The position numbers and the translations under genes were made by a program. A DNA stretch of 64,000 nucleotides from Bremerella sp. TYQ1. GTDB taxonomy: Bacteria; Planctomycetota; Planctomycetia; Pirellulales; Pirellulaceae. Each line of letters opens with the position of its first letter. Position 1 is the stretch's first letter. The stretch spans positions 6,407,001 to 6,471,000 of the forward strand of contig NZ_CP083740.1 in NCBI RefSeq assembly GCF_020150455.1. The letters run 5' to 3'. Shown in pieces: positions 1 through 64,000 of the stretch. The notes beneath the pieces were generated by a model. The model saw nothing but the letters and a program-made list of their open reading frames with translations. It was not told the origin of the DNA and did not search any database.

Positions 1-1
1 G

Positions 2-517
2 CTGAAGTTCTTTCGCTACTCGCGCGGGCTGCAGTTGATGGCATTGGGGTTCTATCGTTCCTACTGGAACTTGCGACCGTTGATGCTGGCGACGCTGATC
101 ATGATTCTGTTTACCACGTTCGCATTGTTTGAAGTGGAAGGAATGCATCAGGAAGAGTTTCGCAGTTTGTTCACTGTCGTCTGGTTTCTGGAGGTAACGG
201 GAACAACGGTCGGTTACGGCGATTTGTCTCCGGAATCGGTGCCCGGCAAGATCATCGTCATGTTCTATATGATTGGCGGTCTAGCGATTTTTATGGCTTG
301 CTTCAGTGCCATCACGACCAGCTTCGATCAAGTCTTCCGTGAAGCGAACGACCCCGACTTTGATCCGCTCGATCAGTTCGATAAAGTGCGGCAAGAGAAA
401 GAACAACTGGAAGAGCATTTCAAAGATACCGGAACGAGCGACGCCGAAGATGAGGCCGCCGAAGAAGAGGACGAGACGGAAGATCCCAGCGAACAGACCA
501 AGCAACTTGGCGTTTGA
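2..517 (+). CDS. Ion-channel (two-TM potassium channel type) protein, 5' truncated
   Basis: This is the C-terminal part of a potassium-channel family protein. The reading frame is open to the window edge, and the residues before the first internal ATG (LKFFRYSRGLQLM) look like the S4-S5 linker of a voltage-gated-type channel, so the true start lies upstream. A pore helix precedes the selectivity filter TVGYGDLSP, and a final transmembrane helix follows (IIVMFYMIGGLAIFMACF). The cytoplasmic tail is highly acidic (many Glu/Asp, last 50 residues) and shows no RCK domain. It should conduct potassium across the inner membrane. The fold and filter are clear; gating and full length cannot be judged from this fragment. 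Confidence 0.85.
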   Translation: MKFFRYSRGLQLMALGFYRSYWNLRPLMLATLIMILFTTFALFEVEGMHQEEFRSLFTVVWFLEVTGTTVGYGDLSPESVPGKIIVMFYMIGGLAIFMACFSAITTSFDQVFREANDPDFDPLDQFDKVRQEKEQLEEHFKDTGTSDAEDEAAEEEDETEDPSEQTKQLGV

Positions 518-555
518 CACCCTTTACCCCACAGCAGTCGACAGGATTTCAGGCC

Positions 556-987
556 ATGGAACCGCGCGTCAGTTTAATCACTTTGGGCGTTGCCGATTTG
601 GAACGCTCGTTAAAGTTCTATCGCGATGGTCTCGGCTTGCCGACAACATGGACCGGCGATCGTGGTGTTGTCTTCTTTCAAACGACCGGAACATGCTTGG
701 CGTTGTATCCGCTGGACAAGTTGGCCGAAGATGTCGGCGAGGATTGGATCGGCGAAAAGCCCGCCAGGTTTACCGGGATAGCATTGGCTCATAACGTCCG
801 TCAAAAGGACGAAGTCGATCAGATTCTACAGCAAGCCGAAGCAGCAGGTGCCAAAATAGAAAAGCCGGGGCAGGACACCTTTTGGGGTGGCTACTCCGGC
901 TATTTCTCTGATCTTGACGGTTATCTGTGGGAAGTGGCTTACGGTGCCTTCGAGTTCAACGAAGATGGCAGCCTGCAAATTCCCTAG
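556..987 (+). CDS. VOC-superfamily (glyoxalase/bleomycin resistance fold) protein
   Basis: A 143-residue single-domain vicinal-oxygen-chelate protein. It opens with the typical strand and helix VSLITLGVADLERSLKFYRD followed by GLGLPTTW, and ends with DLDGYLWEVAYG, the usual last strand carrying a metal-ligand Glu. The family includes glyoxalase I, dioxygenases and antibiotic-binding proteins; nothing here picks a substrate. I chose the ATG at 556, preceded by AGGATTTC, because homologues begin directly at the first strand. An alternative TTG at 514 would overlap the upstream stop codon. The stop lies in a CTAG palindrome that also supplies the stop of the convergent lipoprotein gene. Confidence 0.85.
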   Translation: MEPRVSLITLGVADLERSLKFYRDGLGLPTTWTGDRGVVFFQTTGTCLALYPLDKLAEDVGEDWIGEKPARFTGIALAHNVRQKDEVDQILQQAEAAGAKIEKPGQDTFWGGYSGYFSDLDGYLWEVAYGAFEFNEDGSLQIP

Positions 988-1409
988 GGACGCTTGGCTC
1001 CCTTTTTCATTTCGTCGAGCGAAAAGTTGAATTCGTTGTCGCCAGGTTCAACGTTGGCGGTCAGTTCTGACTGCTTGTTGTACTTCGGCGGCAAGATCTC
1101 TGGTTGCCAGCGAGTCTCGCCGGTCTCGGGATTTTCAATACGGTCTTCGGTCGTGATGGCAACCGTATGATTGCCGACCAAAGCTCCCCATTCGCGTCCC
1201 ATGAAATTCAACTTGAACTCTCCAGCCTCATTGGTTTTACCGTACGAAGGCCGTCCGTTGGCTGGTTGAAAGCGAACCGTCGCGTCACGCAGCGGTTCCC
1301 CTTGCAGCGTGACGGTGCCATGAACGTCGGCAAAGTCGAGGTCTGGCTTTCCGCTGAAACAACCCAGCATGGTGGTTAAGCCCACCAGCAACGCCAATCG
1401 ATATGCCAT
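984..1409 (-). CDS. Small lipoprotein with carboxypeptidase-regulatory-like beta-sandwich
   Basis: A 141-residue predicted lipoprotein. The signal peptide ends in the lipobox TMLGC. The body has the pattern VHGTVTLQGEPLRDATVRF followed by GKTNEAGEFKLNF, typical of the carboxypeptidase regulatory-like / transthyretin-like domain common in planctomycetes. No enzymatic residues are seen. It sits 48 bases downstream of a DUF1559 gene on the same strand and is the second member of the first of three such cassettes. The role is probably at the cell envelope; exact function is unknown. It converges on the VOC gene, and the two stop codons share the bases CTAG at 984-987. Confidence 0.8.
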   Translation of the reverse strand: MAYRLALLVGLTTMLGCFSGKPDLDFADVHGTVTLQGEPLRDATVRFQPANGRPSYGKTNEAGEFKLNFMGREWGALVGNHTVAITTEDRIENPETGETRWQPEILPPKYNKQSELTANVEPGDNEFNFSLDEMKKGAKRP

Positions 1410-1457
1410 GAGTGAATCTCCTTATAGCTAAGAATCTGGCTGAGAAAACGCCGCGGC

Positions 1458-2369
1458 TTAATATTCGCCGAGCGTCACACCATCAGCGCGATTCGAGAGA
1501 TTCTGGTACGTGTTCTGGTCAATCGTTTCACTGATGAAATGAACGCTGCCGTCACCAAACGCGAACATCGCTCCGCCTGGATGAAGACTGCTGAACCAGT
1601 GTTGATACTGCCAGTTGGTGATCTGCGGCTCGTTGAGCGGGTAGCCTGTGCACCCAGCGACTTCCAGCGAACCGTAATAGCCACTGTTGTCTTGGTTGCC
1701 GTCGGAAGTCCCTGCCCACTGAGTCGGGGAATTTCGTTCGTTGTAGTTCGGGTGGAAAGCACGTTCGCCGACAACCATCGTGTTGGACGAACCATCGGTG
1801 ATGTCACGGAATCCGTAACCATCAACGCGGTGCGAGAAAATACCCGACGCAGACGGCGTTGGGCCTTCGTCGTAGTAATAGGCGCGTGGACCATGTCCGT
1901 TGACGCCAGGATAGCTGGATAAGCCAAGATTCACGCCTGAGACGGCTCGCGGCGACGTATCGCTCGAGCGTGCATCGGAAGGGCAAGTGTAAGCTTCCAG
2001 CGGCAGGCCCAAGATGTCTTCACCTGCAGTCGTGTTGGCGGCATCGGCCAACGTTTGCTTGCCGACGCGTAGCTGATCGTAGATGTTCGACTGTTCCAGC
2101 ATGGGCAAGATCAACGCACTCCACGCCCACGACGCATCGGTCGGGGTCGCTTCGCGAACGATCATCGGCGGGAAACTGCCATGGGTGTCATGGTAGTTGT
2201 GGAGGGCAATGCCCAATTGTTTCTGATTGTTCGAGCAAGACATGCGTCGGGCCGCTTCTCGAGCTTGCTGCACTGCCGGCAACAATAAAGCGATCAAGAC
2301 ACCGATGATGGCAATCACCACCAACAATTCCACCAGGGTAAACCCCGATGCATTTCGTTTCAGAGCCAT
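1458..2369 (-). CDS. DUF1559 prepilin-like secreted protein (copy 1)
   Basis: A 303-residue protein of the planctomycete DUF1559 family. Residues 9-40 form a type IV prepilin-like N-terminus: GFTLVELLVVIAIIGVLIAL, then LLPAVQQAREAARR. The prepilin peptidase site would be G/FTLVE. The C-terminus carries the family's H-X9-DG motif (HPGGAMFAFGDGSV), followed by a short strand. The middle has Cys residues (MSCSNNQ, YTCPSD, VAGCTG) that could form disulfides. These proteins are abundant in planctomycetes; they are thought to be exported by a type II/IV-pilus-like route, but their function is not established. The gene is followed by a small lipoprotein gene, as are its two paralogues in this window. 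Confidence 0.93.
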   Translation of the reverse strand: MALKRNASGFTLVELLVVIAIIGVLIALLLPAVQQAREAARRMSCSNNQKQLGIALHNYHDTHGSFPPMIVREATPTDASWAWSALILPMLEQSNIYDQLRVGKQTLADAANTTAGEDILGLPLEAYTCPSDARSSDTSPRAVSGVNLGLSSYPGVNGHGPRAYYYDEGPTPSASGIFSHRVDGYGFRDITDGSSNTMVVGERAFHPNYNERNSPTQWAGTSDGNQDNSGYYGSLEVAGCTGYPLNEPQITNWQYQHWFSSLHPGGAMFAFGDGSVHFISETIDQNTYQNLSNRADGVTLGEY

Positions 2370-2656
2370 AATTTTGTCCGTACGAATGAGAAATGAAGTC
2401 GCGAATGCGCATGACGGAGTGGGCAGCAGGGCGCATCAGCTAAGGGAAAAGGGGTGGGAAACGCGAAAGTAAAAAATCTCACAAACGTTGCGTTTCCAAT
2501 ACTTATTTATATAAAATCTCGGGATATCAACTAGGGAAATTCCCGGCAATATCGTGAAGTTTTTGAGGCAAGGGAGATTTGCATGCCCTTGGCACGCATT
2601 GCGGGGGAAGCGAGCGACAAGTCGAACGTCACTCGCAGGTAGGTTTGAGCAATCTG

Positions 2657-3040
2657 TTACTTCTTCGGTCGATCGATTACGACCTCGGTGCCCTCGCTAG
2701 TCATGGGAACCTGAATACTCAAATCGGTCGATCGATAATCCAAATAACGCTTATGGACGATCGGAGCGTAGTTGCCGGTAGCGTCTGGCTCTAACACACC
2801 TCCGAGCGTGATCTTGTAGGTCCCAGCCGGCAGTCCTTTCTCGACGGCAAAATTGCCTTCGCTATCAATCGGAGCAATGTCTGAGTATGACCCATCGTCA
2901 AAGATCAACTCGCCTTGGCTGAGAGGCGTTCCGTCGTCGTAATGGATCGTTCCATAGACGGCGTTCTCGGTTTGCTGAGAACAGCCGATTACCGCGCCAA
3001 GCAGTAACAAACAGGACAGTATCGATACGATTCGTGGCAT
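2657..3040 (-). CDS. Small lipoprotein, carboxypeptidase-regulatory-like
   Basis: A 127-residue predicted lipoprotein. I took the ATG at 3040 (MPRIVSILSCLLLL) because it gives a compact signal peptide with the lipobox AVIGC; an upstream in-frame start at 3091 would add an unlikely leader. The mature part (YGTIHYDDGTPLSQGELIFDD, then SEGNFAVEKGLPAGTYKITL in frame) matches the same beta-sandwich class as the lipoproteins at 984-1409 and 4716-5234. It lies 90 bases downstream of a DUF1559 gene and is probably co-transcribed with it. Function is unknown; a cell-envelope partner of the DUF1559 protein is an inference from the repeated pairing. Confidence 0.8.
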   Translation of the reverse strand: MPRIVSILSCLLLLGAVIGCSQQTENAVYGTIHYDDGTPLSQGELIFDDGSYSDIAPIDSEGNFAVEKGLPAGTYKITLGGVLEPDATGNYAPIVHKRYLDYRSTDLSIQVPMTSEGTEVVIDRPKK

Positions 3041-3130
3041 GGGATTGCTTTTCGTTGAGAGGTTGCAGGAGGTGGAGGCGACGAGAATCATGCTTCGGAT
3101 CGTCGTCGCCCTGGGCGAATGTCGGTCGGC

Positions 3131-4090
3131 TTAAAATTCGCCAATGACATTGCCATCCATCGCGTTGCCCAGGTTCTCGAGCGTGCTTTGCGAGATGTTC
3201 GTCGAGATCGGTCGCACCGAACCATCGCCAAGCACAAACTGGGTGATGCCAGGGTGCCAACTGCCGTGCCCCTGTCCACTGTCTGGTCGTGCGTTGTCGT
3301 TCGGTCCGCGTCCCAAGCGAAGACGAATCGAACTTGCCACGGCAAACTCACGCCAGCTGTCGGAGGTATACAGAAATGAACCGTCGGCCCCGGTTTCGCC
3401 ACAGCAAACACCCAGTTGATCTTTGCCGATACCCTTTTCGCCGAACATCAGCGTGTTGCTCAGGCCGTCGGTGACACGCGAGAACGAATCGCGCGGACGA
3501 GCATCGCCACATGGGTTATTGTCGCCACCGTTGACGGGAATACCGACGCGAAGCATGCTCATCGTTTCGTTAACGTGCGAGCTGTCGTTGGGGTTGTAAT
3601 AGAAGTTGAAGACAGGGTTCGATGAGTCGTAGCCGACGGCGCTATAGTCGCTCCAAGGCCCTTGCTGACCGCCATCCCCTTTCATCTGCACGCCACTGCG
3701 ACGCGAAGGGCAAGTCATATACGAGATCGAACTGATCCCTTCCTTCTCTTGTTGCGTGAAGTTCTCGAAGATCGTGTCCTTCCAGTTATCGGTATTCACC
3801 GAGTGCAACAGTTCGTACTGGGCGTTCTGTTCGGCGAACGGCATCAGGTGAACCCACACGCTGTATCCTTGCTGGCAGTTCACCAGCGGCGGCATCTTCG
3901 TGTAGGTGTCGTGGAACATGTGCGCGGCAAGGCCGATCTGCTTCAAGTTGTTCGAGCACTCACTACGCCGAGCCGCCTCGCGAGCTTGCTGAACCGCTGG
4001 TAACAACAGGGCAATCAAGACGCCAATGATGGCGATCACGACTAAGAGCTCGACCAAGGTAAAACCAGATCGAATCCGTCTTTTATGCAT
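3131..4090 (-). CDS. DUF1559 prepilin-like secreted protein (copy 2)
   Basis: A 319-residue DUF1559 protein. The ATG at 4090 (MHKRRIRSGFTLVELL) was chosen because it places the prepilin-like G/FTLVE cleavage site just after a short basic leader, as in the paralogues; the frame runs open to 4372 without support. The transmembrane-like helix continues into PAVQQAREAARRSECSNN. The C-terminus has HPGITQFVLGDGSV, the H-X9-DG motif. It is probably exported and anchored by its N-terminal helix until processing. The prepilin peptidase at 31826-32377 in this window could in principle process it, but that enzyme belongs to a Tad system, whose substrates differ. Confidence 0.93.
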   Translation of the reverse strand: MHKRRIRSGFTLVELLVVIAIIGVLIALLLPAVQQAREAARRSECSNNLKQIGLAAHMFHDTYTKMPPLVNCQQGYSVWVHLMPFAEQNAQYELLHSVNTDNWKDTIFENFTQQEKEGISSISYMTCPSRRSGVQMKGDGGQQGPWSDYSAVGYDSSNPVFNFYYNPNDSSHVNETMSMLRVGIPVNGGDNNPCGDARPRDSFSRVTDGLSNTLMFGEKGIGKDQLGVCCGETGADGSFLYTSDSWREFAVASSIRLRLGRGPNDNARPDSGQGHGSWHPGITQFVLGDGSVRPISTNISQSTLENLGNAMDGNVIGEF

Positions 4091-4715
4091 TGTGAGGGGC
4101 CTTTCTACGTCCGCAGGAGTGGGCTGGGCAAAGCGTCGCATGGTGCAGGAATGGGGGTATCGATACCGCTCTCTCGGGATTGTGCAGCAAGATGCGGCAT
4201 TGCTGACGCTTATCCTTAACAATAGATACGACGAGAGCCGGTCGATGTCTACAGCTAATGCCAAGCAACTTGCGAGGAGTTGCTGAGATAAAAAATAAGA
4301 ATTAAGTAGAATACACCTGCAGTGCGAGATTGCTTCATCCATTAGAGCGATATCGCCATTGGCATGGACCATCGCCTCTTTTGTGCAGACGTGTTGCTAC
4401 TACAGGGACATCAACCACTTAGAACGCAACGCCGCTGATCGCACCAGGTAACGCCTCACGATGGTGCATCGGTTAACCACAAATCGAACTACGCCAATCG
4501 AGCCGTTCGGTAAACCGCGAAAATGGATTCTCCACTCGCTGTGGATTGCCGAGTCCCTTTTGCCGTGCTGGACAACTGGCGAAACGTGAGACCATTTCGC
4601 TCGCTTAGGCCACATAAAAAAGGCCTCGATGGATTGCACATCGAGGCCCTTTTCATTTCGATCGATATCGTTCCGCCAACTCGGGTCGAGTGTCGTCGGC
4701 GTAGAATCGGAGACG
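4091..4715. other. Intergenic region between DUF1559 cassettes 2 and 3
   Basis: This 625-base gap holds no convincing gene. The part next to 4091 is the leader and probable promoter region of the DUF1559 gene at 3131-4090, with an AT-rich stretch around 4288-4315. The distal part contains the terminator of the lipoprotein gene at 4716-5234. Short frames here lack any recognisable protein pattern. Confidence 0.6.
4616..4648 (-). terminator. Rho-independent terminator of lipoprotein gene 4716-5234
   Basis: A 10-bp perfect stem (GGCCTCGATG at 4622-4631 against CATCGAGGCC at 4639-4648, seven-base loop) is followed on the minus strand by a run of six T. It lies about 70 bases past the lipoprotein stop codon and closes DUF1559 cassette 3. 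Confidence 0.9.
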
Positions 4716-5234
4716 TTACTTCAAGTCGAAGACAAACTCATTTGCATCGTTCGGCTTCACTTCTGCTTTCAGTTCCGTGGCTGCTGCCGCAGAATATTTG
4801 CGTGGCAACATTTCGACTAACGGTGGAAGCTCCATACCTGGCGGTTGAACCGATCCTTGTTCAGAAGCTTTGTTGATGGCATCCATCTTCTTGTCGTATT
4901 CCGCTTGCGTCATGCCAGGAGGCGGAATCTTCTTCGAGACCGTAACTTCGTAGTCTCCGGCAATGGCCCCTTCCACATCGGCCTGGCCGCTGAGATGGGT
5001 GGTCAAAACAAACTTGCCATCGGCGTCGGTCTTACCCAGGGCGATCTCTCCCTGGGCAATGTTCTTCGATCCACGGCTGAAGATCACCGTTGCGTTTTCA
5101 ACGGGATCTCCCTTGTAGGTGACTTGGCCCGAGACTTTTTCCGTCTTCGGCAAGCCCGAATTATTGCAACCGTATAAAGCCGTCGATCCAAGTAATAAAA
5201 ACGTCACGAAAGCGACATTCTGGACGTAGCGCAT
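4716..5234 (-). CDS. Lipoprotein with carboxypeptidase-regulatory-like domain
   Basis: A 172-residue predicted lipoprotein. The ATG at 5234 gives MRYVQNVAFVTFLLLG and a lipobox-like TALYGC. The body reads VSGQVTYKGDPVENATVIF, then GKTDADGKFVLTTH, the same beta-sandwich pattern as the other two cassette lipoproteins, but with a longer C-terminal part rich in Lys, Pro and Met (KKIPPPGMTQAEYDKKMDA). The C-terminal segment ELKAEVKPNDANEFVFDLK resembles the end of the 984-1409 protein (LTANVEPGDNEFNFSLDE), supporting common descent. It follows the DUF1559 gene at 5302-6393 with a 67-base gap and is closed by a strong terminator. Confidence 0.85.
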   Translation of the reverse strand: MRYVQNVAFVTFLLLGSTALYGCNNSGLPKTEKVSGQVTYKGDPVENATVIFSRGSKNIAQGEIALGKTDADGKFVLTTHLSGQADVEGAIAGDYEVTVSKKIPPPGMTQAEYDKKMDAINKASEQGSVQPPGMELPPLVEMLPRKYSAAAATELKAEVKPNDANEFVFDLK

Positions 5235-5301
5235 TGTTGCCCATTCCTCTGATAAGACGAGACAAAGCGAATAAGAAAACCGGTAATCTGCTGGCACAAT
5301 G

Positions 5302-6393
5302 CTATGGAAGCGAAACCGTCTCGCCGCCAGCTTTGCTACCCAACGCTCCCCACACGCCGTAAGGACTGATTCCGCTTGTCGCCTCGGCGGCGGTCAAGTT
5401 ACCGGTATCAATGGTTTCAGGAATGAACTGCACGGAAGCGTCGGCCATCAGTACCATGACGCCGCCCGGGTGATAACTGCTGGCGCTGAACAAACCCCAA
5501 GAGTCTCCCCAGTTGTCGCGAGCACACGAAGGACTGTTCGGAGGAAGAACGGTCGTCACGCCAGTAAACGCTGGGTAACCATCAAACCACTGAACCCCGA
5601 CAGCGCGATCGGTTTGAACCGATTGCGAAGTAAGGTAACGCCCTTGGCTGGCAGTCGTCATGCAATCGATCGGCGATGCATTCAAGCCACTTACGTTGTT
5701 CGCGAAAAAGCCTTTGATGTTGCGAGTGTCGCCAGAAACACCAAACGCACGCTCGGCCATCATGATCGTATTGCTCGTTCCATCGGTGATCGAGCTCATA
5801 TCGATTTGCGACTTCTTACCAGCATCGACACGACCAAAAATACCGCGTGGGTTTTCCAGGTTATGGTTGTTGTTAATCGAGTCGCCCAGGCTCACTGCGT
5901 AACTTCGAGCACCAAACGAGTTCCCCCAAATATTGGCAGGTGTCGAAGGATTGGATGGACAGACAAACGCATCGAACTTCGCCACATAGGGCGGATACCA
6001 CGCTCGCTCGCGAATCGGACCAAACTCCAGTACGTCGGTGCTGTTGAAGGTGCCAGGCTTTGACATAATTTCGTAAACGGCCGGCTGCTCGATAAACGGC
6101 AGGATAAACATCAACCCGCTGTTGCGTCCTTCGTTTCCTCTCGGGTTCGTGCTGCGCGTTCCACCGTTGTTGTTTCGCAGGGCCGGAAAATGCAGGAAGG
6201 TATCGTGATGGTTGTGAATGGCGAGCCCCATCTGTTTCAGGCGATTCGAGCAGTCCATTCGCCGTGCCGCTTCTCGAGCTTGTTGAACCGCCGGCAATAA
6301 AAGCGCGATCAAAACACCGATGATGGCGATCACCACCAATAGTTCGACCAACGTAAAGCCACCCCGATTCCTCGGGAAATCTTTTGTGCGCAT
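5302..6393 (-). CDS. DUF1559 prepilin-like secreted protein (copy 3)
   Basis: A 363-residue DUF1559 protein, the longest of the three here. After the basic leader MRTKDFPRNRG comes G/FTLVELLVVIAIIGVLI and PAVQQAREAARRMDCSNR. The C-terminal H-X9-DG motif is HPGGVMVLMADASV, in which the usual DG is replaced by DA. A further tail of about 30 residues follows. It is predicted to be exported through its prepilin-like helix. It heads the third DUF1559-lipoprotein cassette. Function in the family is unknown; surface or periplasmic filament-like assembly is a guess from the N-terminus only. Confidence 0.93.
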   Translation of the reverse strand: MRTKDFPRNRGGFTLVELLVVIAIIGVLIALLLPAVQQAREAARRMDCSNRLKQMGLAIHNHHDTFLHFPALRNNNGGTRSTNPRGNEGRNSGLMFILPFIEQPAVYEIMSKPGTFNSTDVLEFGPIRERAWYPPYVAKFDAFVCPSNPSTPANIWGNSFGARSYAVSLGDSINNNHNLENPRGIFGRVDAGKKSQIDMSSITDGTSNTIMMAERAFGVSGDTRNIKGFFANNVSGLNASPIDCMTTASQGRYLTSQSVQTDRAVGVQWFDGYPAFTGVTTVLPPNSPSCARDNWGDSWGLFSASSYHPGGVMVLMADASVQFIPETIDTGNLTAAEATSGISPYGVWGALGSKAGGETVSLP

Positions 6394-6595
6394 CAGTAAA
6401 AACCCTTTGGAAAAATAAAGAATGAGTCCATGCCAATGGAAGGAAACGGCACCACGATAAGAGTATGAAGGAGCGTTTCGTCACTGAGAGGTATCTGCGT
6501 ACCCGCACAATGCCTAAACCCAACGTAGGCATTGTTAGCAATAACGACAAGAGAAATCCTGGAAATACCAGAGATTTTGTAGGCGGTTCGTTTTG

Positions 6596-8530
6596 TTAAA
6601 ACGACCAGATTCGTGGGATGAGTACGATTGCGGTGATGGCGATAAGGATGGCCAGGGGAATGCCGGACTTGAGGTAGTCGCGCGGGGTGTAACCGCCGGG
6701 ACCCATCACCATCAAGTTGGTTTGGTAGCCGATCGGCGTCAGGAAGGCCATCGACGCCCCGATGGCGATCACCATGATGAAAGGACGCGGACTGACGTCA
6801 CCTTCTTGACCAATCGCCACGGCAATCGGCAGCAGCAGCGCCGCGACGGCAGTGTTGGTGATCATTTCGGTAAAGACGACCGTCATCAGGTAGATCACAA
6901 TCAACAGCACGAACGGGTTCACGCCAACGGCCGAAACGAGTCCTTCGGCGATCATTTGCGCGGCCCCACTTTCCCACAGGGCATTGCCCAAGCCTAATGC
7001 GGCGGCAATGGTCACGACCACTTGAATATCGAGAGCACTACGTGCTTCGGAAGCGGAAAGGCACTGAGTCAAAATCATCAGGCCGGCAACCGTCAGCGCG
7101 GCAATCGCCGGGCTGCCCCAGCCACCAGCGAATTCGAGTCCAGAGAAGACCGACGTCAAGCAAAGCCATAGGATCAGCAAGATCATCAAGCTGCCAGACA
7201 GGATGGCTCGATCATGACGGCGCGGCTCGGCGTCGTCGACGCTACTGACCAAATAAAAGTCGCGGTTGTTACGATGCTGCGAAATGAAATCGCTGCGTGT
7301 TTGCAGCAATAGTGTGTCGCCAACTTCCAGCACGATGTTACCGATTTTGTTCGGCAAACGTTGACCATTTCGATGCACGGCCACAACAGCGGCGTTATAC
7401 AACTGGCGGAAGTTCGCTTTCCGAACGGTCGTACCGATCAGCGGCGAAGAAGGACTGAGAACCACTTCGGTCAGGTGACGCTGAACACGCGACTGCGGAT
7501 GAAACTCATACGTTCGATCGGCGGCCGGAATGAGCCCAGGGATTTTCTCGAGATCAACGATCGTGTTCACTAACCCGGTAAACACGAGGCGATCGCCGGA
7601 ACGAACAAAGTCGCGTGGCGTGACCGGCGTAATGATGTCGCCGTCGCGATCGATTTCAATCAGAAACAATCCATGCAAATTTCGCAGGCCAGCCGCTTCA
7701 ACTGTTTTGTCAATCAGCGGACAGTCTGGCTGAACCTGCATTTCGACTAAGTACTCGCGTTGTTGATCGCCCAGCTGCTCCATGATGTCGCGTTTGCCAG
7801 GCAAAAAGCGTTGGCCCAAGATCAACATGTACAAGCTGCCGACAAGGGCACACGGAACACCGATCCAACTGATCTCGAAGAAGCCCATCGGCTGAACGTT
7901 AGGAAGAACGCGTTGGCGATTAGCAAGTTTTTCTTGTAGCGCCGGTCGATCGGCATCGTTGGCCGTGGCAATCTGACTTTCCAGTTGGGTGATTTCTTCC
8001 TGAACGATCACGACGCTGTCGCGCAGCTTTTCATTGACGACCAGCGTGGTGCTGGTTCCGATCAATGTGCAAACGCCACCCAGGATGGTCAGATAACTGA
8101 GAGGCAGCAAGATTTTGGAAGGGGACAGATTGCGTTGCCGGCACCAATCGAGAATGACCGGCATCATCATCGCGACCAATGCAGTGTTCAAAACAAACGC
8201 CGCGGAAACGACGATCGGTCCTGTCAATCGGAGCAGGGCAGAGCGTTCGTCTGTCGCGCGGCCAAGGATCTTCGAGCCAATCCAATCGAGGACGCCTGTC
8301 TTTCGTAGGCCGGCTGAAACGACCAGCAACGCACTGATGGCAATCACCGCACGACTGGAAAACCCACTGATCGCGGTCGACGGCGTGATGACACCAAACA
8401 GCGTGACAAAGCAAAGCGCCAACAAGAACAGAAGATCGACAGGAACGCGCCGAGCGAACTGAATCGCCAGGAAGACAGCCAGCGTGGTCGCGATGGCAAT
8501 CCAGGGATGAGCGGCTTGCAGAAATTCCAT
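6596..8530 (-). CDS. SLC13/DASS-type permease with two RCK_C (TrkA-C) domains
   Basis: A 644-residue inner-membrane transporter. An N-terminal group of hydrophobic helices (about residues 8-190) includes LNTALVAMMMPVIL and IGTSTTLVVNEKL, the latter matching the SNT-type substrate loop of the DASS family. Two RCK_C/TrkA-C domains follow (about residues 265-340 and 360-430). A second set of helices contains TNTAVAALLLPIA and the closing loop IGYQTNLMVMGPGGY. This architecture is that of the bacterial SLC13-like proteins, which move sulfate, dicarboxylates or other anions with sodium; the substrate cannot be read from sequence. I chose the ATG at 8530; the open frame to 8695 encodes an unlikely leader. 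Confidence 0.88.
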   Translation of the reverse strand: MEFLQAAHPWIAIATTLAVFLAIQFARRVPVDLLFLLALCFVTLFGVITPSTAISGFSSRAVIAISALLVVSAGLRKTGVLDWIGSKILGRATDERSALLRLTGPIVVSAAFVLNTALVAMMMPVILDWCRQRNLSPSKILLPLSYLTILGGVCTLIGTSTTLVVNEKLRDSVVIVQEEITQLESQIATANDADRPALQEKLANRQRVLPNVQPMGFFEISWIGVPCALVGSLYMLILGQRFLPGKRDIMEQLGDQQREYLVEMQVQPDCPLIDKTVEAAGLRNLHGLFLIEIDRDGDIITPVTPRDFVRSGDRLVFTGLVNTIVDLEKIPGLIPAADRTYEFHPQSRVQRHLTEVVLSPSSPLIGTTVRKANFRQLYNAAVVAVHRNGQRLPNKIGNIVLEVGDTLLLQTRSDFISQHRNNRDFYLVSSVDDAEPRRHDRAILSGSLMILLILWLCLTSVFSGLEFAGGWGSPAIAALTVAGLMILTQCLSASEARSALDIQVVVTIAAALGLGNALWESGAAQMIAEGLVSAVGVNPFVLLIVIYLMTVVFTEMITNTAVAALLLPIAVAIGQEGDVSPRPFIMVIAIGASMAFLTPIGYQTNLMVMGPGGYTPRDYLKSGIPLAILIAITAIVLIPRIWSF

Positions 8531-8859
8531 TGGTGGCGTTATTTCCAGACACGATCTGAGGTGTCGAAGGCATCGATGGGGGAAGGCAATCCATTTTCGA
8601 GAGGATTGCGTTGAGCGGTAGTAGGCCCCTCTTTCGGTTTTCGACCATCGAGGGTGCGGGAGGTCTGTGAAAAAAGGTGCGGAATGTGACGGCACCTGGT
8701 TAACGCATTTTGCCTGACTTATTCAATGGGCCTAATGGGTTCATTTTGAAGTCGACGATACCCTAGTCTAGCTAAACTACCTACCAAATACGCGATGCAA
8801 GGATTGCCTAAGTTTCCTAATCGCGTTCTATCGAGAATACTCTGGGAGGATACAGAGGA
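8531..8859. promoter_or_regulatory. Divergent intergenic region
   Basis: This 329-base gap separates the leftward permease gene and the rightward secreted-protein gene, so it should carry both promoters. I see no clear -35/-10 pair or repeat. A strong ribosome-binding site, GGGAGGA at 8844-8850, lies nine bases before the ATG at 8860. Confidence 0.45.
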
Positions 8860-9786
8860 ATGCACTGCCGCACGTTTGCCCGCTTATTTGCGTCACTAAT
8901 TATAACTTTTTGTTGTACAAGCGTACAGGTAAAGGCCGCCGAGTCTTCACCAAGTATGCCCCTGGTGAGCGTCCAATTGACGCCAGAATTCCATCCCGAA
9001 GTGGAGTTCCGCATTGCGGAAGCGTTGAAGCGGCCGCCGTTCCAATGGAGCATGCTTCGCGATCATACGTTCGCGGAAATCTCGGAACCGGTTGCAAAGA
9101 AAGAGGTTGCGGCTGAGATGATCGCAGAGTGGGAGTCGCTTCTGAATAACCCGATTCACGTGGACTTCCAAGACACCGTCAACGCCCACTTACGAGCAAT
9201 CATCAAGGCTGAATTCGAGTCACAAGTTGCTAACCTGAAATATGTTACGTCGCACGATGTGCTGTCGGAATCTTCCCCAAGCGAGATTCAGCTCGACCAG
9301 CTTCCGGATGTTCACACCGGTGAGGAAATCGTCGATCTAATCCAGATAGACAATCTGCCCCAAGTGCATACTGGGGAAGAGGTTATGGAACTGATCGCTC
9401 AGGACGAAGCTCAGTTTCCGCTCGATCCTTATGGCTATGCAGAGTACAACCACTACTTCGAGCCAGAGATCTACGATTGGTTCGTATTCGTAACCGATGA
9501 CCTGACAGTGGTTTACGTCTACGAAAACAGCGACGAAATGCCAAGTCGCGTCGACCCGGTACTGCTCGCTGAAAAGAACGCTCAGCCAGACGTTCCTGAA
9601 TCGTTCAAAGTTGTTGTACGAGAACAAGTTAGATCGCTGTTCGCTGGCGAATACTCATTATTTGAGATGGCCACGCAATTCCAGCAACACTGGACCAGTT
9701 TTACCCAGCCGATCTCGATTGCCTCGCTTAAACAAACCGAGCTCCTGCCAATTCACCGGGTATCGCATCTACCAGATTTGTTCTAA
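8860..9786 (+). CDS. Secreted protein of unknown function with an internal duplication
   Basis: A 308-residue protein I do not recognise. An N-terminal signal peptide (MHCRTFARLFASLIITFCC, cleavage near VKAAES) indicates export. The middle contains two adjacent copies of a motif, LPDVHTGEEIVDLIQ and LPQVHTGEEVMELIAQ, at about residues 147-181. The rest is acidic and rich in Glu, Phe and aromatic residues; one segment, YGYAEYNHYFEPEIYDWFVF, is notable. No catalytic motif or membrane helix is seen in the mature part. The start at 8860 has an excellent ribosome-binding site. It is monocistronic, followed by a hairpin at 9831-9850. Confidence 0.8.
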   Translation: MHCRTFARLFASLIITFCCTSVQVKAAESSPSMPLVSVQLTPEFHPEVEFRIAEALKRPPFQWSMLRDHTFAEISEPVAKKEVAAEMIAEWESLLNNPIHVDFQDTVNAHLRAIIKAEFESQVANLKYVTSHDVLSESSPSEIQLDQLPDVHTGEEIVDLIQIDNLPQVHTGEEVMELIAQDEAQFPLDPYGYAEYNHYFEPEIYDWFVFVTDDLTVVYVYENSDEMPSRVDPVLLAEKNAQPDVPESFKVVVREQVRSLFAGEYSLFEMATQFQQHWTSFTQPISIASLKQTELLPIHRVSHLPDLF

Positions 9787-10157
9787 TTTTAGCAAGTCGC
9801 TTCTAGATCGTGACTTATGATAGAACAGGCAAGGGAGCTACGGCTCCCTTTACGCCGTTTTCCGAGCGGCGAATCTCCCCAGTCAGGGGATGCCTGCAGG
9901 AACGACCCGTTTCATCTATTTTCTCAAAATGTTAATCCAGCTAAACTTAAGCGGATTCGCTGTTTTTTGGTGGCAGTAATTGCAGCCGGGAAATAGAATT
10001 AGGGTTCAGACTGGGACGCAATCCCTGCGCGGAGAACGTTTTCCGTCGGAAAAGTCCGTACATTTAGGGCTTGCCTGACTCAGTCGACCTGCGGCCGTTT
10101 CGGAACAGAGTCGCATCGAACAACACTTCTCACGATATCTATTTTGGAGTTTCGACT
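9787..10157. promoter_or_regulatory. Intergenic region upstream of the VWA protein gene
   Basis: This 371-base stretch carries the hairpin terminator candidate near its start and then the upstream region of the large VWA gene. A reading frame is open from 10071 but has no recognisable content before 10158. I see no convincing promoter motif. Confidence 0.4.
9831..9850 (+). terminator. Hairpin terminator candidate with UACG tetraloop
   Basis: An 8-bp perfect stem (AAGGGAGC / GCTCCCTT) closes a TACG loop, that is a cUACGg-type stable tetraloop in RNA. The T-tract downstream is poor (TTTACGCCGTTTT), so it may act as a 3'-end stabiliser rather than an efficient intrinsic terminator. Confidence 0.55.
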
Positions 10158-13100
10158 ATGCCTAAGCGTGAGCACTTCGAGCAGTGTCTCTCGGCATTTT
10201 TGGCAATCGGGCTGGCCGTTCTTTGGGTAGCTCCGACGATGGCAGAAGACGCCACGCGAGTTACCACCTATCAACAAGCGGCCGGTCCTCGCTACTTCGC
10301 CATGAGTGTTTCTCTTGAAGAGAAGCCGGAAGCCAAGCCTTCAGAAGTCGTGGTGATGGTCGATACTTCTGCCAGCCAGGCGGGAATCTTCCGCACCGAT
10401 TCAATCGCCTCGGCCAAAGCATTGATGAAAGCGCTTCCAAGTGATTGCCGCGTGCAACTGTTTGCCGGCGACATCATGGCCGTGCCGATGACCAAAAGTT
10501 TCGTGCAGCCTGGCAGCAGCGAAATGGCGGAAGCCTTCGCCGCTCTGGAAAACCGAACACCGCTCGGGGCAACCGACATGGCTGCTCTTATTAGCGACTC
10601 GGTGGCAGCATTCTCGAAGAGTGACAAGCTCAATCGTTCGATCGTTTACATCGGCGATGGCAGCAGCCGTGCAAACTTCCTTTCGGAGACTGAATTCAAG
10701 GACGTTATTGCGAAGCTTCGTGATAACAAAGTTGCTTTGACTTCGCTCGCGATCGGTCCAGATCGTGACATCGAAACGCTCGCTACGCTGGCGAATCATT
10801 CCGGCGGCATGCTGCAAATCGACACCCGCGAAATTCCTGCTGAGCAAGCAGGCGTTCAATTGGCTGCTTATGCAACGACCCCCGTTGTTTGGCCCGCTTC
10901 GGTCAAGTATTCGGCGAACGTGGCGGAAGCTTATCCAAGTCAATTTCCACCGCTGCGAGCGGATCGCGATTCGATCGTCGTTGGTGTGCTCGACACCGAT
11001 GCTCCTGTCAGTGTGGAAGTGAAAGGAAGTGGTGCATTTGCTCATAAGTGGACCGCTAATCCTGAAAAAACTAATGAAGATCACGCTTACCTTCCTCAAC
11101 TGATCGAGTTGGCGCAGAAGGATCAAGGCTTGAACCTCCCGACGGTTGGTTCAGCTGGTTTGCGTGAAACGGCCAGCGTGCTGATGGCTTCGGCCGACGA
11201 ATATGCTCGCCTTGGAAGCCAAGCCCTTGCCGCTGGCGACAAGGAAGGGGCGGCTCGACTCGCGAAAGCTGCCATGGAAATCGATCCAGGCAACCCACGA
11301 GCCCAAGCAGTTGCCAAAGCTGCCGAGAAAGTGGAAGGCGATAAGCCTGCCGAAGAGAAAGCTCCTGTCAATCAAGGTGCTTCGGCTCGCCGAAATCCAT
11401 TCCAGTTTGTCGCTTTCCAAAACGATGGTTCCAGTGATGCAGCTGCTCCTTTGAATCTAGGTGCGGATGACGGTCGTTTCCTCAACGACGTTGATCTCGA
11501 TCGTGTTCGTAATGCTCGCGTGATCGAAGCGGAAGTGACCAACCGGCTCGCCGCTGCTCGCGAACAGATGAGCACCGATCCAGATGGAACGCGTGATGCC
11601 CTGAAGTTGCTGCTGGATAATCTGGAGCGTGCTCCTGACTTGAATCCAGACGTGCGTGCTCGTCTGCGAAATCAGATCATTGCAGCCATTCGCGAATCGT
11701 CGGCTCGTGCCGTGGAAGTGGAAGCTCGCCGTGCGGAAATCGCCGAGCGTGAAGCGATCGCTCAAGAACGCATTGCTCTTACCGAGCAGCTTCTGCGTGA
11801 CGAAGAACGTGCTCGCGTGATCATGGAAATGTTCGACGCGTTGATGGACGAAGGAAAATACTCGGAAGCCTTGGCAGGTGCCCAGGAAGTTCGAGCGATG
11901 GACCCTTACAACCAAGCGGCTGTCGCTGGCGTTGAAATCGCGGAAATCGTCGGTAACTACCGCTCGATGATGGCGATCAAAGAAATCCGCTACCAGCGGA
12001 TGGTCGACACGCTCTTTGAAGTCGAAAAGTCGCACGTGCCGTTCCCGGATGAACCACCGATTGTCTATCCAGATGCTGAATTCTGGGAAGAGATCTACTA
12101 CCGAAAAGAGAAGTACGGTTCGGTTGACTTGGCTTCGACAGGTACTGCCGAGCAGAAGATCTTCCAGCAGTTGGAAGCCGAAACGAAGATTCAGTTTATC
12201 GATACGCCACTGGAAGAAGTGGTCGGTTATCTGAAACAGCTTCACGGCATCGAAATTCAAATCGACAATCGTGCTTTGGAAGATGTTGGTCTTTCGACCG
12301 ATACCCCAGTCACGCGAAACATCGAAGGTATTTCGCTCCGTTCGGCTCTGCGTTTGATGCTGAAGGAACTTGATCTGACGTACATCGTCGCTAACGAAGT
12401 GCTGATGATCACGACGCCTGAAGAAGCGGAAAGCGAATTGATCACTAAGGTGTATCCTGTCGCTGACTTGGTTCTGCCAGTTTCGGCCCAGATCGGTACG
12501 CTTGGCGGCGGTGGCAATGGTGTCAACGGCGGCGGTGGTTTCGGCGGCGGCGGTGGCGGTGGTGCCTTTAACGGCAACAACCAAGGTGGCTTCGGCGGTG
12601 GTGGCGGTGTCTTCGCTGTGGCCGACGAAAAGACCGTCAGCAAAATCGAAGACGTGAAAGCTGCACAACCAGCTGAAGAAGCAGAAGTCGATCCTGCTAC
12701 GGCAGAAAAAGAGCCTTTCATTCTGAAGGTCAACGACGGCGAAACTCGTCTGCAGGCTTGGGAACGAGCTTTTGAAACCGAAGAACGTATTCCAGCGATT
12801 GCCGTGCGAAGCGAAGTTCGACGTGCCATGGCTGCCAAGCGATACAGTGACGTGACCGGTGTTATTCAGTTGGCACTGCGTAACGGACAACTGCAGCCTT
12901 GGATGTACGAAGCAATGGCGTTGGCAATGCAGCTTGATCATGCTCCTAAGCAAGAAATCGAACGTGCCCTGATGAGTGCTATCGATTTCTCGACAGGGCC
13001 GAATCACATGCTGGTTGTTGCTGCTCTGATGTCTCGTTTGGACTTGGACGCACGAGCTTTGAAGCTCTACCAGGACGTCTCGCAAATGGAACCACTTCGT

Positions 13101-14102
13101 CCGGAACCCTACGCGGCTGGTTTAGCGGTCGCGGAACGTTTGGAAGACGAAGATGCCATTCGCTGGGCATGCATCGGCATTTTGTCGCAGGAATGGCCCA
13201 AGGAACGACTCAACGTTCGTACGGATGCTTTCAACATTGCCAAGGCACAGTTGCAGAAGTTGATCGACGAAAAACGATCCGAGGAAGCCAAGGCCTTCAA
13301 CGATCAAATTCGCGAAGCACTCGTGCGTGATGCGATCGTGAAAGTGACCTGGTCAGGCGAATCAGACTTAGACTTAGTCGTGGAAGAACCAAGTGGAAGC
13401 GTTTGCTCGCAACATAATCCTCGCACGATCTCCGGCGGGATCTTCCTCGGCGATGCAGCATCTTCGCTGGCGGATGCCGGGACCGACGGTGCCTACGAAG
13501 TTTACGTGTTGCCGAAGGGCTTCAAGGGCGACTACAAAATGCTCGTCCGAAAAGTTTGGGGCGACGTGACCGCAGGTAAAATTACCGTGGACGTCTTCAC
13601 CAACTACGGAACCGACGAGCAGCACCACGAACGTCGTCAGTTGGAACTTGGCAAGGACGGTGCTTTGGTCACCTTCAATGTGCCAACGGGCCGCCGAACC
13701 GAAAGCCTCTCGGAACAGCAGGTTCAAGTGGCTGTCGAAACGCAAGCCGCAATGACACGTGAAATTGTCGCTGCGAAGCTAAATTCCGCTTCGGAAAGCT
13801 CGACTGCCTCGGAAGAATATGTTGCTGACGTCAACAACGGATCGAACGATTTCGTTCGCCGCGTTCGTAACTCGGTGGGTTACCGCCCAGTGATTACGAC
13901 TCTTCCTGAAGGTACAAACTTCTCGGCATTCGCTGTGGTTTCGGCAGACCGTCGTTATGTGCGATTCAACGGTACGCCACTTTTCTCGGCGATTGGTGAA
14001 GTTACCTCCTACACGTTCTCCGGTACCAACACCGGGGCACAAACCGACAACACTGGCGGTGGTAACAACACCGGCGGTATCGGCGGCGGCGGTTTCTTCT
14101 AA
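10158..14102 (+). CDS. Large exported VWA-domain protein with secretin-N-like segment
   Basis: A 1314-residue exported protein. The ATG at 10158 follows GGAG at 10147-10150 and gives a signal peptide ending near APTMAEDA. A von Willebrand A domain comes first, with a MIDAS-type DTSAS at residues 69-73, a later Thr (GATDMAAL) and YIGDGSS. TPR-like and charged coiled-coil segments follow (about 360-600). A segment at about 667-755 (IDTPLEEVVGYLKQLHGIEI, then TYIVANEVLMITTPEE) matches the secretin/TonB short N-terminal (STN-like) fold. Next is a Gly-rich linker (about 782-818), more TPR-like helices, and a region with SDLDLVVEEPSG resembling DUF2135. The protein ends GGIGGGGFF. It probably acts in the periplasm or at the outer membrane; the exact role is unknown. 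Confidence 0.88.
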   Translation: MPKREHFEQCLSAFLAIGLAVLWVAPTMAEDATRVTTYQQAAGPRYFAMSVSLEEKPEAKPSEVVVMVDTSASQAGIFRTDSIASAKALMKALPSDCRVQLFAGDIMAVPMTKSFVQPGSSEMAEAFAALENRTPLGATDMAALISDSVAAFSKSDKLNRSIVYIGDGSSRANFLSETEFKDVIAKLRDNKVALTSLAIGPDRDIETLATLANHSGGMLQIDTREIPAEQAGVQLAAYATTPVVWPASVKYSANVAEAYPSQFPPLRADRDSIVVGVLDTDAPVSVEVKGSGAFAHKWTANPEKTNEDHAYLPQLIELAQKDQGLNLPTVGSAGLRETASVLMASADEYARLGSQALAAGDKEGAARLAKAAMEIDPGNPRAQAVAKAAEKVEGDKPAEEKAPVNQGASARRNPFQFVAFQNDGSSDAAAPLNLGADDGRFLNDVDLDRVRNARVIEAEVTNRLAAAREQMSTDPDGTRDALKLLLDNLERAPDLNPDVRARLRNQIIAAIRESSARAVEVEARRAEIAEREAIAQERIALTEQLLRDEERARVIMEMFDALMDEGKYSEALAGAQEVRAMDPYNQAAVAGVEIAEIVGNYRSMMAIKEIRYQRMVDTLFEVEKSHVPFPDEPPIVYPDAEFWEEIYYRKEKYGSVDLASTGTAEQKIFQQLEAETKIQFIDTPLEEVVGYLKQLHGIEIQIDNRALEDVGLSTDTPVTRNIEGISLRSALRLMLKELDLTYIVANEVLMITTPEEAESELITKVYPVADLVLPVSAQIGTLGGGGNGVNGGGGFGGGGGGGAFNGNNQGGFGGGGGVFAVADEKTVSKIEDVKAAQPAEEAEVDPATAEKEPFILKVNDGETRLQAWERAFETEERIPAIAVRSEVRRAMAAKRYSDVTGVIQLALRNGQLQPWMYEAMALAMQLDHAPKQEIERALMSAIDFSTGPNHMLVVAALMSRLDLDARALKLYQDVSQMEPLRPEPYAAGLAVAERLEDEDAIRWACIGILSQEWPKERLNVRTDAFNIAKAQLQKLIDEKRSEEAKAFNDQIREALVRDAIVKVTWSGESDLDLVVEEPSGSVCSQHNPRTISGGIFLGDAASSLADAGTDGAYEVYVLPKGFKGDYKMLVRKVWGDVTAGKITVDVFTNYGTDEQHHERRQLELGKDGALVTFNVPTGRRTESLSEQQVQVAVETQAAMTREIVAAKLNSASESSTASEEYVADVNNGSNDFVRRVRNSVGYRPVITTLPEGTNFSAFAVVSADRRYVRFNGTPLFSAIGEVTSYTFSGTNTGAQTDNTGGGNNTGGIGGGGFF

Positions 14103-14132
14103 TCGCTGCGAAAGAAGATCAGACAAAATAAA

Positions 14133-14167
14133 AGCGGCCCAGGTTAATTCCTGGGCCGCTTTTTTTG
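14133..14167 (+). terminator. Bidirectional intrinsic terminator
   Basis: An 11-bp stem (AGCGGCCCAGG at 14133-14143 and CCTGGGCCGCT at 14150-14160, six-base loop) is followed by TTTTTTGTTT on the plus strand and preceded by AAAATAAA, giving a weaker T-tract on the minus strand. It separates the VWA gene from the convergent tsaD gene. Confidence 0.92.
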
Positions 14168-14168
14168 T

Positions 14169-15191
<1,023 letters not shown>

Positions 15192-15206
15192 CGGCTTCGA
15201 TGCGGA

Positions 15207-16550
15207 TCAGGAGGATGAAATCTCCGCCTTCAAAGTTTCCAACCCCTTGCTGAGGACCGGATCGATGTCAGAAAGCTCCGGTAGGGGTGCTGGCGGGTGT
15301 GGAATGATCGTATCCTGATCCCGCATTCGGCGGTAGGTATGATAGGCGACTTTCTGTTCGCGGCTCATCTTCACCTCCATGCCATCATCGGGGGAAACAC
15401 CCCACTTATCTTCTTCGGTATCCCCTTCAAAGCGGTGGATTTTCTCTCCACTAGGACGCTGATAGCCGGCGGTAGTCAGCTTCAGGGCGCTCTTGCCCTC
15501 TTCGAGTTCGATAATGTTTTGGACGCTGCCTTTGCCCCAGCTTCGCTCGCCGATGATGATCGCTCGGTCGTGATCTTGCAGGCAAGCCGAAAGAATCTCG
15601 CTGGCGCTTGCGCTGTAGTGATCAATCAGTACGACCATCGGGAAGTCGGGCAGAGTACCATCCTTTTCGGCGGTCCAGACACGCTTCGGGGAGTTGCGTC
15701 CTTCGGTGCTGACAATCTTTCCTTCGTCGATGAACATATCGCAAATCTCCACCGCCGAAGTCAGCAATCCGCCGGGGTTGGCTCGTAGATCGACAATCAG
15801 GCCTTTCATGCCGTCGTCTAAAAGCTTGGTGACCGCCTTATGAAGATCGTCGGCCGTATGGCGACTGAAAGCGGAGATTCGGATGTATCCAATCTTGTCA
15901 CGATGATCGAACATGAAATCCCAGTCGCCACCCTCAAGGCGTTCGTCACCCATCACGGTTTCGATTTGGACAAGTTCGCGTCGCACCGTCAGGTCTTCGC
16001 TGGTGAATGTGCTGGGGTGATAAACGGTCATCGTCACACTTGTTCCGATGGGGCCTTTCAGCTTTTTGACGGCCTGATCGATCGTGAGGCCTTCCGTTTT
16101 TTCACCTTCAATATGCGTGATGCGATCGCCTGCGATGATGCCGGCTTCATAGGCGGGAGTACCGATCAGAGGACTCGTAACGACCAAATTGCCGTCGCGT
16201 GTCGAGACTTGAATGCCGATACCACCAAACTCGTTTTCCACTCCGGTTTTGAAGCGTTCGAGGTCTTCCGGAGCGATATAGTTCGAGTAGGGGTCTAGCT
16301 TAGTGATAACGCCGCGGATCGCCGCTTCCATCAGTTCTCGACGATCGATGTCTTTGACGTAGTTTCGATCAACTTGGTCCAGCGTGTCTGCGAAAAGCTG
16401 AATAAGCTCGACGTAGTCTTCGTCAACGTTCGCGTAAACATTGTCGGGGTTTGTGGGATCGTCGCTGGTTTCAATTTCGGCAGCTGCCAAGTTGGAATGG
16501 CAGGGAAGCAAAAACAAGATCGCGACAATGGCGGCATATTTCCACGGCAT
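15207..16550 (-). CDS. S41-family C-terminal processing peptidase (CtpA-like)
   Basis: A 447-residue exported serine protease. A signal peptide (MPWKYAAIVAILFLLP, cleavage near LAAAEI) is followed by an N-terminal helical region and a PDZ domain at about residues 105-185 (GIGIQVSTRDGNLVV, AGDRITHIEGE). The S41 catalytic domain includes GLIVDLRANPGGLL, then YSASASEIL with the nucleophilic Ser, and GERSWGKGSVQ with the catalytic Lys. CtpA/Prc proteases trim or degrade periplasmic proteins from a C-terminal tag. It lies upstream of and close to tsaD. No large C-terminal DUF3340-type domain is present, so it is of the short CtpA type rather than Prc. Confidence 0.95.
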   Translation of the reverse strand: MPWKYAAIVAILFLLPCHSNLAAAEIETSDDPTNPDNVYANVDEDYVELIQLFADTLDQVDRNYVKDIDRRELMEAAIRGVITKLDPYSNYIAPEDLERFKTGVENEFGGIGIQVSTRDGNLVVTSPLIGTPAYEAGIIAGDRITHIEGEKTEGLTIDQAVKKLKGPIGTSVTMTVYHPSTFTSEDLTVRRELVQIETVMGDERLEGGDWDFMFDHRDKIGYIRISAFSRHTADDLHKAVTKLLDDGMKGLIVDLRANPGGLLTSAVEICDMFIDEGKIVSTEGRNSPKRVWTAEKDGTLPDFPMVVLIDHYSASASEILSACLQDHDRAIIIGERSWGKGSVQNIIELEEGKSALKLTTAGYQRPSGEKIHRFEGDTEEDKWGVSPDDGMEVKMSREQKVAYHTYRRMRDQDTIIPHPPAPLPELSDIDPVLSKGLETLKAEISSS

Positions 16551-16681
16551 GGAGGTCGGTCCTTACCTAGGCGTTGACGAAGGTGCTCGCGCAAAAGGAA
16601 AGTTAAAACGCGAGTGATGATCTGGGGAAATTATAGAACCCCCAGAAAAATGCGGCAATTGAAACCTTGGGGATCCAAGAT

Positions 16682-17779
16682 TTAGAAGTCGTACCAGATA
16701 CCGAAGCCGATTTGCTGTTCAAACTCGTCGTAGAACGAGTTCTGCGTACTATCGCCGTTGTGATAGTGGAAACCGGTTCGTAAGGTTCGTCCGGGAATTT
16801 CGCCAACCCAAGCCCAACCAGCCTGAACGACGAAGCTACCACCGTAGTTGACTTCCTGACGCAAATGGGTGCCAACGGCGATAAATGGTTCGCCCCAAGG
16901 ACCGGTTGCTTCGTTCGGGGCCCATTCCACGCCAAATTGGAATTCCCACGGATCTGCGACTAAGTGGTAAAACGCCCAGCCAACTTCACCATAAACGCGA
17001 AGCTTCTTCGTGAAGTAGAACGAATGACCAAAAATGAGCAGATCGTGAGCGTAATTCAGTCGATCAAACGTAGGGTTTTTAAGGAGGAATTCGTCCCCAA
17101 GATGCGAACTCAGGTGATAGTACCCAAATCGCGATCGGTGACGAGGATCTGCCGCGTAACTCCAAGTGAGCTGCGTACCAGCGCGGAAGTCAACTGCACG
17201 GACGTCGACATCTTCCGGGATGTCGAGTCGTACATGGGCAGAACCTTCCACATCCCACTGGATACCATCGGACAAAAAGGAAGAATCACGTCCATAGCGT
17301 AACACGCCGAAACGACCACCGAGGTTACCGTCCAGCATCCAATTGTCGTCCGTAATTTTGACCAGTTGGGCGGAAAGCCGCGATTCTTTCTGGCCGGCCA
17401 AGTAAGACTTGTAGACCATGCCCTTGGGAAGTATTGTCCAGTCATACGGCTCATTTTCATCGACCATCGCCATCGGTCGTTCGTAAACGGTTTCCCCGTA
17501 GCGAGGCTCTACCCACTGGACCTCTGCGCCGGGATCGATCATCGTCAGGTCATTGTGAATGACTGGTTGACCGAGCGGGCTATCGTAAGCAACTTGCGCG
17601 ATTTGAGATGAAGGCTCGTCTGTGGGAAAATCAAGGATCGGCTGCAAATGCTGCGATCGTTGACCAGGAAACAGATTGGTCGGATCGGGCCACCCAAGTC
17701 CCGTCTGCGCGCTAAGCGATGACGGCAGCAGAGAGCTGCAAAGGATTAGGAGAACAGTAATCCGGGCGTTAAGTATCAT
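16682..17779 (-). CDS. DUF1207-type exported protein
   Basis: A 365-residue exported protein. The ATG at 17779 gives MILNARITVLLILCSSLLPS, a signal peptide cleaved near LSAQTG. The mature part contains ILPKGMVYKSYLAGQKESRL, typical of DUF1207, followed by alternating beta strands rich in Tyr, Trp and Phe and ending FGIWYDF with a C-terminal Phe. The pattern of strands and the terminal aromatic residue suggest an outer-membrane beta-barrel, which is an inference. No enzymatic motif is visible. It lies alone on the minus strand upstream of the S41 protease gene, 131 bases away. Confidence 0.75.
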   Translation of the reverse strand: MILNARITVLLILCSSLLPSSLSAQTGLGWPDPTNLFPGQRSQHLQPILDFPTDEPSSQIAQVAYDSPLGQPVIHNDLTMIDPGAEVQWVEPRYGETVYERPMAMVDENEPYDWTILPKGMVYKSYLAGQKESRLSAQLVKITDDNWMLDGNLGGRFGVLRYGRDSSFLSDGIQWDVEGSAHVRLDIPEDVDVRAVDFRAGTQLTWSYAADPRHRSRFGYYHLSSHLGDEFLLKNPTFDRLNYAHDLLIFGHSFYFTKKLRVYGEVGWAFYHLVADPWEFQFGVEWAPNEATGPWGEPFIAVGTHLRQEVNYGGSFVVQAGWAWVGEIPGRTLRTGFHYHNGDSTQNSFYDEFEQQIGFGIWYDF

Positions 17780-17975
17780 CGCAAGGTGGGGAGAACCTGA
17801 TAGCGTTGTAATTGATCCATCCGCGATAACCTTCCTTATCGGCATAATCGGCCACCGAGGATGACGGCGAAGTGTAGCGAGGTGGCGGATCGAGCCCAAT
17901 ATCAGTTTTCACCAAAATAGTGCATTAGTAAACTAATTAGATCGCTACGCCCTTTTAGACTAGAAAACAGGCCCA

Positions 17976-18320
17976 ATGGTACTCTTGGAATTCAGCATGT
18001 CCCCGCTCAGCAAAGGGGATTCGGTGAGCGAATATGTTGCCCGAAGTTTGAAAATAATTGCTGCTAGCGGACTTGATTACCGCTTGCATGCCATGGGAAC
18101 CATCATCGAAGGCGAAATCGATCAGGTTCTAACTGTCATGCAGAAATGCTTGGAAGCGATGGCGGAAGATTGCGACCGAGTTACATGCACTGCGAAGCTG
18201 GACTATCGAAAAGGATATCAGGGACGACTCGACTCAAAAGTGAGTAGCGTTCTATCCAAAGTCGATGCCCCTCTCAAGACAATCGACGACACCAAGCTCG
18301 ATCCGAAGAATGGCCAGTAG
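17976..18320 (+). CDS. MTH1187/YkoF-type thiamine-binding protein
   Basis: A 114-residue protein of the UPF0045 / DUF77 family. It starts VLLEFSMSPLSKGDSVSEYV and continues YRLHAMGTIIEGEIDQVL, both hallmark segments of this ferredoxin-like fold. Relatives form tetramers and some bind thiamine pyrimidine, so a role in thiamine homeostasis is possible but not shown by context. It begins with ATG at 17976 and ends 15 bases before lhgO, suggesting a two-gene operon. Confidence 0.85.
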   Translation: MVLLEFSMSPLSKGDSVSEYVARSLKIIAASGLDYRLHAMGTIIEGEIDQVLTVMQKCLEAMAEDCDRVTCTAKLDYRKGYQGRLDSKVSSVLSKVDAPLKTIDDTKLDPKNGQ

Positions 18321-18335
18321 GAAAGTAACTTGAGC

Positions 18336-19544
18336 ATGGAGTCGCAGTTTGCTGATGTCGTAATCGTGGGTGGTGGTATTGTCGGTTTGGCGACGGCCTA
18401 CCAGATTTCACGCCGGTTTCCCGATCACGATGTCATTGTCATCGAAAAGGAAAAAGTACTCGCTCAGCATCAGTCGGGTAGAAACTCCGGGGTAATCCAC
18501 TCGGGCATTTATTACCGGCCTGGTTCGTTGAAAGCAATCAACTGCCGCGAGGGCCGCTTGGCGATGCAGTCGTTTTGCGAGCAATACGAGATCCCACACG
18601 AGATCTGTGGGAAAGTGATTGTCGCCACGGACGAAAAAGAGTTGCCCCGTTTGGTAGCAATTTTCGAGCGTGGAATCCAAAACGGGATTGAGTGCGAGCA
18701 GCTCGATGCCGACCAATTGCGAGCCCACGAACCATACTGTCACGGCATTGCGGCAGTCCATGTGCGATCGGCAGGGATTGTCGACTATCGACGCGTTTGT
18801 TTTAAGCTGTGCGAGTTGATTCAGGATGCCGGGGGAGAAGTTCGCACGTCGACGCAATTGCAATCGGTTTCCAAGCGAAATGGTGAGATCGTTGTCGAAA
18901 CAAATAATGGAACGCTGCGAACGTCACTATTGATCAATTGTGCGGGACTTCAGAGCGATCGAATTGCAAGGATGTGTGGGCACGCCCCGGAAGTCAAAAT
19001 CGTTCCGTTTCGGGGCGAGTACTTTGAGCTGACCGAGTCGGCTCAGCATCTTTGTCGCAATTTGATCTATCCCGTGCCTGATCCGGCGTTTCCATTTTTA
19101 GGGGTCCATTTCACACGAACAATTTTTGGAGGTGTCGAGTGTGGCCCTAACGCTGTGTTGGCGTTCGCACGCGAAGGCTACACCAAATGGGACATCAACG
19201 TTCGTGATTTGTGGGATTCAATCGGCTATCGAGGATTCCAACGGCTTGCGGCTAAATACTGGAGTGTCGGGATGGGAGAAATGCGTCGATCTTATTTTCG
19301 GTCTGCATTTCTGGCTTCGTTGCAGCGGCTGATTCCCTCGGTATCGGCTAAGGATTTGGTGCCTGCTCCGGCGGGTGTTCGAGCTCAGGCATTGCGACGC
19401 GATGGTTCTCTTGTGGATGATTTTGTCATCCAGAGAGAAGGCAATTTCATCCACGTATTGAATGCACCGAGCCCGGCCGCGACTTCGTCTTTGAATATTG
19501 GTTCTTTGATTGCGGAACAATCAGCAGATGTTCTGACAGGGTAG
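18336..19544 (+). CDS. lhgO: L-2-hydroxyglutarate oxidase
   Basis: A 402-residue FAD-dependent oxidoreductase of the DAO fold. The dinucleotide-binding motif VVIVGGGIVGLATAYQIS is near the N-terminus, followed by VIEKEK. NSGVIHSGIYYRPGSLKA is diagnostic of LhgO/L2HGDH, as are MGEMRRSYFRSAFLASLQ and PAPAGVRAQALRRDG. It oxidises L-2-hydroxyglutarate to 2-oxoglutarate, passing electrons to the membrane quinone pool in E. coli. I chose the ATG at 18336 over the TTG six bases upstream. It directly follows the thiamine-binding-type gene. Confidence 0.95.
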   Translation: MESQFADVVIVGGGIVGLATAYQISRRFPDHDVIVIEKEKVLAQHQSGRNSGVIHSGIYYRPGSLKAINCREGRLAMQSFCEQYEIPHEICGKVIVATDEKELPRLVAIFERGIQNGIECEQLDADQLRAHEPYCHGIAAVHVRSAGIVDYRRVCFKLCELIQDAGGEVRTSTQLQSVSKRNGEIVVETNNGTLRTSLLINCAGLQSDRIARMCGHAPEVKIVPFRGEYFELTESAQHLCRNLIYPVPDPAFPFLGVHFTRTIFGGVECGPNAVLAFAREGYTKWDINVRDLWDSIGYRGFQRLAAKYWSVGMGEMRRSYFRSAFLASLQRLIPSVSAKDLVPAPAGVRAQALRRDGSLVDDFVIQREGNFIHVLNAPSPAATSSLNIGSLIAEQSADVLTG

Positions 19545-19617
19545 AAGCGAACCTTAGTACGATGAGCGGGGACATAGTTCTTCAAAGAGTGAATGAACTG
19601 TATTAAGAGGTCTTGTT

Positions 19618-21018
19618 GTGAATCGTCGTCAACTAACGCAATTGGGTGTTCCTGAATACGCTTTGACGGAAGCGGTGAAAGCTGTTTCGAGTGCTGCGAC
19701 TTCGCACCAACTGCGAGGCGCTGCGTTGAAGCATCGTTTTAAGGAGGTTCTCGCAGGGCCGGAGCAATTCGTGGGTGATAACTGTTTTGGTGAACTTGCA
19801 ACGCTGTTGACGACGGACCAGACCATCGAGCCATTGCACGAAAAGGTTTCTTATCGTACGTGGGGCGAAGATATTGATGAAATGGCCCATGCCCAAATGC
19901 GTGAGGCATGTAAGCTTCCGCACGCGGCTGGCGCTGCATTGATGCCCGATGCGCATCTGGGATACGGCTTGCCAATCGGTGGTGTGCTGGCGTTGGAAGG
20001 AGCCGTCGTACCATATGCGGTAGGTGTCGATATTGCATGTCGGATGAAGCTAAGTGTGCTCGATATGGAACTCGATTCCTTAGAGTCTCGCTTTGATAAC
20101 TATTGCCGGGCCTTGGAGAAAGGGACGCGATTTGGTGTCGGCTCAACGCATAAGAAGCCGCAGCAGCACGATGTGATGGACGAAGACTGGAACATTAGTA
20201 AGGTCACGCGCCAATCGAAAGACAAAGCTTGGCAGCAGCTGGGAACTTCAGGTTCCGGAAATCACTTCGTTGAATTTGGTGTCCTGACGATTAACGAAGG
20301 TGACGCGACTGAAGAGTCGTTTGCGTTGCAGCCTGGACAGTATGTGGCCCTGCTGAGCCATAGCGGAAGCCGAGGCCCAGGGGCTGCAGTTTGTAGTACC
20401 TACAGCAACATCGCGCGAACGAAGTTGCCAAAGAAGTACGAAACGCTCAAAAACCTGGCCTGGTTGACGTTGGACAGCGAAGAAGGTCAAGAGTACTGGG
20501 AGGCGATGAACTTGATGGGACGATATGCTGCGGCCAACCACGAAGTCATCCACCGATTGGTAAGTGACATCGTCGGCGCGGAGATCGTAGCAGGCGTCGA
20601 AAATCATCACAACTTTGCCTGGAAAGAGATGCACGATGGACGCGAAATGATAGTTCACCGCAAGGGGGCAACTCCGGCCGGAAAAGGTGTTCTTGGCGTC
20701 ATTCCAGGCTCGATGGGAACGCCTGGCTTCGTCGTTCGTGGAAAAGGAGAAGCTGCTAGTTTCGATTCCGCATCCCACGGCGCCGGTCGCTGTATGTCGC
20801 GTAAGAAGGCGAACGATACGTTCCGCATTCAAAACACGCGGCAAGAGTTAAAAGAGAAGGGTGTCCACATCTTGTCGGCTGGTTCCGATGAAGTCCCAGG
20901 CGTCTATAAGGACATTCACGAAGTCATGGCGTCACAAAGCGACCTGGTCGATATCCTCGGTCGCTTTGATCCAAAAATCGTCAAAATGTGCGGAGACGGG
21001 AGTCGGGCTGAGGATTAA
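19618..21018 (+). CDS. rtcB: RtcB-family RNA ligase
   Basis: A 466-residue RtcB protein, which joins RNA 2',3'-cyclic phosphate or 3'-phosphate ends to 5'-OH ends using GTP and Mn. Seen motifs include MPDAHLGYGLPIGGVLAL, VGVDIACRM with the metal-ligand Cys, GSGNHFVEFG, LLSHSGSRGPG, VENHHNFAW, and SHGAGRCMSR carrying the guanylylated His. Length and motif order are normal. The only plausible start is GTG at 19618. No archease gene is adjacent. The gene stands alone between lhgO and a convergent sulfatase gene. Confidence 0.95.
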   Translation: MNRRQLTQLGVPEYALTEAVKAVSSAATSHQLRGAALKHRFKEVLAGPEQFVGDNCFGELATLLTTDQTIEPLHEKVSYRTWGEDIDEMAHAQMREACKLPHAAGAALMPDAHLGYGLPIGGVLALEGAVVPYAVGVDIACRMKLSVLDMELDSLESRFDNYCRALEKGTRFGVGSTHKKPQQHDVMDEDWNISKVTRQSKDKAWQQLGTSGSGNHFVEFGVLTINEGDATEESFALQPGQYVALLSHSGSRGPGAAVCSTYSNIARTKLPKKYETLKNLAWLTLDSEEGQEYWEAMNLMGRYAAANHEVIHRLVSDIVGAEIVAGVENHHNFAWKEMHDGREMIVHRKGATPAGKGVLGVIPGSMGTPGFVVRGKGEAASFDSASHGAGRCMSRKKANDTFRIQNTRQELKEKGVHILSAGSDEVPGVYKDIHEVMASQSDLVDILGRFDPKIVKMCGDGSRAED

Positions 21019-21032
21019 CTCGGCCGTGACTT

Positions 21033-22508
21033 CTAGTCGATCTCGGGAATCGGATCGCCGTCTTTGATTTCCTCGCCTTCCCAAATCGCAATTCCATCGG
21101 TGTATGTCAACACACGATGTTTACTGCCAGGAGCTGGCATTTTGCTTTTGGGCGGGAGGAACTTCGCGAGCTCTTCGATTATGTCAGCATGCTGATCGCT
21201 TCCTGCTAAGTTCGTCCATTCGTTGGGATCGGCCTGCATGTCGTACAGTTCTCTTGAACCGTCGGCGTACTGAATGAAACGCCATCGTTCCGTTCGTATT
21301 CCATGATTGTCATGGTTATGCGTTGTAATGGCAGGATGTGTACGTTCCGTCTGTGCGTCTTGAAGCTGAGGAACCAGCGAATGACCTTCCAAACCATCGG
21401 CTTTGGGAAGTCCAGTCAGATCACTGAGCGTCGGATAAATGTCGAGCAATTCCGCCGGTTGCGTGCAGCGTTGTCCTTGGCTGATTCCAGGACCTGCGAA
21501 AATTAAGGGAACTCGTGTTCCGTCGTCCCATAGCGTGTTCTTGCCGGTGATTTCTTTTTCGCCGATATGCCAGCCATGATCGGACCAGATGACTATGATC
21601 GTGTTCTCAGCATAGCCGTTGGCCTCCAAAGCAGCGGTGACTCTTCCAATTTGAGCGTCCACAAAACTGGTACACGCGAGATAGCTGCGAGTGAGGTTTC
21701 TCCATTCCTGCTCGTCCTTCAAAAACTTCAGACGCGGCTCAGGGAGTTTCCAATGGAGATACCAGCTAAAACGAGGTGTATCTTCTCGATCGTTTTCCAT
21801 GATTTCAGGAACTTGCAGTTCATCCTCAGGGTAGAGATCAAACCATTTCTGAGTTGCATAACATGGAACGTGTGGAAGAAAAAAACCAACCGATAAACAG
21901 AACGGTTCTTTAGGCTTGTTGTTCAACGTGTCGACGGCCCACGATGCGACTTGATAGTCTCCTTTGTCTTCGTCTTTGTGAGGAAACGTACCCCAATCGA
22001 CCAGGGGATGCGCGGCCGGAGTATCGACCAACTTCTTCTTGGGGCGTACCCCGACGGATGACGCTGGGCCTAAGACTTGAAACTCCGAGTCGTTCTTCTT
22101 TCGACCGTAGCCTCCGTGATAGATCTTACCGGTGGAGTAGTTCGTATATCCATTCGCGTGCAGATGCTGGGGTAATGTCACAATATCTGCCAGCTCTGGA
22201 ACGCTTCTAAACCATGGCGAAAGTCCATAAATCCCTGTTGAAGAAGGTCGACGGCCGGTCATCAAGCTTGTGCGGGAAGGATTGCATAACGGAGACTGGC
22301 AATGAGCATTTAAGAAGACCGTTCCCGCTTCAGCAATCTTATCGATGTTGGGAGTTTGGGCTTGAGGATGTCCGTTGAGGCAACCAATCCAATCGTTTTG
22401 GTCATCGATTGAGATGAACAAAATGTTGGGCTTCTTCGGGTCTTGAGCGGACGCGAGCGAAGCGAACGACAATGTGCAAACGGTTGCCAAAAGCAGCAGG
22501 AAACGCAT
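21033..22508 (-). CDS. Exported type I sulfatase (iduronate-2-sulfatase-like)
   Basis: A 491-residue sulfatase with a signal peptide (MRFLLLLATVCTLSFASLAS). The metal-binding start PNILFISIDDQNDWIG is followed by SPLCNPSRTSLMTG, whose C-x-P-x-R Cys is converted to formylglycine. Further active-site elements are TGKIYHGGYG, SVGFFLPHVPC and WSDHGWHIGEKE. The pattern resembles iduronate-2-sulfatase and related planctomycete sulfatases that remove sulfate esters from algal or host polysaccharides; the actual substrate is unknown. It should act in the periplasm. It is convergent with rtcB. Confidence 0.93.
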   Translation of the reverse strand: MRFLLLLATVCTLSFASLASAQDPKKPNILFISIDDQNDWIGCLNGHPQAQTPNIDKIAEAGTVFLNAHCQSPLCNPSRTSLMTGRRPSSTGIYGLSPWFRSVPELADIVTLPQHLHANGYTNYSTGKIYHGGYGRKKNDSEFQVLGPASSVGVRPKKKLVDTPAAHPLVDWGTFPHKDEDKGDYQVASWAVDTLNNKPKEPFCLSVGFFLPHVPCYATQKWFDLYPEDELQVPEIMENDREDTPRFSWYLHWKLPEPRLKFLKDEQEWRNLTRSYLACTSFVDAQIGRVTAALEANGYAENTIIVIWSDHGWHIGEKEITGKNTLWDDGTRVPLIFAGPGISQGQRCTQPAELLDIYPTLSDLTGLPKADGLEGHSLVPQLQDAQTERTHPAITTHNHDNHGIRTERWRFIQYADGSRELYDMQADPNEWTNLAGSDQHADIIEELAKFLPPKSKMPAPGSKHRVLTYTDGIAIWEGEEIKDGDPIPEID

Positions 22509-22622
22509 GGGGATCGTTCTCTTGATACGGAGGGGAAAGCGATGGGTGAGGTGAGAAGTGAATGTATTCTACTGGATACAGAGGGTAGATTCGAGCAATC
22601 TCGGCGGTTCTGTGTTTCGAAA

Positions 22623-22654
22623 CAAAAAAAGCTCGATGCGTTGGAGCATCGAGC
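22623..22654 (-). terminator. Intrinsic terminator of the Cys/His-rich protein gene
   Basis: A 9-bp perfect stem (GCTCGATGC at 22631-22639, GCATCGAGC at 22646-22654, six-base loop) is followed on the minus strand by seven or more T. It lies 30 bases past the stop codon at 22684. Confidence 0.9.
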
Positions 22655-22683
22655 CTTTTTGAACGATTGAATCTCGGTACAGC

Positions 22684-23514
22684 TTATCGCGTGGAGACAG
22701 GCGGAGGAACGACTTCACCAGGAGCGTTCAACACAGGTTCGAGCTCAGCGTAGACCTTATCGAAGATTCGATTGGAATACGGCAGGGCAGGGTTTTCAAC
22801 CCAACCGGCGGCACGTGCCTGTTGGTCAGGAATGTGCAGCATGTTGTAAGGGCGGAAGTAGTAGTACGTCTTTGGGTAAGCAACGTACGGGATGTGGGGA
22901 ACCATGTTGCCAGGGGCGTGCCATGGGGAAGGCAGGCAGTGACGTGCATAGAAACCGCCGTGGCCGTGGCCGTAACCACATCCGTGGCATCCGCCATGAC
23001 ATCCAAGGTTACAGCCATGAGCCTTATGGCAACCACACGAATTGCCGCCGGTATCACACGAAGTGCAGCCACTATCGACGGAATCGCCACAGCCACAGCT
23101 TGCCGTGGTGAAGTCGTCTTCAGCGACATACGGTTCCACGAAATGGCTGTCTTGCTTCTCTTCTGGAAGCTGAACCGGGCTAGGCGGAGTTGGGATCTGC
23201 ATAGGTTTCATCGGGCGTGGGGCAACACCGTCCGATGGCGAAGCATCTTGAACGAGTGAGAAGCCACCTTTGGCCGAAACAGCTGCGATTTTCGCGGACT
23301 TCGCGGTTTGCGGATGCTTCGTTTCATATCCAACCGGCTTAATCAGGCCGCCATTGGTTTTCGCAGCACTTCTAGGAGTGCTTAAAGCACCGAGGTCGAC
23401 GACCACGGGCTGAGATTGTTCAGCAACCGAAGGCTGTTTCAACTGGACGACTGGGGCCGGAGTGCCGCCTTCGGCACCGAGCATCACGGCAGCAATTACG
23501 AATACGGTCGTCAT
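22684..23514 (-). CDS. Exported Cys/His/Gly-rich protein of unknown function
   Basis: A 276-residue protein not assigned to a known family. The N-terminus (MTTVFVIAAVMLGAEGG) is a short hydrophobic export signal. Residues about 140-195 are extraordinarily rich in Cys, His and Gly, with repeated CGC, GCH and GHGH units (for example CHGGCHGCGYGHGHGG). The C-terminal third holds an aromatic segment, YPKTYYYFRPYNMLHIPD, reminiscent of short conserved tails in other planctomycete surface proteins. Metal binding or disulfide cross-linking is plausible, but neither is shown. It is monocistronic with its own terminator. Confidence 0.8.
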   Translation of the reverse strand: MTTVFVIAAVMLGAEGGTPAPVVQLKQPSVAEQSQPVVVDLGALSTPRSAAKTNGGLIKPVGYETKHPQTAKSAKIAAVSAKGGFSLVQDASPSDGVAPRPMKPMQIPTPPSPVQLPEEKQDSHFVEPYVAEDDFTTASCGCGDSVDSGCTSCDTGGNSCGCHKAHGCNLGCHGGCHGCGYGHGHGGFYARHCLPSPWHAPGNMVPHIPYVAYPKTYYYFRPYNMLHIPDQQARAAGWVENPALPYSNRIFDKVYAELEPVLNAPGEVVPPPVSTR

Positions 23515-23933
23515 TGTGGGTTCAACCTTTGATATTGGTTTACACGGACATCGAGTGGAGTTGTGCGGCGCATGGGGATGCGTCGTTGTTACGTTCGGCA
23601 GTTTCCGGGACCCCGCTACGAAAAAATCGACTCCTTCGGATCTCTTGACCCATCTTAGCTAAATTCACACTGTTTCGTGTCATTCTGGGTAAGAAGGCTG
23701 AAAGACGACTAGGCGACTAGCTTTTTACTGTTTCTCCAATTGAAGGGGTATTTCAGTAACAAATCGTAACTTAGGCAAATACGGCTCAACTCTCACAATC
23801 GGAACATCCGAAACCTTAGATGGTCCGCGGGATCGCCCTGTACGACGGGTGGTAGCCGGAGTCCCCATTATTGTTTGACGCAGTCTTGCCGATCACGACC
23901 GTTCCCAACCAGCGCATGTGGTGGTAGGTATCC
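23515..23933. promoter_or_regulatory. Divergent region upstream of the Tad secretin gene
   Basis: This 419-base gap lies between the leftward Cys/His-rich gene and the rightward secretin gene and must serve both. I find no gene or clear repeat. An AT-rich segment around 23725-23790 is the most likely promoter area; no confident -35/-10 pair could be picked. Confidence 0.4.
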
Positions 23934-25586
23934 ATGAAAAGCTTCTTCCAACTTACAGTTCAGTACGGCGGGCGTGCCGTGTTTGCCGCTGCGGTGGCGG
24001 GTGCGTTTGCCTTTGTGCCGGCGCTTGCCCAAGCACAAATCGCCGCTGAGCTACCCAGCCCACGAGATGCTCAACTCATCGAGAAGCCCAATGAATCGGT
24101 CTTGATGAAAGAGTCGAACTTGATTCAAGAGGTGCTCGAGCCGGAACTGATTTTCCGAGTCGAACCTTCGCGATCGAAGATTCTCAAGACTAAGCTACCG
24201 ATGACGCGGGTTGCTATCACCAGCCCAGACATCGTCGAGATCAATGAATTCAGCACAACCGAGGTAGAAGTCATCGGTTTGAAAGCTGGCGAAACGACGA
24301 TGACGATCTGGTTCGCCGCTCCGGACGGAACTTCGACCGTACTTCGGTACCTGGTTAAAGTTGCTGCGAACGACGAAGAACAGCGTCGTGCTGAAATTGA
24401 ATACGGCAAACTGGAAGCTCGCATCAACGAGCTCTTTCCTAATAGCATCGTACAGCTGATTCCTGTCGCAGATAAGCTGATCGTACGCGGTCAGGCTCGC
24501 GACGCTCAGGAAGCTGCTCAGATCTTGGCTGTCCTCGGTGGTCAATCGATCGACCAGTCTGGCAACTTGTCGTTGGGAGCCAATCTTGGTTCTGCAGCGT
24601 TGTTGCCTGGTGCCGAAGACTTGCGAACAACCAGCGTGATCGACTTGCTACAAGTTCCTGGCGAACAGCAAGTGATGCTGAAAGTTCGGATCGCAGAACT
24701 GCAACGAACCGCTGCCAGAAACCTTGGTTTTGACTTTAGCGTCAGTGGCGAAAACTATGACGTCTCGCACATTATTGGGGCCGGGGCTGGTAATCTCTCC
24801 GCAATCCTGGATGGTGGTGACGTCGAGCTGTTTCTGCAAGCGACAAGCACCAATGGGATGGCGAAGATTTTAGCCGAACCAACACTGGTTACGATCAGCG
24901 GCAAGTCGGCCAACTTCATCGCTGGTGGTGAGTTTGCTGTACCCACTGCCGTTGGTGTTGGCGGTATCGGTGCTGTGTCGACGACCTTCCGTGGTTTCGG
25001 TACTCAGCTCGCGTTTACACCGACCGTTCTGGACAAAGATAAGATTCGTCTGCAAGTTGCACCGTCGTTCAGCTCTATCAACAGCGACAACACGGTGGAT
25101 GGAATTCCAGGCTTGGATATGCGAGGGGTCACGACGACAGTCGATCTTCGTGAAGGTCAATGGCTGGCGGTGGCTGGTTTGATTCAGGACGAACAACAAG
25201 GTAGCCGAACGCGACTGCCAGGTATCGGTGATATTCCACTTGTCGGTGCTGCATTCGGTCGACAATCGACCAACCGGACGGAGACCGAATTGGTCGTTCT
25301 CGTCAGTCCAGAACTTGTTCATCCGATGGAAGTTGAACAGCTCCCACTGTTTCTGCCCGGCACGGATGTGACCGACCCAACGAATAAGGAGTTCTTCTGG
25401 CATCAGCAAATCGAAGGACGTCCTGGTTACAACTACCGCAGCACTGTTTGGCCCGCGATGCGTCACCAGATTCATCACGAGAACCACGAGATTTTGAAGG
25501 CCCAACGCCATGCCCGTAAGGCGAGCCGTCACTATCACGAGTGCGAAGATTACTACATCTCCGGACCGCAAGGTTTTTCCAACTAA
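23934..25586 (+). CDS. cpaC: Tad/Flp pilus secretin (CpaC/RcpA)
   Basis: A 550-residue outer-membrane secretin for Flp pilus export. After a signal peptide (to about residue 35) comes the pilus-assembly N-terminal domain at about 60-145 (VEPSRSKILKTKLPMTRVAI, DIVEINEFSTTEVEVIGLKA). A BON-like N1 domain follows at about 165-205, and the secretin channel domain at about 235-470, including QVMLKVRIAELQRTAARNLG, GLIQDEQQGSRTRLPGIGDI and VLVSPELVHP. A His-rich tail of about 60 residues (MRHQIHHENHEILKAQRHAR) extends past the usual end. It is the first gene of the rightward secretin, lipoprotein and TadD block. Confidence 0.95.
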   Translation: MKSFFQLTVQYGGRAVFAAAVAGAFAFVPALAQAQIAAELPSPRDAQLIEKPNESVLMKESNLIQEVLEPELIFRVEPSRSKILKTKLPMTRVAITSPDIVEINEFSTTEVEVIGLKAGETTMTIWFAAPDGTSTVLRYLVKVAANDEEQRRAEIEYGKLEARINELFPNSIVQLIPVADKLIVRGQARDAQEAAQILAVLGGQSIDQSGNLSLGANLGSAALLPGAEDLRTTSVIDLLQVPGEQQVMLKVRIAELQRTAARNLGFDFSVSGENYDVSHIIGAGAGNLSAILDGGDVELFLQATSTNGMAKILAEPTLVTISGKSANFIAGGEFAVPTAVGVGGIGAVSTTFRGFGTQLAFTPTVLDKDKIRLQVAPSFSSINSDNTVDGIPGLDMRGVTTTVDLREGQWLAVAGLIQDEQQGSRTRLPGIGDIPLVGAAFGRQSTNRTETELVVLVSPELVHPMEVEQLPLFLPGTDVTDPTNKEFFWHQQIEGRPGYNYRSTVWPAMRHQIHHENHEILKAQRHARKASRHYHECEDYYISGPQGFSN

Positions 25587-25656
25587 CTAGGCCCAAGGTG
25601 GTAAAGCCCAGCCCCTTTTTCGTTCCCGTGACGAAACCAAATTGAGGATAGCCAAG

Positions 25657-26265
25657 ATGACCCTATTCAATCGAACTGCTGGAGGCTTGACGCTCGCCCT
25701 GGTGGCGGCTGGCCTAGTTGGATGCCAAAGCTACGGTCGGATCGAGCCCGCTCCACCGACCATGTTGGGTGCCTCGGTCGATGAAATGAATCGTACCCAG
25801 GAACTCAACGCAGAAGCGGCGAAGTACGTTATCTACCAGCATGAATTTGAGCCCAACTTCATCGCCGGTAAAGGTGAAAAAGACGCTTGGAAGCTTAACG
25901 GCTACGGCGAAGATCACGTCAAGCAAATCGCTGCCAACCTGCTTCGTGGTGATGAACTGCCAGTCGTCGTAGAACGCAGCCAGACGTCGCCTAAGCCAGG
26001 CACCGATTACGAATATCCAGTTCACTTCAATGATGAGCTAGATGAAAAGCGTCGTCGCTGTGTGGTTGCTGCATTGACCGCCATGGGTGTTGCTGACGCA
26101 GAATCACGTGTCGTTGTCGCTCCGTCCTTCTCGGAAGGTCTGACAAGTGGCGAAGCGGCAAGTGCCTACCAACGTGGTTTGTCAGGCCGAGGCGGATTCG
26201 GCGGCGGCTACGGCGGTGGAATTGGCGGCGGTGGCTTCGGCGGATTCGGCGGTGGTTTCTTCTAA
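25657..26265 (+). CDS. Lipoprotein, probable CpaD analogue of the Tad system
   Basis: A 202-residue lipoprotein between the secretin and TadD genes, the usual place of CpaD. The ATG at 25657 follows GAGGAT and gives the lipobox GLVGC. The mature region has a single small domain (DHVKQIAANLLRGDELPVVV, then DEKRRRCVVAALTAMGVADA), whose layout resembles the OmpA-like CpaD fold: a polypeptide with a strand of xVVVERS type and a helix before a GV turn. The last 30 residues are almost only Gly, Phe and Tyr and end GGFGGGFF. CpaD assists the secretin in the outer membrane; the assignment here rests on position and weak pattern. Confidence 0.7.
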   Translation: MTLFNRTAGGLTLALVAAGLVGCQSYGRIEPAPPTMLGASVDEMNRTQELNAEAAKYVIYQHEFEPNFIAGKGEKDAWKLNGYGEDHVKQIAANLLRGDELPVVVERSQTSPKPGTDYEYPVHFNDELDEKRRRCVVAALTAMGVADAESRVVVAPSFSEGLTSGEAASAYQRGLSGRGGFGGGYGGGIGGGGFGGFGGGFF

Positions 26266-26327
26266 TCGAGAAGAGACCTTTTGAAACGTGGATCCTATTT
26301 GTGCGATTTTTTGAGATGACGAGCCGA

Positions 26328-27479
26328 ATGAACTATCGCTTTGTTCTTCCAATCGTAATGTTCGCAACTGGCCTGGTTCTTAGTGGATGTGCTACGAACC
26401 GGCCAGGCATGGGATCCATGTTTGCCAAGTCGGAAACCGTTCCGGTAAATAATTTCAAGCAAGAGATCAGCCTGGCACGTCTCTCTGAACGCAATGGCAA
26501 CGGCACGACGGCTAAGAAAATTTACCGTCATATCTTGTCGGAGCAGCCAGAGAATCGCGTCGCCCTGCATCGAATGGGCGTAATTGCTGGCAAAGAGGGT
26601 CAATACAATCTTGCGATCGAATACTTGGCCAAAGCTCAGACCGCAGGTCAACCATCGGCGGAAGTGCTTTCCGATCTGGGGTACGTCTATTACCTGCAGG
26701 ACAACCAAGAACAGGCTCAGCAGCTTCTTGAAGAAGCGTTGGTTGAAGATCCTGATTACGAGGCCGCACGAACCAATCTGGCAATCGTGTACGCTGAGTT
26801 AGGTCAATACGATCTGGCATTGCAACAGTTTCGACGCGTTGGGAGCGAAGCGGAAGCATTGTCGAACCTGGCTTACATTCAAAGTCAACGTGGCGACATT
26901 GCTTTGGCGGAACAGAATTACAGCCGTGCGTTGGATTTAGACAAGCGGCTTCGACCTGCTGCGGAAGCCTTGGTTCAAATCGCTCAGATGACTGGGGAAG
27001 TCACCAATCGCCCGAATGTTCGCCCACATATCGTGCCTCCCCAAGAGCAGCCACAGCAAGAGATGGTTGCCGAAACGTCGCCGATCGAACGGAATAAGAA
27101 TTTCATCGAACAGCCACAATTTGTTGCTCAAGCCGAGCCTGTGAAAGCGAAAACGGATTCATCGAATCCGCTTCGCACGAACTCCCGGTTCTCGGGGAAC
27201 CAGCCTGCGGTTCAACAGGTGCAGTATCGAAGTGAAACGCAAACTGCTGCTCAAACCACGACGGTTCCGACGCAAGCTCCGGCCAAGAGTGGTTTGACGA
27301 TTCCTACCCAAAGTTTGGGAACCGGCCCAGCCGTTTACCAGATTTCTGATCAGCCCTTAGGTAGCAATGTTCAGCAGCCGCCAGCGGCATCGACACAGAT
27401 TGGAGCCGTTCCATCTGCTTCGGCACAAGATTTCTCCAAGCAAGTGATCAGCGCATTGGAAACTGCTGCCGCCAAATAG
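26328..27479 (+). CDS. tadD: TPR lipoprotein TadD
   Basis: A 383-residue lipoprotein with signal peptide MNYRFVLPIVMFATGLVLSG and lipobox VLSGC. At least four TPR units fill about residues 45-230 (for example AKKIYRHILSEQPENRVALH and DLGYVYYLQDNQEQAQQLLE). The C-terminal 150 residues are Gln/Pro/Thr-rich and probably disordered. In Tad systems TadD is the periplasmic pilotin-like scaffold needed for secretin assembly. Alternative starts are ATG 26316 and GTG 26301; I chose 26328 for the compact signal peptide. It is convergent with tadC, with only 12 bases between the stop codons. Confidence 0.88.
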   Translation: MNYRFVLPIVMFATGLVLSGCATNRPGMGSMFAKSETVPVNNFKQEISLARLSERNGNGTTAKKIYRHILSEQPENRVALHRMGVIAGKEGQYNLAIEYLAKAQTAGQPSAEVLSDLGYVYYLQDNQEQAQQLLEEALVEDPDYEAARTNLAIVYAELGQYDLALQQFRRVGSEAEALSNLAYIQSQRGDIALAEQNYSRALDLDKRLRPAAEALVQIAQMTGEVTNRPNVRPHIVPPQEQPQQEMVAETSPIERNKNFIEQPQFVAQAEPVKAKTDSSNPLRTNSRFSGNQPAVQQVQYRSETQTAAQTTTVPTQAPAKSGLTIPTQSLGTGPAVYQISDQPLGSNVQQPPAASTQIGAVPSASAQDFSKQVISALETAAAK

Positions 27480-27491
27480 TCGTTGGGACTT

Positions 27492-28475
27492 CTAGTTGTT
27501 GGCTGGCTGATTGCCGTTAGGGGCATCACGAACGGCGGAAATAGATGCCTGGGTGGCCGTCTGATTTAATGCTCCGCCAGGGGCTGTCTCACGCATCGAA
27601 AAATCTCGCAACTCCATAACCGCTGGACCTAGCAGTAGGACATAAATGGGCGGGGCGAGAAAAAAGATAACGGGGAAGAGCAACTTAATCGAAGTGCGAT
27701 TGCCTTCTTCTTCTGCCCGCTGCCGTCGCGTTTCACGAATGCTGTCCGCGAACTCGTGAAATGCCGTCGCTACGTTTCCACCTAGTCGCTCTGCGTGATG
27801 AATTAATGTTGAGAGTGCGGTCACATCTGGCTCGTCGACGCGTTTGGCAAATTCTTTCAGGGCGTAATCAAGTGAGCGAGCCGAAGCTTGGCCTTCTAGG
27901 ATGGTCAACTCGCAGGCTAAGTCGCGGTGCGAAGTTTGTAGCTCTCGGCTGACATGGCTGATGGCTCGCTGAAGCGGCATACCTGCAGAGACCGTCATCG
28001 TGATCATGTCCAATGCATCTGGCAAACCATAGCGAATTCGCTGAATACGCGAGGATGCAGACGAGGAAAGGATGATACGTGGAAGCCCCCAGATCAGCGC
28101 GAGCACGACAGCTCCGGTGATGAAATAGAACTGCTGAGCTTGTGCTCCGTCATTCATTGTCATGACTAATGCCGCAGCAACGAAGATCAGCCAGGCAAAC
28201 ACGGCCGCGTTTCGAATGGCCAAATAGTCTTCGGCCGCATACTTGCCGTAGTGGCCAGCTTTTACCAACTCGGCCTGCAGCTTGTCTCGGCTCTCGTTCG
28301 CGATTGGAATCATGTAAGCGAAGAGCTTCGTGAAAATACCAAGCGATTTACCACTGGATGCTTCCAGGTAGTCTTCGGCGCGGTTGCCACCTAGCCATAG
28401 CATGAGACTACCGACCAGAAACAGTAAGATACTGATTCCGAGAAAGGCTCCGACAACTTCTAGGCTGAATGGCAT
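27492..28475 (-). CDS. tadC: Tad platform protein TadC
   Basis: A 327-residue inner-membrane protein of the GspF/TadC family. Hydrophobic helices lie at about residues 8-28, 92-112, 118-140 and 268-292. The cytoplasmic domain contains YGLPDALDMITMTVSAGMPL and ALSTLIHHAERLGGNVATAF, the T2SSF signature. Together with TadB it forms the platform through which TadA powers Flp pilus assembly. It follows tadB with a 16-base gap and is the last gene of the leftward block. The C-terminal 30 residues are a polar tail. Confidence 0.94.
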   Translation of the reverse strand: MPFSLEVVGAFLGISILLFLVGSLMLWLGGNRAEDYLEASSGKSLGIFTKLFAYMIPIANESRDKLQAELVKAGHYGKYAAEDYLAIRNAAVFAWLIFVAAALVMTMNDGAQAQQFYFITGAVVLALIWGLPRIILSSSASSRIQRIRYGLPDALDMITMTVSAGMPLQRAISHVSRELQTSHRDLACELTILEGQASARSLDYALKEFAKRVDEPDVTALSTLIHHAERLGGNVATAFHEFADSIRETRRQRAEEEGNRTSIKLLFPVIFFLAPPIYVLLLGPAVMELRDFSMRETAPGGALNQTATQASISAVRDAPNGNQPANN

Positions 28476-28491
28476 GGAATACTCTTCGGGA

Positions 28492-29433
28492 TTAATAGCG
28501 ACTTCGTAGCATTCGGCTGACGATGATCAAGCCGATGACTTGTGAAACGGCGGCTGCGATTAAAACAAGCCGTCCGGTCGGGTCGTTCCACAGCGAACTG
28601 CTATATTCAGGTTGAACGAAGAACAAGTAGAGGAACAGCAGTGGACCTAATGCCGAAATGATTGTGGCTGTAACGCGTCCGGCTCCCGTCACGCTTTTCA
28701 GTTGACGCTGGTAGCTCATGCGATCGCGGATCACGTTGGCCAAGCGTTCCAATGTCTTAGGTAAATTACCGCCAGCTTCGCGATGAACGCTGAGTGCCGA
28801 TGCAAAGATTCGCACGTCCATGGTTGGTACACGGTAAGCAAAGCTCTTCATCGCAGCAGAAAGTGAAAGCCCCATCTCTAAATGCTTTGCGATTCGACGA
28901 AACTCTCCGGCAACCGGATCGGTTACCGAATCGCCAATCATCACAAACGCCTGATCAAGGCTTTCACCGGCGCGAACAGCTCTCGCCAGTAAGTCCAAAG
29001 CCGGCGGGAATTGCTCTTCAAACTTCTTCATCACTCGCTTATAGACGATTGATAAGATGATGAAGCAAACCGCGATTCCTGAGATGCCTGCAATAACGCT
29101 GAGGAGGACGTCTTCAGTGAACACAAACAAAGCCATGCCGACGGTCGTGCCAATCAAGATGAACAGCAGTGATGCCATCGTGATGCTGGTATTCATGCCG
29201 GTCATATAGACGGCACGTTCGAGCCAAACATCGAACCGGCCAACAGCCGTCGAGTCCGCTTCATCAATGCGGGCCGGCAATTTCTTCAGGATAGGGGACG
29301 CCATCAAACGGGAATCGCGAGACAGGAACAAGTCGCGAACACCCATCAGCAACGCCCCAAGCGCGGCAGCCATTCCACCGAACACGAAGATCGGTAGCGA
29401 ATTGGCATTCAAAGCTAGGGCAAGTTGATCCAC
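28492..29433 (-). CDS. tadB: Tad platform protein TadB
   Basis: A 313-residue paralogue of TadC. An N-terminal helix (LPIFVFGGMAAALGALLMG), two central helices near 85-130, the T2SSF domain (FPPALDLLARAVRAGESLDQ, ALSVHREAGGNLPKTLERLA) and two C-terminal helices are visible. It forms the inner-membrane platform with TadC. It lies between tadA (24-base gap) and tadC (16-base gap), the standard order. Confidence 0.94.
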   Translation of the reverse strand: MDQLALALNANSLPIFVFGGMAAALGALLMGVRDLFLSRDSRLMASPILKKLPARIDEADSTAVGRFDVWLERAVYMTGMNTSITMASLLFILIGTTVGMALFVFTEDVLLSVIAGISGIAVCFIILSIVYKRVMKKFEEQFPPALDLLARAVRAGESLDQAFVMIGDSVTDPVAGEFRRIAKHLEMGLSLSAAMKSFAYRVPTMDVRIFASALSVHREAGGNLPKTLERLANVIRDRMSYQRQLKSVTGAGRVTATIISALGPLLFLYLFFVQPEYSSSLWNDPTGRLVLIAAAVSQVIGLIIVSRMLRSRY

Positions 29434-29457
29434 GAAAGGAACTCTCTTTGAGCGGGC

Positions 29458-30771
<1,314 letters not shown>

Positions 30772-30853
30772 GGCCAGGTCTATTGGTGTGAAAGGAGGAA
30801 AGAGGCCGCAAGCTAGTGATCGCTTGCGGCAGTCGTTTCTTAACCGTAGACGA

Positions 30854-31774
30854 CTATTTCACGTTTTCAGCAGCTTGGGCCGGTGGGTCTGCCTTGGCTT
30901 GCTTGTTCAGGTTTTGCTTGGCCAGCTTCTCAGGATCGAAGTTGGCACGGAACCGTTCGCGGAACTCTACCTGAGAAATCGAATGACCACGGTAGACTTC
31001 AATTCGTTCGCGTGAAATCGGTCGGTTCAAAAGCTGATCCATTGTCATGCCAGCAAACTGAGCATCATTGTTCAGATCATCTGGATGGCGAAGTGCCAAA
31101 GCCATGGTGCCACGATTCTCGACAACGCGAAGGGCAACGGCTTGATCAGGAGTGACTGAAAGCGTGACGGACGTTTCCTGGCGAGCTTCGCGTTGGCCGC
31201 GGATGGTTCGCATCTCGGTGGTCGTGCTGTTGACGGCCAAAACCTTAACGCCTTCGAGAAGATTGACGGTCATCTCAGGCAAATCGTCCTGAGCGTCTTC
31301 TTCACTGCGGAAGAGCACGTCAACCCAAGTACCAGGTGCAGCAAAGCTATCAACTGCTTCATCTGCGGCGACTTTGATCGTCACGGCCCGCATCCCCGGA
31401 TCCAATCGATCAACGATACTGGGCCCCGTTCCTTCTGGATAGAACAAGTGAGCGTCAAATGACGATCCCTTGGGGACATCAACGCGTAAAGTTCGCCCAA
31501 TGATGTCTGATGTTCGCCCCATGAATTGATGTGGAAGACCTTGGTCGTGGATTTGCTTTGCCGACATGCGGTGGATAACGATATCTCCCATCGTTATCTC
31601 ACGTCCTGCTTGTAAGTCGGTTCCAGCACGAGGAACCACGTACGATTCAGGAACGCTGTCCGCGGCGACTTGTTGGGGTTGTTGTTGCATGTTCTTTTGG
31701 ACAATGTACGCCCCCAGCAGCCCAAACATGACTGCCACCACGCCCAAAAGCATTGTTCCCGGACTTACCCTCAT
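30854..31774 (-). CDS. cpaB: Flp pilus assembly protein CpaB (RcpC)
   Basis: A 306-residue protein with one N-terminal membrane helix (GTMLLGVVAVMFGLLGAYIV) and a periplasmic SAF-type domain: TDLQAGREITMGDIVIHRM, IIGRTLRVDVPKGSSFDAHL, then MRAVTIKVAADEAVDSF and PGTWVDVLFRS. This is the standard CpaB/RcpC layout. It is thought to link the secretin with peptidoglycan or the inner-membrane machinery. The C-terminal 40 residues are charged and rich in Lys, Gln and Ala. It lies between the prepilin peptidase gene and tadA. Confidence 0.93.
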   Translation of the reverse strand: MRVSPGTMLLGVVAVMFGLLGAYIVQKNMQQQPQQVAADSVPESYVVPRAGTDLQAGREITMGDIVIHRMSAKQIHDQGLPHQFMGRTSDIIGRTLRVDVPKGSSFDAHLFYPEGTGPSIVDRLDPGMRAVTIKVAADEAVDSFAAPGTWVDVLFRSEEDAQDDLPEMTVNLLEGVKVLAVNSTTTEMRTIRGQREARQETSVTLSVTPDQAVALRVVENRGTMALALRHPDDLNNDAQFAGMTMDQLLNRPISRERIEVYRGHSISQVEFRERFRANFDPEKLAKQNLNKQAKADPPAQAAENVK

Positions 31775-31825
31775 TGCTCGTCTACTCCGAGTATGTGCGA
31801 GTGATTTCGCAGCGTTAACGTTTAA

Positions 31826-32377
31826 CTAGTTTTCCAGTGTAATTGGCGATCCCGACATGGCTACCCACTTCAACGTGAATAGTCCCCCCAGCACGAGCCA
31901 GGCAGAAATTGTGGCGGGGATCGCGTAGGGAATCTTCTGCCTACCGCTGGTGGTTTGTTGCTTTTCCTCATCATCCGATGGAGATGAACCAGCGAAAAGA
32001 CTCCATATAAATACGACAGCCAGACTAATCGCTGCGACTAGTCCACTGCCGATAAAAATTATGAGGATGGCTTTCCAACCCACCCAAGCGCCGAGCGCTC
32101 CCATAAACTTCACGTCTCCGCCCGCTCCGCCGCCGATCGCAAACAGAACGAACAAGATGCCGAAGCCCATTCCGAATCCAGCCAGCGAGAAAAGGAAACC
32201 ATTCATCGCTCCCTGCTCAGAAAATGCCCCGGCTGCGGTATGGAAAATCAATCCAAGCCCAAATGCACTCACCGTCAACCAGTTTGGCAGCTTGCGAGTC
32301 TTCATGTCCCACGCACATCCGGTGGCGGTGTACGCAGCGACAAATAGCAAAACAATGAGTTGGGGAATCATGGTCAT
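31826..32377 (-). CDS. tadV: Type IV prepilin (Flp) peptidase TadV/CpaA
   Basis: A 183-residue A24-family aspartic peptidase with about six membrane helices. The first catalytic Asp is in GCAWDMKTRKLPNWL, the second in GGGAGGDVKFMGALGAWVG (GxGD-type). It cleaves the leader of Flp prepilins and TadE/F-like pseudopilins at the inner membrane. I took the ATG at 32377; 32371 and 32398 are alternatives. It sits between the pilin-like gene at 32638-33006 and cpaB. Confidence 0.93.
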   Translation of the reverse strand: MTMIPQLIVLLFVAAYTATGCAWDMKTRKLPNWLTVSAFGLGLIFHTAAGAFSEQGAMNGFLFSLAGFGMGFGILFVLFAIGGGAGGDVKFMGALGAWVGWKAILIIFIGSGLVAAISLAVVFIWSLFAGSSPSDDEEKQQTTSGRQKIPYAIPATISAWLVLGGLFTLKWVAMSGSPITLEN

Positions 32378-32637
32378 GGGATGCTCGAAAAATAACATTC
32401 GGACGTTTCACACGCCTTAAGTCAGGCTGTGTTCGACGCTAAATCTCCGTGATGCAAATCTCTTAAGGGTCCAACACAGGCTGACCTAAGGAATGGCGGT
32501 AGATTCCTAAGGTCAATTCTGATCGAAGTACTAAAGCCTCCGTCTGCATTCGCAGATGTTGGCTACAGTCCTCGTGGGCGAGGTGGCGTTTTGCTCAAAA
32601 TCCACCTCGCCAGATGTTTGCAATAGCTACCGTAGGC

Positions 32638-33006
32638 TTACGGAGCAGCGTTGTTAGGAGCAACAACGAATGGACCAGTCACGCCTTCGTCGTAGACAAC
32701 GCCAGTGTGATCGATGCAGTTGTCATCGTCTTGTGGAGCGTCGTCTGGGCTATCGCAGAAGTCGGTTTGGTCTGCGAAGGCCGAACCAGCAACGCGTGCC
32801 GAGTGGCCCAGAACTTCCGAGTACGAGTAGGACTGGTTGACATCTTGGATGGCACCAGCAACGTCGGACAGTTCGCTCGTAATTGCGTTACGAACGGTGT
32901 CCAGGGCAACGATCAGGCCGAGAACGGCGATCGTCGCGATCAGAATCAATTCTGCGGAGACAACGAAACCAGCTTCGTCGTTCCAGAGGCGCTTCATGAG
33001 GCTCAT
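32638..33006 (-). CDS. Flp-family pilin-like protein A
   Basis: A 122-residue prepilin-like protein. The N-terminus KRLWNDEAG is followed by FVVSAELILIATIAVLGLIV, a Flp-type hydrophobic helix after a Gly cleavage point. The Glu lies at position +6 of the mature form rather than the usual +5. An amphipathic segment and the motif VNQSYSYSEV follow, then an acidic Cys-containing tail (FCDSPDDAPQDDDNC). It is about twice the length of a classical Flp pilin. The start at 33006 is fixed by TAGGAG eight bases upstream. It is one of three paralogues in tandem. Confidence 0.85.
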   Translation of the reverse strand: MSLMKRLWNDEAGFVVSAELILIATIAVLGLIVALDTVRNAITSELSDVAGAIQDVNQSYSYSEVLGHSARVAGSAFADQTDFCDSPDDAPQDDDNCIDHTGVVYDEGVTGPFVVAPNNAAP

Positions 33007-33137
33007 GAGCTAATCTCCTAAGGGGTAAAAACACACGAAAAAGTTCTTCCAGCCTTGCTGACGTGCCCTCGAATCGACCGCCGCGATTCGCTGCTGCCCA
33101 TGGCAGGAAGGTTCACTCCAAACTAAAAGTGATTTAG

Positions 33138-33536
33138 TTACGGGAATTCTCCCGATGGATTGTCCACCACGCCTTCCCTTTGATCTGGAACGGCTGGGGC
33201 AATAAATTCAATATCAGCCGGTGCCAAGTTAGGGCCGGGATCTGTTAATGTTGGATCAGGGTCGTCATATTCAGCGAAACACTGTGCGTCGAATGTACCG
33301 TCGCCGTTGGTATCGATTTCAATCAAGTAGGAATACGACTGGTCAAGATTGTCCAGGGCGACTGCTGCGTCGCCGAACTCCTGCGTGATCTGGTCTCGCA
33401 GCGCGACCGCTCCGACAATGACTCCAATGCCGAGAATCACGACAAGCAGGATCACCGAGATCACCAGGGCATTTCCTTGACGCCGGCGGATTGCTGGTCG
33501 CATCTTCAACTGTGCAGGAATAAGTGTTTTGAACAT
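33138..33536 (-). CDS. Flp-family pilin-like protein B, lacking the conserved Glu
   Basis: A 132-residue protein. Basic leader KMRPAIRRRQG is followed by NALVISVILLVVILGIGVIV, a hydrophobic helix without the pilin Glu. It continues with ALRDQITQEFGDAAVALDNL and the motif LDQSYSYLIEID, aligning with its neighbours, then an acidic Asp/Pro tail. I chose ATG 33536 rather than the GTG at 33572 inside the upstream gene. Loss of Glu-5 in a pilin usually weakens assembly, so it may be a minor or capping component. The gene order (B between A and C) suggests tandem duplication. Confidence 0.75.
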   Translation of the reverse strand: MFKTLIPAQLKMRPAIRRRQGNALVISVILLVVILGIGVIVGAVALRDQITQEFGDAAVALDNLDQSYSYLIEIDTNGDGTFDAQCFAEYDDPDPTLTDPGPNLAPADIEFIAPAVPDQREGVVDNPSGEFP

Positions 33537-33543
33537 CTTGCGA

Positions 33544-33984
33544 TTAAGACCCTTCGTCAGTTGGGGCACCACTTAGCGAAATGATGGTTGCTGGAGGCGT
33601 TAGAAGAAGGTCCGGCCCGTCGCCGACATCGGTTCGATCGTTGTACCGATAGTTCTGAAACGAAGATGTCACCGACACGGTGACATCACCATCTGCATTG
33701 AGGAAGTCACGCTCGACAGTGACTTGGCTTACCGCATTAGGTCCAGTGACGACTGGTCCATCCTCGGGATCGCGGTTGGTGCTGTCGCCAACAAAGATGG
33801 CATAGGACTGATTCAATTCACCAACTGCCGAAGCCGAGTCACCTAGTTCCTGGACAACGGAATCGCGGAATGCGACAAGACCGACGATCAACCCAATCAC
33901 GGCGATGGTCGCGATCAGAATTAGCTCCATCGAGTTAACGAACCCGCGTTCGTCGTTCCAGAGTTTTTTAAGCGTGGTCAACAT
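33544..33984 (-). CDS. Flp-family pilin-like protein C
   Basis: A 146-residue prepilin-like protein. Leader LKKLWNDERG is followed by FVNSMELILIATIAVIGLIV, closely matching protein A. Next come FRDSVVQELGDSASAVGELN, the motif LNQSYAIF and a longer beta-rich tail with VTVERDFLNADGDVTVSV. The mature form again has Glu at +6. It is the first gene of the three-pilin run and begins 34 bases after the gene at 34019-35236. No Cys residues are present, unlike A and B. Confidence 0.83.
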   Translation of the reverse strand: MLTTLKKLWNDERGFVNSMELILIATIAVIGLIVGLVAFRDSVVQELGDSASAVGELNQSYAIFVGDSTNRDPEDGPVVTGPNAVSQVTVERDFLNADGDVTVSVTSSFQNYRYNDRTDVGDGPDLLLTPPATIISLSGAPTDEGS

Positions 33985-34018
33985 GGCGTAGCACCTATTG
34001 AGTTAATGGCTTCCGGCG

Positions 34019-35236
34019 TTATCCTTCGGCGCCGGTTTGTGGATTGGTTAGGGGAGTCAGTTCGTGAGGAAACTTTCCGCGCCAAAGGCACAGTGCACGT
34101 CCCACATGTGTCAGGAACGTATAGTTTTTGACGACTGACTCAGGTTCCATTCGTTCGACTTCAACGACCAGCCACTGAGCACCACGAATGATGACTTCGC
34201 GCGGTGGCAAAACTTCTTTGGGAGCGATCGCCCACCATTCAAGGGCATGTCCCGTAGCTAAGATGCGACGCATGGTCGGGCCCCCTGCTTCCATCTCCTT
34301 TGCAGGACGACTCGCGTCTTCCCAGTTCTCGTCCCAGTAGCCTTCCGAGGACTGACTTTTAACGAGTCGAGCACTTGCTTCACTAAGATGGGCAATGATG
34401 TTCGACCTGGTCGCTGAATCTCGGAACAGTTGAGCTTGTTGATCAAACTGAAGCAGCATCGCCAATGCGTATAGGCGATGGTTGCCGTAGCAGACACCGT
34501 CGACCCAGTCTTGCCGCATTAGGCGATTGGCCAACAGGTCGAAGGTGATTTGTTCGCCGTCTTGGGAAATCCAGTGCGTTGGACCGGTCGCGTAGGAAGC
34601 GGCGGCAACCGTGGTCCACTCGTATTCCTTTTGGTTCAGCCGGAAGTCTCGCATGGCAGCGACTAGCAGGGATTCAACGGTGCGTGGTTCGACGTTACCT
34701 TGCAAGACAATCGGAAAGTCCAGAGGAATTCCAATTTCGGCGAGTGTCCCAAGCGTATGGTCGACGTGACTGGCCGAGGCTTCGCCTTGTTGGGTGCGGA
34801 AGCCGGGACCATACTCTCCTTGAATCAACAGCGGAGCTGAATCAATGCCCCATGCTGACTGGTAAGCATTTTGATCTGTGAGCATGGCAACCATCTCGTC
34901 ACCGCTTAAGCAATTGGGATCCGAGAACGTCGCACTTTTCCCCCAGCATCTCAGTGCGTGGTCGACGTGATTGATCTTGGGATGTTCATGACGAAGTTGC
35001 GGACGCAATTTCGTCATGACATTCATCAGTTGCTCATCGGTGATGACTTGAGGCCAGTTGTATTTCAGTTCGACTGAACGTGGCTCGTTCTGAAACTGGG
35101 GAAGTCTCTCTGATTGGCTTGGAATCGAAAGAACCGCGGCAACGGCGATCCCACCAACAAGTAAGACTTGTGAGAGAGCAAACAGGCCTAACGAATTAAC
35201 TATGCCACGACGGGATTTGAGGTGCCGCTGGGTCAT
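34019..35236 (-). CDS. Membrane-anchored protein of unknown function in the Tad operon
   Basis: A 405-residue protein I do not recognise. An N-terminal segment (basic MTQRHLKSRRG, then a membrane helix GLFALSQVLLVGGIAVAAV) anchors it. The rest is mainly helical with regularly spaced elements such as LYALAMLLQFDQQAQ, EGYWDENWEDA and ILATGHALEWWAIAP, reminiscent of alpha/alpha-toroid (terpenoid-cyclase-like) folds; that is an inference. It overlaps the next gene (35233-36831) by ATGA. The position between TadE/Flp and the pilin run suggests a role in the pilus system. Confidence 0.7.
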   Translation of the reverse strand: MTQRHLKSRRGIVNSLGLFALSQVLLVGGIAVAAVLSIPSQSERLPQFQNEPRSVELKYNWPQVITDEQLMNVMTKLRPQLRHEHPKINHVDHALRCWGKSATFSDPNCLSGDEMVAMLTDQNAYQSAWGIDSAPLLIQGEYGPGFRTQQGEASASHVDHTLGTLAEIGIPLDFPIVLQGNVEPRTVESLLVAAMRDFRLNQKEYEWTTVAAASYATGPTHWISQDGEQITFDLLANRLMRQDWVDGVCYGNHRLYALAMLLQFDQQAQLFRDSATRSNIIAHLSEASARLVKSQSSEGYWDENWEDASRPAKEMEAGGPTMRRILATGHALEWWAIAPKEVLPPREVIIRGAQWLVVEVERMEPESVVKNYTFLTHVGRALCLWRGKFPHELTPLTNPQTGAEG

Positions 35237-36831
35237 GCTTTTCTCCTTCGCAGTACGAGGGAGATATCATCTTCGTAGGCAATCTGCCACGATTCGTTGC
35301 CTGTGCCTACGGCTTCCAATAGTGACGGCTGATTTTGTTTGTCAATCACGAAGGCATCGATGTCGTAACGATCGGCAGTGCCTTCCCAGCCGGCGTCTCC
35401 ACGGTTCAAGCGGCCGTAGTCGTATTTCACCTGTTGCGGCAAGTGGGCCATTGAGGTGGTGGCAAACACTTCCGCTTGACCACCTTGGCGACTTTGTAGC
35501 AAGTCTCCCCAAGTTGCTGGCGAATAAACCAGGCCGTCAACGGGGTTCTCGCGGAGATATCGGACAGCAGCGACTGGGGTCTTTTCGTCGAACAGTTGAC
35601 CGATCGTTCGTGGCTGTCCTCCGAGAACGCTATGGCTCAATGGAGAAACCGCAAACGCGATCCAGCAAAGCAGTACAGCCGCTAACGAGTATGCGAATCG
35701 CAGAACGGGTGGTTTGGCTTCTGCTTCCCCTTCTTCAGCATCCATGGGGGCAACAGGATCCGCCGAAAGATTCAACGCTTGCTGAATTCGTGGAATTAAC
35801 AAGAGAGCTGCCAATGGGGCGAACCAAAGAATACCCGTCGAATAACCAACACAGGTAAGTCCAAAAAACGCGACGAGCACGATTTCTGTAGATGGCAAGC
35901 TCCCGGCATGTTTGCGAAGAACCAGCCCGAACGCCAGCATGGCGACCAACCAACACACACCGGATACGCTTGCAAAAGTTAGTTGGGGCCCACTCAAGGA
36001 AAACCTGTCGAACAGTTCTGCCCAAAGAGAAACTCCAAGTGGGGTAACCAGCGTCGCGAGAACCGATAGTTCAACCGTTATCGCTTTCGATTGGAAGCGA
36101 CGATCACGAATCAGTGCATTCCAGTTCCAGCCATTGGCTGTGAGTAGATCGAATGACGACGCGACCCATACCAATGCGAGCAACACCAGGGCAATAAAAA
36201 CCGAAGAGTCGAGATTGGCCCAAACGGCGACTAGGCCTACCATCGCGAACACATTCCAGAGCGAATCATTTTCCTGGCGTCGCACTAGCAAAATCAGGCC
36301 GATCCAAACGGGTAACACCAACAGCAGCGCAGATCCTTGTCCGAGTAGACTCCATGTGGCAGCCGAAAACCAAAGCGTGCCCAGACCTGTCAAAAGCGAG
36401 TTTCGCGTGGCAGTCCAAAGAAATGCAGTAACCGCGACAAGCGAAATCGTTGCCAAGATAGTCGTCGTCCATGAGACCGCTTCAAGACTATTGCGAGCAA
36501 TGAGTGCCCAGAAAGTCGCACTCAGCCACGAGGTTTCGCGAACAGACATTCCTTGAGAGAGAACTTGCGTTACGTCCGTCGTAGGAAGATTTCCGTTCGC
36601 TAAAATTGCTTCTCCACGCGTAGCTAAATTCCAAGTTGTATGCGAGGAAAGTGGCGTGAAGCTGATGAGCACGAAAAGTACACAAACCAACCCCACGACG
36701 GTCAGTTGCCGCCAGGTGAGAACAAATCGATCACTGAGCAGGGCTTCCAGCTCGTATCGATTCGATTCCAGGGTTGATTCTTGTAGTGTGGGCAAAGGTG
36801 CCGACAGCCTTATGTGATGTGCTGATGGCAT
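35233..36831 (-). CDS. Polytopic membrane protein of unknown function in the Tad operon
   Basis: A 532-residue protein with about ten predicted membrane helices (for example QLTVVGLVCVLFVLISF and VFIALVLLALVWVASSF), followed by a soluble C-terminal part of about 120 residues. The early periplasmic loop after the first helix (WNLATRGEAILANGNLPTTD) looks like the GT-C glycosyltransferase/PMT-type layout, but no DE/DD catalytic pair is clear. The start is uncertain: ATG 36831 is used here; GTG 36891 would overlap the TadE-like stop. Its stop overlaps the ATG of the next gene, so the two should be translated together. Confidence 0.7.
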   Translation of the reverse strand: MPSAHHIRLSAPLPTLQESTLESNRYELEALLSDRFVLTWRQLTVVGLVCVLFVLISFTPLSSHTTWNLATRGEAILANGNLPTTDVTQVLSQGMSVRETSWLSATFWALIARNSLEAVSWTTTILATISLVAVTAFLWTATRNSLLTGLGTLWFSAATWSLLGQGSALLLVLPVWIGLILLVRRQENDSLWNVFAMVGLVAVWANLDSSVFIALVLLALVWVASSFDLLTANGWNWNALIRDRRFQSKAITVELSVLATLVTPLGVSLWAELFDRFSLSGPQLTFASVSGVCWLVAMLAFGLVLRKHAGSLPSTEIVLVAFFGLTCVGYSTGILWFAPLAALLLIPRIQQALNLSADPVAPMDAEEGEAEAKPPVLRFAYSLAAVLLCWIAFAVSPLSHSVLGGQPRTIGQLFDEKTPVAAVRYLRENPVDGLVYSPATWGDLLQSRQGGQAEVFATTSMAHLPQQVKYDYGRLNRGDAGWEGTADRYDIDAFVIDKQNQPSLLEAVGTGNESWQIAYEDDISLVLRRRKA

Positions 36832-36890
36832 CCATGCTAGTTGGCGATTCGCGAATCCGTGCGAATCGTTGCTAATACATTCCGAGACCA

Positions 36891-37433
36891 CTAGGGATCG
36901 CGAAATGCGGTTGTGCGGTGTGTCAGGTACCGACCTGAAATATCAAATTTCATCTCGCTCAAAACGTTGGGAATCGGGGCGTCGTCGACCGCCACGGTTA
37001 CCTGAGCGATGACTTGATCTGGATTGGTAAAGTTGCCCATGTTCGGTGGGTTAGTAGGAGCAGGAATCGTCAAATCACCGAGCGAAGTCGTTTCTATGGC
37101 CATACCCAGCGCGTCGTACTCCCATACGTCGACGCGAACACCAGATGGTGCCAATGCCAACGGCATATTCGTCCCCTCGAGTCCATGGACGGAGAGAACT
37201 TCGTTGACGACTTCCGTGGCAATAATCGTCGTGGTTTGCGTTCCCACTTTCTTGGCGACTTCACGGGCAGTTTCTTCTGCTGCGTGTTGAACCGCTTGGC
37301 GAACGGTAACGGTGGGGCCAAGAACGAAGAAGGAGAAAGTTGCAATCAGCAACACAGGAAACAGCAACAAGACTTCCAGCACTTGAATGCCGTGTCTTTT
37401 CTGCCGAAATCCGGTTTGGAAATAAGATTGCAC
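36891..37433 (-). CDS. TadE-like pseudopilin
   Basis: A 180-residue protein. Basic leader FRQKRHG is followed by IQVLEVLLLFPVLLIATFSF, a TadE-type helix with Glu at +5 after the Gly, then a soluble beta-rich domain containing VRQAVQHAAEETAREVAKKV. TadE/F/G proteins are pseudopilins processed by TadV and needed for Flp pilus biogenesis. It lies 57 bases downstream of the flp gene. It has no Cys pair. Confidence 0.85.
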   Translation of the reverse strand: MQSYFQTGFRQKRHGIQVLEVLLLFPVLLIATFSFFVLGPTVTVRQAVQHAAEETAREVAKKVGTQTTTIIATEVVNEVLSVHGLEGTNMPLALAPSGVRVDVWEYDALGMAIETTSLGDLTIPAPTNPPNMGNFTNPDQVIAQVTVAVDDAPIPNVLSEMKFDISGRYLTHRTTAFRDP

Positions 37434-37490
37434 CAGTACGCTCCCCCGAAACGCCTGTGACTGTGAATGAGGTCTCGTTTGAAGGAGCCT

Positions 37491-37676
37491 CTATGGTGTC
37501 AAGTTGGTAATGGCTTCTGCGAGTTCGAGCAATTCGTTGAGAAGCGAACCACGAACGGTAGCCAATCCAGCGATAACACCAATTCCAACGATTGTGAGGA
37601 GAAGTAGATATTCAACGAATACACTTCCCTGACAATCTCCCGCCAAATGTCGAATTTGCTTGGTAATCCAAGTCAT
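37491..37676 (-). CDS. flp: Canonical Flp-type pilin
   Basis: A 61-residue prepilin of classical Flp size and form. The leader TKQIRHLAGDCQG is cleaved before SVFVEYLLLLTIVGIGVIAG, which has the Flp Glu-Tyr at +5/+6. The amphipathic end LLNELLELAEAITNL completes the usual pilin. It would form the main fibre of the Tad pilus. ATG 37676 is preceded by GAGGA at the right spacing; 37694 is an in-frame alternative without support. It is the first gene of the leftward Tad block. Confidence 0.92.
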   Translation of the reverse strand: MTWITKQIRHLAGDCQGSVFVEYLLLLTIVGIGVIAGLATVRGSLLNELLELAEAITNLTP

Positions 37677-38027
37677 GGTTGATCCTCGTCCCATGAAAAT
37701 TGCGCTGCTGCCCGCCTTAGGTCATGAAATGCTCACGTGCTTGAGAAAAAAGCACGAAAAGCCCTAAAACGATTCCATTTAGATTCGACTATTAGGATCA
37801 GTCAATCTAAATAGGACACGATTCAGTTTAAAAGCACGAAACCTTGTTTCAACTGGCTAAGACAGGTATTTTGAAAAAAATGCAAAGCGTGGTGCGATTG
37901 CGCGTTATGAGAGATTCGCGGAATGTTGAGAGAATACGCTTGAAGCGCCGCAATTGAGTTGGCAAACGACCTGCTGGTGATTATAGGTAATCAAAAGGCA
38001 CGTTTTCGGGGGGAGTTGTTTTAAGCG
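37677..38027. promoter_or_regulatory. Divergent Tad control region
   Basis: This 351-base AT-rich gap separates the leftward flp-led block and the rightward tadE-led block, so it should contain both promoters. It contains a long inverted repeat at 37777-37812 and two copies of AAAAGCACGAAA-like sequence (about 37748-37760 and 37829-37841). No gene is seen. Confidence 0.6.
37777..37812. repeat. Inverted repeat between divergent Tad operons
   Basis: Arms ATTTAGATT (37777-37785) and AATCTAAAT (37804-37812) pair perfectly over 9 bp, and GACT (37787-37790) with AGTC (37800-37803) add 4 bp after a one-base bulge; the loop is nine bases. Neither side has a T-tract, so an operator or a cruciform regulatory element is more likely than a terminator. 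Confidence 0.75.
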
Positions 38028-38567
38028 ATGGTGCTGTTTCGAAAGTCGAAGCGTCGCGCGGCCAGTCTATTGGAAATTATTCTAGGACTTCCGGTCGTTT
38101 TGATTCTGCTCTTCGCAGTTGCGCAGTTCGGTTTGCTGCAATCCAACCAACAGACGTTGAAGATGGCAAGCCGAGCTGGGGCGTTGGCCGCCGTCGAGCT
38201 AGACATCAATTCAGGCGGCCCAATCAACCCTGAGATCGTCAATGCCGTTAATGAGGTTCTTCGCCGCAGTGGTTTGATTGGCGAAATGGAGAACATCGCA
38301 GCGGTAGGTGACGTTCAGTTAGACTACTTTGTTTACGATGAAGTAAACGATACGAGTATTTCTGGAACCAAAGTTGCCAATGTCGGGTGTCCACCACCTG
38401 ATACGACGGAACCTTCATTTTACTACGTTCAAGTGACGGTATGTCTTCCCGCAGACCGACTTGCTCCCAATGCGATGGCATGTTTTGGGGGCGATTTTTC
38501 GGGACGAAACGTGATCATGACGAGCCTCTTCCGGCACGAATTCTCGCCGGTTGTTGTCGTTCCATAA
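38028..38567 (+). CDS. TadE-like pseudopilin (rightward block)
   Basis: A 179-residue protein with leader FRKSKRRA and helix SLLEIILGLPVVLILLFAVA, as in TadE. The soluble domain (KMASRAGALAAVELDINSGG) and two Cys-Pro elements (VGCPPPD, VCLPAD, and a further Cys in NAMACFGG) follow. It probably forms part of the pilus tip or base. It is the first gene of the rightward block and overlaps or abuts the next gene, whose ATG is only 10 bases past its stop. Confidence 0.85.
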   Translation: MVLFRKSKRRAASLLEIILGLPVVLILLFAVAQFGLLQSNQQTLKMASRAGALAAVELDINSGGPINPEIVNAVNEVLRRSGLIGEMENIAAVGDVQLDYFVYDEVNDTSISGTKVANVGCPPPDTTEPSFYYVQVTVCLPADRLAPNAMACFGGDFSGRNVIMTSLFRHEFSPVVVVP

Positions 38568-38577
38568 CACCAAGCAG

Positions 38578-40029
38578 ATGCTACCTATGTATTGGATTGG
38601 AAGATCGATTGTCTTGCTCGCGTTGGTGATCATCGCTGCGGCGATTCTATGGCCGGATGCATGGCGATCGACTCCCGATGGTCCCGCTGAGAATCAAGTG
38701 GCCGTCGATCCATCGATGCCGTTGACATTGCCCAACGGCAATTTGGATGGCCAAACGGCCAGCGATGACAATCCCCATATTTCTGATATGCAAAACCCTC
38801 TTACTCGTGCGATCGATGGAATGCTCGCGTCGCATGGGGAAGTCTTCAAAGACTCTGAAAGTGGCTTGCGAGATCAACTCCAAGATGCTGATCGACAATT
38901 GACGAACGTAAAAGCAGACATCCGGTCCGCGATGCAAAACGCGAATCGTCAAATCCGAATACCGGGCCAAAAGTCTCCTCTTGTTATGCTTGTTGTTTTC
39001 GAAGGTATCGCAAAAAGCGAACTCGGGTTTTATGGACAAATCGGCAAAACCCCACTTCTCGAATCGTTTGCAGAAAAAGGGACCGTCTTCGACAACTGTT
39101 ATGCTGGGCCTTCTTCAGAGATCGCTCAATTCATGTTCCTCACCGGATCGGGGCATAGCAAGAAGAAATCACGTTACAACCGACTTGCCCAGATGATGTG
39201 GAACTCTGGTTACCGGACCATCTTGATGGACGGGACCGGCTGGATGTCTAGTGCAGAGCGACAATTCATCGATGAAGACGTTCAATTGACGTTCAACAGT
39301 CATAGCTCTTTGCCTACGAAGCTGGCGTTCAATGGGGCTTCGGCGAAGATTGTGGCCAACGAAAACGAGACGTCGGAAGATGATGTTTCCGCGGCAGAAC
39401 TGCTCGTGGGTCAGGCGCGAGAGTTGATTGAAAATAATCCATCGCATCGCCCTACTTTTGTGGAGTTCCATTTCTCTGTTAATGGAGAAGATGACAAATC
39501 AAGGGCCGAAGAAGTGGCTCAAATCGATCAAGCAATTGGTCGGCTTGTTTACTCTGTCCAAAAGTCACGGAACTCTCGGTCAGTATTGCTGATGGTGACC
39601 GGTCTGCCTGGTGACACAGGAAACGATGTCGAAGTGGCTGCACTAAGCGAAACGGAGCTCCAAGTGCCGCTGATGGTTTATCGTTCGCATGGCGAAAGCC
39701 CAGCCCGAATTATTGATGCTTGCGGTTTGCTTGATGTTCTACCAACTCTGGCCGATGGTATCGGAAGCAGTCGAATCCCACGCAATAGCGGCACATCGTT
39801 GCTGAAATGGATGAATGGTGAACCGGCTCCTACGCGTGTATTTCGATGGACGAATCCCAACGACGAAGATCAAGTTGCCGTACGCCAAGGTCCATGGAAG
39901 GCAATTTTCGGATCATCAAACCAGCTCTTCTTTCTGCCGGATGATCCTCAAGAGAAAGTTAATGTCGCCGGAAAGCATCAAGATGTGCTAAGCGATCTCG
40001 CGAAGTATGGCCGAGTCGAACAACGATGA
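38578..40029 (+). CDS. Sulfatase-fold protein lacking the catalytic motif, in the Tad locus
   Basis: A 483-residue membrane-anchored protein (helix IVLLALVIIAAAILW). From about residue 130 it follows the alkaline-phosphatase/sulfatase fold: SPLVMLVVFEGIAKSELGFY, TPLLESFAEKGTVFDNCYAG, FMFLTGSGHSKKKS and YRSHGESPARIIDACGLLDV, closing with RQGPWKAIFGSSNQLF. The first metal site (normally DD) reads FEG, and the C-x-P-x-R nucleophile position has SSEIA, so it is unlikely to be an active sulfatase. It overlaps the TadG-like gene by ATGA. ATG 38578 is chosen; 38587 is possible. Confidence 0.8.
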   Translation: MLPMYWIGRSIVLLALVIIAAAILWPDAWRSTPDGPAENQVAVDPSMPLTLPNGNLDGQTASDDNPHISDMQNPLTRAIDGMLASHGEVFKDSESGLRDQLQDADRQLTNVKADIRSAMQNANRQIRIPGQKSPLVMLVVFEGIAKSELGFYGQIGKTPLLESFAEKGTVFDNCYAGPSSEIAQFMFLTGSGHSKKKSRYNRLAQMMWNSGYRTILMDGTGWMSSAERQFIDEDVQLTFNSHSSLPTKLAFNGASAKIVANENETSEDDVSAAELLVGQARELIENNPSHRPTFVEFHFSVNGEDDKSRAEEVAQIDQAIGRLVYSVQKSRNSRSVLLMVTGLPGDTGNDVEVAALSETELQVPLMVYRSHGESPARIIDACGLLDVLPTLADGIGSSRIPRNSGTSLLKWMNGEPAPTRVFRWTNPNDEDQVAVRQGPWKAIFGSSNQLFFLPDDPQEKVNVAGKHQDVLSDLAKYGRVEQR

Positions 40030-41471
40030 TTCCACACCATAGCCCCTCCATGAAAAATCTGCAGCGACGACTCGATTTCCTGTCCCGACGTGCACGACGT
40101 GGCGTGTCGTTGCTCTGGATAATTATCGCATTTCCTGCGTTGATTTTGTTTTTGGTATTCGCCGTCGAGATTGGCAACATTTGGCTCGCTCGGTTGGAAC
40201 TGGAACAAAGCCTGGAGGCCAATGCCCTTGCGGCAGTAAAACAATGGGCTGAAACCGGTGGCGGTGATACGTTGATGGCTCGGGAAGTTGGCAATGATTT
40301 TTCAATCGCGAACCCTGTTCGAGGACAAGACGTTGACTTGACCGACATGGTGCTCAATTCGGCATTCACCAATGGAGCAACTCGGCTGAATTACGACAAC
40401 AGCGGAGTAGCTGCTAATCCAAATGAAAACCTGGTCTGTACAGATATCTCGGATTACGACAGCTATCTTCAGCCAGGAGTAATGGTTTTTGGGGCGATTA
40501 CGCAAACCGAAAATATTGGAACACCGAGAGAAAGCGTCGTCTTTAATGCTGACGTCGTGCCAAGCTGTGCAGGAAGTTCAACCGTCTTAGTTGATGCAAC
40601 TGGGCAGCCTAATGGAAACCTAGGATCTGGGGGGAACCGAAATGCCTGGGGGTTTTCTTTTGGTGCTCCCAACTTAGATCCAGTAAATCCAGACACTCGT
40701 ATTTCACGAATTGAGTACGACGTCGATCCAGATTCAACCAATGGTTTCATCTTCGCTCCATTTACTGCAGATGGCATGGCGGTGTTTGGGGTCATCTCTG
40801 ACGAGTCCATTAGCCCTCCAACCGGTGGCCCAATGGCTGCAATCCCGGATAATGTTTTCTATGCAGGTCATTTGACCGAGTCGGACGTGATGTTCGAAGT
40901 AAATCCGCTGGATCTGTCCGTTCTGATCATTACGTTCGGGGTAGGGGCGTCCGAGGAGCTTTATCCTGGAGAGCGTTTTCGATTTGGTGCGAGTGTGCTA
41001 ACAGGTTCGAGTCAAGTTGGCTCCGATGGTGTCGGCCAGGGCCCCGGGAAGACCGGGACCGAGATTACGATCTTCTTTAATGACAGCGCGGGAAACCCTC
41101 TGCCGACGGAATCGATGAGGTTGGTCGACACGTCGGAAACTGGGAGTTGCTCGAACTCTAGTTTTGTCGATTCGGAAGGGATTGAACACTACAATGGTAG
41201 TCCTTCGGGAATCACAGATCTGCCGTGTCAGCATACCAATAACCCCAACGGAAATGGACAGTCTTATGTCCTTGGCCAGTTTGGCTCACCGCAGGCATTC
41301 TTTGCTGTTCGCGCTCAAGCAACGATCCGAGTTCAAAGCGTGGTCAAGACGATCTGTGGATTTGATATCGGTCCATGGGGAGTAAGTGCTAAATCCACTG
41401 CCTACTACGACTGCGACACCGGCGATCCCAAGCTGATTCGTGTTGATGTGTTTGAGTGCGATCCTCCCTAG
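40026..41471 (+). CDS. TadG-like pseudopilin/adhesin
   Basis: A 481-residue protein with leader RRLDFLSRRARRG and helix VSLLWIIIAFPALILFLVFA, followed by the typical TadG segment LARLELEQSLEANALAAVKQ. The large exported domain has repeated beta strands, several Cys residues and Asp/Gly/Asn-rich loops. No VWA MIDAS is seen, unlike many TadG proteins. It is translationally coupled with the preceding sulfatase-fold gene through ATGA. An in-frame ATG at 40050 is an alternative start. It is the last gene of the rightward block. Confidence 0.85.
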   Translation: MIPHHSPSMKNLQRRLDFLSRRARRGVSLLWIIIAFPALILFLVFAVEIGNIWLARLELEQSLEANALAAVKQWAETGGGDTLMAREVGNDFSIANPVRGQDVDLTDMVLNSAFTNGATRLNYDNSGVAANPNENLVCTDISDYDSYLQPGVMVFGAITQTENIGTPRESVVFNADVVPSCAGSSTVLVDATGQPNGNLGSGGNRNAWGFSFGAPNLDPVNPDTRISRIEYDVDPDSTNGFIFAPFTADGMAVFGVISDESISPPTGGPMAAIPDNVFYAGHLTESDVMFEVNPLDLSVLIITFGVGASEELYPGERFRFGASVLTGSSQVGSDGVGQGPGKTGTEITIFFNDSAGNPLPTESMRLVDTSETGSCSNSSFVDSEGIEHYNGSPSGITDLPCQHTNNPNGNGQSYVLGQFGSPQAFFAVRAQATIRVQSVVKTICGFDIGPWGVSAKSTAYYDCDTGDPKLIRVDVFECDPP

Positions 41472-41488
41472 TTTTGTTCGTCCAATTT

Positions 41489-41502
41489 AGAGCACGTGCT
41501 CT
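41489..41502. promoter_or_regulatory. Perfect 14-bp palindrome AGAGCACGTGCTCT
   Basis: The sequence is fully self-complementary and lies in the 46-base gap between the TadG-like gene and the M28 peptidase gene. It may be an operator or a short RNA hairpin. No protein is known to me that binds it. Confidence 0.45.
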
Positions 41503-41517
41503 GACCGATTAATCTCT

Positions 41518-43473
41518 ATGAAATTACCTCCGGCCAACTTGTCGTTTTTCGTTACTCTGTTGGCCGTTTTGATTGGCGGTTGTCAGCAGCAGGAGTCTGC
41601 GGCGGCGACGCCCGACGAAACTTCTGCCCCATTGCCTGTTGTTGAGTTCGACACGCAGACCGTTGCGACCTATGCGTTAGACGATGAGCAGATCGAGCAA
41701 CGTATTTCCGAGGATCTCAGTTTTCTAGCCTCGGACGAGCGGGAAGGACGCGGACCGTACTCGAAAGGGCTTCAAGCGGCCGCGCAGTACATCGCTCAAC
41801 AGTTTGGCGATGCCGGATTGAAGACAAATCTTATTGAAGGTAAGCCATTTCAAGTATTCGCGACTCGCGAACGTCTAGAACTAGGCAAAAGTAACGTTTT
41901 GGAGTTCGAATGGCCTGGCGGAACGAAACGTGCGATTAGCGGCGGTGCTTACACGCCTTTATCTCCCAGTACGAGTGGAAGCTTTGACCTGCCACTGGCA
42001 TTTGCCGGCTACGGAATTAGCTCGGCACGGGACGGCTATGATGACTTTGCTGAATTCAATGCCGACGGTAAGGCTCTCATAATTTTGCGGCACGAACCTG
42101 ATCAAGGGGGAAGCAGCCAGAAGTTTGCTGGTAGCGGCAATTCAAAGTTTGCCTACCTCTCAACAAAAGTAATTAACGCGGTCGAGCATGGGGCCGCGGC
42201 GATCATTTTCGTAACAGACAACGCCGCGATCCAAACGAAAGATGCAGGAGAGGACAAGCTACTTTCTTTCCAAATTCGCATGCCGAATGATTTTGAACCA
42301 CAGATTCCCGTTTTGCATGTCAAACGCGACGTGGTCGATGAAATACTCAAAGCATCAGACAAACCTTCACTGGCGGAATGGGAAGCCTCGGTTGACGAGT
42401 CTCTGAAGCCTGATTCGTTTGACTTACCGGGCTTCAAAGCGATTGGTGAAGTCAATGTTCAACAGTCGAAGCAAACGCAGCAAAACGTTCTCGGTGTGTT
42501 GCCTGGGGCCGGAAAGTTGGCCGGCGAAGTAGTTGTCGTAGGGGCTCACTACGATCACCTTGGCTACGGAGGATCTGGCTCGCTCGCTCCATGGACGCGA
42601 GAGATTCACAACGGGGCCGACGACAACGCATCAGGAACGGTCGCACTTCTCGAAACCGCGCGACATTGTGCGGCGTGGAAGAATACCAACAGCCGTACGC
42701 TTTTGTTCATCGCCTTTGGGGCAGAAGAACAAGGGTTGATTGGCAGCGAGTACTATGTGCGGCATCCCTTGTATTCCATGGAGAACACAAAAGCGATGCT
42801 TAACTTCGACATGGTAGGGCGTCTGCGGAAAGATCAGCTGACAGTTTATGGATTTAACACCGCGAAACAATTTGAGTCGTGGCTCGACGAAGCAGCCCAA
42901 AAACAAGCTTTGACAATTAAAAAGGTACCGGGAGGATATGGACCGAGCGATCATGCGTCGTTTTATGGCCGAGATGTCCCCGTGATGCATGATTTCACAG
43001 GGTTTCATGGGGAATACCATCGTCCGAGTGATGACATCGAGCATATCAATGTACCCGGCATTCGGAAAATCGTGGCGATGAATGTTGAGCTTCTGCAGCG
43101 AATGGCTACGGAAACGATTTCGCCGAATAAGAACGCAGGTGGTTCAATGTTGGATCTCTATTTCGGCGGCCTGGGATCTGGGACGCCTCCTCAGCCAGAG
43201 AAAAACAAAGAGGCCGGCCGTCGTGCTCTTGGGGTACAAGTCGGCGATCCACTGCCAAACGGAATCCCCATTCTTAAAGTGACCCCTGACAGTGCAGCAG
43301 AAAAAGCGGGCATGCGTGGCGGTGACGTTCTGGTTGGATGGGGAAAAAACAAAGTGACGTCTGTCGATGATCTCCGCACGGCCGTTCGCGCAACCGAATT
43401 TGATACGAAAGTACCTGTTCGCGTACTGCGGGGAATGCTCGAGCTGGAACTTCAAGTCGAATTTCCCAAGTAG
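41518..43473 (+). CDS. M28-family metallopeptidase lipoprotein with PA and PDZ domains
   Basis: A 651-residue lipoprotein (lipobox LIGGC). A PA-like insert lies at about residues 140-290. The M28 zinc-peptidase domain has VVVVGAHYDHLGYGGSG with the first His and Asp, NGADDNASGTVALLE with the bridging Asp, IAFGAEEQGLIGSEYYVR with the catalytic Glu pair, NFDMVGRL with a zinc ligand, and FHGEYHRPSDDIEHINVPG with the last His. A PDZ domain (about 560-650) ends the protein. It should act as an aminopeptidase in the periplasm or at the outer membrane. Confidence 0.94.
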   Translation: MKLPPANLSFFVTLLAVLIGGCQQQESAAATPDETSAPLPVVEFDTQTVATYALDDEQIEQRISEDLSFLASDEREGRGPYSKGLQAAAQYIAQQFGDAGLKTNLIEGKPFQVFATRERLELGKSNVLEFEWPGGTKRAISGGAYTPLSPSTSGSFDLPLAFAGYGISSARDGYDDFAEFNADGKALIILRHEPDQGGSSQKFAGSGNSKFAYLSTKVINAVEHGAAAIIFVTDNAAIQTKDAGEDKLLSFQIRMPNDFEPQIPVLHVKRDVVDEILKASDKPSLAEWEASVDESLKPDSFDLPGFKAIGEVNVQQSKQTQQNVLGVLPGAGKLAGEVVVVGAHYDHLGYGGSGSLAPWTREIHNGADDNASGTVALLETARHCAAWKNTNSRTLLFIAFGAEEQGLIGSEYYVRHPLYSMENTKAMLNFDMVGRLRKDQLTVYGFNTAKQFESWLDEAAQKQALTIKKVPGGYGPSDHASFYGRDVPVMHDFTGFHGEYHRPSDDIEHINVPGIRKIVAMNVELLQRMATETISPNKNAGGSMLDLYFGGLGSGTPPQPEKNKEAGRRALGVQVGDPLPNGIPILKVTPDSAAEKAGMRGGDVLVGWGKNKVTSVDDLRTAVRATEFDTKVPVRVLRGMLELELQVEFPK

Positions 43474-43568
43474 GCAGCTATGCTTGAGTTGAGGAGAGGA
43501 ACCAATTAGGCTGATGCTTCTAGCCCATCCTCCTTTCAATAGCCCTTCCTCAATAAGTGAAAGATTGC

Positions 43569-44447
43569 ATGCCCCGAATGCTTATTGCATTGCTATTTTG
43601 CTGTGCGTTGATTTCTCCTGGTTTGGCTCAAGACGAACAATACCAGCCTGGGCCCGATGCGGAAAGAAAAGACGGAGTACCCCAGGGAACCGTTACTAAG
43701 CATGTTTGGGACAAAAGCGATATCTACCCTGGTACTGTCCGCGATTACTGGGTGTACGTTCCTAAGCAGTATAAAAAAGGCAGTTCGGCCGCTTTAATGG
43801 TCTTCCAAGATGGTGCTGGATTCGTCAATGAAAAAGGGCATACGCGTGTGCCGATCGTTTTCGATAACCTCATTCATGCAGGCGAAATGCCTGTAACTAT
43901 TGGCGTTTTCATTCAACCAGGCGTTGTGCCTGCGACCAAAGAAGGTCAAACCCCGCGCAAGAATCGTAGCTTCGAGTACGATACGCTCAGCGATCAATAC
44001 GTGCGATTTCTGTTGGATGAAATCTTGGCAGATATTGGCAAGCAGTACGATATCTCGGACGACCCTAAGCTACGTGCGATCTGTGGAAATAGCTCCGGGG
44101 GAATCTGTGCTTTTACTGCGGCGTGGGAACGCCCAGACTCATTTGGCAAAGTGGTCAGTCATATTGGGAGCTTTACCAACATCCGTGGTGGGCATGTCTA
44201 TCCCGCAATTATTCGAAAGACGGAGCGGAAGCCGATTAAAGTATTCTTACAAGATGGCAGTAACGACCTAGACAACCTGCATGGAAACTGGCCCTTGGCG
44301 AATCAGCAGATGGCCGCCGCATTGAAGTTTTCTAACTACGACTACAAGTTCGTCTACGGCGAAGGTAAACATAGTGCACGCCATGGTGGGGCCATATTTC
44401 CCGACACCATGCGATGGCTGTGGAGTGATGTCGCGGAATCGAAGTAG
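43569..44447 (+). CDS. Exported alpha/beta-hydrolase (Fes/enterochelin-esterase-like)
   Basis: A 292-residue esterase-fold protein with a signal peptide ([18 protein letters not shown]). It contains [20 protein letters not shown], the oxyanion region FQDGAGFVN, and the nucleophile elbow [15 protein letters not shown], followed by [15 protein letters not shown] and a late His in GKHSARHGG. This is the pattern of the Fes/IroE family and of planctomycete carbohydrate esterases. The natural substrate is unknown. It is followed by an SMP-30 gene 34 bases downstream, perhaps for joint use of sugar esters or lactones. ATG 43569 is used; GTG 43557 is less likely. Confidence 0.9.
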
Positions 44448-44481
44448 CGTTTTATTCGTTTGATGTTCGGAGCTCTCTGTC

Positions 44482-45372
44482 ATGCGATTTACCCTTGCGC
44501 TGCTAGTTTTATGCTGTTTCGTGCAATTCTCCGTTGCTCAAGATATGCCGCTCTCGGATGTATTGATCGATGGAAAATCTTGGGAACGAGTTGCCGAAGG
44601 CTACAAGTTCACGGAAGGGCCAGCGGTCGATGCGAATGGGGACGTCTACTTTGTTGATGTTCCCAATCAACTGGTTCTGAAAGTTGATCACGCGACAAAG
44701 CAGGTGCGTACGTTCTCGCAAGGACAAGGAGCGACGAGTGGCCTTATGTTTGGACCTGATGGTCGCTTGTACGGAGGTCAGAATCGAAACCGCCGCGTCG
44801 TCGTATTTCAGAAAGATGGAACGGCTGACGTCATCGCTGAGGAACTGGGTGCCAATGACATCGTCGTCGCAAGTAACGGCAATATTTATTGCACCGACCC
44901 TAAAATGCATCAGGTTTGGTTAGTTCGACCGAACGGAACGAAGGAGGTTGTCGCCCGAGACATCACAACGCCTAACGGCATAATTCTTTGGCCTGGCGAA
45001 GGAACTTTAGTGATTGCGGACTCTGCCGGCGAGAACCTGATTGCATACCGTGTCGAAGAAGATGGCAGGCTAACGTTTCGAGCCCCTGTCTACACGTGTC
45101 GTGTTTCGGAAGAGGGAGCTGCGAGTCGAGCCGATGGTATGACTGTAGACTCCGCTGGCCGCTTATACGTGGCAACCGAAGAAGGCCTGCAGATGTTCGA
45201 CTCGACGGCACGTATTAGCGGTGTGATGCTTAAGCCTGCGGATCAGTTTTTGTCGAACGTGGTATTCGGTGGCCCGAATCTTGATTGGCTCTATGTAACG
45301 TGTGGCGACGGAATTTATCGCCGTCCAACGCAAGCGACCGGCGTGCGATATGGTAAATTAGAAGCAAAATAG
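44482..45372 (+). CDS. SMP-30/gluconolactonase-type exported lactonase
   Basis: A 296-residue six-bladed beta-propeller of the SMP-30/gluconolactonase family, exported by MRFTLALLVLCCFVQFSVAQ. Typical strands are YKFTEGPAVDANGDVYFVDV, SGLMFGPDGRLYGGQ, TPNGIILWPGEGTLVIADS and ADGMTVDSAGRLYVATEEGL, which carry the metal-ligand Glu, Asn and Asp positions. Relatives hydrolyse sugar lactones; substrate here is unknown. It follows the esterase gene and precedes a membrane-protein gene. Confidence 0.93.
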   Translation: MRFTLALLVLCCFVQFSVAQDMPLSDVLIDGKSWERVAEGYKFTEGPAVDANGDVYFVDVPNQLVLKVDHATKQVRTFSQGQGATSGLMFGPDGRLYGGQNRNRRVVVFQKDGTADVIAEELGANDIVVASNGNIYCTDPKMHQVWLVRPNGTKEVVARDITTPNGIILWPGEGTLVIADSAGENLIAYRVEEDGRLTFRAPVYTCRVSEEGAASRADGMTVDSAGRLYVATEEGLQMFDSTARISGVMLKPADQFLSNVVFGGPNLDWLYVTCGDGIYRRPTQATGVRYGKLEAK

Positions 45373-45404
45373 CCTTCTAACCTCCTTGCTTCTTCGCACC
45401 ATCC

Positions 45405-47024
45405 ATGAATTCAACCACGCCAGCCCAACCGCAGGAAGCGGAGCATCCTTCGACATCGATGTCGCTACGATGGCTGGAGTTAGGGCTGATCGTCCTGCTT
45501 TTTTTCTTGTTCGTCGGTCCACTTACGCCGGAAGTCAACGAACCGCACTATCTGTCGAAGGCTCGTCACTACTGGAATCCAAAATGGTGTCCTGAGGATC
45601 ATTTTCTAAACTCAGGCGACGCTCATGGCGTCTTTTACTGGAGTTTTGGCTGGATCACGACGCTTGTGTCGTTTCCTGCGGCCGCTTGGATTGGACGCGT
45701 CATTTGCTGGATCGGAATTGCCGTTAGTTGGCAACGGATGATTGCCAAGATTGATAATCGTCCCTGGATTGGCTTTCTGGCCATGGCGGCGGGGCTTGCA
45801 GGAATTAATTATCTGCACATGGCCGGGGAGTGGCTGATCGGGGGAGTCGAAGCAAAGTGCTTCGCCTACGCGATCGCGTTTTGGGCAATCGGCGACGCAT
45901 TGTCACAGCGTTGGAACCGTGCCTGGATCTTGCTCGGAGTCGCCAGCGCGTTTCACGTGCTTGTCGGTGGTTGGATGGTTGTCTGTTTAATGATTAGCTG
46001 GCTTCTTTGTCCGCAGCAAAGAGCCTCACTCCGTTCGATGCTTCCAGGGCTTTTTCTAGGAGGTGCAATTTCGCTTGTTGGAGTTGTACCTTTGCTCCTT
46101 TTGAATCGGGATGCAACCGACATTCAAAGCAATTGGGCCAGTTACTACTATGTTTACGAACGACTGTCGCACCATTTGGTCGTTCACACATTTTCTGATC
46201 CATTTAAATTACGGTTTTCGCTTGCCACTGTGGGTTGGGCGATTACTGCTTGGATATTACGTAACGAGGATAAGCTTCGAGTCCTGAATAGTATCGTCGC
46301 GGGAAGTGTCGTCCTCGTTCTTATCGGCGTCGCAATTGATCAATGGTTCTTTAACGTTGTTGAAGATTGGTTGATGGCGACGAAGCTCCTTCGGCTTTAT
46401 TGGTATCGGATCGCGGATATCATGGTGCCACTGGCGTTAGCGTTGAATGTGATCTTGCTACTGCAGCGTATCGGACAAGACCGACCGAAGTTGACGAAAG
46501 TTGGTTACTTAGGCTTGTCTCTCCTGGTTGGTTTGGGAATGATCGTTCGTATCGCTGACCGCTGGACGGCAACGGCTAGTCCGGCCGATCGTAGTAGTCT
46601 TGTGAGCGACCCAGATGCATGGGTTCAAACATGCCATTGGATCCGCGAAAACACAGATAGTGATGTCATTTGCCTGACGCCTCGTCTGCAATCCTCCTTT
46701 AAGTGGTATGCCGAACGTGCTGAAGTGGTCACCACGAAAGACGTCCCCCAAGATGACGTGAAATTACTTGAGTGGCGAGAACGCCGAGGCGATACGCATT
46801 GGCGAAGTGTGCACAGCAGAAACACACTAAGTCTAGCCGGTTTGACGGAGGAATATATTCGTGAACTGGCTGCTACCTACGGCTTTCGCTACGTGATTGT
46901 GGATCGAAAGCTGGCCAATCGTGATGAAATGGAGGTGAGTTGGAGTTTTCCCAAACTTTTCCCTACCGACTCCCTCGAAGAAGCTAGTTACGAAGTCTAT
47001 GAAGTTACCTCGGCAGACGACTGA
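45405..47024 (+). CDS. Polytopic membrane protein (GT-C/DUF6798-like)
   Basis: A 539-residue protein with about ten helices in its first 400 residues and a soluble C-terminal domain of about 120 residues. The first long loop, TPEVNEPHYLSKARHYWNPK, contains acidic residues in the place where GT-C glycosyltransferases carry their catalytic Asp; AGEWLIGGVEAKCFAYAIA follows. It resembles DUF6798-type planctomycete proteins, but the family call is tentative. The 3' end overlaps the Nudix gene by 26 bases. Sugar transfer to an envelope polymer is possible but unproven. Confidence 0.75.
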   Translation: MNSTTPAQPQEAEHPSTSMSLRWLELGLIVLLFFLFVGPLTPEVNEPHYLSKARHYWNPKWCPEDHFLNSGDAHGVFYWSFGWITTLVSFPAAAWIGRVICWIGIAVSWQRMIAKIDNRPWIGFLAMAAGLAGINYLHMAGEWLIGGVEAKCFAYAIAFWAIGDALSQRWNRAWILLGVASAFHVLVGGWMVVCLMISWLLCPQQRASLRSMLPGLFLGGAISLVGVVPLLLLNRDATDIQSNWASYYYVYERLSHHLVVHTFSDPFKLRFSLATVGWAITAWILRNEDKLRVLNSIVAGSVVLVLIGVAIDQWFFNVVEDWLMATKLLRLYWYRIADIMVPLALALNVILLLQRIGQDRPKLTKVGYLGLSLLVGLGMIVRIADRWTATASPADRSSLVSDPDAWVQTCHWIRENTDSDVICLTPRLQSSFKWYAERAEVVTTKDVPQDDVKLLEWRERRGDTHWRSVHSRNTLSLAGLTEEYIRELAATYGFRYVIVDRKLANRDEMEVSWSFPKLFPTDSLEEASYEVYEVTSADD

Positions 47025-47649
47025 TACCCGACGCTGGGCAAGCGTGCTCAGGCAGACGCTGGGAATTACGTCGCAGCGGATTCCCAAGCTGCGGCACACC
47101 GCGCCTAACTTGTCCTACGGTCGCCATAAAGCACCTGCCTATACGCGTGCTCGTAAAGCTGCGAATCTGATTCTGCTTTACCCAAACAGCGACGGTGAAT
47201 GGACGATTCCGCTGATGATCCGCGCTGAAACGGAGGGCGTTCATGCGGGCGAAATTGCATTGCCTGGTGGTAGATGCGAAGCGGGCGAGACTGCTCGCTC
47301 GGCGGCATTGCGTGAGTTCTGGGAGGAAACGGGGCACAGGGTGCCTGCGGAGTCGGTCGTTGGAGAATTGCCTCCTACCAATGTTTGGGCCAGCAACCAC
47401 CAAGTGCGAACCTTTGTCGCCCTCGAGCACTCTTTACCTGAATGGAAGCCAGACCCTAAAGAAGTGGCTGGCCTCCTGTTTCTATCGCTTACCGATCTAA
47501 TGAACCCCAGGAATTTCGGCATGCACCAAGTTACCCGCCGCCGTGCACGATTTTCTGCCCCACACTTGAATGTCAACGGGCAACGCGTCTGGGGTGCGAC
47601 GCTCCGTATGTTGGTCGAATTGGGGGAAGCTCTCGATTCGGCCAGCTAA
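46999..47649 (+). CDS. Nudix hydrolase (CoA-pyrophosphatase NudL-like)
   Basis: A 216-residue Nudix protein. The Nudix box GGRCEAGETARSAALREFWE with EETGH fits GX5EX7REUXEEXGU. The preceding PLMIRAETEGVHAGEIALPG is the NudL/UPF0035 signature, so coenzyme A or a related nucleotide diphosphate is the probable substrate. The start overlaps the upstream gene by 26 bases, suggesting coupled translation. It ends 159 bases before the argC start. Confidence 0.92.
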   Translation: MKLPRQTTDTRRWASVLRQTLGITSQRIPKLRHTAPNLSYGRHKAPAYTRARKAANLILLYPNSDGEWTIPLMIRAETEGVHAGEIALPGGRCEAGETARSAALREFWEETGHRVPAESVVGELPPTNVWASNHQVRTFVALEHSLPEWKPDPKEVAGLLFLSLTDLMNPRNFGMHQVTRRRARFSAPHLNVNGQRVWGATLRMLVELGEALDSAS

Positions 47650-47668
47650 TCTTTGGGTTTTGGAATAA

Positions 47669-47692
47669 GAAGATCTCGAATTGAAGATCTTC
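47669..47692. promoter_or_regulatory. Hairpin upstream of argC
   Basis: An 8-bp perfect inverted repeat (GAAGATCT / AGATCTTC, eight-base loop) lies 116 bases before the argC ATG. It has no T-tract, so it is not a plain terminator. A leader or operator role is possible. Confidence 0.35.
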
Positions 47693-47808
47693 GACGCATC
47701 AAAAACATCGTCCCTACCGGCTGGGGCCTCCCTATGTTCGCAGGCGGGTGGTCCTTTATACTAACCGGTCGGTTCTCCTTTCTTGACGCATTAATTGGGC
47801 TGCATGCC

Positions 47809-48822
47809 ATGACGGTACGTGTCGGCATACTCGGAGCCACCGGATATACGGCTCTCGAGCTATTAAAAATCTTGGTTCGCCATCCTGAAGTAGAGGTCAC
47901 CGCTCTGACGACTCGCCAGGAAGATCGTCCGCATGTGAGTTCGGTGCATCCTCAATTTCACAAAGTGCTCGACTTACATCTGGAGAACTGGGGACCGCAG
48001 GAAGTTGCTCAGCGATGCGATTGTGTCTTTGGTTGTTTACCTCACGCCGCATCAGCGTCTGTTATTCCAGAATTCCTGGAAGCAGGCTTGAAGGTGGTGG
48101 ATCTTAGCGCGGACTATCGCCTGAACGACCCTGCTGTCTATACCCAGTGGTATGGGGGAGATCACCCAGATGCAGAGCGAATGAAAAGCACCGTCTATGG
48201 ATTGCCCGAGCTTTTTCGTGATGGAATTGCCGAAGCTCAGTTGGTTGCCAACCCAGGCTGTTATCCAACAGGTGTGTCGTTATCGTTAGCTCCGTTGTTG
48301 AAGCATGGCTTGATTCGACCGGACGGAATCATTGCGGACTGTAAAAGCGGCGTAAGCGGGGCAGGGCGGACTCCGAAATTGCTGACGCTCTTTCCGGAGT
48401 GCAACGAGAGTTTTACGGCGTATGGCGTCGGTACACATCGTCACATGCCGGAGATCGAGCAGAATTTGTCGGTTTACTCAGGGAAGTCTGCCAGCGTTAT
48501 TTTCACGCCGCACCTAGTTCCGATGGATCGCGGAATTTTGAGTACGTGTTATGCAATTCCAGAGAAGGATGTTTCTGAAAAGGAACTGCTGGACCTTCTG
48601 TATGACACCTATGCAGACGAGCCATTTGTCCGCGTTCGTAGCGATATTCCGGCGACGAAGCATGTGTCGGGAACCAACTTTTGCGACATTACCGTTCGCC
48701 GGGTGAAAGATCGCGTATTGACGATTTCGGCGATCGACAACCTCGTGAAAGGGGCGTCGGGAGCTGCTGTTCAAAACTTCAATTTGATGTACGGTTTCGC
48801 AGAAACGACTGCTCTGCTTTGA
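47809..48822 (+). CDS. argC: N-acetyl-gamma-glutamyl-phosphate reductase
   Basis: A 337-residue ArgC, the NADPH-dependent enzyme that reduces N-acetylglutamyl phosphate to the semialdehyde in arginine biosynthesis. It begins [20 protein letters not shown], has [18 protein letters not shown], and the catalytic-Cys motif [12 protein letters not shown], followed by [11 protein letters not shown] and [18 protein letters not shown] chose ATG 47809 because the frame upstream (to 47653) has no family similarity. It is followed by argJ 24 bases downstream. Confidence 0.97.
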
Positions 48823-48846
48823 TCCAAAGACGAAGGAAGACATAGG

Positions 48847-50040
48847 ATGACTTCACCAATCCCTGCTGGATTTCAATTGGGTGGGTTTCACTGCGGATTG
48901 AAGCGAAATCCGAACAAGGAAGACCTTTCGCTGATTGTCTGCGACGAAGATACCGTTGCAGCTGGCGTTTACACGACTAATCTTGTCGTCGCTGCGCCGG
49001 TCGTTTGGGATCGAGCAAGAACTCCTTCCAATAAAATTCGTGCAGTCATCACGAATTCCGGCAATGCCAACGCATGCACTGGCGAACAAGGCGAGAAAGA
49101 CAATGCCGAAATGGCTGGTATCGTCGCGGAGCAGTTCGGAGTTTCCGCCGATCAGGTCCTGACCATGTCGACTGGAATCATCGGTCATCATCTACCGATG
49201 GAAAAAATTCGAGCCGGCCTTGGCGAAGTCTTTCAGCGACTTGGTACTGACGAATCTCATTTCGATGCCGCTGCTCGGGGCATCATGACGACCGATAAAG
49301 GGAAGAAGGTTGCTTCGCGTCAATGCGAAGTGAACGGAAAGCCTGTCAAGCTGGTCGGTATGTGTAAAGGGGCAGGCATGATTGCTCCTAACATGGCGAC
49401 AATGCTCTCGGTCGTTCTCACCGATGCTCAGCTTACGCCGGATCAAGCAAAAGAGTTGCTGTCCGAGGTAACCAACAATACGTTCAACTGCATTACCGTT
49501 GATGGCCACCGTAGCACAAACGATACGCTTTTGTTGTTGGCAAGTGGCAAAGCGGAAACCGGAGAAATTACCGGAGCTGCTTTAGAGAGCTTCAAGGCTG
49601 AGCTACAGCAGCTATGCGAAGATCTGGCGAAACAGATTCCTGCTGATGGCGAAGGCTCGACGCATTTGATCGAGATCAACATCGAAGGCTGCGCCAATCG
49701 AGATGACGCCTTCCGGATCGCGAAAACGGTCGCAGATAGTGCGTTGGTGAAAACCGCGATTACCGGGGGTGATCCTAATTGGGGGCGAATCGTCTCGGCG
49801 GCAGGATACTCTGGCGTGCAATTCGATCCTCTCGGGATGGAATTGATCGTCAATGGGCATTTGCTTTACCAGCAAGGAACTCCCGTCAAGTTTGACGAAA
49901 AGGTCGTTAGCCAGTCGATCAAAGATAATTTCGAAACCAATGTGACTCTCAACTTTAAAGAGGGAGATACCAGTTTTCGATATTGGTCAAGCGATCTAAC
50001 CGTCGAATACGTCCGGTTTAACTCCGAGTATCGCACATAA
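48847..50040 (+). CDS. argJ: Glutamate N-acetyltransferase / amino-acid acetyltransferase
   Basis: A 397-residue ArgJ. Visible signatures are NSGNANACTGEQG, STGIIGHHLPMEKI, GMCKGAGMIAPNMATML with the self-cleavage Thr in MATML, and a C-terminal GDPNWGRIVSAAGYSG. ArgJ carries out the fifth and, in bifunctional forms, the first step of arginine synthesis by recycling the acetyl group. No argA is seen nearby. It is the second gene of the argC-argJ pair; the intervening sequence holds AAGGAAGA as a possible ribosome-binding site. Confidence 0.97.
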   Translation: MTSPIPAGFQLGGFHCGLKRNPNKEDLSLIVCDEDTVAAGVYTTNLVVAAPVVWDRARTPSNKIRAVITNSGNANACTGEQGEKDNAEMAGIVAEQFGVSADQVLTMSTGIIGHHLPMEKIRAGLGEVFQRLGTDESHFDAAARGIMTTDKGKKVASRQCEVNGKPVKLVGMCKGAGMIAPNMATMLSVVLTDAQLTPDQAKELLSEVTNNTFNCITVDGHRSTNDTLLLLASGKAETGEITGAALESFKAELQQLCEDLAKQIPADGEGSTHLIEINIEGCANRDDAFRIAKTVADSALVKTAITGGDPNWGRIVSAAGYSGVQFDPLGMELIVNGHLLYQQGTPVKFDEKVVSQSIKDNFETNVTLNFKEGDTSFRYWSSDLTVEYVRFNSEYRT

Positions 50041-50280
50041 GCCGAAGCAATGGACATGGCTGGCCGCGATACGGTCGGGCCAGCCACTTCGATTGGTCGG
50101 CAAATCTCAATGGTGTGCTAGCAGAAATACGTCTTTGCGCGGAATCCCGCGCTCGCTACACTTCCGCCACGGCATGAAATAGGGCCGTGTGATGTGGTTG
50201 CGTTTTGTCGCAGCCAGGCAAACCCCATCATGCACCGCCACGTCTTTGCTAGTGATATGTCCCTGAGGTATTCGTCTGCC

Positions 50281-51738
50281 ATGACTAAGGAAGCTCGGAA
50301 TCGCAAATTGACTGCCGTCATGGTCGTCAACGAAGAAACAGATTTGATCCGAGAGACGCTGAGTAGCGTCCGGCAGATCGTCGACGAAATTGTCCTGCTG
50401 AATATTGGCAAGACCGACGCGATCTCGTCGATTGCCAATGAATTTCAGGCTCGTGTTGTGGCCCATTCTTGGCAAGAGTCGACCTCCCAGGCTCGTAACG
50501 CAGCGCTCGCTCACGTTACCGGTGAATGGATTCTTTGGCTCGATCCGGGCGAAACGATCGTTGAAGAAGATGCGGCAAAGCTCCGTGCTTTCGTAAATGG
50601 TCAAGTCGACATCATGACCGCTTACGTTCTGTTGGTTCGCGCACCTCAAACGCCCGGAGCAATTGGCAGCGAGCAAATTGGCCAAGTTCGCCTTCATCCG
50701 AATCATCCTGGGATTCGGTTTGAAGGGCGTGTGCGAGAGACTTGCATTCCTTCACTGGCCGAATGTGGAATGGCGATAGAGGCCGTTCCATTTCTCGTCC
50801 AGCGGCATGCGATCGAGGGGGATTCTCAGTGGAAGGTTCAGCGAGCTAGTCGCGATGCGAAGTTAGTCGAACTGGAAATCAAAGAGTCAGGACCCAATGC
50901 GCGTTTGATGATTTGCATGGCGGAAGCGGTTCAGACATTGAACGATCAAGAGAACGCGCTCATGTTCTTTGAGCAGGCGTGCCGCCTCTCTGACCACGGT
51001 TCTGCAGAAATGCTGGAAGCGTTCTATGGAATTTTGACCGCGTTAGACAGCCGCGCCGACGGGCTCGATCTGCAGATTCAGACCTGTATGACGGCGTTGG
51101 AAATTTTCCCACTCGATGCACAGCTACTTTGTGCGGTTGGCGGTTATCTGCAGACCAAAGGGCATCTGGATTTGGCTCGCCGTTCGTTCGAGACTGCCTA
51201 TAAACATGGGCAGATCAATCTCGAAACTTGGCATATTGACGACATCGACGAAATTGCTGCGTCCTGCTTGGCGATAACGACTCATGCCGGTGGTAAAGTC
51301 GAAGAGGCGGAGCGGATCTTGCTCGAAGCTTTGGCCGACTGTCCACATTCCGTTCGGTTGCGACGCCAAGTGATTGAGATGCACGTCAAGCATGGCCGTC
51401 GCCAAGAGGCACTGGCAGAGCTGGAACGCCTTCCCGGAGACTATCCAAAGGTGGAGTCCTTCCGTAGTGCTGTTCGAGGCGCGGCATTGGCATCTCAGCA
51501 GAATTGGATCGGTGCTCGTCCGTATCTTGAAGCAGCTTATCGCCAAGGCTCACGCGAGCAGCTTTGTCTTCGCTGGTATGCAACGACGCTTGCTGCTCTG
51601 GAAGAACATGACGCATCGAGAGAGGTGCTTCGGGTATGGAAAGAACGCGATCCTCATAATGCTGAACCTGAAGAATTGATGCGAGCTTTATTAACGGGCC
51701 CGAAAGTTCATCGAGAAACTTCCAGCAAGGCTGGCTAG
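50281..51738 (+). CDS. GT2-type glycosyltransferase with TPR-like C-terminus
   Basis: A 485-residue protein. Residues about 8-190 form a family 2 glycosyltransferase domain: LTAVMVVNEETDLIRETLSS, VDEIVLLNIGKTDAISSIA, SQARNAALAHVTGEWILWLD (with D in place of the usual DxD) and GIRFEGRVRETC. The remaining part is made of TPR-like helices (for example ALMFFEQACRLSD and DLARRSFETAYKHGQ). Such GT2-TPR proteins are often protein or cell-wall glycosyltransferases. The start at 50281 is chosen; ATG 50257 and 50194 are alternatives. It is convergent with the BMC operon. Confidence 0.83.
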   Translation: MTKEARNRKLTAVMVVNEETDLIRETLSSVRQIVDEIVLLNIGKTDAISSIANEFQARVVAHSWQESTSQARNAALAHVTGEWILWLDPGETIVEEDAAKLRAFVNGQVDIMTAYVLLVRAPQTPGAIGSEQIGQVRLHPNHPGIRFEGRVRETCIPSLAECGMAIEAVPFLVQRHAIEGDSQWKVQRASRDAKLVELEIKESGPNARLMICMAEAVQTLNDQENALMFFEQACRLSDHGSAEMLEAFYGILTALDSRADGLDLQIQTCMTALEIFPLDAQLLCAVGGYLQTKGHLDLARRSFETAYKHGQINLETWHIDDIDEIAASCLAITTHAGGKVEEAERILLEALADCPHSVRLRRQVIEMHVKHGRRQEALAELERLPGDYPKVESFRSAVRGAALASQQNWIGARPYLEAAYRQGSREQLCLRWYATTLAALEEHDASREVLRVWKERDPHNAEPEELMRALLTGPKVHRETSSKAG

Positions 51739-51763
51739 TTACCAGGTAAGCTTCCCGTCACAC

Positions 51764-51791
51764 AAAAAAAGCCTCGCAAGTCCTGCGAGGC
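51764..51791. terminator. Bidirectional terminator between GT2 gene and BMC operon
   Basis: An 8-bp stem (GCCTCGCA at 51771-51778, TGCGAGGC at 51784-51791, five-base loop) is flanked by AAAAAAA on one side and TTTTTG on the other, so it can terminate both the rightward GT2 transcript and the leftward BMC operon. Confidence 0.92.
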
Positions 51792-51818
51792 TTTTTGTTT
51801 TTTGTAAGCGTCGGTCGT

Positions 51819-52760
51819 TTAGCTACGGCCCACGCGGTTGAGGACTGTGGCGAGCGTTTCACGAAGGACCGTTCCGCTGCGACGAAGTGCCTGAATCTCT
51901 TTGGGCCAAAGGTCAAGTTGGTACGTCGACTCGACACCATTCTTGCCAACCACGGTAGGTACGCTCAACGCGACGTCACGAATGTCGTAGCAACCGTTTT
52001 GAATGCTTGAGATCGGCAGAATCTGATGGCTGTCGAGAGCAATCGCATCGATAACGTCGCGAATTGCAATCCCGACGGCGAAACCTGCGCCACCCTTCTT
52101 TTTGATCACTTCTGCCCCGGAGCCCTTGGTTCGCGTAAACAGTTCGTTTGCTGCGTTGGGATTCCAGCCGGGGAATTTCTCGAGCGGCAAGCCATTGACC
52201 GAAGCAGATGACCAGATCGGCACCATACTGTCGCCATGTTCGCCCAAGATCAATGCTTTGACTTGAGTCGGTGGCAATTGGCAATGTTCGGCGATTAAAG
52301 CTCGGAAGCGAATCGTATCGAGTTGTGTACCTAGACCGATCACTCGATTGTTAGGTAGGTCGAGTCGAGTCGATGCCAGGTAGGTGAGAATATCAACCGG
52401 ATTCGAGACGACGAATACGGTCGCGTCTTTCTTATAGCCGACCTTCTTAATCGATTCGAGGATCGTCAGGAACAAATCGACGTTACGATTGATCAAATCC
52501 AATCGACTTTCATCTGGCTTACGTCGCAGTCCAGCCGTGATGCAGATCAGATCTGAATCAGGGATATGTTCGTAGCTTCCGCTCGAAATGATTTGATCGG
52601 CCGTGCTTGGTCCACCGTGAAGTAAATCGAGCGCCTGGCCTCCGGCCAAGTCGGCGTTGACATCGAGCAACGCGATTTCGCGAACGATGCCACTGCACTG
52701 CAGAGCGAATGCGGCACACGATCCGACCAAACCGCCACCACCAATGATGCTTACTTTCAT
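51819..52760 (-). CDS. Lactate/malate dehydrogenase of the BMC operon
   Basis: A 313-residue NAD-dependent L-2-hydroxyacid dehydrogenase. The NAD-binding start is KVSIIGGGGLVGSCAA, then ALLDVN; VSNPVDILTY and GEHGDSMVPIWS with the catalytic His follow. The substrate-loop motif LRRKPDESRLDL has Arg at the classic position 102, the residue found in malate dehydrogenases rather than the Gln of lactate dehydrogenases. In the planctomycete BMC it is proposed to recycle NAD. No encapsulation peptide is evident. It is the last gene of the operon; ATG 52760 is chosen over TTG 52766. Confidence 0.92.
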   Translation of the reverse strand: MKVSIIGGGGLVGSCAAFALQCSGIVREIALLDVNADLAGGQALDLLHGGPSTADQIISSGSYEHIPDSDLICITAGLRRKPDESRLDLINRNVDLFLTILESIKKVGYKKDATVFVVSNPVDILTYLASTRLDLPNNRVIGLGTQLDTIRFRALIAEHCQLPPTQVKALILGEHGDSMVPIWSSASVNGLPLEKFPGWNPNAANELFTRTKGSGAEVIKKKGGAGFAVGIAIRDVIDAIALDSHQILPISSIQNGCYDIRDVALSVPTVVGKNGVESTYQLDLWPKEIQALRRSGTVLRETLATVLNRVGRS

Positions 52761-52794
52761 GGTCAATTCTTTCGCTGATTGGGGTAGTGTAGGT

Positions 52795-53667
52795 TTATCG
52801 CTGCTTCGACAATTCGGCGACGACGCGTTGGGTAATCATCTGGATCAACGCTTCCTGGTCTGATGAACCGGAGGTCGTCGCAGCCGCTGGCTTCTTCGCG
52901 TTAGGCCCCATTGGCTCTGGAGCACCGAATGCACGGCGCTGAACTTGCGAGTCTTCCCAGCTATCGCGGAAGATATCATTCGCACAGATATCGCAGTCTT
53001 TGTACTCTTCAGTGTTGCGCGGATCTTTCCAGCCCCACTTGTCCTTCAGGTCAAGCAGTTCACGCGACTTCTTTTCATTGAGGAATTCGACGTGACCGAG
53101 CTGTTTGGCCAGGATCAACATGCGGCAGTAGGCATCGAGAATTTCGGTCCACCAATAAGCACGTTCAACCGTTTCGCCGTAGCTGACCGTTCCATGGTTG
53201 GCCAGAAGAATCACGTTGGTGCGATCGACAAATGGGATAATCGTATCTGCGAACGATTGACCACCAGGCGTTTCGTACTTGGTGATCGGCACATCGCCCA
53301 GAAAGACTTCCACTTCCGGCAAAATGCACTGCGGAATTGGTTCGCGGGCAATTGCGAATGCCGTCGCGTGAGGCGGATGGCAATGCACGACACTCTTGAC
53401 GTCCTGACGCTGCTTGTAGATTTCCAAGTGCAGCAGGGCCTCGCTCGATCGTGGTTTGCTACCAGCGATTTGCTTGCCGGTCATGTCGATCGTGGCAATG
53501 TCTTCTGGCTTCAGAAAACCTTTGCAGTGCATCGTTGGCGTGCAAAGGACTTCGTTGTCGCTCACACGGACGGTGATGTTACCATCGTTCGCAGCGGCGA
53601 AGCCTTTGTTATAGATTCGCCGTCCAATGTCACACATATCTTGTTTGATCTTGTGAACGTTCGTCAT
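52795..53667 (-). CDS. Class II aldolase with C-terminal encapsulation peptide
   Basis: A 290-residue class II (Zn-dependent) aldolase of the fuculose/rhamnulose-1-phosphate type. Metal ligands are in SVVHCHPPHATAFAI (H-C-H) and LLANHGTVSYG. The N-terminus reads GFAAANDGNITVRVSDNEVL, typical of the family. After a flexible KKPAAATTSGSSDQ linker the last 18 residues (EALIQMITQRVVAELSKQ) form an amphipathic helix, a probable signal for packing into the BMC. It would cleave fuculose-1-P or rhamnulose-1-P to dihydroxyacetone phosphate and lactaldehyde. It lies between a BMC-P gene and the dehydrogenase gene. Confidence 0.94.
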   Translation of the reverse strand: MTNVHKIKQDMCDIGRRIYNKGFAAANDGNITVRVSDNEVLCTPTMHCKGFLKPEDIATIDMTGKQIAGSKPRSSEALLHLEIYKQRQDVKSVVHCHPPHATAFAIAREPIPQCILPEVEVFLGDVPITKYETPGGQSFADTIIPFVDRTNVILLANHGTVSYGETVERAYWWTEILDAYCRMLILAKQLGHVEFLNEKKSRELLDLKDKWGWKDPRNTEEYKDCDICANDIFRDSWEDSQVQRRAFGAPEPMGPNAKKPAAATTSGSSDQEALIQMITQRVVAELSKQR

Positions 53668-53724
53668 GCCGATTCGTATCTCGCAATCAAGGGGTGCGTT
53701 AGGTGATTTCGTAAGTGTTCGGGG

Positions 53725-54021
53725 TTAGGACGTGTGGCGATAACGAATATCAACCGTGTCCAAAATGGCCGCGTTGTAGGCATCGACAGGCTTCATATTG
53801 GGATAAAACGGCTGAGCCGCTTCACCCCCTTCGCTTAACGCGATGTAGTTGTCTTGCCCTGCTCCCAGTTCGTCATACACAACCAGAAGGTCATCCAGCG
53901 GAGTGGTTTCGTTATCGATATCGCTCAACATCATGGGTACGGCCAACTTCAGCACGGCCCCTTGAAATTCGGAGACCGAACGGCTGAGAGTGACTTTTCC
54001 GATGACTTTGGCGATACGCAT
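53725..54021 (-). CDS. BMC-P (EutN/CcmL) pentameric shell protein, copy 1
   Basis: A 98-residue pentamer-forming shell vertex protein. It begins MRIAKVIGKVTLSRSVSEFQ and has GAVLKLAVPMML, VVYDELGAGQDNYIALSEGG and the closing AAILDTVDI. The pentamers cap the corners of the BMC shell. It is 11 bases after the RpiB-like gene and 57 bases before the aldolase gene. It is the most divergent of the three BMC-P proteins in the window. Confidence 0.95.
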   Translation of the reverse strand: MRIAKVIGKVTLSRSVSEFQGAVLKLAVPMMLSDIDNETTPLDDLLVVYDELGAGQDNYIALSEGGEAAQPFYPNMKPVDAYNAAILDTVDIRYRHTS

Positions 54022-54031
54022 GAGTTGTCCG

Positions 54032-54691
54032 TTACTTCATCCAGTTAGGGCCGGCGCTGCCGCGAAGGTTCCAGGCCGCCGAAAGGAATCGTGGTACTTC
54101 CGAGTCCTGCCACTGGCTTGGTTGGCAAACAATTAGGTTCGCCCCTAAGGTTTTCGCGGCTGATTGCCAGTCGTGACTTCCGCACGCAACCATCGCGCGA
54201 ACGCCACTTTGTCGATTCGCGGCTGCAACAGCGACTTCTGGCTGATCCGAAAGGACGACTACCATCTGTTCCGTCTTGGCAACGTTTACGGCACGTCCGA
54301 CCGCTTGTTGCAGGCTGCCGATTTGTTCAACGCGTTGGACCGACTTCCAAGCTGCCGAAGCAGAAATCTTGGTGGCATCGATCACCACTGGCGAATTGTC
54401 TTGCCGGCAGTCATTCGCGGCATCGACTTTCCGAAGCTCGATCCCGCGTTGTTTTAGTTCGTCTTTCACTGCCGGAGTAACAACCGCTTTGGCTGGCACA
54501 CACAGCGTTGTGGTCGACTCCGTCAGCTTCTGCTTCAGCGTTTCAACGGTCACCAGCTTCTCGCTCAGACGAAGTTCGCCTGTAGAAGAAGTTGGTTTCA
54601 CGTTGGTCGAAGCAGCACCATCCGTCATGAGTCGTTGGACGACCATGCGGACGATGCGTTCGATATCTTGACTGCTGAAGTTGGACTGCAC
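54032..54691 (-). CDS. BMC-associated protein with RpiB-like C-terminus and N-terminal encapsulation-type helix
   Basis: A 219-residue protein of no established function, seen in the BMC operon. The first 21 residues (SSQDIERIVRMVVQRLM) form an amphipathic helix like the BMC encapsulation peptide. A middle segment, VPAKAVVTPAVKDELKQRGI, resembles the TPxAxxxLxxRGIE segment seen in BMC-linked EutT/EutQ-like proteins. The C-terminal half (EVAVAAANRQSGVRAMVACG, then SAAKTLGANLIVC) resembles the active-site end of RpiB (AANKxxGIRAA and NDANVL), but the RpiB catalytic Cys is not visible. It could be an isomerase-like or structural lumen protein. It lies between two BMC-P genes. Confidence 0.75.
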   Translation of the reverse strand: MQSNFSSQDIERIVRMVVQRLMTDGAASTNVKPTSSTGELRLSEKLVTVETLKQKLTESTTTLCVPAKAVVTPAVKDELKQRGIELRKVDAANDCRQDNSPVVIDATKISASAAWKSVQRVEQIGSLQQAVGRAVNVAKTEQMVVVLSDQPEVAVAAANRQSGVRAMVACGSHDWQSAAKTLGANLIVCQPSQWQDSEVPRFLSAAWNLRGSAGPNWMK

Positions 54692-54693
54692 GT

Positions 54694-54954
54694 TTATTCG
54701 TCAACAATTCCGATCACCGTCCAACGGACCGGTGTTCGGGGGTAGTTCAATAGTTCGGAAGTTGATTTGCCATCGCTCGTGATCATCACCAGGTCTCCAG
54801 GACCTGCGTTGACGGCATCGACTGCCAACAGCGGAAAGCCATCGGGCGTGGTGCCATCGACTTGCATCGGCTGGACGACCAATAGTTTCCAGCCCTGCAT
54901 CGACACGTGTCGAACCGTACTGGTGGCCGTTCCGACCACGCGTGCCGCTTGCAT
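54694..54954 (-). CDS. BMC-P (EutN/CcmL) pentameric shell protein, copy 2
   Basis: An 86-residue shell vertex protein starting MQAARVVGTATSTVRHVSMQ, with LLVVQPMQVDG, LLAVDAVNAGPGDLVMITSD and the last strand VRWTVIGIVDE. The ATG at 54954 is chosen because 55002 would add an unlikely leader overlapping the aldehyde dehydrogenase gene. It is seven bases after that gene and two bases before the next, so the three are tightly coupled. Confidence 0.95.
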   Translation of the reverse strand: MQAARVVGTATSTVRHVSMQGWKLLVVQPMQVDGTTPDGFPLLAVDAVNAGPGDLVMITSDGKSTSELLNYPRTPVRWTVIGIVDE

Positions 54955-54961
54955 GGAAGGA

Positions 54962-56401
54962 TTAACCTTTCGCCGGGTGGCCAAGGATGCACAAATCGTC
55001 AATCAGCGAACAACGTCGTTCCCGCGTAAAAGTAAGCGGAGTGGTGACGCCTTCGCCGGTCGGGGTGGCGATCGAGAACGAAATGTAACCTTCGCCTCCA
55101 ACGCCGAGTGCCGAAGCACAAGGACCATTTTTGACGAACAACGTCGTGTCCATCACGCGGCCCATCTTGGTCATGTTGCGTACGTTGTTGCTGTGAATGA
55201 TGGCCGTGTGACGGAAGCCATGTTCGTAGTACTTCGCCTTTTCGATCGCTTCGTCCACGTCGTGACAACGAACGAAAGGAATGAACGGCATCATTTGTTC
55301 GACAGGGACAAACGGGTTGTGTTCGTCCGTTTCGCCAAACACCAGTTCAACGTCTTGCGAAATGTTTTTGCCAGCAGCACGAGCGAGGACGGCGGCATCT
55401 TGGCCGATAAATTCCTTCGCGGCGACCTTCTTCTTTTTGCCAGGGTCGCCATATTCGGCGATGGCAACGGAAGTCAGCCGGTCGATTTCGCTGCTGTTCA
55501 AGCGAGCTGCACCAGCTCGTTCCATGGCTCGCATCATGTCGTCGAACACAGAATTGACAACGAAGACTTCCTTTTCGGCGATGCAAAGCAAGTTGTTGTC
55601 GTAAGCACCCCCTTGAATGATGCAACGCGCTGCACGATCCAAATCAGCCGTTTCATCGACGACCACGGGTGGATTGCCTGGTCCGGCGACGACCGCTTTT
55701 TTACCGCTGTTAAGCGCTGCTCGGGCAACTGCTGGACCACCGGTGACGCAGATCATTGCGACGTCACGATGATGGAAGATCAGATCAGCTGATTCGAGGG
55801 TTGGTTCGGCGACGACGCAAATCAGGTTGTCGATGCCTAGGTCATCGTAGATCGCTTTGTTGAAGCGACGAACCCCTTCGGCGGCGACCTTCTTACCGCT
55901 TGGATGCGGATTGACGACCAGCGTGTTACCGCCGGCAATCATGTTCACGGCGTTTCCGGTGATCGTTGGTAGCGAGTGTGTCACAGGCGTTATACAGCCG
56001 ATCACACCAAAAGGTGCATGCTCGATTACTGCCAAGCCGTGGTCGCCACTGAACACTTCGCTCCGCAGAAATTCAACGCCTGGCGTTTTTCGGCCAAGCA
56101 ATTCCAGCTTCTCGATCTTATGTTCGAGACGGCCAATCTTGGTCTCGTTCATTTCCATCGTGCCGAGTTCCACCTTTTGGTCGATGGAAATACGACGGAT
56201 GTGATCGATGATTCGCTTCCGGTCTTCGATCGTGCGTTCTGAGAGTTTCTCGAACGCTTCACGAGCGGCTCGAACTGCTTCGTCGGCACAGTCGAAGATG
56301 CCGTAGCGACCACTGAAGCCGGACGATACCGGCGGTGCTTGGCCAACTTCGGCCAAGACCTGGGCCACCACATTGCGAATGATGGATTCGTCAAATTGCA
56401 T
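54962..56401 (-). CDS. CoA-acylating aldehyde dehydrogenase (PduP-like) with N-terminal encapsulation peptide
   Basis: A 479-residue aldehyde dehydrogenase of the BMC type. Residues 1-20 ([19 protein letters not shown]) form an amphipathic encapsulation helix, followed by a linker. The fold includes [39 protein letters not shown] and the catalytic Cys in [13 protein letters not shown]. It would oxidise lactaldehyde to lactyl-CoA with NAD and CoA, by analogy with PduP and the planctomycete BMC. It lies between two BMC-P genes. Confidence 0.95.
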
Positions 56402-56443
56402 GATGATTATATCCTCGCGTCAACGCGTGAATGTTTGGGCGGA

Positions 56444-56890
56444 CTAGCCTTCAGATTCGTTCTCTTTCGGTTCGTCCTGAGCAGGTGGCGGTTCCGGCTT
56501 GGGCTGTGGCTTTGGCTCTGCCTTGGGGGGCGGAGTGGCTTTGGCCTTGGCGGGTGCCTTTGGTTCTGGCTCGTCAGTCTCTTCGTCTCGATCGTAAACG
56601 CAGAAGCTCTCGATGTGAGCTCGGTCGACAATGCCAATCACAACACAGTCGATCGGAAGCGTTTTGGTTTCCGGGGTCAATCGGGCGCTTGAACCTTGGG
56701 TGATCAGCACGAAGTCGCCGACGCCACTGCCGAGCATGTCGACAGCCACGAACGTTCGCCCGGTGGTTACGAGCGACTGGCGATCTTTCGCTTCCAACCG
56801 ATACGGTTCGACGACCAACAATTTGTGGCCGACCATCGTGTCGACTTTCTGCGTCGATATGACCGAACCGGTCACTTTGGCGATAAACAT
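56444..56890 (-). CDS. BMC-P shell protein, copy 3, with long Pro/Lys/Glu-rich tail
   Basis: A 148-residue vertex protein. Residues 1-90 form the normal BMC-P domain (MFIAKVTGSVISTQKVDTM, LLVVEPYRLEAKDRQ, SGVGDFVLITQGSS, VVIGIVDRAHI). Residues about 100-148 are a low-complexity tail of Pro, Lys, Glu and Ala (for example KATPPPKAEPKPQPKPEPPP). Such a tail is unusual for a shell pentamer. It could face the cytoplasm or the lumen and act as a linker. ATG 56890 is one base after the ackA stop, indicating coupled translation. Confidence 0.93.
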   Translation of the reverse strand: MFIAKVTGSVISTQKVDTMVGHKLLVVEPYRLEAKDRQSLVTTGRTFVAVDMLGSGVGDFVLITQGSSARLTPETKTLPIDCVVIGIVDRAHIESFCVYDRDEETDEPEPKAPAKAKATPPPKAEPKPQPKPEPPPAQDEPKENESEG

Positions 56891-56891
56891 C

Positions 56892-58082
56892 TTAGGTCGA
56901 CTCCAGCAACTGCTTGGTCTGCCGAGCAACGATGATTTCTTCGTTGGTTGGAATAACCCACAGTTGCGTCTTGCTGTTTTCCGAATGGATCGAAGCCTCT
57001 CCTTTGGCGGAGATGTTCTTTTCTTCGTCCAGTTCGATTCCCAATTCTTGCAAGTTGGCACACAAGTCCTTGCGAAGCTCTTTGCCGTTCTCGCCAATAC
57101 CACCGGTAAAGACGATCGCATCGGCTCCGCCCAGTTCCACCAACATGCCGCCGAGATATCGACGAACTTCGCTGGCGTACATGTCTAAAGCCAACTTAGC
57201 ATCGGCATTGCCGTTGACTGCCGCTTCTTCCAGGTCTCGCATATCCCCACTGAGGCCGTTACTTAAGCCGAGCAGCCCACCATGATTCCCGATATACGCG
57301 AGAACTTCGGTAAGGGTTTTGCCAGTTCGTTCCATCAGCAGGGGCAGGGCATAGGGATCGAAATCCCCGACCCGATTGTTCTGCGGTAAGCCGGTTTGCG
57401 GGCTCATGCCCATGGTGACGGCAACGCTTTGGCGGTTTTTAATCGCACATAAGCTGCTGCTTCCACCTAGGTGGCACGAGATAACTCGCAAATCGTCGCG
57501 TCCCAACAGTTCGGCACTTCGCGTCGCGATGTACCGATGGCTCGCACCATGGAAACCCCACTTCTTAATCTGGAACTCGTCCGACCAAGCTTTGGGGATA
57601 CCGTAGTAACGATTCCGATCAGGAATCGTCTGATGAAAGCCTGTTTCAAAGGCGGCAACTAGCGGAATCTCCGGAAGTTGCTCAGAAAGTAATCGCATGG
57701 CGGCGATGTACGGCGGGTTATGCGCTGGCGCGACTTCGTTCATTTCTGCCATAGCGGAAAGGACATCGTCGTTTACACGCTGCACGCCGGAAACTCGTCC
57801 ACCGTGGACCGCTTTAAAGCCGATTGCCGAAACTTCGGCGGCGTCTTTGAGGCACCCATTTTCTGCATCGGTCAGTTGCGAAAGGCATTTGCGAACGGCC
57901 ACGGCATGATCTGGAACATGATCCGTGACGTCTTCCTTCCACTGGCCAATCTGAACGCTGCAGGAACTTTCTGGAGATCCGATTCGATCGATCCCACCTC
58001 GAGCCAGTTGCGTTTCGCTGTCCATGTCGAACAAGCGATACTTGAAGCTGGTCGATCCGAGATTTGCTACCAGAACTTTCAT
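56892..58082 (-). CDS. ackA: Acetate/short-chain acyl kinase of the BMC operon
   Basis: A 396-residue acetate-kinase family enzyme (ASKHA fold). It opens [20 protein letters not shown] and contains [49 protein letters not shown] and [13 protein letters not shown]. In the BMC pathway it would transfer phosphate from lactyl-, propionyl- or acetyl-phosphate to ADP. The short gap to the BMC-P gene (one base) and absence of an obvious encapsulation helix suggest it acts outside the compartment, which is an inference. Confidence 0.95.
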
Positions 58083-58140
58083 TAGCGAGGACTCCTTTCG
58101 CTGGGTTACTCCGCGGACTAGCGGCTTACGTTAGGTCGAT

Positions 58141-58410
58141 CTAGCTGAAGTAAACGTCGCTCAGGCCTTCAGCAGGACGTGGCAAAACGTGGCTACCGGC
58201 CAGTTCACCGACCTGTTGAGCTGCATTGGCACCAGCTTCAACGGCAGCACGAACGCTTCCGACGTCGCCACTGACAACCGTGGTGACCAGGCCACCGCCG
58301 ATGTTGACGCGTTTTACAATCTTGACGTTGGCGGCCTTCGCCATGGCATCGGTCGCTTCGACCAGGCCAACCAAACCCTTGGTTTCAATCAAACCAATTG
58401 CGTTTTGCAT
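58141..58410 (-). CDS. BMC-H hexameric shell protein, copy 1
   Basis: An 89-residue shell hexamer protein: [60 protein letters not shown] and SHVLPRPAEGL. All core BMC-domain positions are present, with the pore loop NIGGG. It tiles the BMC facets. It lies 41 bases after the other BMC-H gene, and the two are about half identical by eye. Confidence 0.97.
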   Translation of the reverse strand: MQNAIGLIETKGLVGLVEATDAMAKAANVKIVKRVNIGGGLVTTVVSGDVGSVRAAVEAGANAAQQVGELAGSHVLPRPAEGLSDVYFS

Positions 58411-58451
58411 GGATAGTTTTCCTTAGCGGATGTTTCTTGAAAGGGGCGGGA

Positions 58452-58757
58452 CTACTCGGAGGTGTAAACCTTCTTAACCGGTGGAGGAAGGACGATACCG
58501 ATGTCTTCGTGTGGTCGTGGAATGACCTGAACGCTGACAACTTCGCCCAAACGACCAGCGGCCGCGGCACCAGCATCGGTGGCAGCCTTCACCGCGGCGA
58601 CGTCGCCGGTGATGAAAGCGGAAACCAAACCGCTGCCAACTTTGTCCCAACCAACGAACGTCACGTTGGCTGCCTTCAACATTGCGTCGGTGGCTTCCAC
58701 CAAGGTCACAAAGCCCTTGGTTTCAATCATGCCCAACGCTTCCATTACTTTCGCCAT
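58452..58757 (-). CDS. BMC-H hexameric shell protein, copy 2
   Basis: A 101-residue hexamer protein: [60 protein letters not shown] and [10 protein letters not shown], with a short C-terminal extension ([14 protein letters not shown]). The pore loop is KVGSG. Together with the other BMC-H it forms the shell facets; no BMC-T gene is present in the window. It is preceded by a 161-base gap after pduL. Confidence 0.97.
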
Positions 58758-58918
58758 GGGGTTTTATCTCCCGAACAAAAAAGGAAACCGTTACTTCGTT
58801 TCGCTCCTGAAAGTCAGGGGCGATGTCTTCTAACAGGGGTCATAAAAACGCTCTCGCTGGCCTCTGGAGAGGACTCACAGTGGCAAATCATGCGAGACCA
58901 ACGAAAGCGTAGTTAGTT

Positions 58919-59629
58919 CTAATGTTTTGTCTTGCAGCCGCACGGCTCTTTCTTGAGCAGTTCGATTTCCGTCGCTGCGTCCAAGTTGCAGGCGTTGCCT
59001 TCGTCGGTATCAATGTGGACTTCCAGCTTGCTGACTTCGTCGGCTCGCACGAGCAAGTCTTCAAACGTGGTCGTGCAGCCGAGGGACGTGATCCGCAGGT
59101 TCATGCGGTCGCCATTCTGCACGCCGTAAAATTCGGCGTCGCGATTGTTCATGTGGACATGACGTTCGGCTCGGATGACACCTTGATCCAGTTGAACCGC
59201 ACCCTTGGGGCCGACGAGCACACAACCAGGCGTACCGTCAATCTTGCCGGAAGCACGAACGGGCGCTTCAATGCCGAGCGAAATGGCATCGGTGAAAGCC
59301 AGCTCGACTTGGCTGTAGTCTCGTGTCGGACCGAGCACGCGAACTTTCTCGAGCATCCGTCGGCGGGGGCCCACGACCATGACAGTCTCTTCGGCGGCGT
59401 AGAAGCCGTCCTGATAGAGGTCTTTCATGGGAGTTAGTACATGTCCAGGGCCAAACAACGTTTCGACGTGAGCATCAGTCAAGTGAATGTGCCGTGCCGA
59501 AATGCTGACGACCAACTTCGGGGCAGCCGGCGCGACAGGAGCTTGAACCGGAGCACCATTTTGCGAAAGGACGATCTGGCGAACGATCCGTTCGATGGTG
59601 GCATGATCGAGATTCAGCGAGGAACTCAT
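58919..59629 (-). CDS. pduL: Phosphate propanoyl/lactoyl-transferase PduL with N-terminal encapsulation peptide
   Basis: A 236-residue PduL. Residues about 4-22 ([19 protein letters not shown]) form an amphipathic encapsulation helix. The two metal-site segments are [17 protein letters not shown] and [16 protein letters not shown], and the fold includes [20 protein letters not shown]. PduL exchanges CoA on acyl-CoA for phosphate, here probably lactyl-CoA to lactyl-phosphate inside the BMC. It lies 23 bases after deoR and is the first enzyme of the operon. Confidence 0.96.
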
Positions 59630-59652
59630 TCGTATCGAACCCTTGTTGGGGT

Positions 59653-60456
59653 TTAGCTTACTTTGTGGGAAATTGGGCGATCAATGATCGCCATCTCAGC
59701 AGGAGCGACGATCAAATCGACTCCCGCGTTTTGCACGCGTGATTGCCAGGCCTCCGAAATCTCGTGATCGACCACGAGTTTGTCGACTTCGGAAAGCTCA
59801 CACATCTGGGCGAGGCTTTGGCGTCCAAACTTGGTGCTGTCGGCAACGATGATTACTTCACCGCCAGCTTTCATCATGGCTCGTTCTGTCTCAACGAGCA
59901 GGAGGTTGCTGTTGTACAGTCCTTGCTCGGTAATTCCCGCGACACTCAGCACAGCCCTACGAGCACTTAGCCGCGAGATCATCTCGTTGGCATAAGGGCC
60001 CAGCGAAACGCCTGTAGCGTTATGAACGTACCCGCCGAGTAAGATCAATTCCGTCGTTGGGCTGGCCATGAACAAGTTGGCCACCGGCAACGAATTGGTC
60101 ACAATCTGCAGGGTTCGCCCGACAAGCATCTGGGCTAATTCATAGGTGGTGCTACCGCCGTCGAGAATGACCGTGTCGCCATCTTCGATCAGCTGAGCCG
60201 CGGCCTTCGCGATCTGCCGCTTCTTGCTCCACTGCATTTCGTGGCGAAGTTCAAAGTGGGGCAGGTTCGGAGAAGGACCGGTATAAAACACGCCCCCATG
60301 CGTCCTGCGAGCCGTCCCTGCTTCTTCCAGCAGTTCCACGTCGCGGCGAACAGTCGATTCCGAGACTTCCAATTCCTGAGCAAGTTCCGGCAGCGAGGCA
60401 AAGCCTCGGGACCGAACCAGGTCGAGAAGTCGCGTTCGTCGGGCGTCCGCTTGCAT
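59653..60456 (-). CDS. DeoR-family transcriptional regulator of the BMC operon
   Basis: A 267-residue DeoR regulator. The N-terminal winged helix-turn-helix is [20 protein letters not shown] followed by RRTHGG. The C-terminal sugar-phosphate-sensing domain has [46 protein letters not shown] and VVDHEISE. DeoR repressors of this type respond to phosphorylated sugars such as fuculose-1-P or rhamnulose-1-P. It heads the operon and is preceded by a promoter with an overlapping palindrome (60492-60546), suggesting autoregulation. Confidence 0.94.
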
Positions 60457-60491
60457 GTGGGGGATGATTTCGGGACGGGGAGGGTGATAGC

Positions 60492-60507
60492 TAACTCAGT
60501 TGAGTTA
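60492..60507 (-). promoter_or_regulatory. Palindromic operator candidate of deoR/BMC operon
   Basis: TAACTCA-GT-TGAGTTA is a perfect 7-bp inverted repeat with a two-base spacer. It lies 36 bases before the deoR start codon and immediately downstream of the -10 box at 60518-60523, so a bound repressor would block initiation. DeoR is the obvious candidate to bind it; that is inference. Confidence 0.65.
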
Positions 60508-60517
60508 AAACACCTAG

Positions 60518-60546
60518 ATTATGCATCCCGCATTGCCAACAATCAA
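60518..60546 (-). promoter_or_regulatory. Sigma70-like promoter of the BMC operon
   Basis: On the minus strand TTGATT (60541-60546) and CATAAT (60518-60523) are separated by exactly 17 bases, matching four and five of six consensus bases. Transcription would begin near 60511, five bases before the palindromic operator candidate, and read deoR first. Confidence 0.7.
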
Positions 60547-60837
60547 TCAGATCGTGGCATATTTCTTTCAAAATTCACGACTTGGTATGTCGGTCACGCC
60601 GGTCATAGCCCGCTAAAACGGAAAAATACGCCATATTGAGCCCGATTAGGACAATCCACACAGCAGGAACTACGCCATGTCAGGTCAGAACGAGCCTAAA
60701 TGACAGAAATGCTTCACAGAATGAAAGAATGGCGTCACGCAGGTGAGATGGAAAGATAGCGTGTTTGCACTAAGTTTAACGCCTTTGTATTGCCAGCAGA
60801 AGCCGTGAAAGGAGGACTGAATACATCTCGAGCCCGA

Positions 60838-61503
60838 CTAGTTGGCGGGGGCGACAGAGACTGTTCGGCCGACGACGGAAACGCGGCCATCGGCGATAGC
60901 GGCAATCGTTTCAGGGTAGATGACGCATTCTGCATCGAAAACGCGTGCGGCTAGATCTTCTGGTAAGTCATCTGGAAGCACTTCGACGACATGCTGGGCG
61001 ATGATCGGTCCGTGGTCGTAATGATCGTCAACGAAATGCACCGTACAGCCACTTACTTTGGCGCCATGTTCCAGCACAGCGGTATGTACGCGAATGCCAT
61101 AGAAGCCAGCGCCGCAGAAAGCAGGGATGAGCGACGGGTGGATATTTATCACGCGATTCTCAAAGTCGCTCGGAACGGCCACCTGTTTCAGGAAGCCACC
61201 CATGACAACCAGTTCAGCTGCGGCTTCTCGGCAAGCGTCAAAGATTGCTTTCGAGAAATCGGCTTTGTCAGGATGCTGCGCGACGGTGATTACCTGATAG
61301 GGAATATTGCCCGACTCGGCGTACTGCAATCCTTTTGCTTTCCCACTGCTGGAGATCACCAGTACGATCTCCAACGGAAGATTGTCCGCGGCGATACGAT
61401 CGAGCAAGTTCCGTAGGGTCGTGCCCCCGCCGGAGATAAGCACAGCAATCTTCAGCGGGTTGTCCCGCGTATGCTTCGACCAAGTCGTTACCGGCTGTGT
61501 CAT
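60838..61503 (-). CDS. purN: Phosphoribosylglycinamide formyltransferase
   Basis: A 221-residue PurN-type enzyme that formylates GAR with 10-formyl-THF in purine synthesis. It has [37 protein letters not shown], the active-site [18 protein letters not shown] with Asn and His, and [19 protein letters not shown] with the catalytic Asp. The site of the formyl transfer is intact. The start overlaps the ileS stop by ATGA. The N-terminal 15 residues before KIAVL are longer than usual. Confidence 0.96.
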
Positions 61504-64000
61504 ACTTGCTTCACGTAGATGCGGACATCGCTGTCGGCAATTTTAGTTGCATTCGGTTCAACACCATCGACGGCTGCCAACGTAACCGAGCTCGCCAGCG
61601 TTTCGCCCTGGATGTATTCGGCATGGCTTTTGACCGCAGACTGAACTTCGTCGGAATCGGTCACTACGCCCACTTCGATTTTAGCGGTGTATTCCAAGTC
61701 GAGTTCTTTTCGCTTGTCTTGGATCAAGCGTACGACGTCCTTGATGTACCCTTCCTGGATCAGCTCAGGCGTTAGTTCGGTATTGAGAACGACAACGCAA
61801 AGCTTTCCTTGTGCTGCGGCCCAACCTTCCTTAGCGGAAAGACGAACTTGGATGTCTTCGTTGTCGAGCGTTAGCGATTCGCCATCGATTGTCAGTGTAA
61901 ATGCACCGTCAGCCTGCAGAGTGTTAAGCAGCGCGGCGGCATCGGTCTGGCCGAGTACTTTCTTCACGCTCGGTAGCAACTTACCGACGCGTGGGCCCAG
62001 CCGTTTGAAGTTTGGCTGGATCTGGTAGTTGATGTACTCGTCAGCATCCTGGGTATATTCCACCGCTTTGACGTTCAACTCTTCGCGGAGGATCGCACTG
62101 TGCGACTTCAACCATTCTCGATGGGTATCGTCTGCGAGAACGACTTCCACTTTGCTTAGCGGTTGGCGAACTTTCAGTTTTTCGTTCATGCGTGCCTGGC
62201 GACCCAGCGACGCGATTTCACGAAGCAATTCCATACGCTGGGAAAGTTGCGTATCAATGGCGGTTTCATCGGCCGCAGGAAAATCGCAAAGATGAACGCT
62301 ACTCTTCGCCTTGTCACCGAATACCCCGGCCAGGTTTTGCCACAATGTTTCCGATAGGAATGGCACGAACGGGGCGATAACCTGACAGGTCGTCAGTAGG
62401 CATTCGTAAAGCGTCCAATAGGCATCCAGCTTGTCTGCCGAGGTTTTGTCTTTCGCCCAGAAACGATCACGGCTGCGGCGAACATACCAATTGGACAAGC
62501 CATCGACGAACTGATTGATCGCGGCACAGGCGTTGTAATTGTCGTAAGCATCCATTCGCTGCGTAACGGTTTGGATCGTGCGGCCTAATTCGCTAAGCAC
62601 CCAGCGATCCAGTTCGCTTCGCTCAGCGACAGGTCGAGCACCTTTCGCTCCGGCGAAATGATTGGCCAGGCCATCTTGTAGATCGACGCCGGACGATTCC
62701 GGCTCGAAGCCGTCGATGTTCGCGTAAATCGTGAAGAAGCTGAACACGTTCCAGAGTCGCAGCAGGAATTCCGGGATGCTGTCTTTGATGGACTGCTCGT
62801 TGTAACGGATCGACGTCCATGGTGGTTGGTTAGCGTACAAGTACCAACGCAATGCATCGGCACCATACTTGTCGAAGATCTCGTTTGGCTCGCGGTAGTT
62901 CCGCTTGCTTTTGGACATCTTCTGGCCATCTTCACCAAGCATCAGCCCCAAAACGATGCAGTTTTTGAAGGGGTGCGGATACTCGTGCGGAACGGTGTTG
63001 CCTTCGTCATCGTTGCCGAACAGAAGGGTGCTGATCGCCAGTTGGCTGTAGAACCAACCGCGTGTCTGATCGATCGCTTCGCTGATGAAGTCAGCTGGGA
63101 ATTGGGCTCCGAAATTCTTCTCGCCTTGGTGAGGATAACCCCACTGAGCGAACGGCATCGCGCCTGAGTCGTACCAACAGTCGATCACTTCCGGCACACG
63201 CTGCATGCGAGCCCCTTCCGCGAACGGCGAGTCGTAGGTGATCTCGTCGATGTACGGCTTATGGATCTTCAGATCGTCGACCAAGTCAGGATTGTCGGCT
63301 TTGGCTTTTTCCCAAACCTCGAAACCTGTCGCTCCTGGCTTTTCTTGGAGTTCGGCATAGCTGGCAACTGCTTCGGCACGATCGGTTTCCTGGCAAACCC
63401 AGATCGGTAGCGGCGTCCCCCAATATCGTTCGCGCGAAAGGGCCCAGTCGACATTGCTTTCCAGGAAGTTACCAAAGCGGCCGTCGCGGATATGATCGGG
63501 CAACCAGTTGATCTGCCGGTTGTTGGCCAGCATTTCGTCTTTGAATTTGGTCGTGCGGATGAACCAGCTTTCACGTGGGTACTGGATCAATGGATCTTCT
63601 TCGGCACGCCAGCAGAATGGGTAATCGTGCAGGTACTGATCTAACAGGAACAATAGGCCGCGTTCTTTCAGTTCGCGCGAGATGTCTTTGTCGGCTTCTT
63701 TGACCCAGCGGCCTTGGTAGTCGGGAGCTTCCGCCGTGAACTTGCCATCCGGCCCAACCGCGCAGATCAATGCAGGACCTTCGCCGAATTCAAAGCGTTC
63801 CTGCTCCTTGGCAAGGACTTCGTAGTCGACTTCACCGAATGCAGGAGCTTGATGAACGAGGCCAGTTCCGCTGTCGGTAGTGACGAAGTCAGCGGCGACG
63901 ATACGCCATGCGACATGCTGCTTTTCGCCCGACTTCAGCTTGCCTTGGGTGTCGCCGAGGTCTTTGTAGTAGTAGTCGAACGGCGGACGGTATCGCTTTC
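61500..64000 (-). CDS. ileS: Isoleucyl-tRNA synthetase, C-terminal part (start beyond the window)
   Basis: About 833 residues of an IleRS are visible; the frame is open to the window edge, so the N-terminus with the HIGH motif lies beyond it. The editing-domain motif [52 protein letters not shown], and KMSKSKRNY (KMSKS loop) are seen. No C-terminal zinc ribbon follows; the tail reads instead like that of the eukaryote-type (IleS2) enzymes, which are often mupirocin-resistant. It is followed directly by purN. Confidence 0.96.

Follow-up and report, generated by a model that had tools for sequence, protein, structure and literature searches.

A constrained gene between BMC-P genes

The window, as we call the 64,000-nucleotide stretch of the Bremerella sp. 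TYQ1 genome analysed here, holds a complete PVM-type microcompartment locus, for an organelle that degrades fucose, of the kind described in PMC4207490. The locus runs from a DeoR-family regulator through PduL, two BMC-H proteins, acetate kinase, a BMC-P protein, an aldehyde dehydrogenase and a second BMC-P protein to the gene under study, which is followed by another BMC-P gene, a class II aldolase and a lactate dehydrogenase-like gene (Table 1). As the original prediction for this DNA had stated, gaps of 2 bases (54692–54693) and 10 bases (54022–54031) separate the gene from its flanking BMC-P genes, both of which match PF03319, and the three protein stretches that were quoted then, SSQDIERIVRMVVQRLM, VTPAVKDELKQRGIEL and AANRQSGVRAMVAC, are all found in the translated open reading frame at 54032–54691. 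Counting matches at E ≤ 0.001, the shell set of the genome consists of two BMC-H and three BMC-P proteins, with no two-domain BMC-T found. The BMC-P protein encoded at 56444–56890 carries a long Pro/Lys/Glu-rich C-terminal tail, seemingly unusual for a vertex pentamer.

Table 1. Features of the gene and of the PVM locus around it, in window coordinates
Feature	Position	Strand	Evidence or remark
Gene, candidate PVM shell–cargo linker	54032..54691	-	219 aa, GTG start at 54689-54691
N-terminal encapsulation-type amphipathic helix (predicted), residues 7-26	54614..54673	-	AF2, hydrophobic moment
Variable low-confidence linker, residues 27-37	54581..54613	-	pLDDT <50 at 29-34; entropy 3.31 bits; pN/pS 0.63
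Putative docking module, residues 38-90	54422..54580	-	Homologous to EutQ/EutT N-termini, TIGR02536 and (weaker) PduM C-termini
RpiB-fold domain (predicted), residues 97-219, without catalytic residues	54035..54403	-	
S148-D-Q-P151, replacing RpiB Cys-Gly-Thr-Gly catalytic loop	54239..54250	-	Column counts
N159-R160, retained RpiB core motif	54212..54217	-	N 109/109, R 107/109 listed members
Upstream BMC-P gene (start at internal ATG)	54694..54954	-	PF03319, E 3.5e-24
Downstream BMC-P gene	53725..54021	-	PF03319, E 8.5e-16
Third BMC-P gene (start at ATG before domain)	56444..56890	-	PF03319, E 1.7e-26
CoA-acylating aldehyde dehydrogenase	54962..56401	-	NF011927, E 1.7e-187
Class II aldolase, PVM signature enzyme	52795..53667	-	PF00596, E 7.9e-48
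Lactate/malate dehydrogenase-like	51819..52766	-	PF00056 and PF02866
Acetate kinase	56892..58082	-	PF00871, E 7.7e-104
BMC-H shell protein	58141..58410	-	PF00936
BMC-H shell protein	58452..58757	-	PF00936
PduL phosphotransacylase	58919..59629	-	PF06130, E 4e-72
DeoR-family regulator	59653..60456	-	PF00455 and PF08220

The gene is one that we take to be pvmL, a name reached through the list of PVM genes, with the assignment of positions in that list partly our own assumption. The list itself reads pvmABDEGHIJKLMNO (PMC11958385). Relatives of the gene carry the annotation 'hypothetical', and among named public proteins those of Bremerella come closest (P0002, 72%; P0003, 68%). The public cluster of the window protein, P0001, is 204 aa long and begins at an internal Met, so that part of the N-terminal helix is missing from it; the GTG start used here is common to all five Bremerella-like orthologues, own genome counted. 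Across these five genomes the whole gene has a pN/pS of 0.30, which marks it as a real coding gene under constraint. The constraint is uneven, with values of 0.20 for the core, 0.23 for the helix, 0.24 for the middle module, 0.45 for the first half of the RpiB domain and 0.63 for the linker. Column entropy, taken over six regions, is likewise highest in the linker (3.31 bits), against 2.92 in the N-terminal RpiB half and 1.74 in the module.

A single-sequence search with the window protein gave no significant Pfam or NCBIfam match, and its resemblances to other proteins therefore required family-level tests. For these we used a set of 109 members including the window protein, from the 120 listed of 509 relatives; the corresponding figure for another family set, A1, is 17 of 21, the window protein counted in. 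We are close to certain of the resulting three-part anatomy, a predicted helix, a module and a modelled RpiB fold, and treat it as firm.

Position across genomes

In 73 of 76 named-genome loci (77 before removal of the Clostridia EutQ locus, L104), and in all 66 with 1 kb or more to either side, a BMC-P match lies within 900 bases of the gene in both directions; the three exceptions are two contig ends and L077, which has no BMC-P gene downstream. A second locus set gives BMC-P flanks in 28 of 30 loci including the window's own, hence in 27 of 29 others. Three BMC-P genes are present in 39 of 40 class-level genomes (the window's own among them), and the gene accompanies them in 38; the single genome without BMC-P is also without it. 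Only these 40 genomes are quoted because a broader count, 168 of 392 genomes, includes plain RpiB cross-hits. The PVM loci covered are those outside Verrucomicrobia.

Departures from this pattern are few. In two loci of one genus (L022 and L025) the gene is not beside a BMC-P gene, yet helix, module and core motif are kept. Genome G377 has a PVM locus (L141) with PduL, BMC-H, acetate kinase, three BMC-P genes, aldehyde dehydrogenase, aldolase and lactate dehydrogenase, together with an extra BMC-H gene, that is without the gene, and a module search of this genome gave no match at E ≤ 1; the gene can thus be lost. G377 may use another linker. Five further loci with BMC-P genes (L145, L146 and L149–L151), which belong to another BMC type or have none assigned, hold no such gene between them.

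A predicted helix and a variable linker

AF2 places a helix at residues 7–26, with a mean pLDDT of 86 across residues 11–20, and its hydrophobic moment exceeds that of 97% of shuffles. An N-terminal helix had been proposed from the outset, and as a prediction it stands; its supposed likeness to the helices of PduL and the aldehyde dehydrogenase is one of pattern, and the hydrophobic-moment test singled out only the helix of the window protein. The C-terminus of the aldolase at 52795–53667 shows a helix pattern of encapsulation-like type (QEALIQMITQRVVAELSKQR). Between the helix and the module lies the linker, the most variable part of the protein.

A module shared with EutQ and EutT

The middle of the protein, described earlier as a EutT/EutQ-like segment, proves to be a true homologue of the N-termini of EutQ and EutT in profile searches made in both directions; proteins that trained a model are not counted among its finds. 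In the forward direction, a profile built only from PVM modules (residues 36–92) was run against 1,360 ORFs from six eut, pdu or cut regions and one mostly unrelated E. coli region. It ranked first a Clostridia EutQ (E 6.8e-11, a score flattered by the choice of that locus, L104, which was fetched for its likeness to the family of the window protein), followed by the EutT that goes with it (3.6e-5), EutT of Cetobacterium (5.5e-4), EutQ of Enterococcus (0.0012) and an 88-residue Cetobacterium protein (0.0022), with the best of 1,360 shuffled ORFs at 0.96. Scores were weaker for E. coli EutT (0.033) and the Cetobacterium TIGR02536 protein (0.12), and at noise level for PduM of Kosakonia (0.88) and E. 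coli (2.7) and for E. coli EutQ (7.3). Among 124 ORFs of two later loci, the same model found the held-out EutT of Listeria (2.1e-7) and the held-out TIGR02536 proteins of Listeria (8.3e-6) and C. difficile (7.4e-6).

In the reverse direction, a model of nine non-planctomycete modules, from EutQ, EutT, TIGR02536 and similar proteins, matched the window protein at E 2e-11, 102 of the 109 listed members at E < 0.01 and all 109 at E < 1, scores again flattered by L104. The way in which L104 had been chosen led us to rerun this test without it. Eleven modules, with neither the Clostridia locus nor any PVM sequence, matched the window protein at 1.4e-7 (best shuffled score, 0.75), 68 of 109 listed members at E < 0.01 and 98 at E < 1, which leaves the conclusion as it was. 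Identity to the module of the window protein is 38% in a Clostridia EutQ and 15% in E. coli EutQ, where residues 1–48 are the stretch aligned as module. A profile that includes the window protein found a single copy of the module in this genome (3.9e-18, against 1.63 for the runner-up).

The same module ends the TIGR02536 proteins. A comparison of the PVM and TIGR02536 profiles with hhalign gave 79.4% and E 1.5e-5, and the curated TIGR02536 model matches EutQ, EutT and PVM proteins, including 16 of the 109 listed members, at its own C-terminal positions; the window protein itself scores 13.6 bits, far below the family cut-off of 152.6. For PduM the evidence is weaker and points the same way. 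A module model made without PduM scored all 32 PduMs at 13.4–26.3 bits, and the highest of 1,920 shuffled decoys reached 5.1; the decoys are shuffles of related PduMs, so that the 32 are not independent. Another profile with no PduM inside, A6, recovered PduM from a Listeria record of 407 kb (E 0.01) and missed it in the Kosakonia record, these being the two pduM-holding records searched, and direct comparison of the PVM and PduM profiles is weak (hhalign 16%, E 0.0016). The window protein has no full-length match to the PduM families TIGR04493 and PF15953, two models that 4 and 5 of the 109 listed members match weakly.

Three further observations concern where the module turns up. First, in three eut loci whose EutQ is without the module, it is carried by the TIGR02536 protein beside eutN, and in Cetobacterium also by the 88-residue protein, which consists of module plus helix; the reading frames concerned are L115:7636-7902 and L115:6783-7379 in Cetobacterium, L154:3459-4031 and L155:3333-4058. 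Second, a reading frame at L159:1965-2882 (minus strand) has a stretch that begins as the module does (MKRLITEAELRK...); by eye it adjoins a two-domain BMC-like gene, and the BMC-P triplet of this genome lies beside an aldolase. Third, residues 6–92 of E. coli EutQ (L116:15132-15833) match the start of the NCBIfam EutA model (E 1.6e-9), and some EutA proteins may therefore carry the front end of EutQ.

What this region does has been worked out in other compartments. Salmonella EutQ is needed to join shell and cargo: without residues 9–41 (helices H1 and H2) it is found with the cargo and off the shell, and without residues 62–99 (H3 and H4) with the shell and off the cargo (PMC12487888). The EutQ N-terminus binds the packing helix of EutC with micromolar affinity through its H3/H4 side, and the shell partners measured for EutQ are the BMC-H and BMC-T proteins EutM and EutL (PMC12487888); once its first 100 residues are removed, EutQ fails to pull down EutM (PMC4827028). 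By homology, the middle segment of the window protein would thus correspond to the part of EutQ to which experiments in the literature assign shell binding. PduM helps to tie core to shell and packs cargo through residues 1–23 (PMC9132943, PMC12108088), and the account in PMC12108088 gives it no known sequence homology outside Pdu compartments. Gram-positive EutQ lacks the first helices, the assembly helices, and its mechanism is inferred to differ (PMC12487888). The module-bearing TIGR02536 proteins may answer the question that this source leaves open for Gram-positive Eut compartments.

An RpiB fold without its active site

Structure prediction and structural comparison give residues 97–219 the RpiB fold, bearing out the likeness first noticed in the C-terminal half. 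The Pfam family of this fold, PF02502 (LacAB_rpiB), is matched at E < 0.01 by 67 of the 109 listed members, the best at 2.5e-10, with the window protein not among them. Pfam gave no match to a cupin or to EutQ (PF06249) in the window protein, whose body is the RpiB fold instead.

In RpiB, Cys66/69 acts as the base, Thr71 and Gly70–74 assist in forming the intermediate and keeping it stable, and ring opening falls to His99/102 (PMC4783025). The active-site Cys and His had already been reported as not apparent in this one sequence, and their loss extends to the family: among the 109 listed members, the corresponding columns hold Cys once and His never. The Thr column (150) has Thr in a single listed member, and the [CG]G[TS]G.G loop, the DYP motif and the GRH..R motif occur in none of the 109. 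Other positions of the core are kept almost without exception, N159 and N185 in 109 of 109 listed members and R165 in 107, and there is a new loop, with P151 in 74, D190 in 72 and P191 in 103 of the 109. The domain is also shorter than in RpiB, at about 123 residues against chain ranges of up to about 142. Two ordinary RpiBs are encoded elsewhere in the genome, and the kept N, R and A residues occur in both.

The original prediction had left a choice between a dead isomerase used as a scaffold and a new lumen activity. The first is the better supported of the two, with scaffold function and lumen location as its conjectural parts: an isomerase without its catalytic residues probably holds the organelle together and does not catalyse.

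SPU-type counterparts

Among 20 distant planctomycete loci, 6 are PVM-type with dead domains, and 14 encode the module joined to a full-length RpiB. These 14 SPU-like proteins were picked by motif, but together they account for every non-PVM member among the 20. Their DHGG-type, DYPD, R.HN.AN and RH..R motifs are nearly complete, with DG[AV]G in place of CGTG. This replacement of Cys-Gly-Thr-Gly by Asp-Gly-x-Gly was seen in 18 of 18 BMC-type RpiBs of distant Planctomycetota (L117–L121, L126–L133, L136, L142–L144 and L148). A script detected a helix-like stretch before the module in 10 of the 14, all ten away from BMC-P genes; by eye one is also present in L130–L132, and there is none in L133.

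Eight loci, comprising 4 of the 14 and 4 further ones, have such a gene between BMC-P genes. Two SPU-like loci, of four that were extended, were scanned with Pfam; they hold the next BMC-P gene, a DeoC aldolase and also a nucleoside phosphorylase, and the two enzymes identify these loci as SPU-type, as defined in PMC8217296. Ten module–RpiB genes (L117–L121, L126–L129 and L136) have no BMC-P gene within the approximately 2 kb fetched, and BMC-P genes lie elsewhere in their genomes. On the simplest reading, the PVM protein descends from an SPU module–RpiB enzyme, or shares an ancestor with it, and has kept the structural part; the direction of descent is the conjectural element.

A candidate shell–cargo linker

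We consider it probable, on the combined analysis, that the window protein is the shell–cargo linker of the PVM microcompartment. Its N-terminal helix would pair with the helices that pack the aldehyde dehydrogenase, PduL and the aldolase and so attach the protein to the enzyme core, and the flexible linker would lead to the docking module, which would bind the inner face of the shell. With two BMC-H and three BMC-P proteins in the genome and BMC-T not found, the partner of the module would be BMC-H or BMC-P. The RpiB-fold body, no longer isomerising, most likely oligomerises, which would make the linker multivalent in the manner of the dimerising cupin of EutQ, and its descent from, or common ancestry with, the SPU enzyme would have been followed by retention for a structural role. 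Shell binding by the module, cargo binding by the helix, oligomerisation of the body and the direction of descent are the steps that we infer. Several observations count against this reading: the PVM locus of G377 does without the gene, in L022, L025 and L077 the gene stands away from BMC-P genes, the shell partners of EutQ were EutM and EutL whereas a BMC-T was not found in this genome, and EutT, an enzyme, also bears the module, which might therefore serve more generally in packing.

The closest parallel is EutQ, the linker of the ethanolamine compartment, which has the same module of about 45 residues, an encapsulation-type helical part and a flexible linker to the body domain. The order of parts differs, module–helix–cupin in EutQ and helix–module–RpiB in the window protein; the cargo-binding part of EutQ consists of two helices where one is predicted here, and its body is a cupin (PF06249) with reported acetate kinase activity. 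SPU-type RpiB (PF02502) shares the succession of module and RpiB fold and, in eight loci, the place between BMC-P genes; it has kept its motifs almost throughout, with Asp for the catalytic Cys, and none of these motifs survives in the PVM protein. PduM (PF15953) resembles the window protein in its N-terminal encapsulation helix, its module match and its position beside a BMC-P gene, but its module is C-terminal and modelled at low confidence, and its body is predicted to adopt another alpha/beta fold, for which the PDB offers no clear counterpart. TIGR02536 proteins, the Gram-positive type, share a helix-like N-terminal start; their module is C-terminal and their body has no RpiB match. Compared with canonical RpiB and LacAB, finally, the window protein lacks the catalytic Cys, Thr and His, DYP and RH..R, and carries an additional helix and module ahead of the fold.

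Four other readings of the protein deserve weighing. An unlikely but serious one is that it is a vertex-specific adaptor, its module docking to the BMC-P pentamer and nucleating core capture at the corners, or capping the shell, and not tying the core to the facets. The BMC-P flanks of all 66 testable named loci would fit this role, as would a genome in which no BMC-T was found. Gene neighbourhoods of other module proteins fit as well: in 3 of 3 loci TIGR02536 has a PduL-type phosphotransacylase gene on one side and EutN on the other, pduM adjoins a BMC-P gene in 3 of 3 (after pduL in two, with eutJ intervening in Listeria), and EutQ directly follows a BMC-P gene in the Enterococcus choline locus. 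However, the partners measured for the related EutQ region are of the BMC-H and BMC-T classes (EutM and EutL; PMC12487888), E. coli eutQ is not adjacent to eutN, and gene order can reflect expression level instead of contact.

Somewhat less probable again is a lumen enzyme with a new activity, acting on lactaldehyde, lactyl-phosphate or a sugar phosphate in a kept pocket whose catalytic loop has been swapped. Strong constraint on the core, with N159, N185 and R165 kept, and the new loop around P151, D190 and P191 argue for it, and the SPU counterparts demonstrate that the same plan can bear a near-intact active site. Yet the kept N, R and A are shared with the two ordinary RpiBs and may be structural, the domain is shortened, DYP and GRH..R are missing from all 109 listed members, the N-terminal half of the domain varies more than the other (entropy 2.92, pN/pS 0.45) and the PVM pathway is already supplied with its enzymes.

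We doubt more strongly that the protein is plain cargo or filler, packed by its helix and otherwise without shell contact, for example as an aggregation seed of the core condensate. Encapsulation helices alone can target cargo (PMC12108088) and drive condensation (PMC12339742), and EutT shows that the module is found on an enzyme as well. A plain cargo role would nonetheless leave unexplained both the conservation of the module (entropy 1.74, pN/pS 0.24) and the shell-associating role of the same region in EutQ. Hardly credible, lastly, is that the protein is an SPU-type RpiB in decay. It has lost its active site and diverges more quickly than the proteins next to it (comparing the window with four Bremerella-like loci, identity is 63–72% for the protein and 89–98% for the neighbours), and G377 has no copy, but the gene is under purifying selection that is weakest in the linker, and it is kept in 38 of 40 class-level genomes and even where it stands elsewhere (L022 and L025).

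Implications

In few microcompartments has the way in which enzymes are attached to the shell been worked out. Returning to the linker reading, we see an even balance for and against a broader proposal, in which one docking module would be a common shell-attachment part of metabolosomes, borne on different bodies: a cupin in EutQ, an adenosyltransferase in EutT, unrecognised folds in PduM and TIGR02536, a near-intact RpiB in SPU and a dead RpiB in PVM. In most cases an encapsulation-type helix would accompany the module, and a BMC-P gene would often lie next door. The window protein would then be the PVM version, with a former isomerase as linker body, and TIGR02536 the missing Gram-positive Eut linker. 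In the literature searched we found neither the reading of a pseudo-RpiB as linker nor a module common to PVM, SPU, EUT and PDU.

If the proposal is true, the C-terminus of PduM gains a testable role, and TIGR02536 would be the linker where Gram-positive EutQ is without its first helices. The module would offer a compact loading tag for designed compartments built of BMC-H and BMC-P only. The PVM protein would be an example of an enzyme turned structural part, and the PDU, EUT, SPU and PVM organelles would be linked by a single module.
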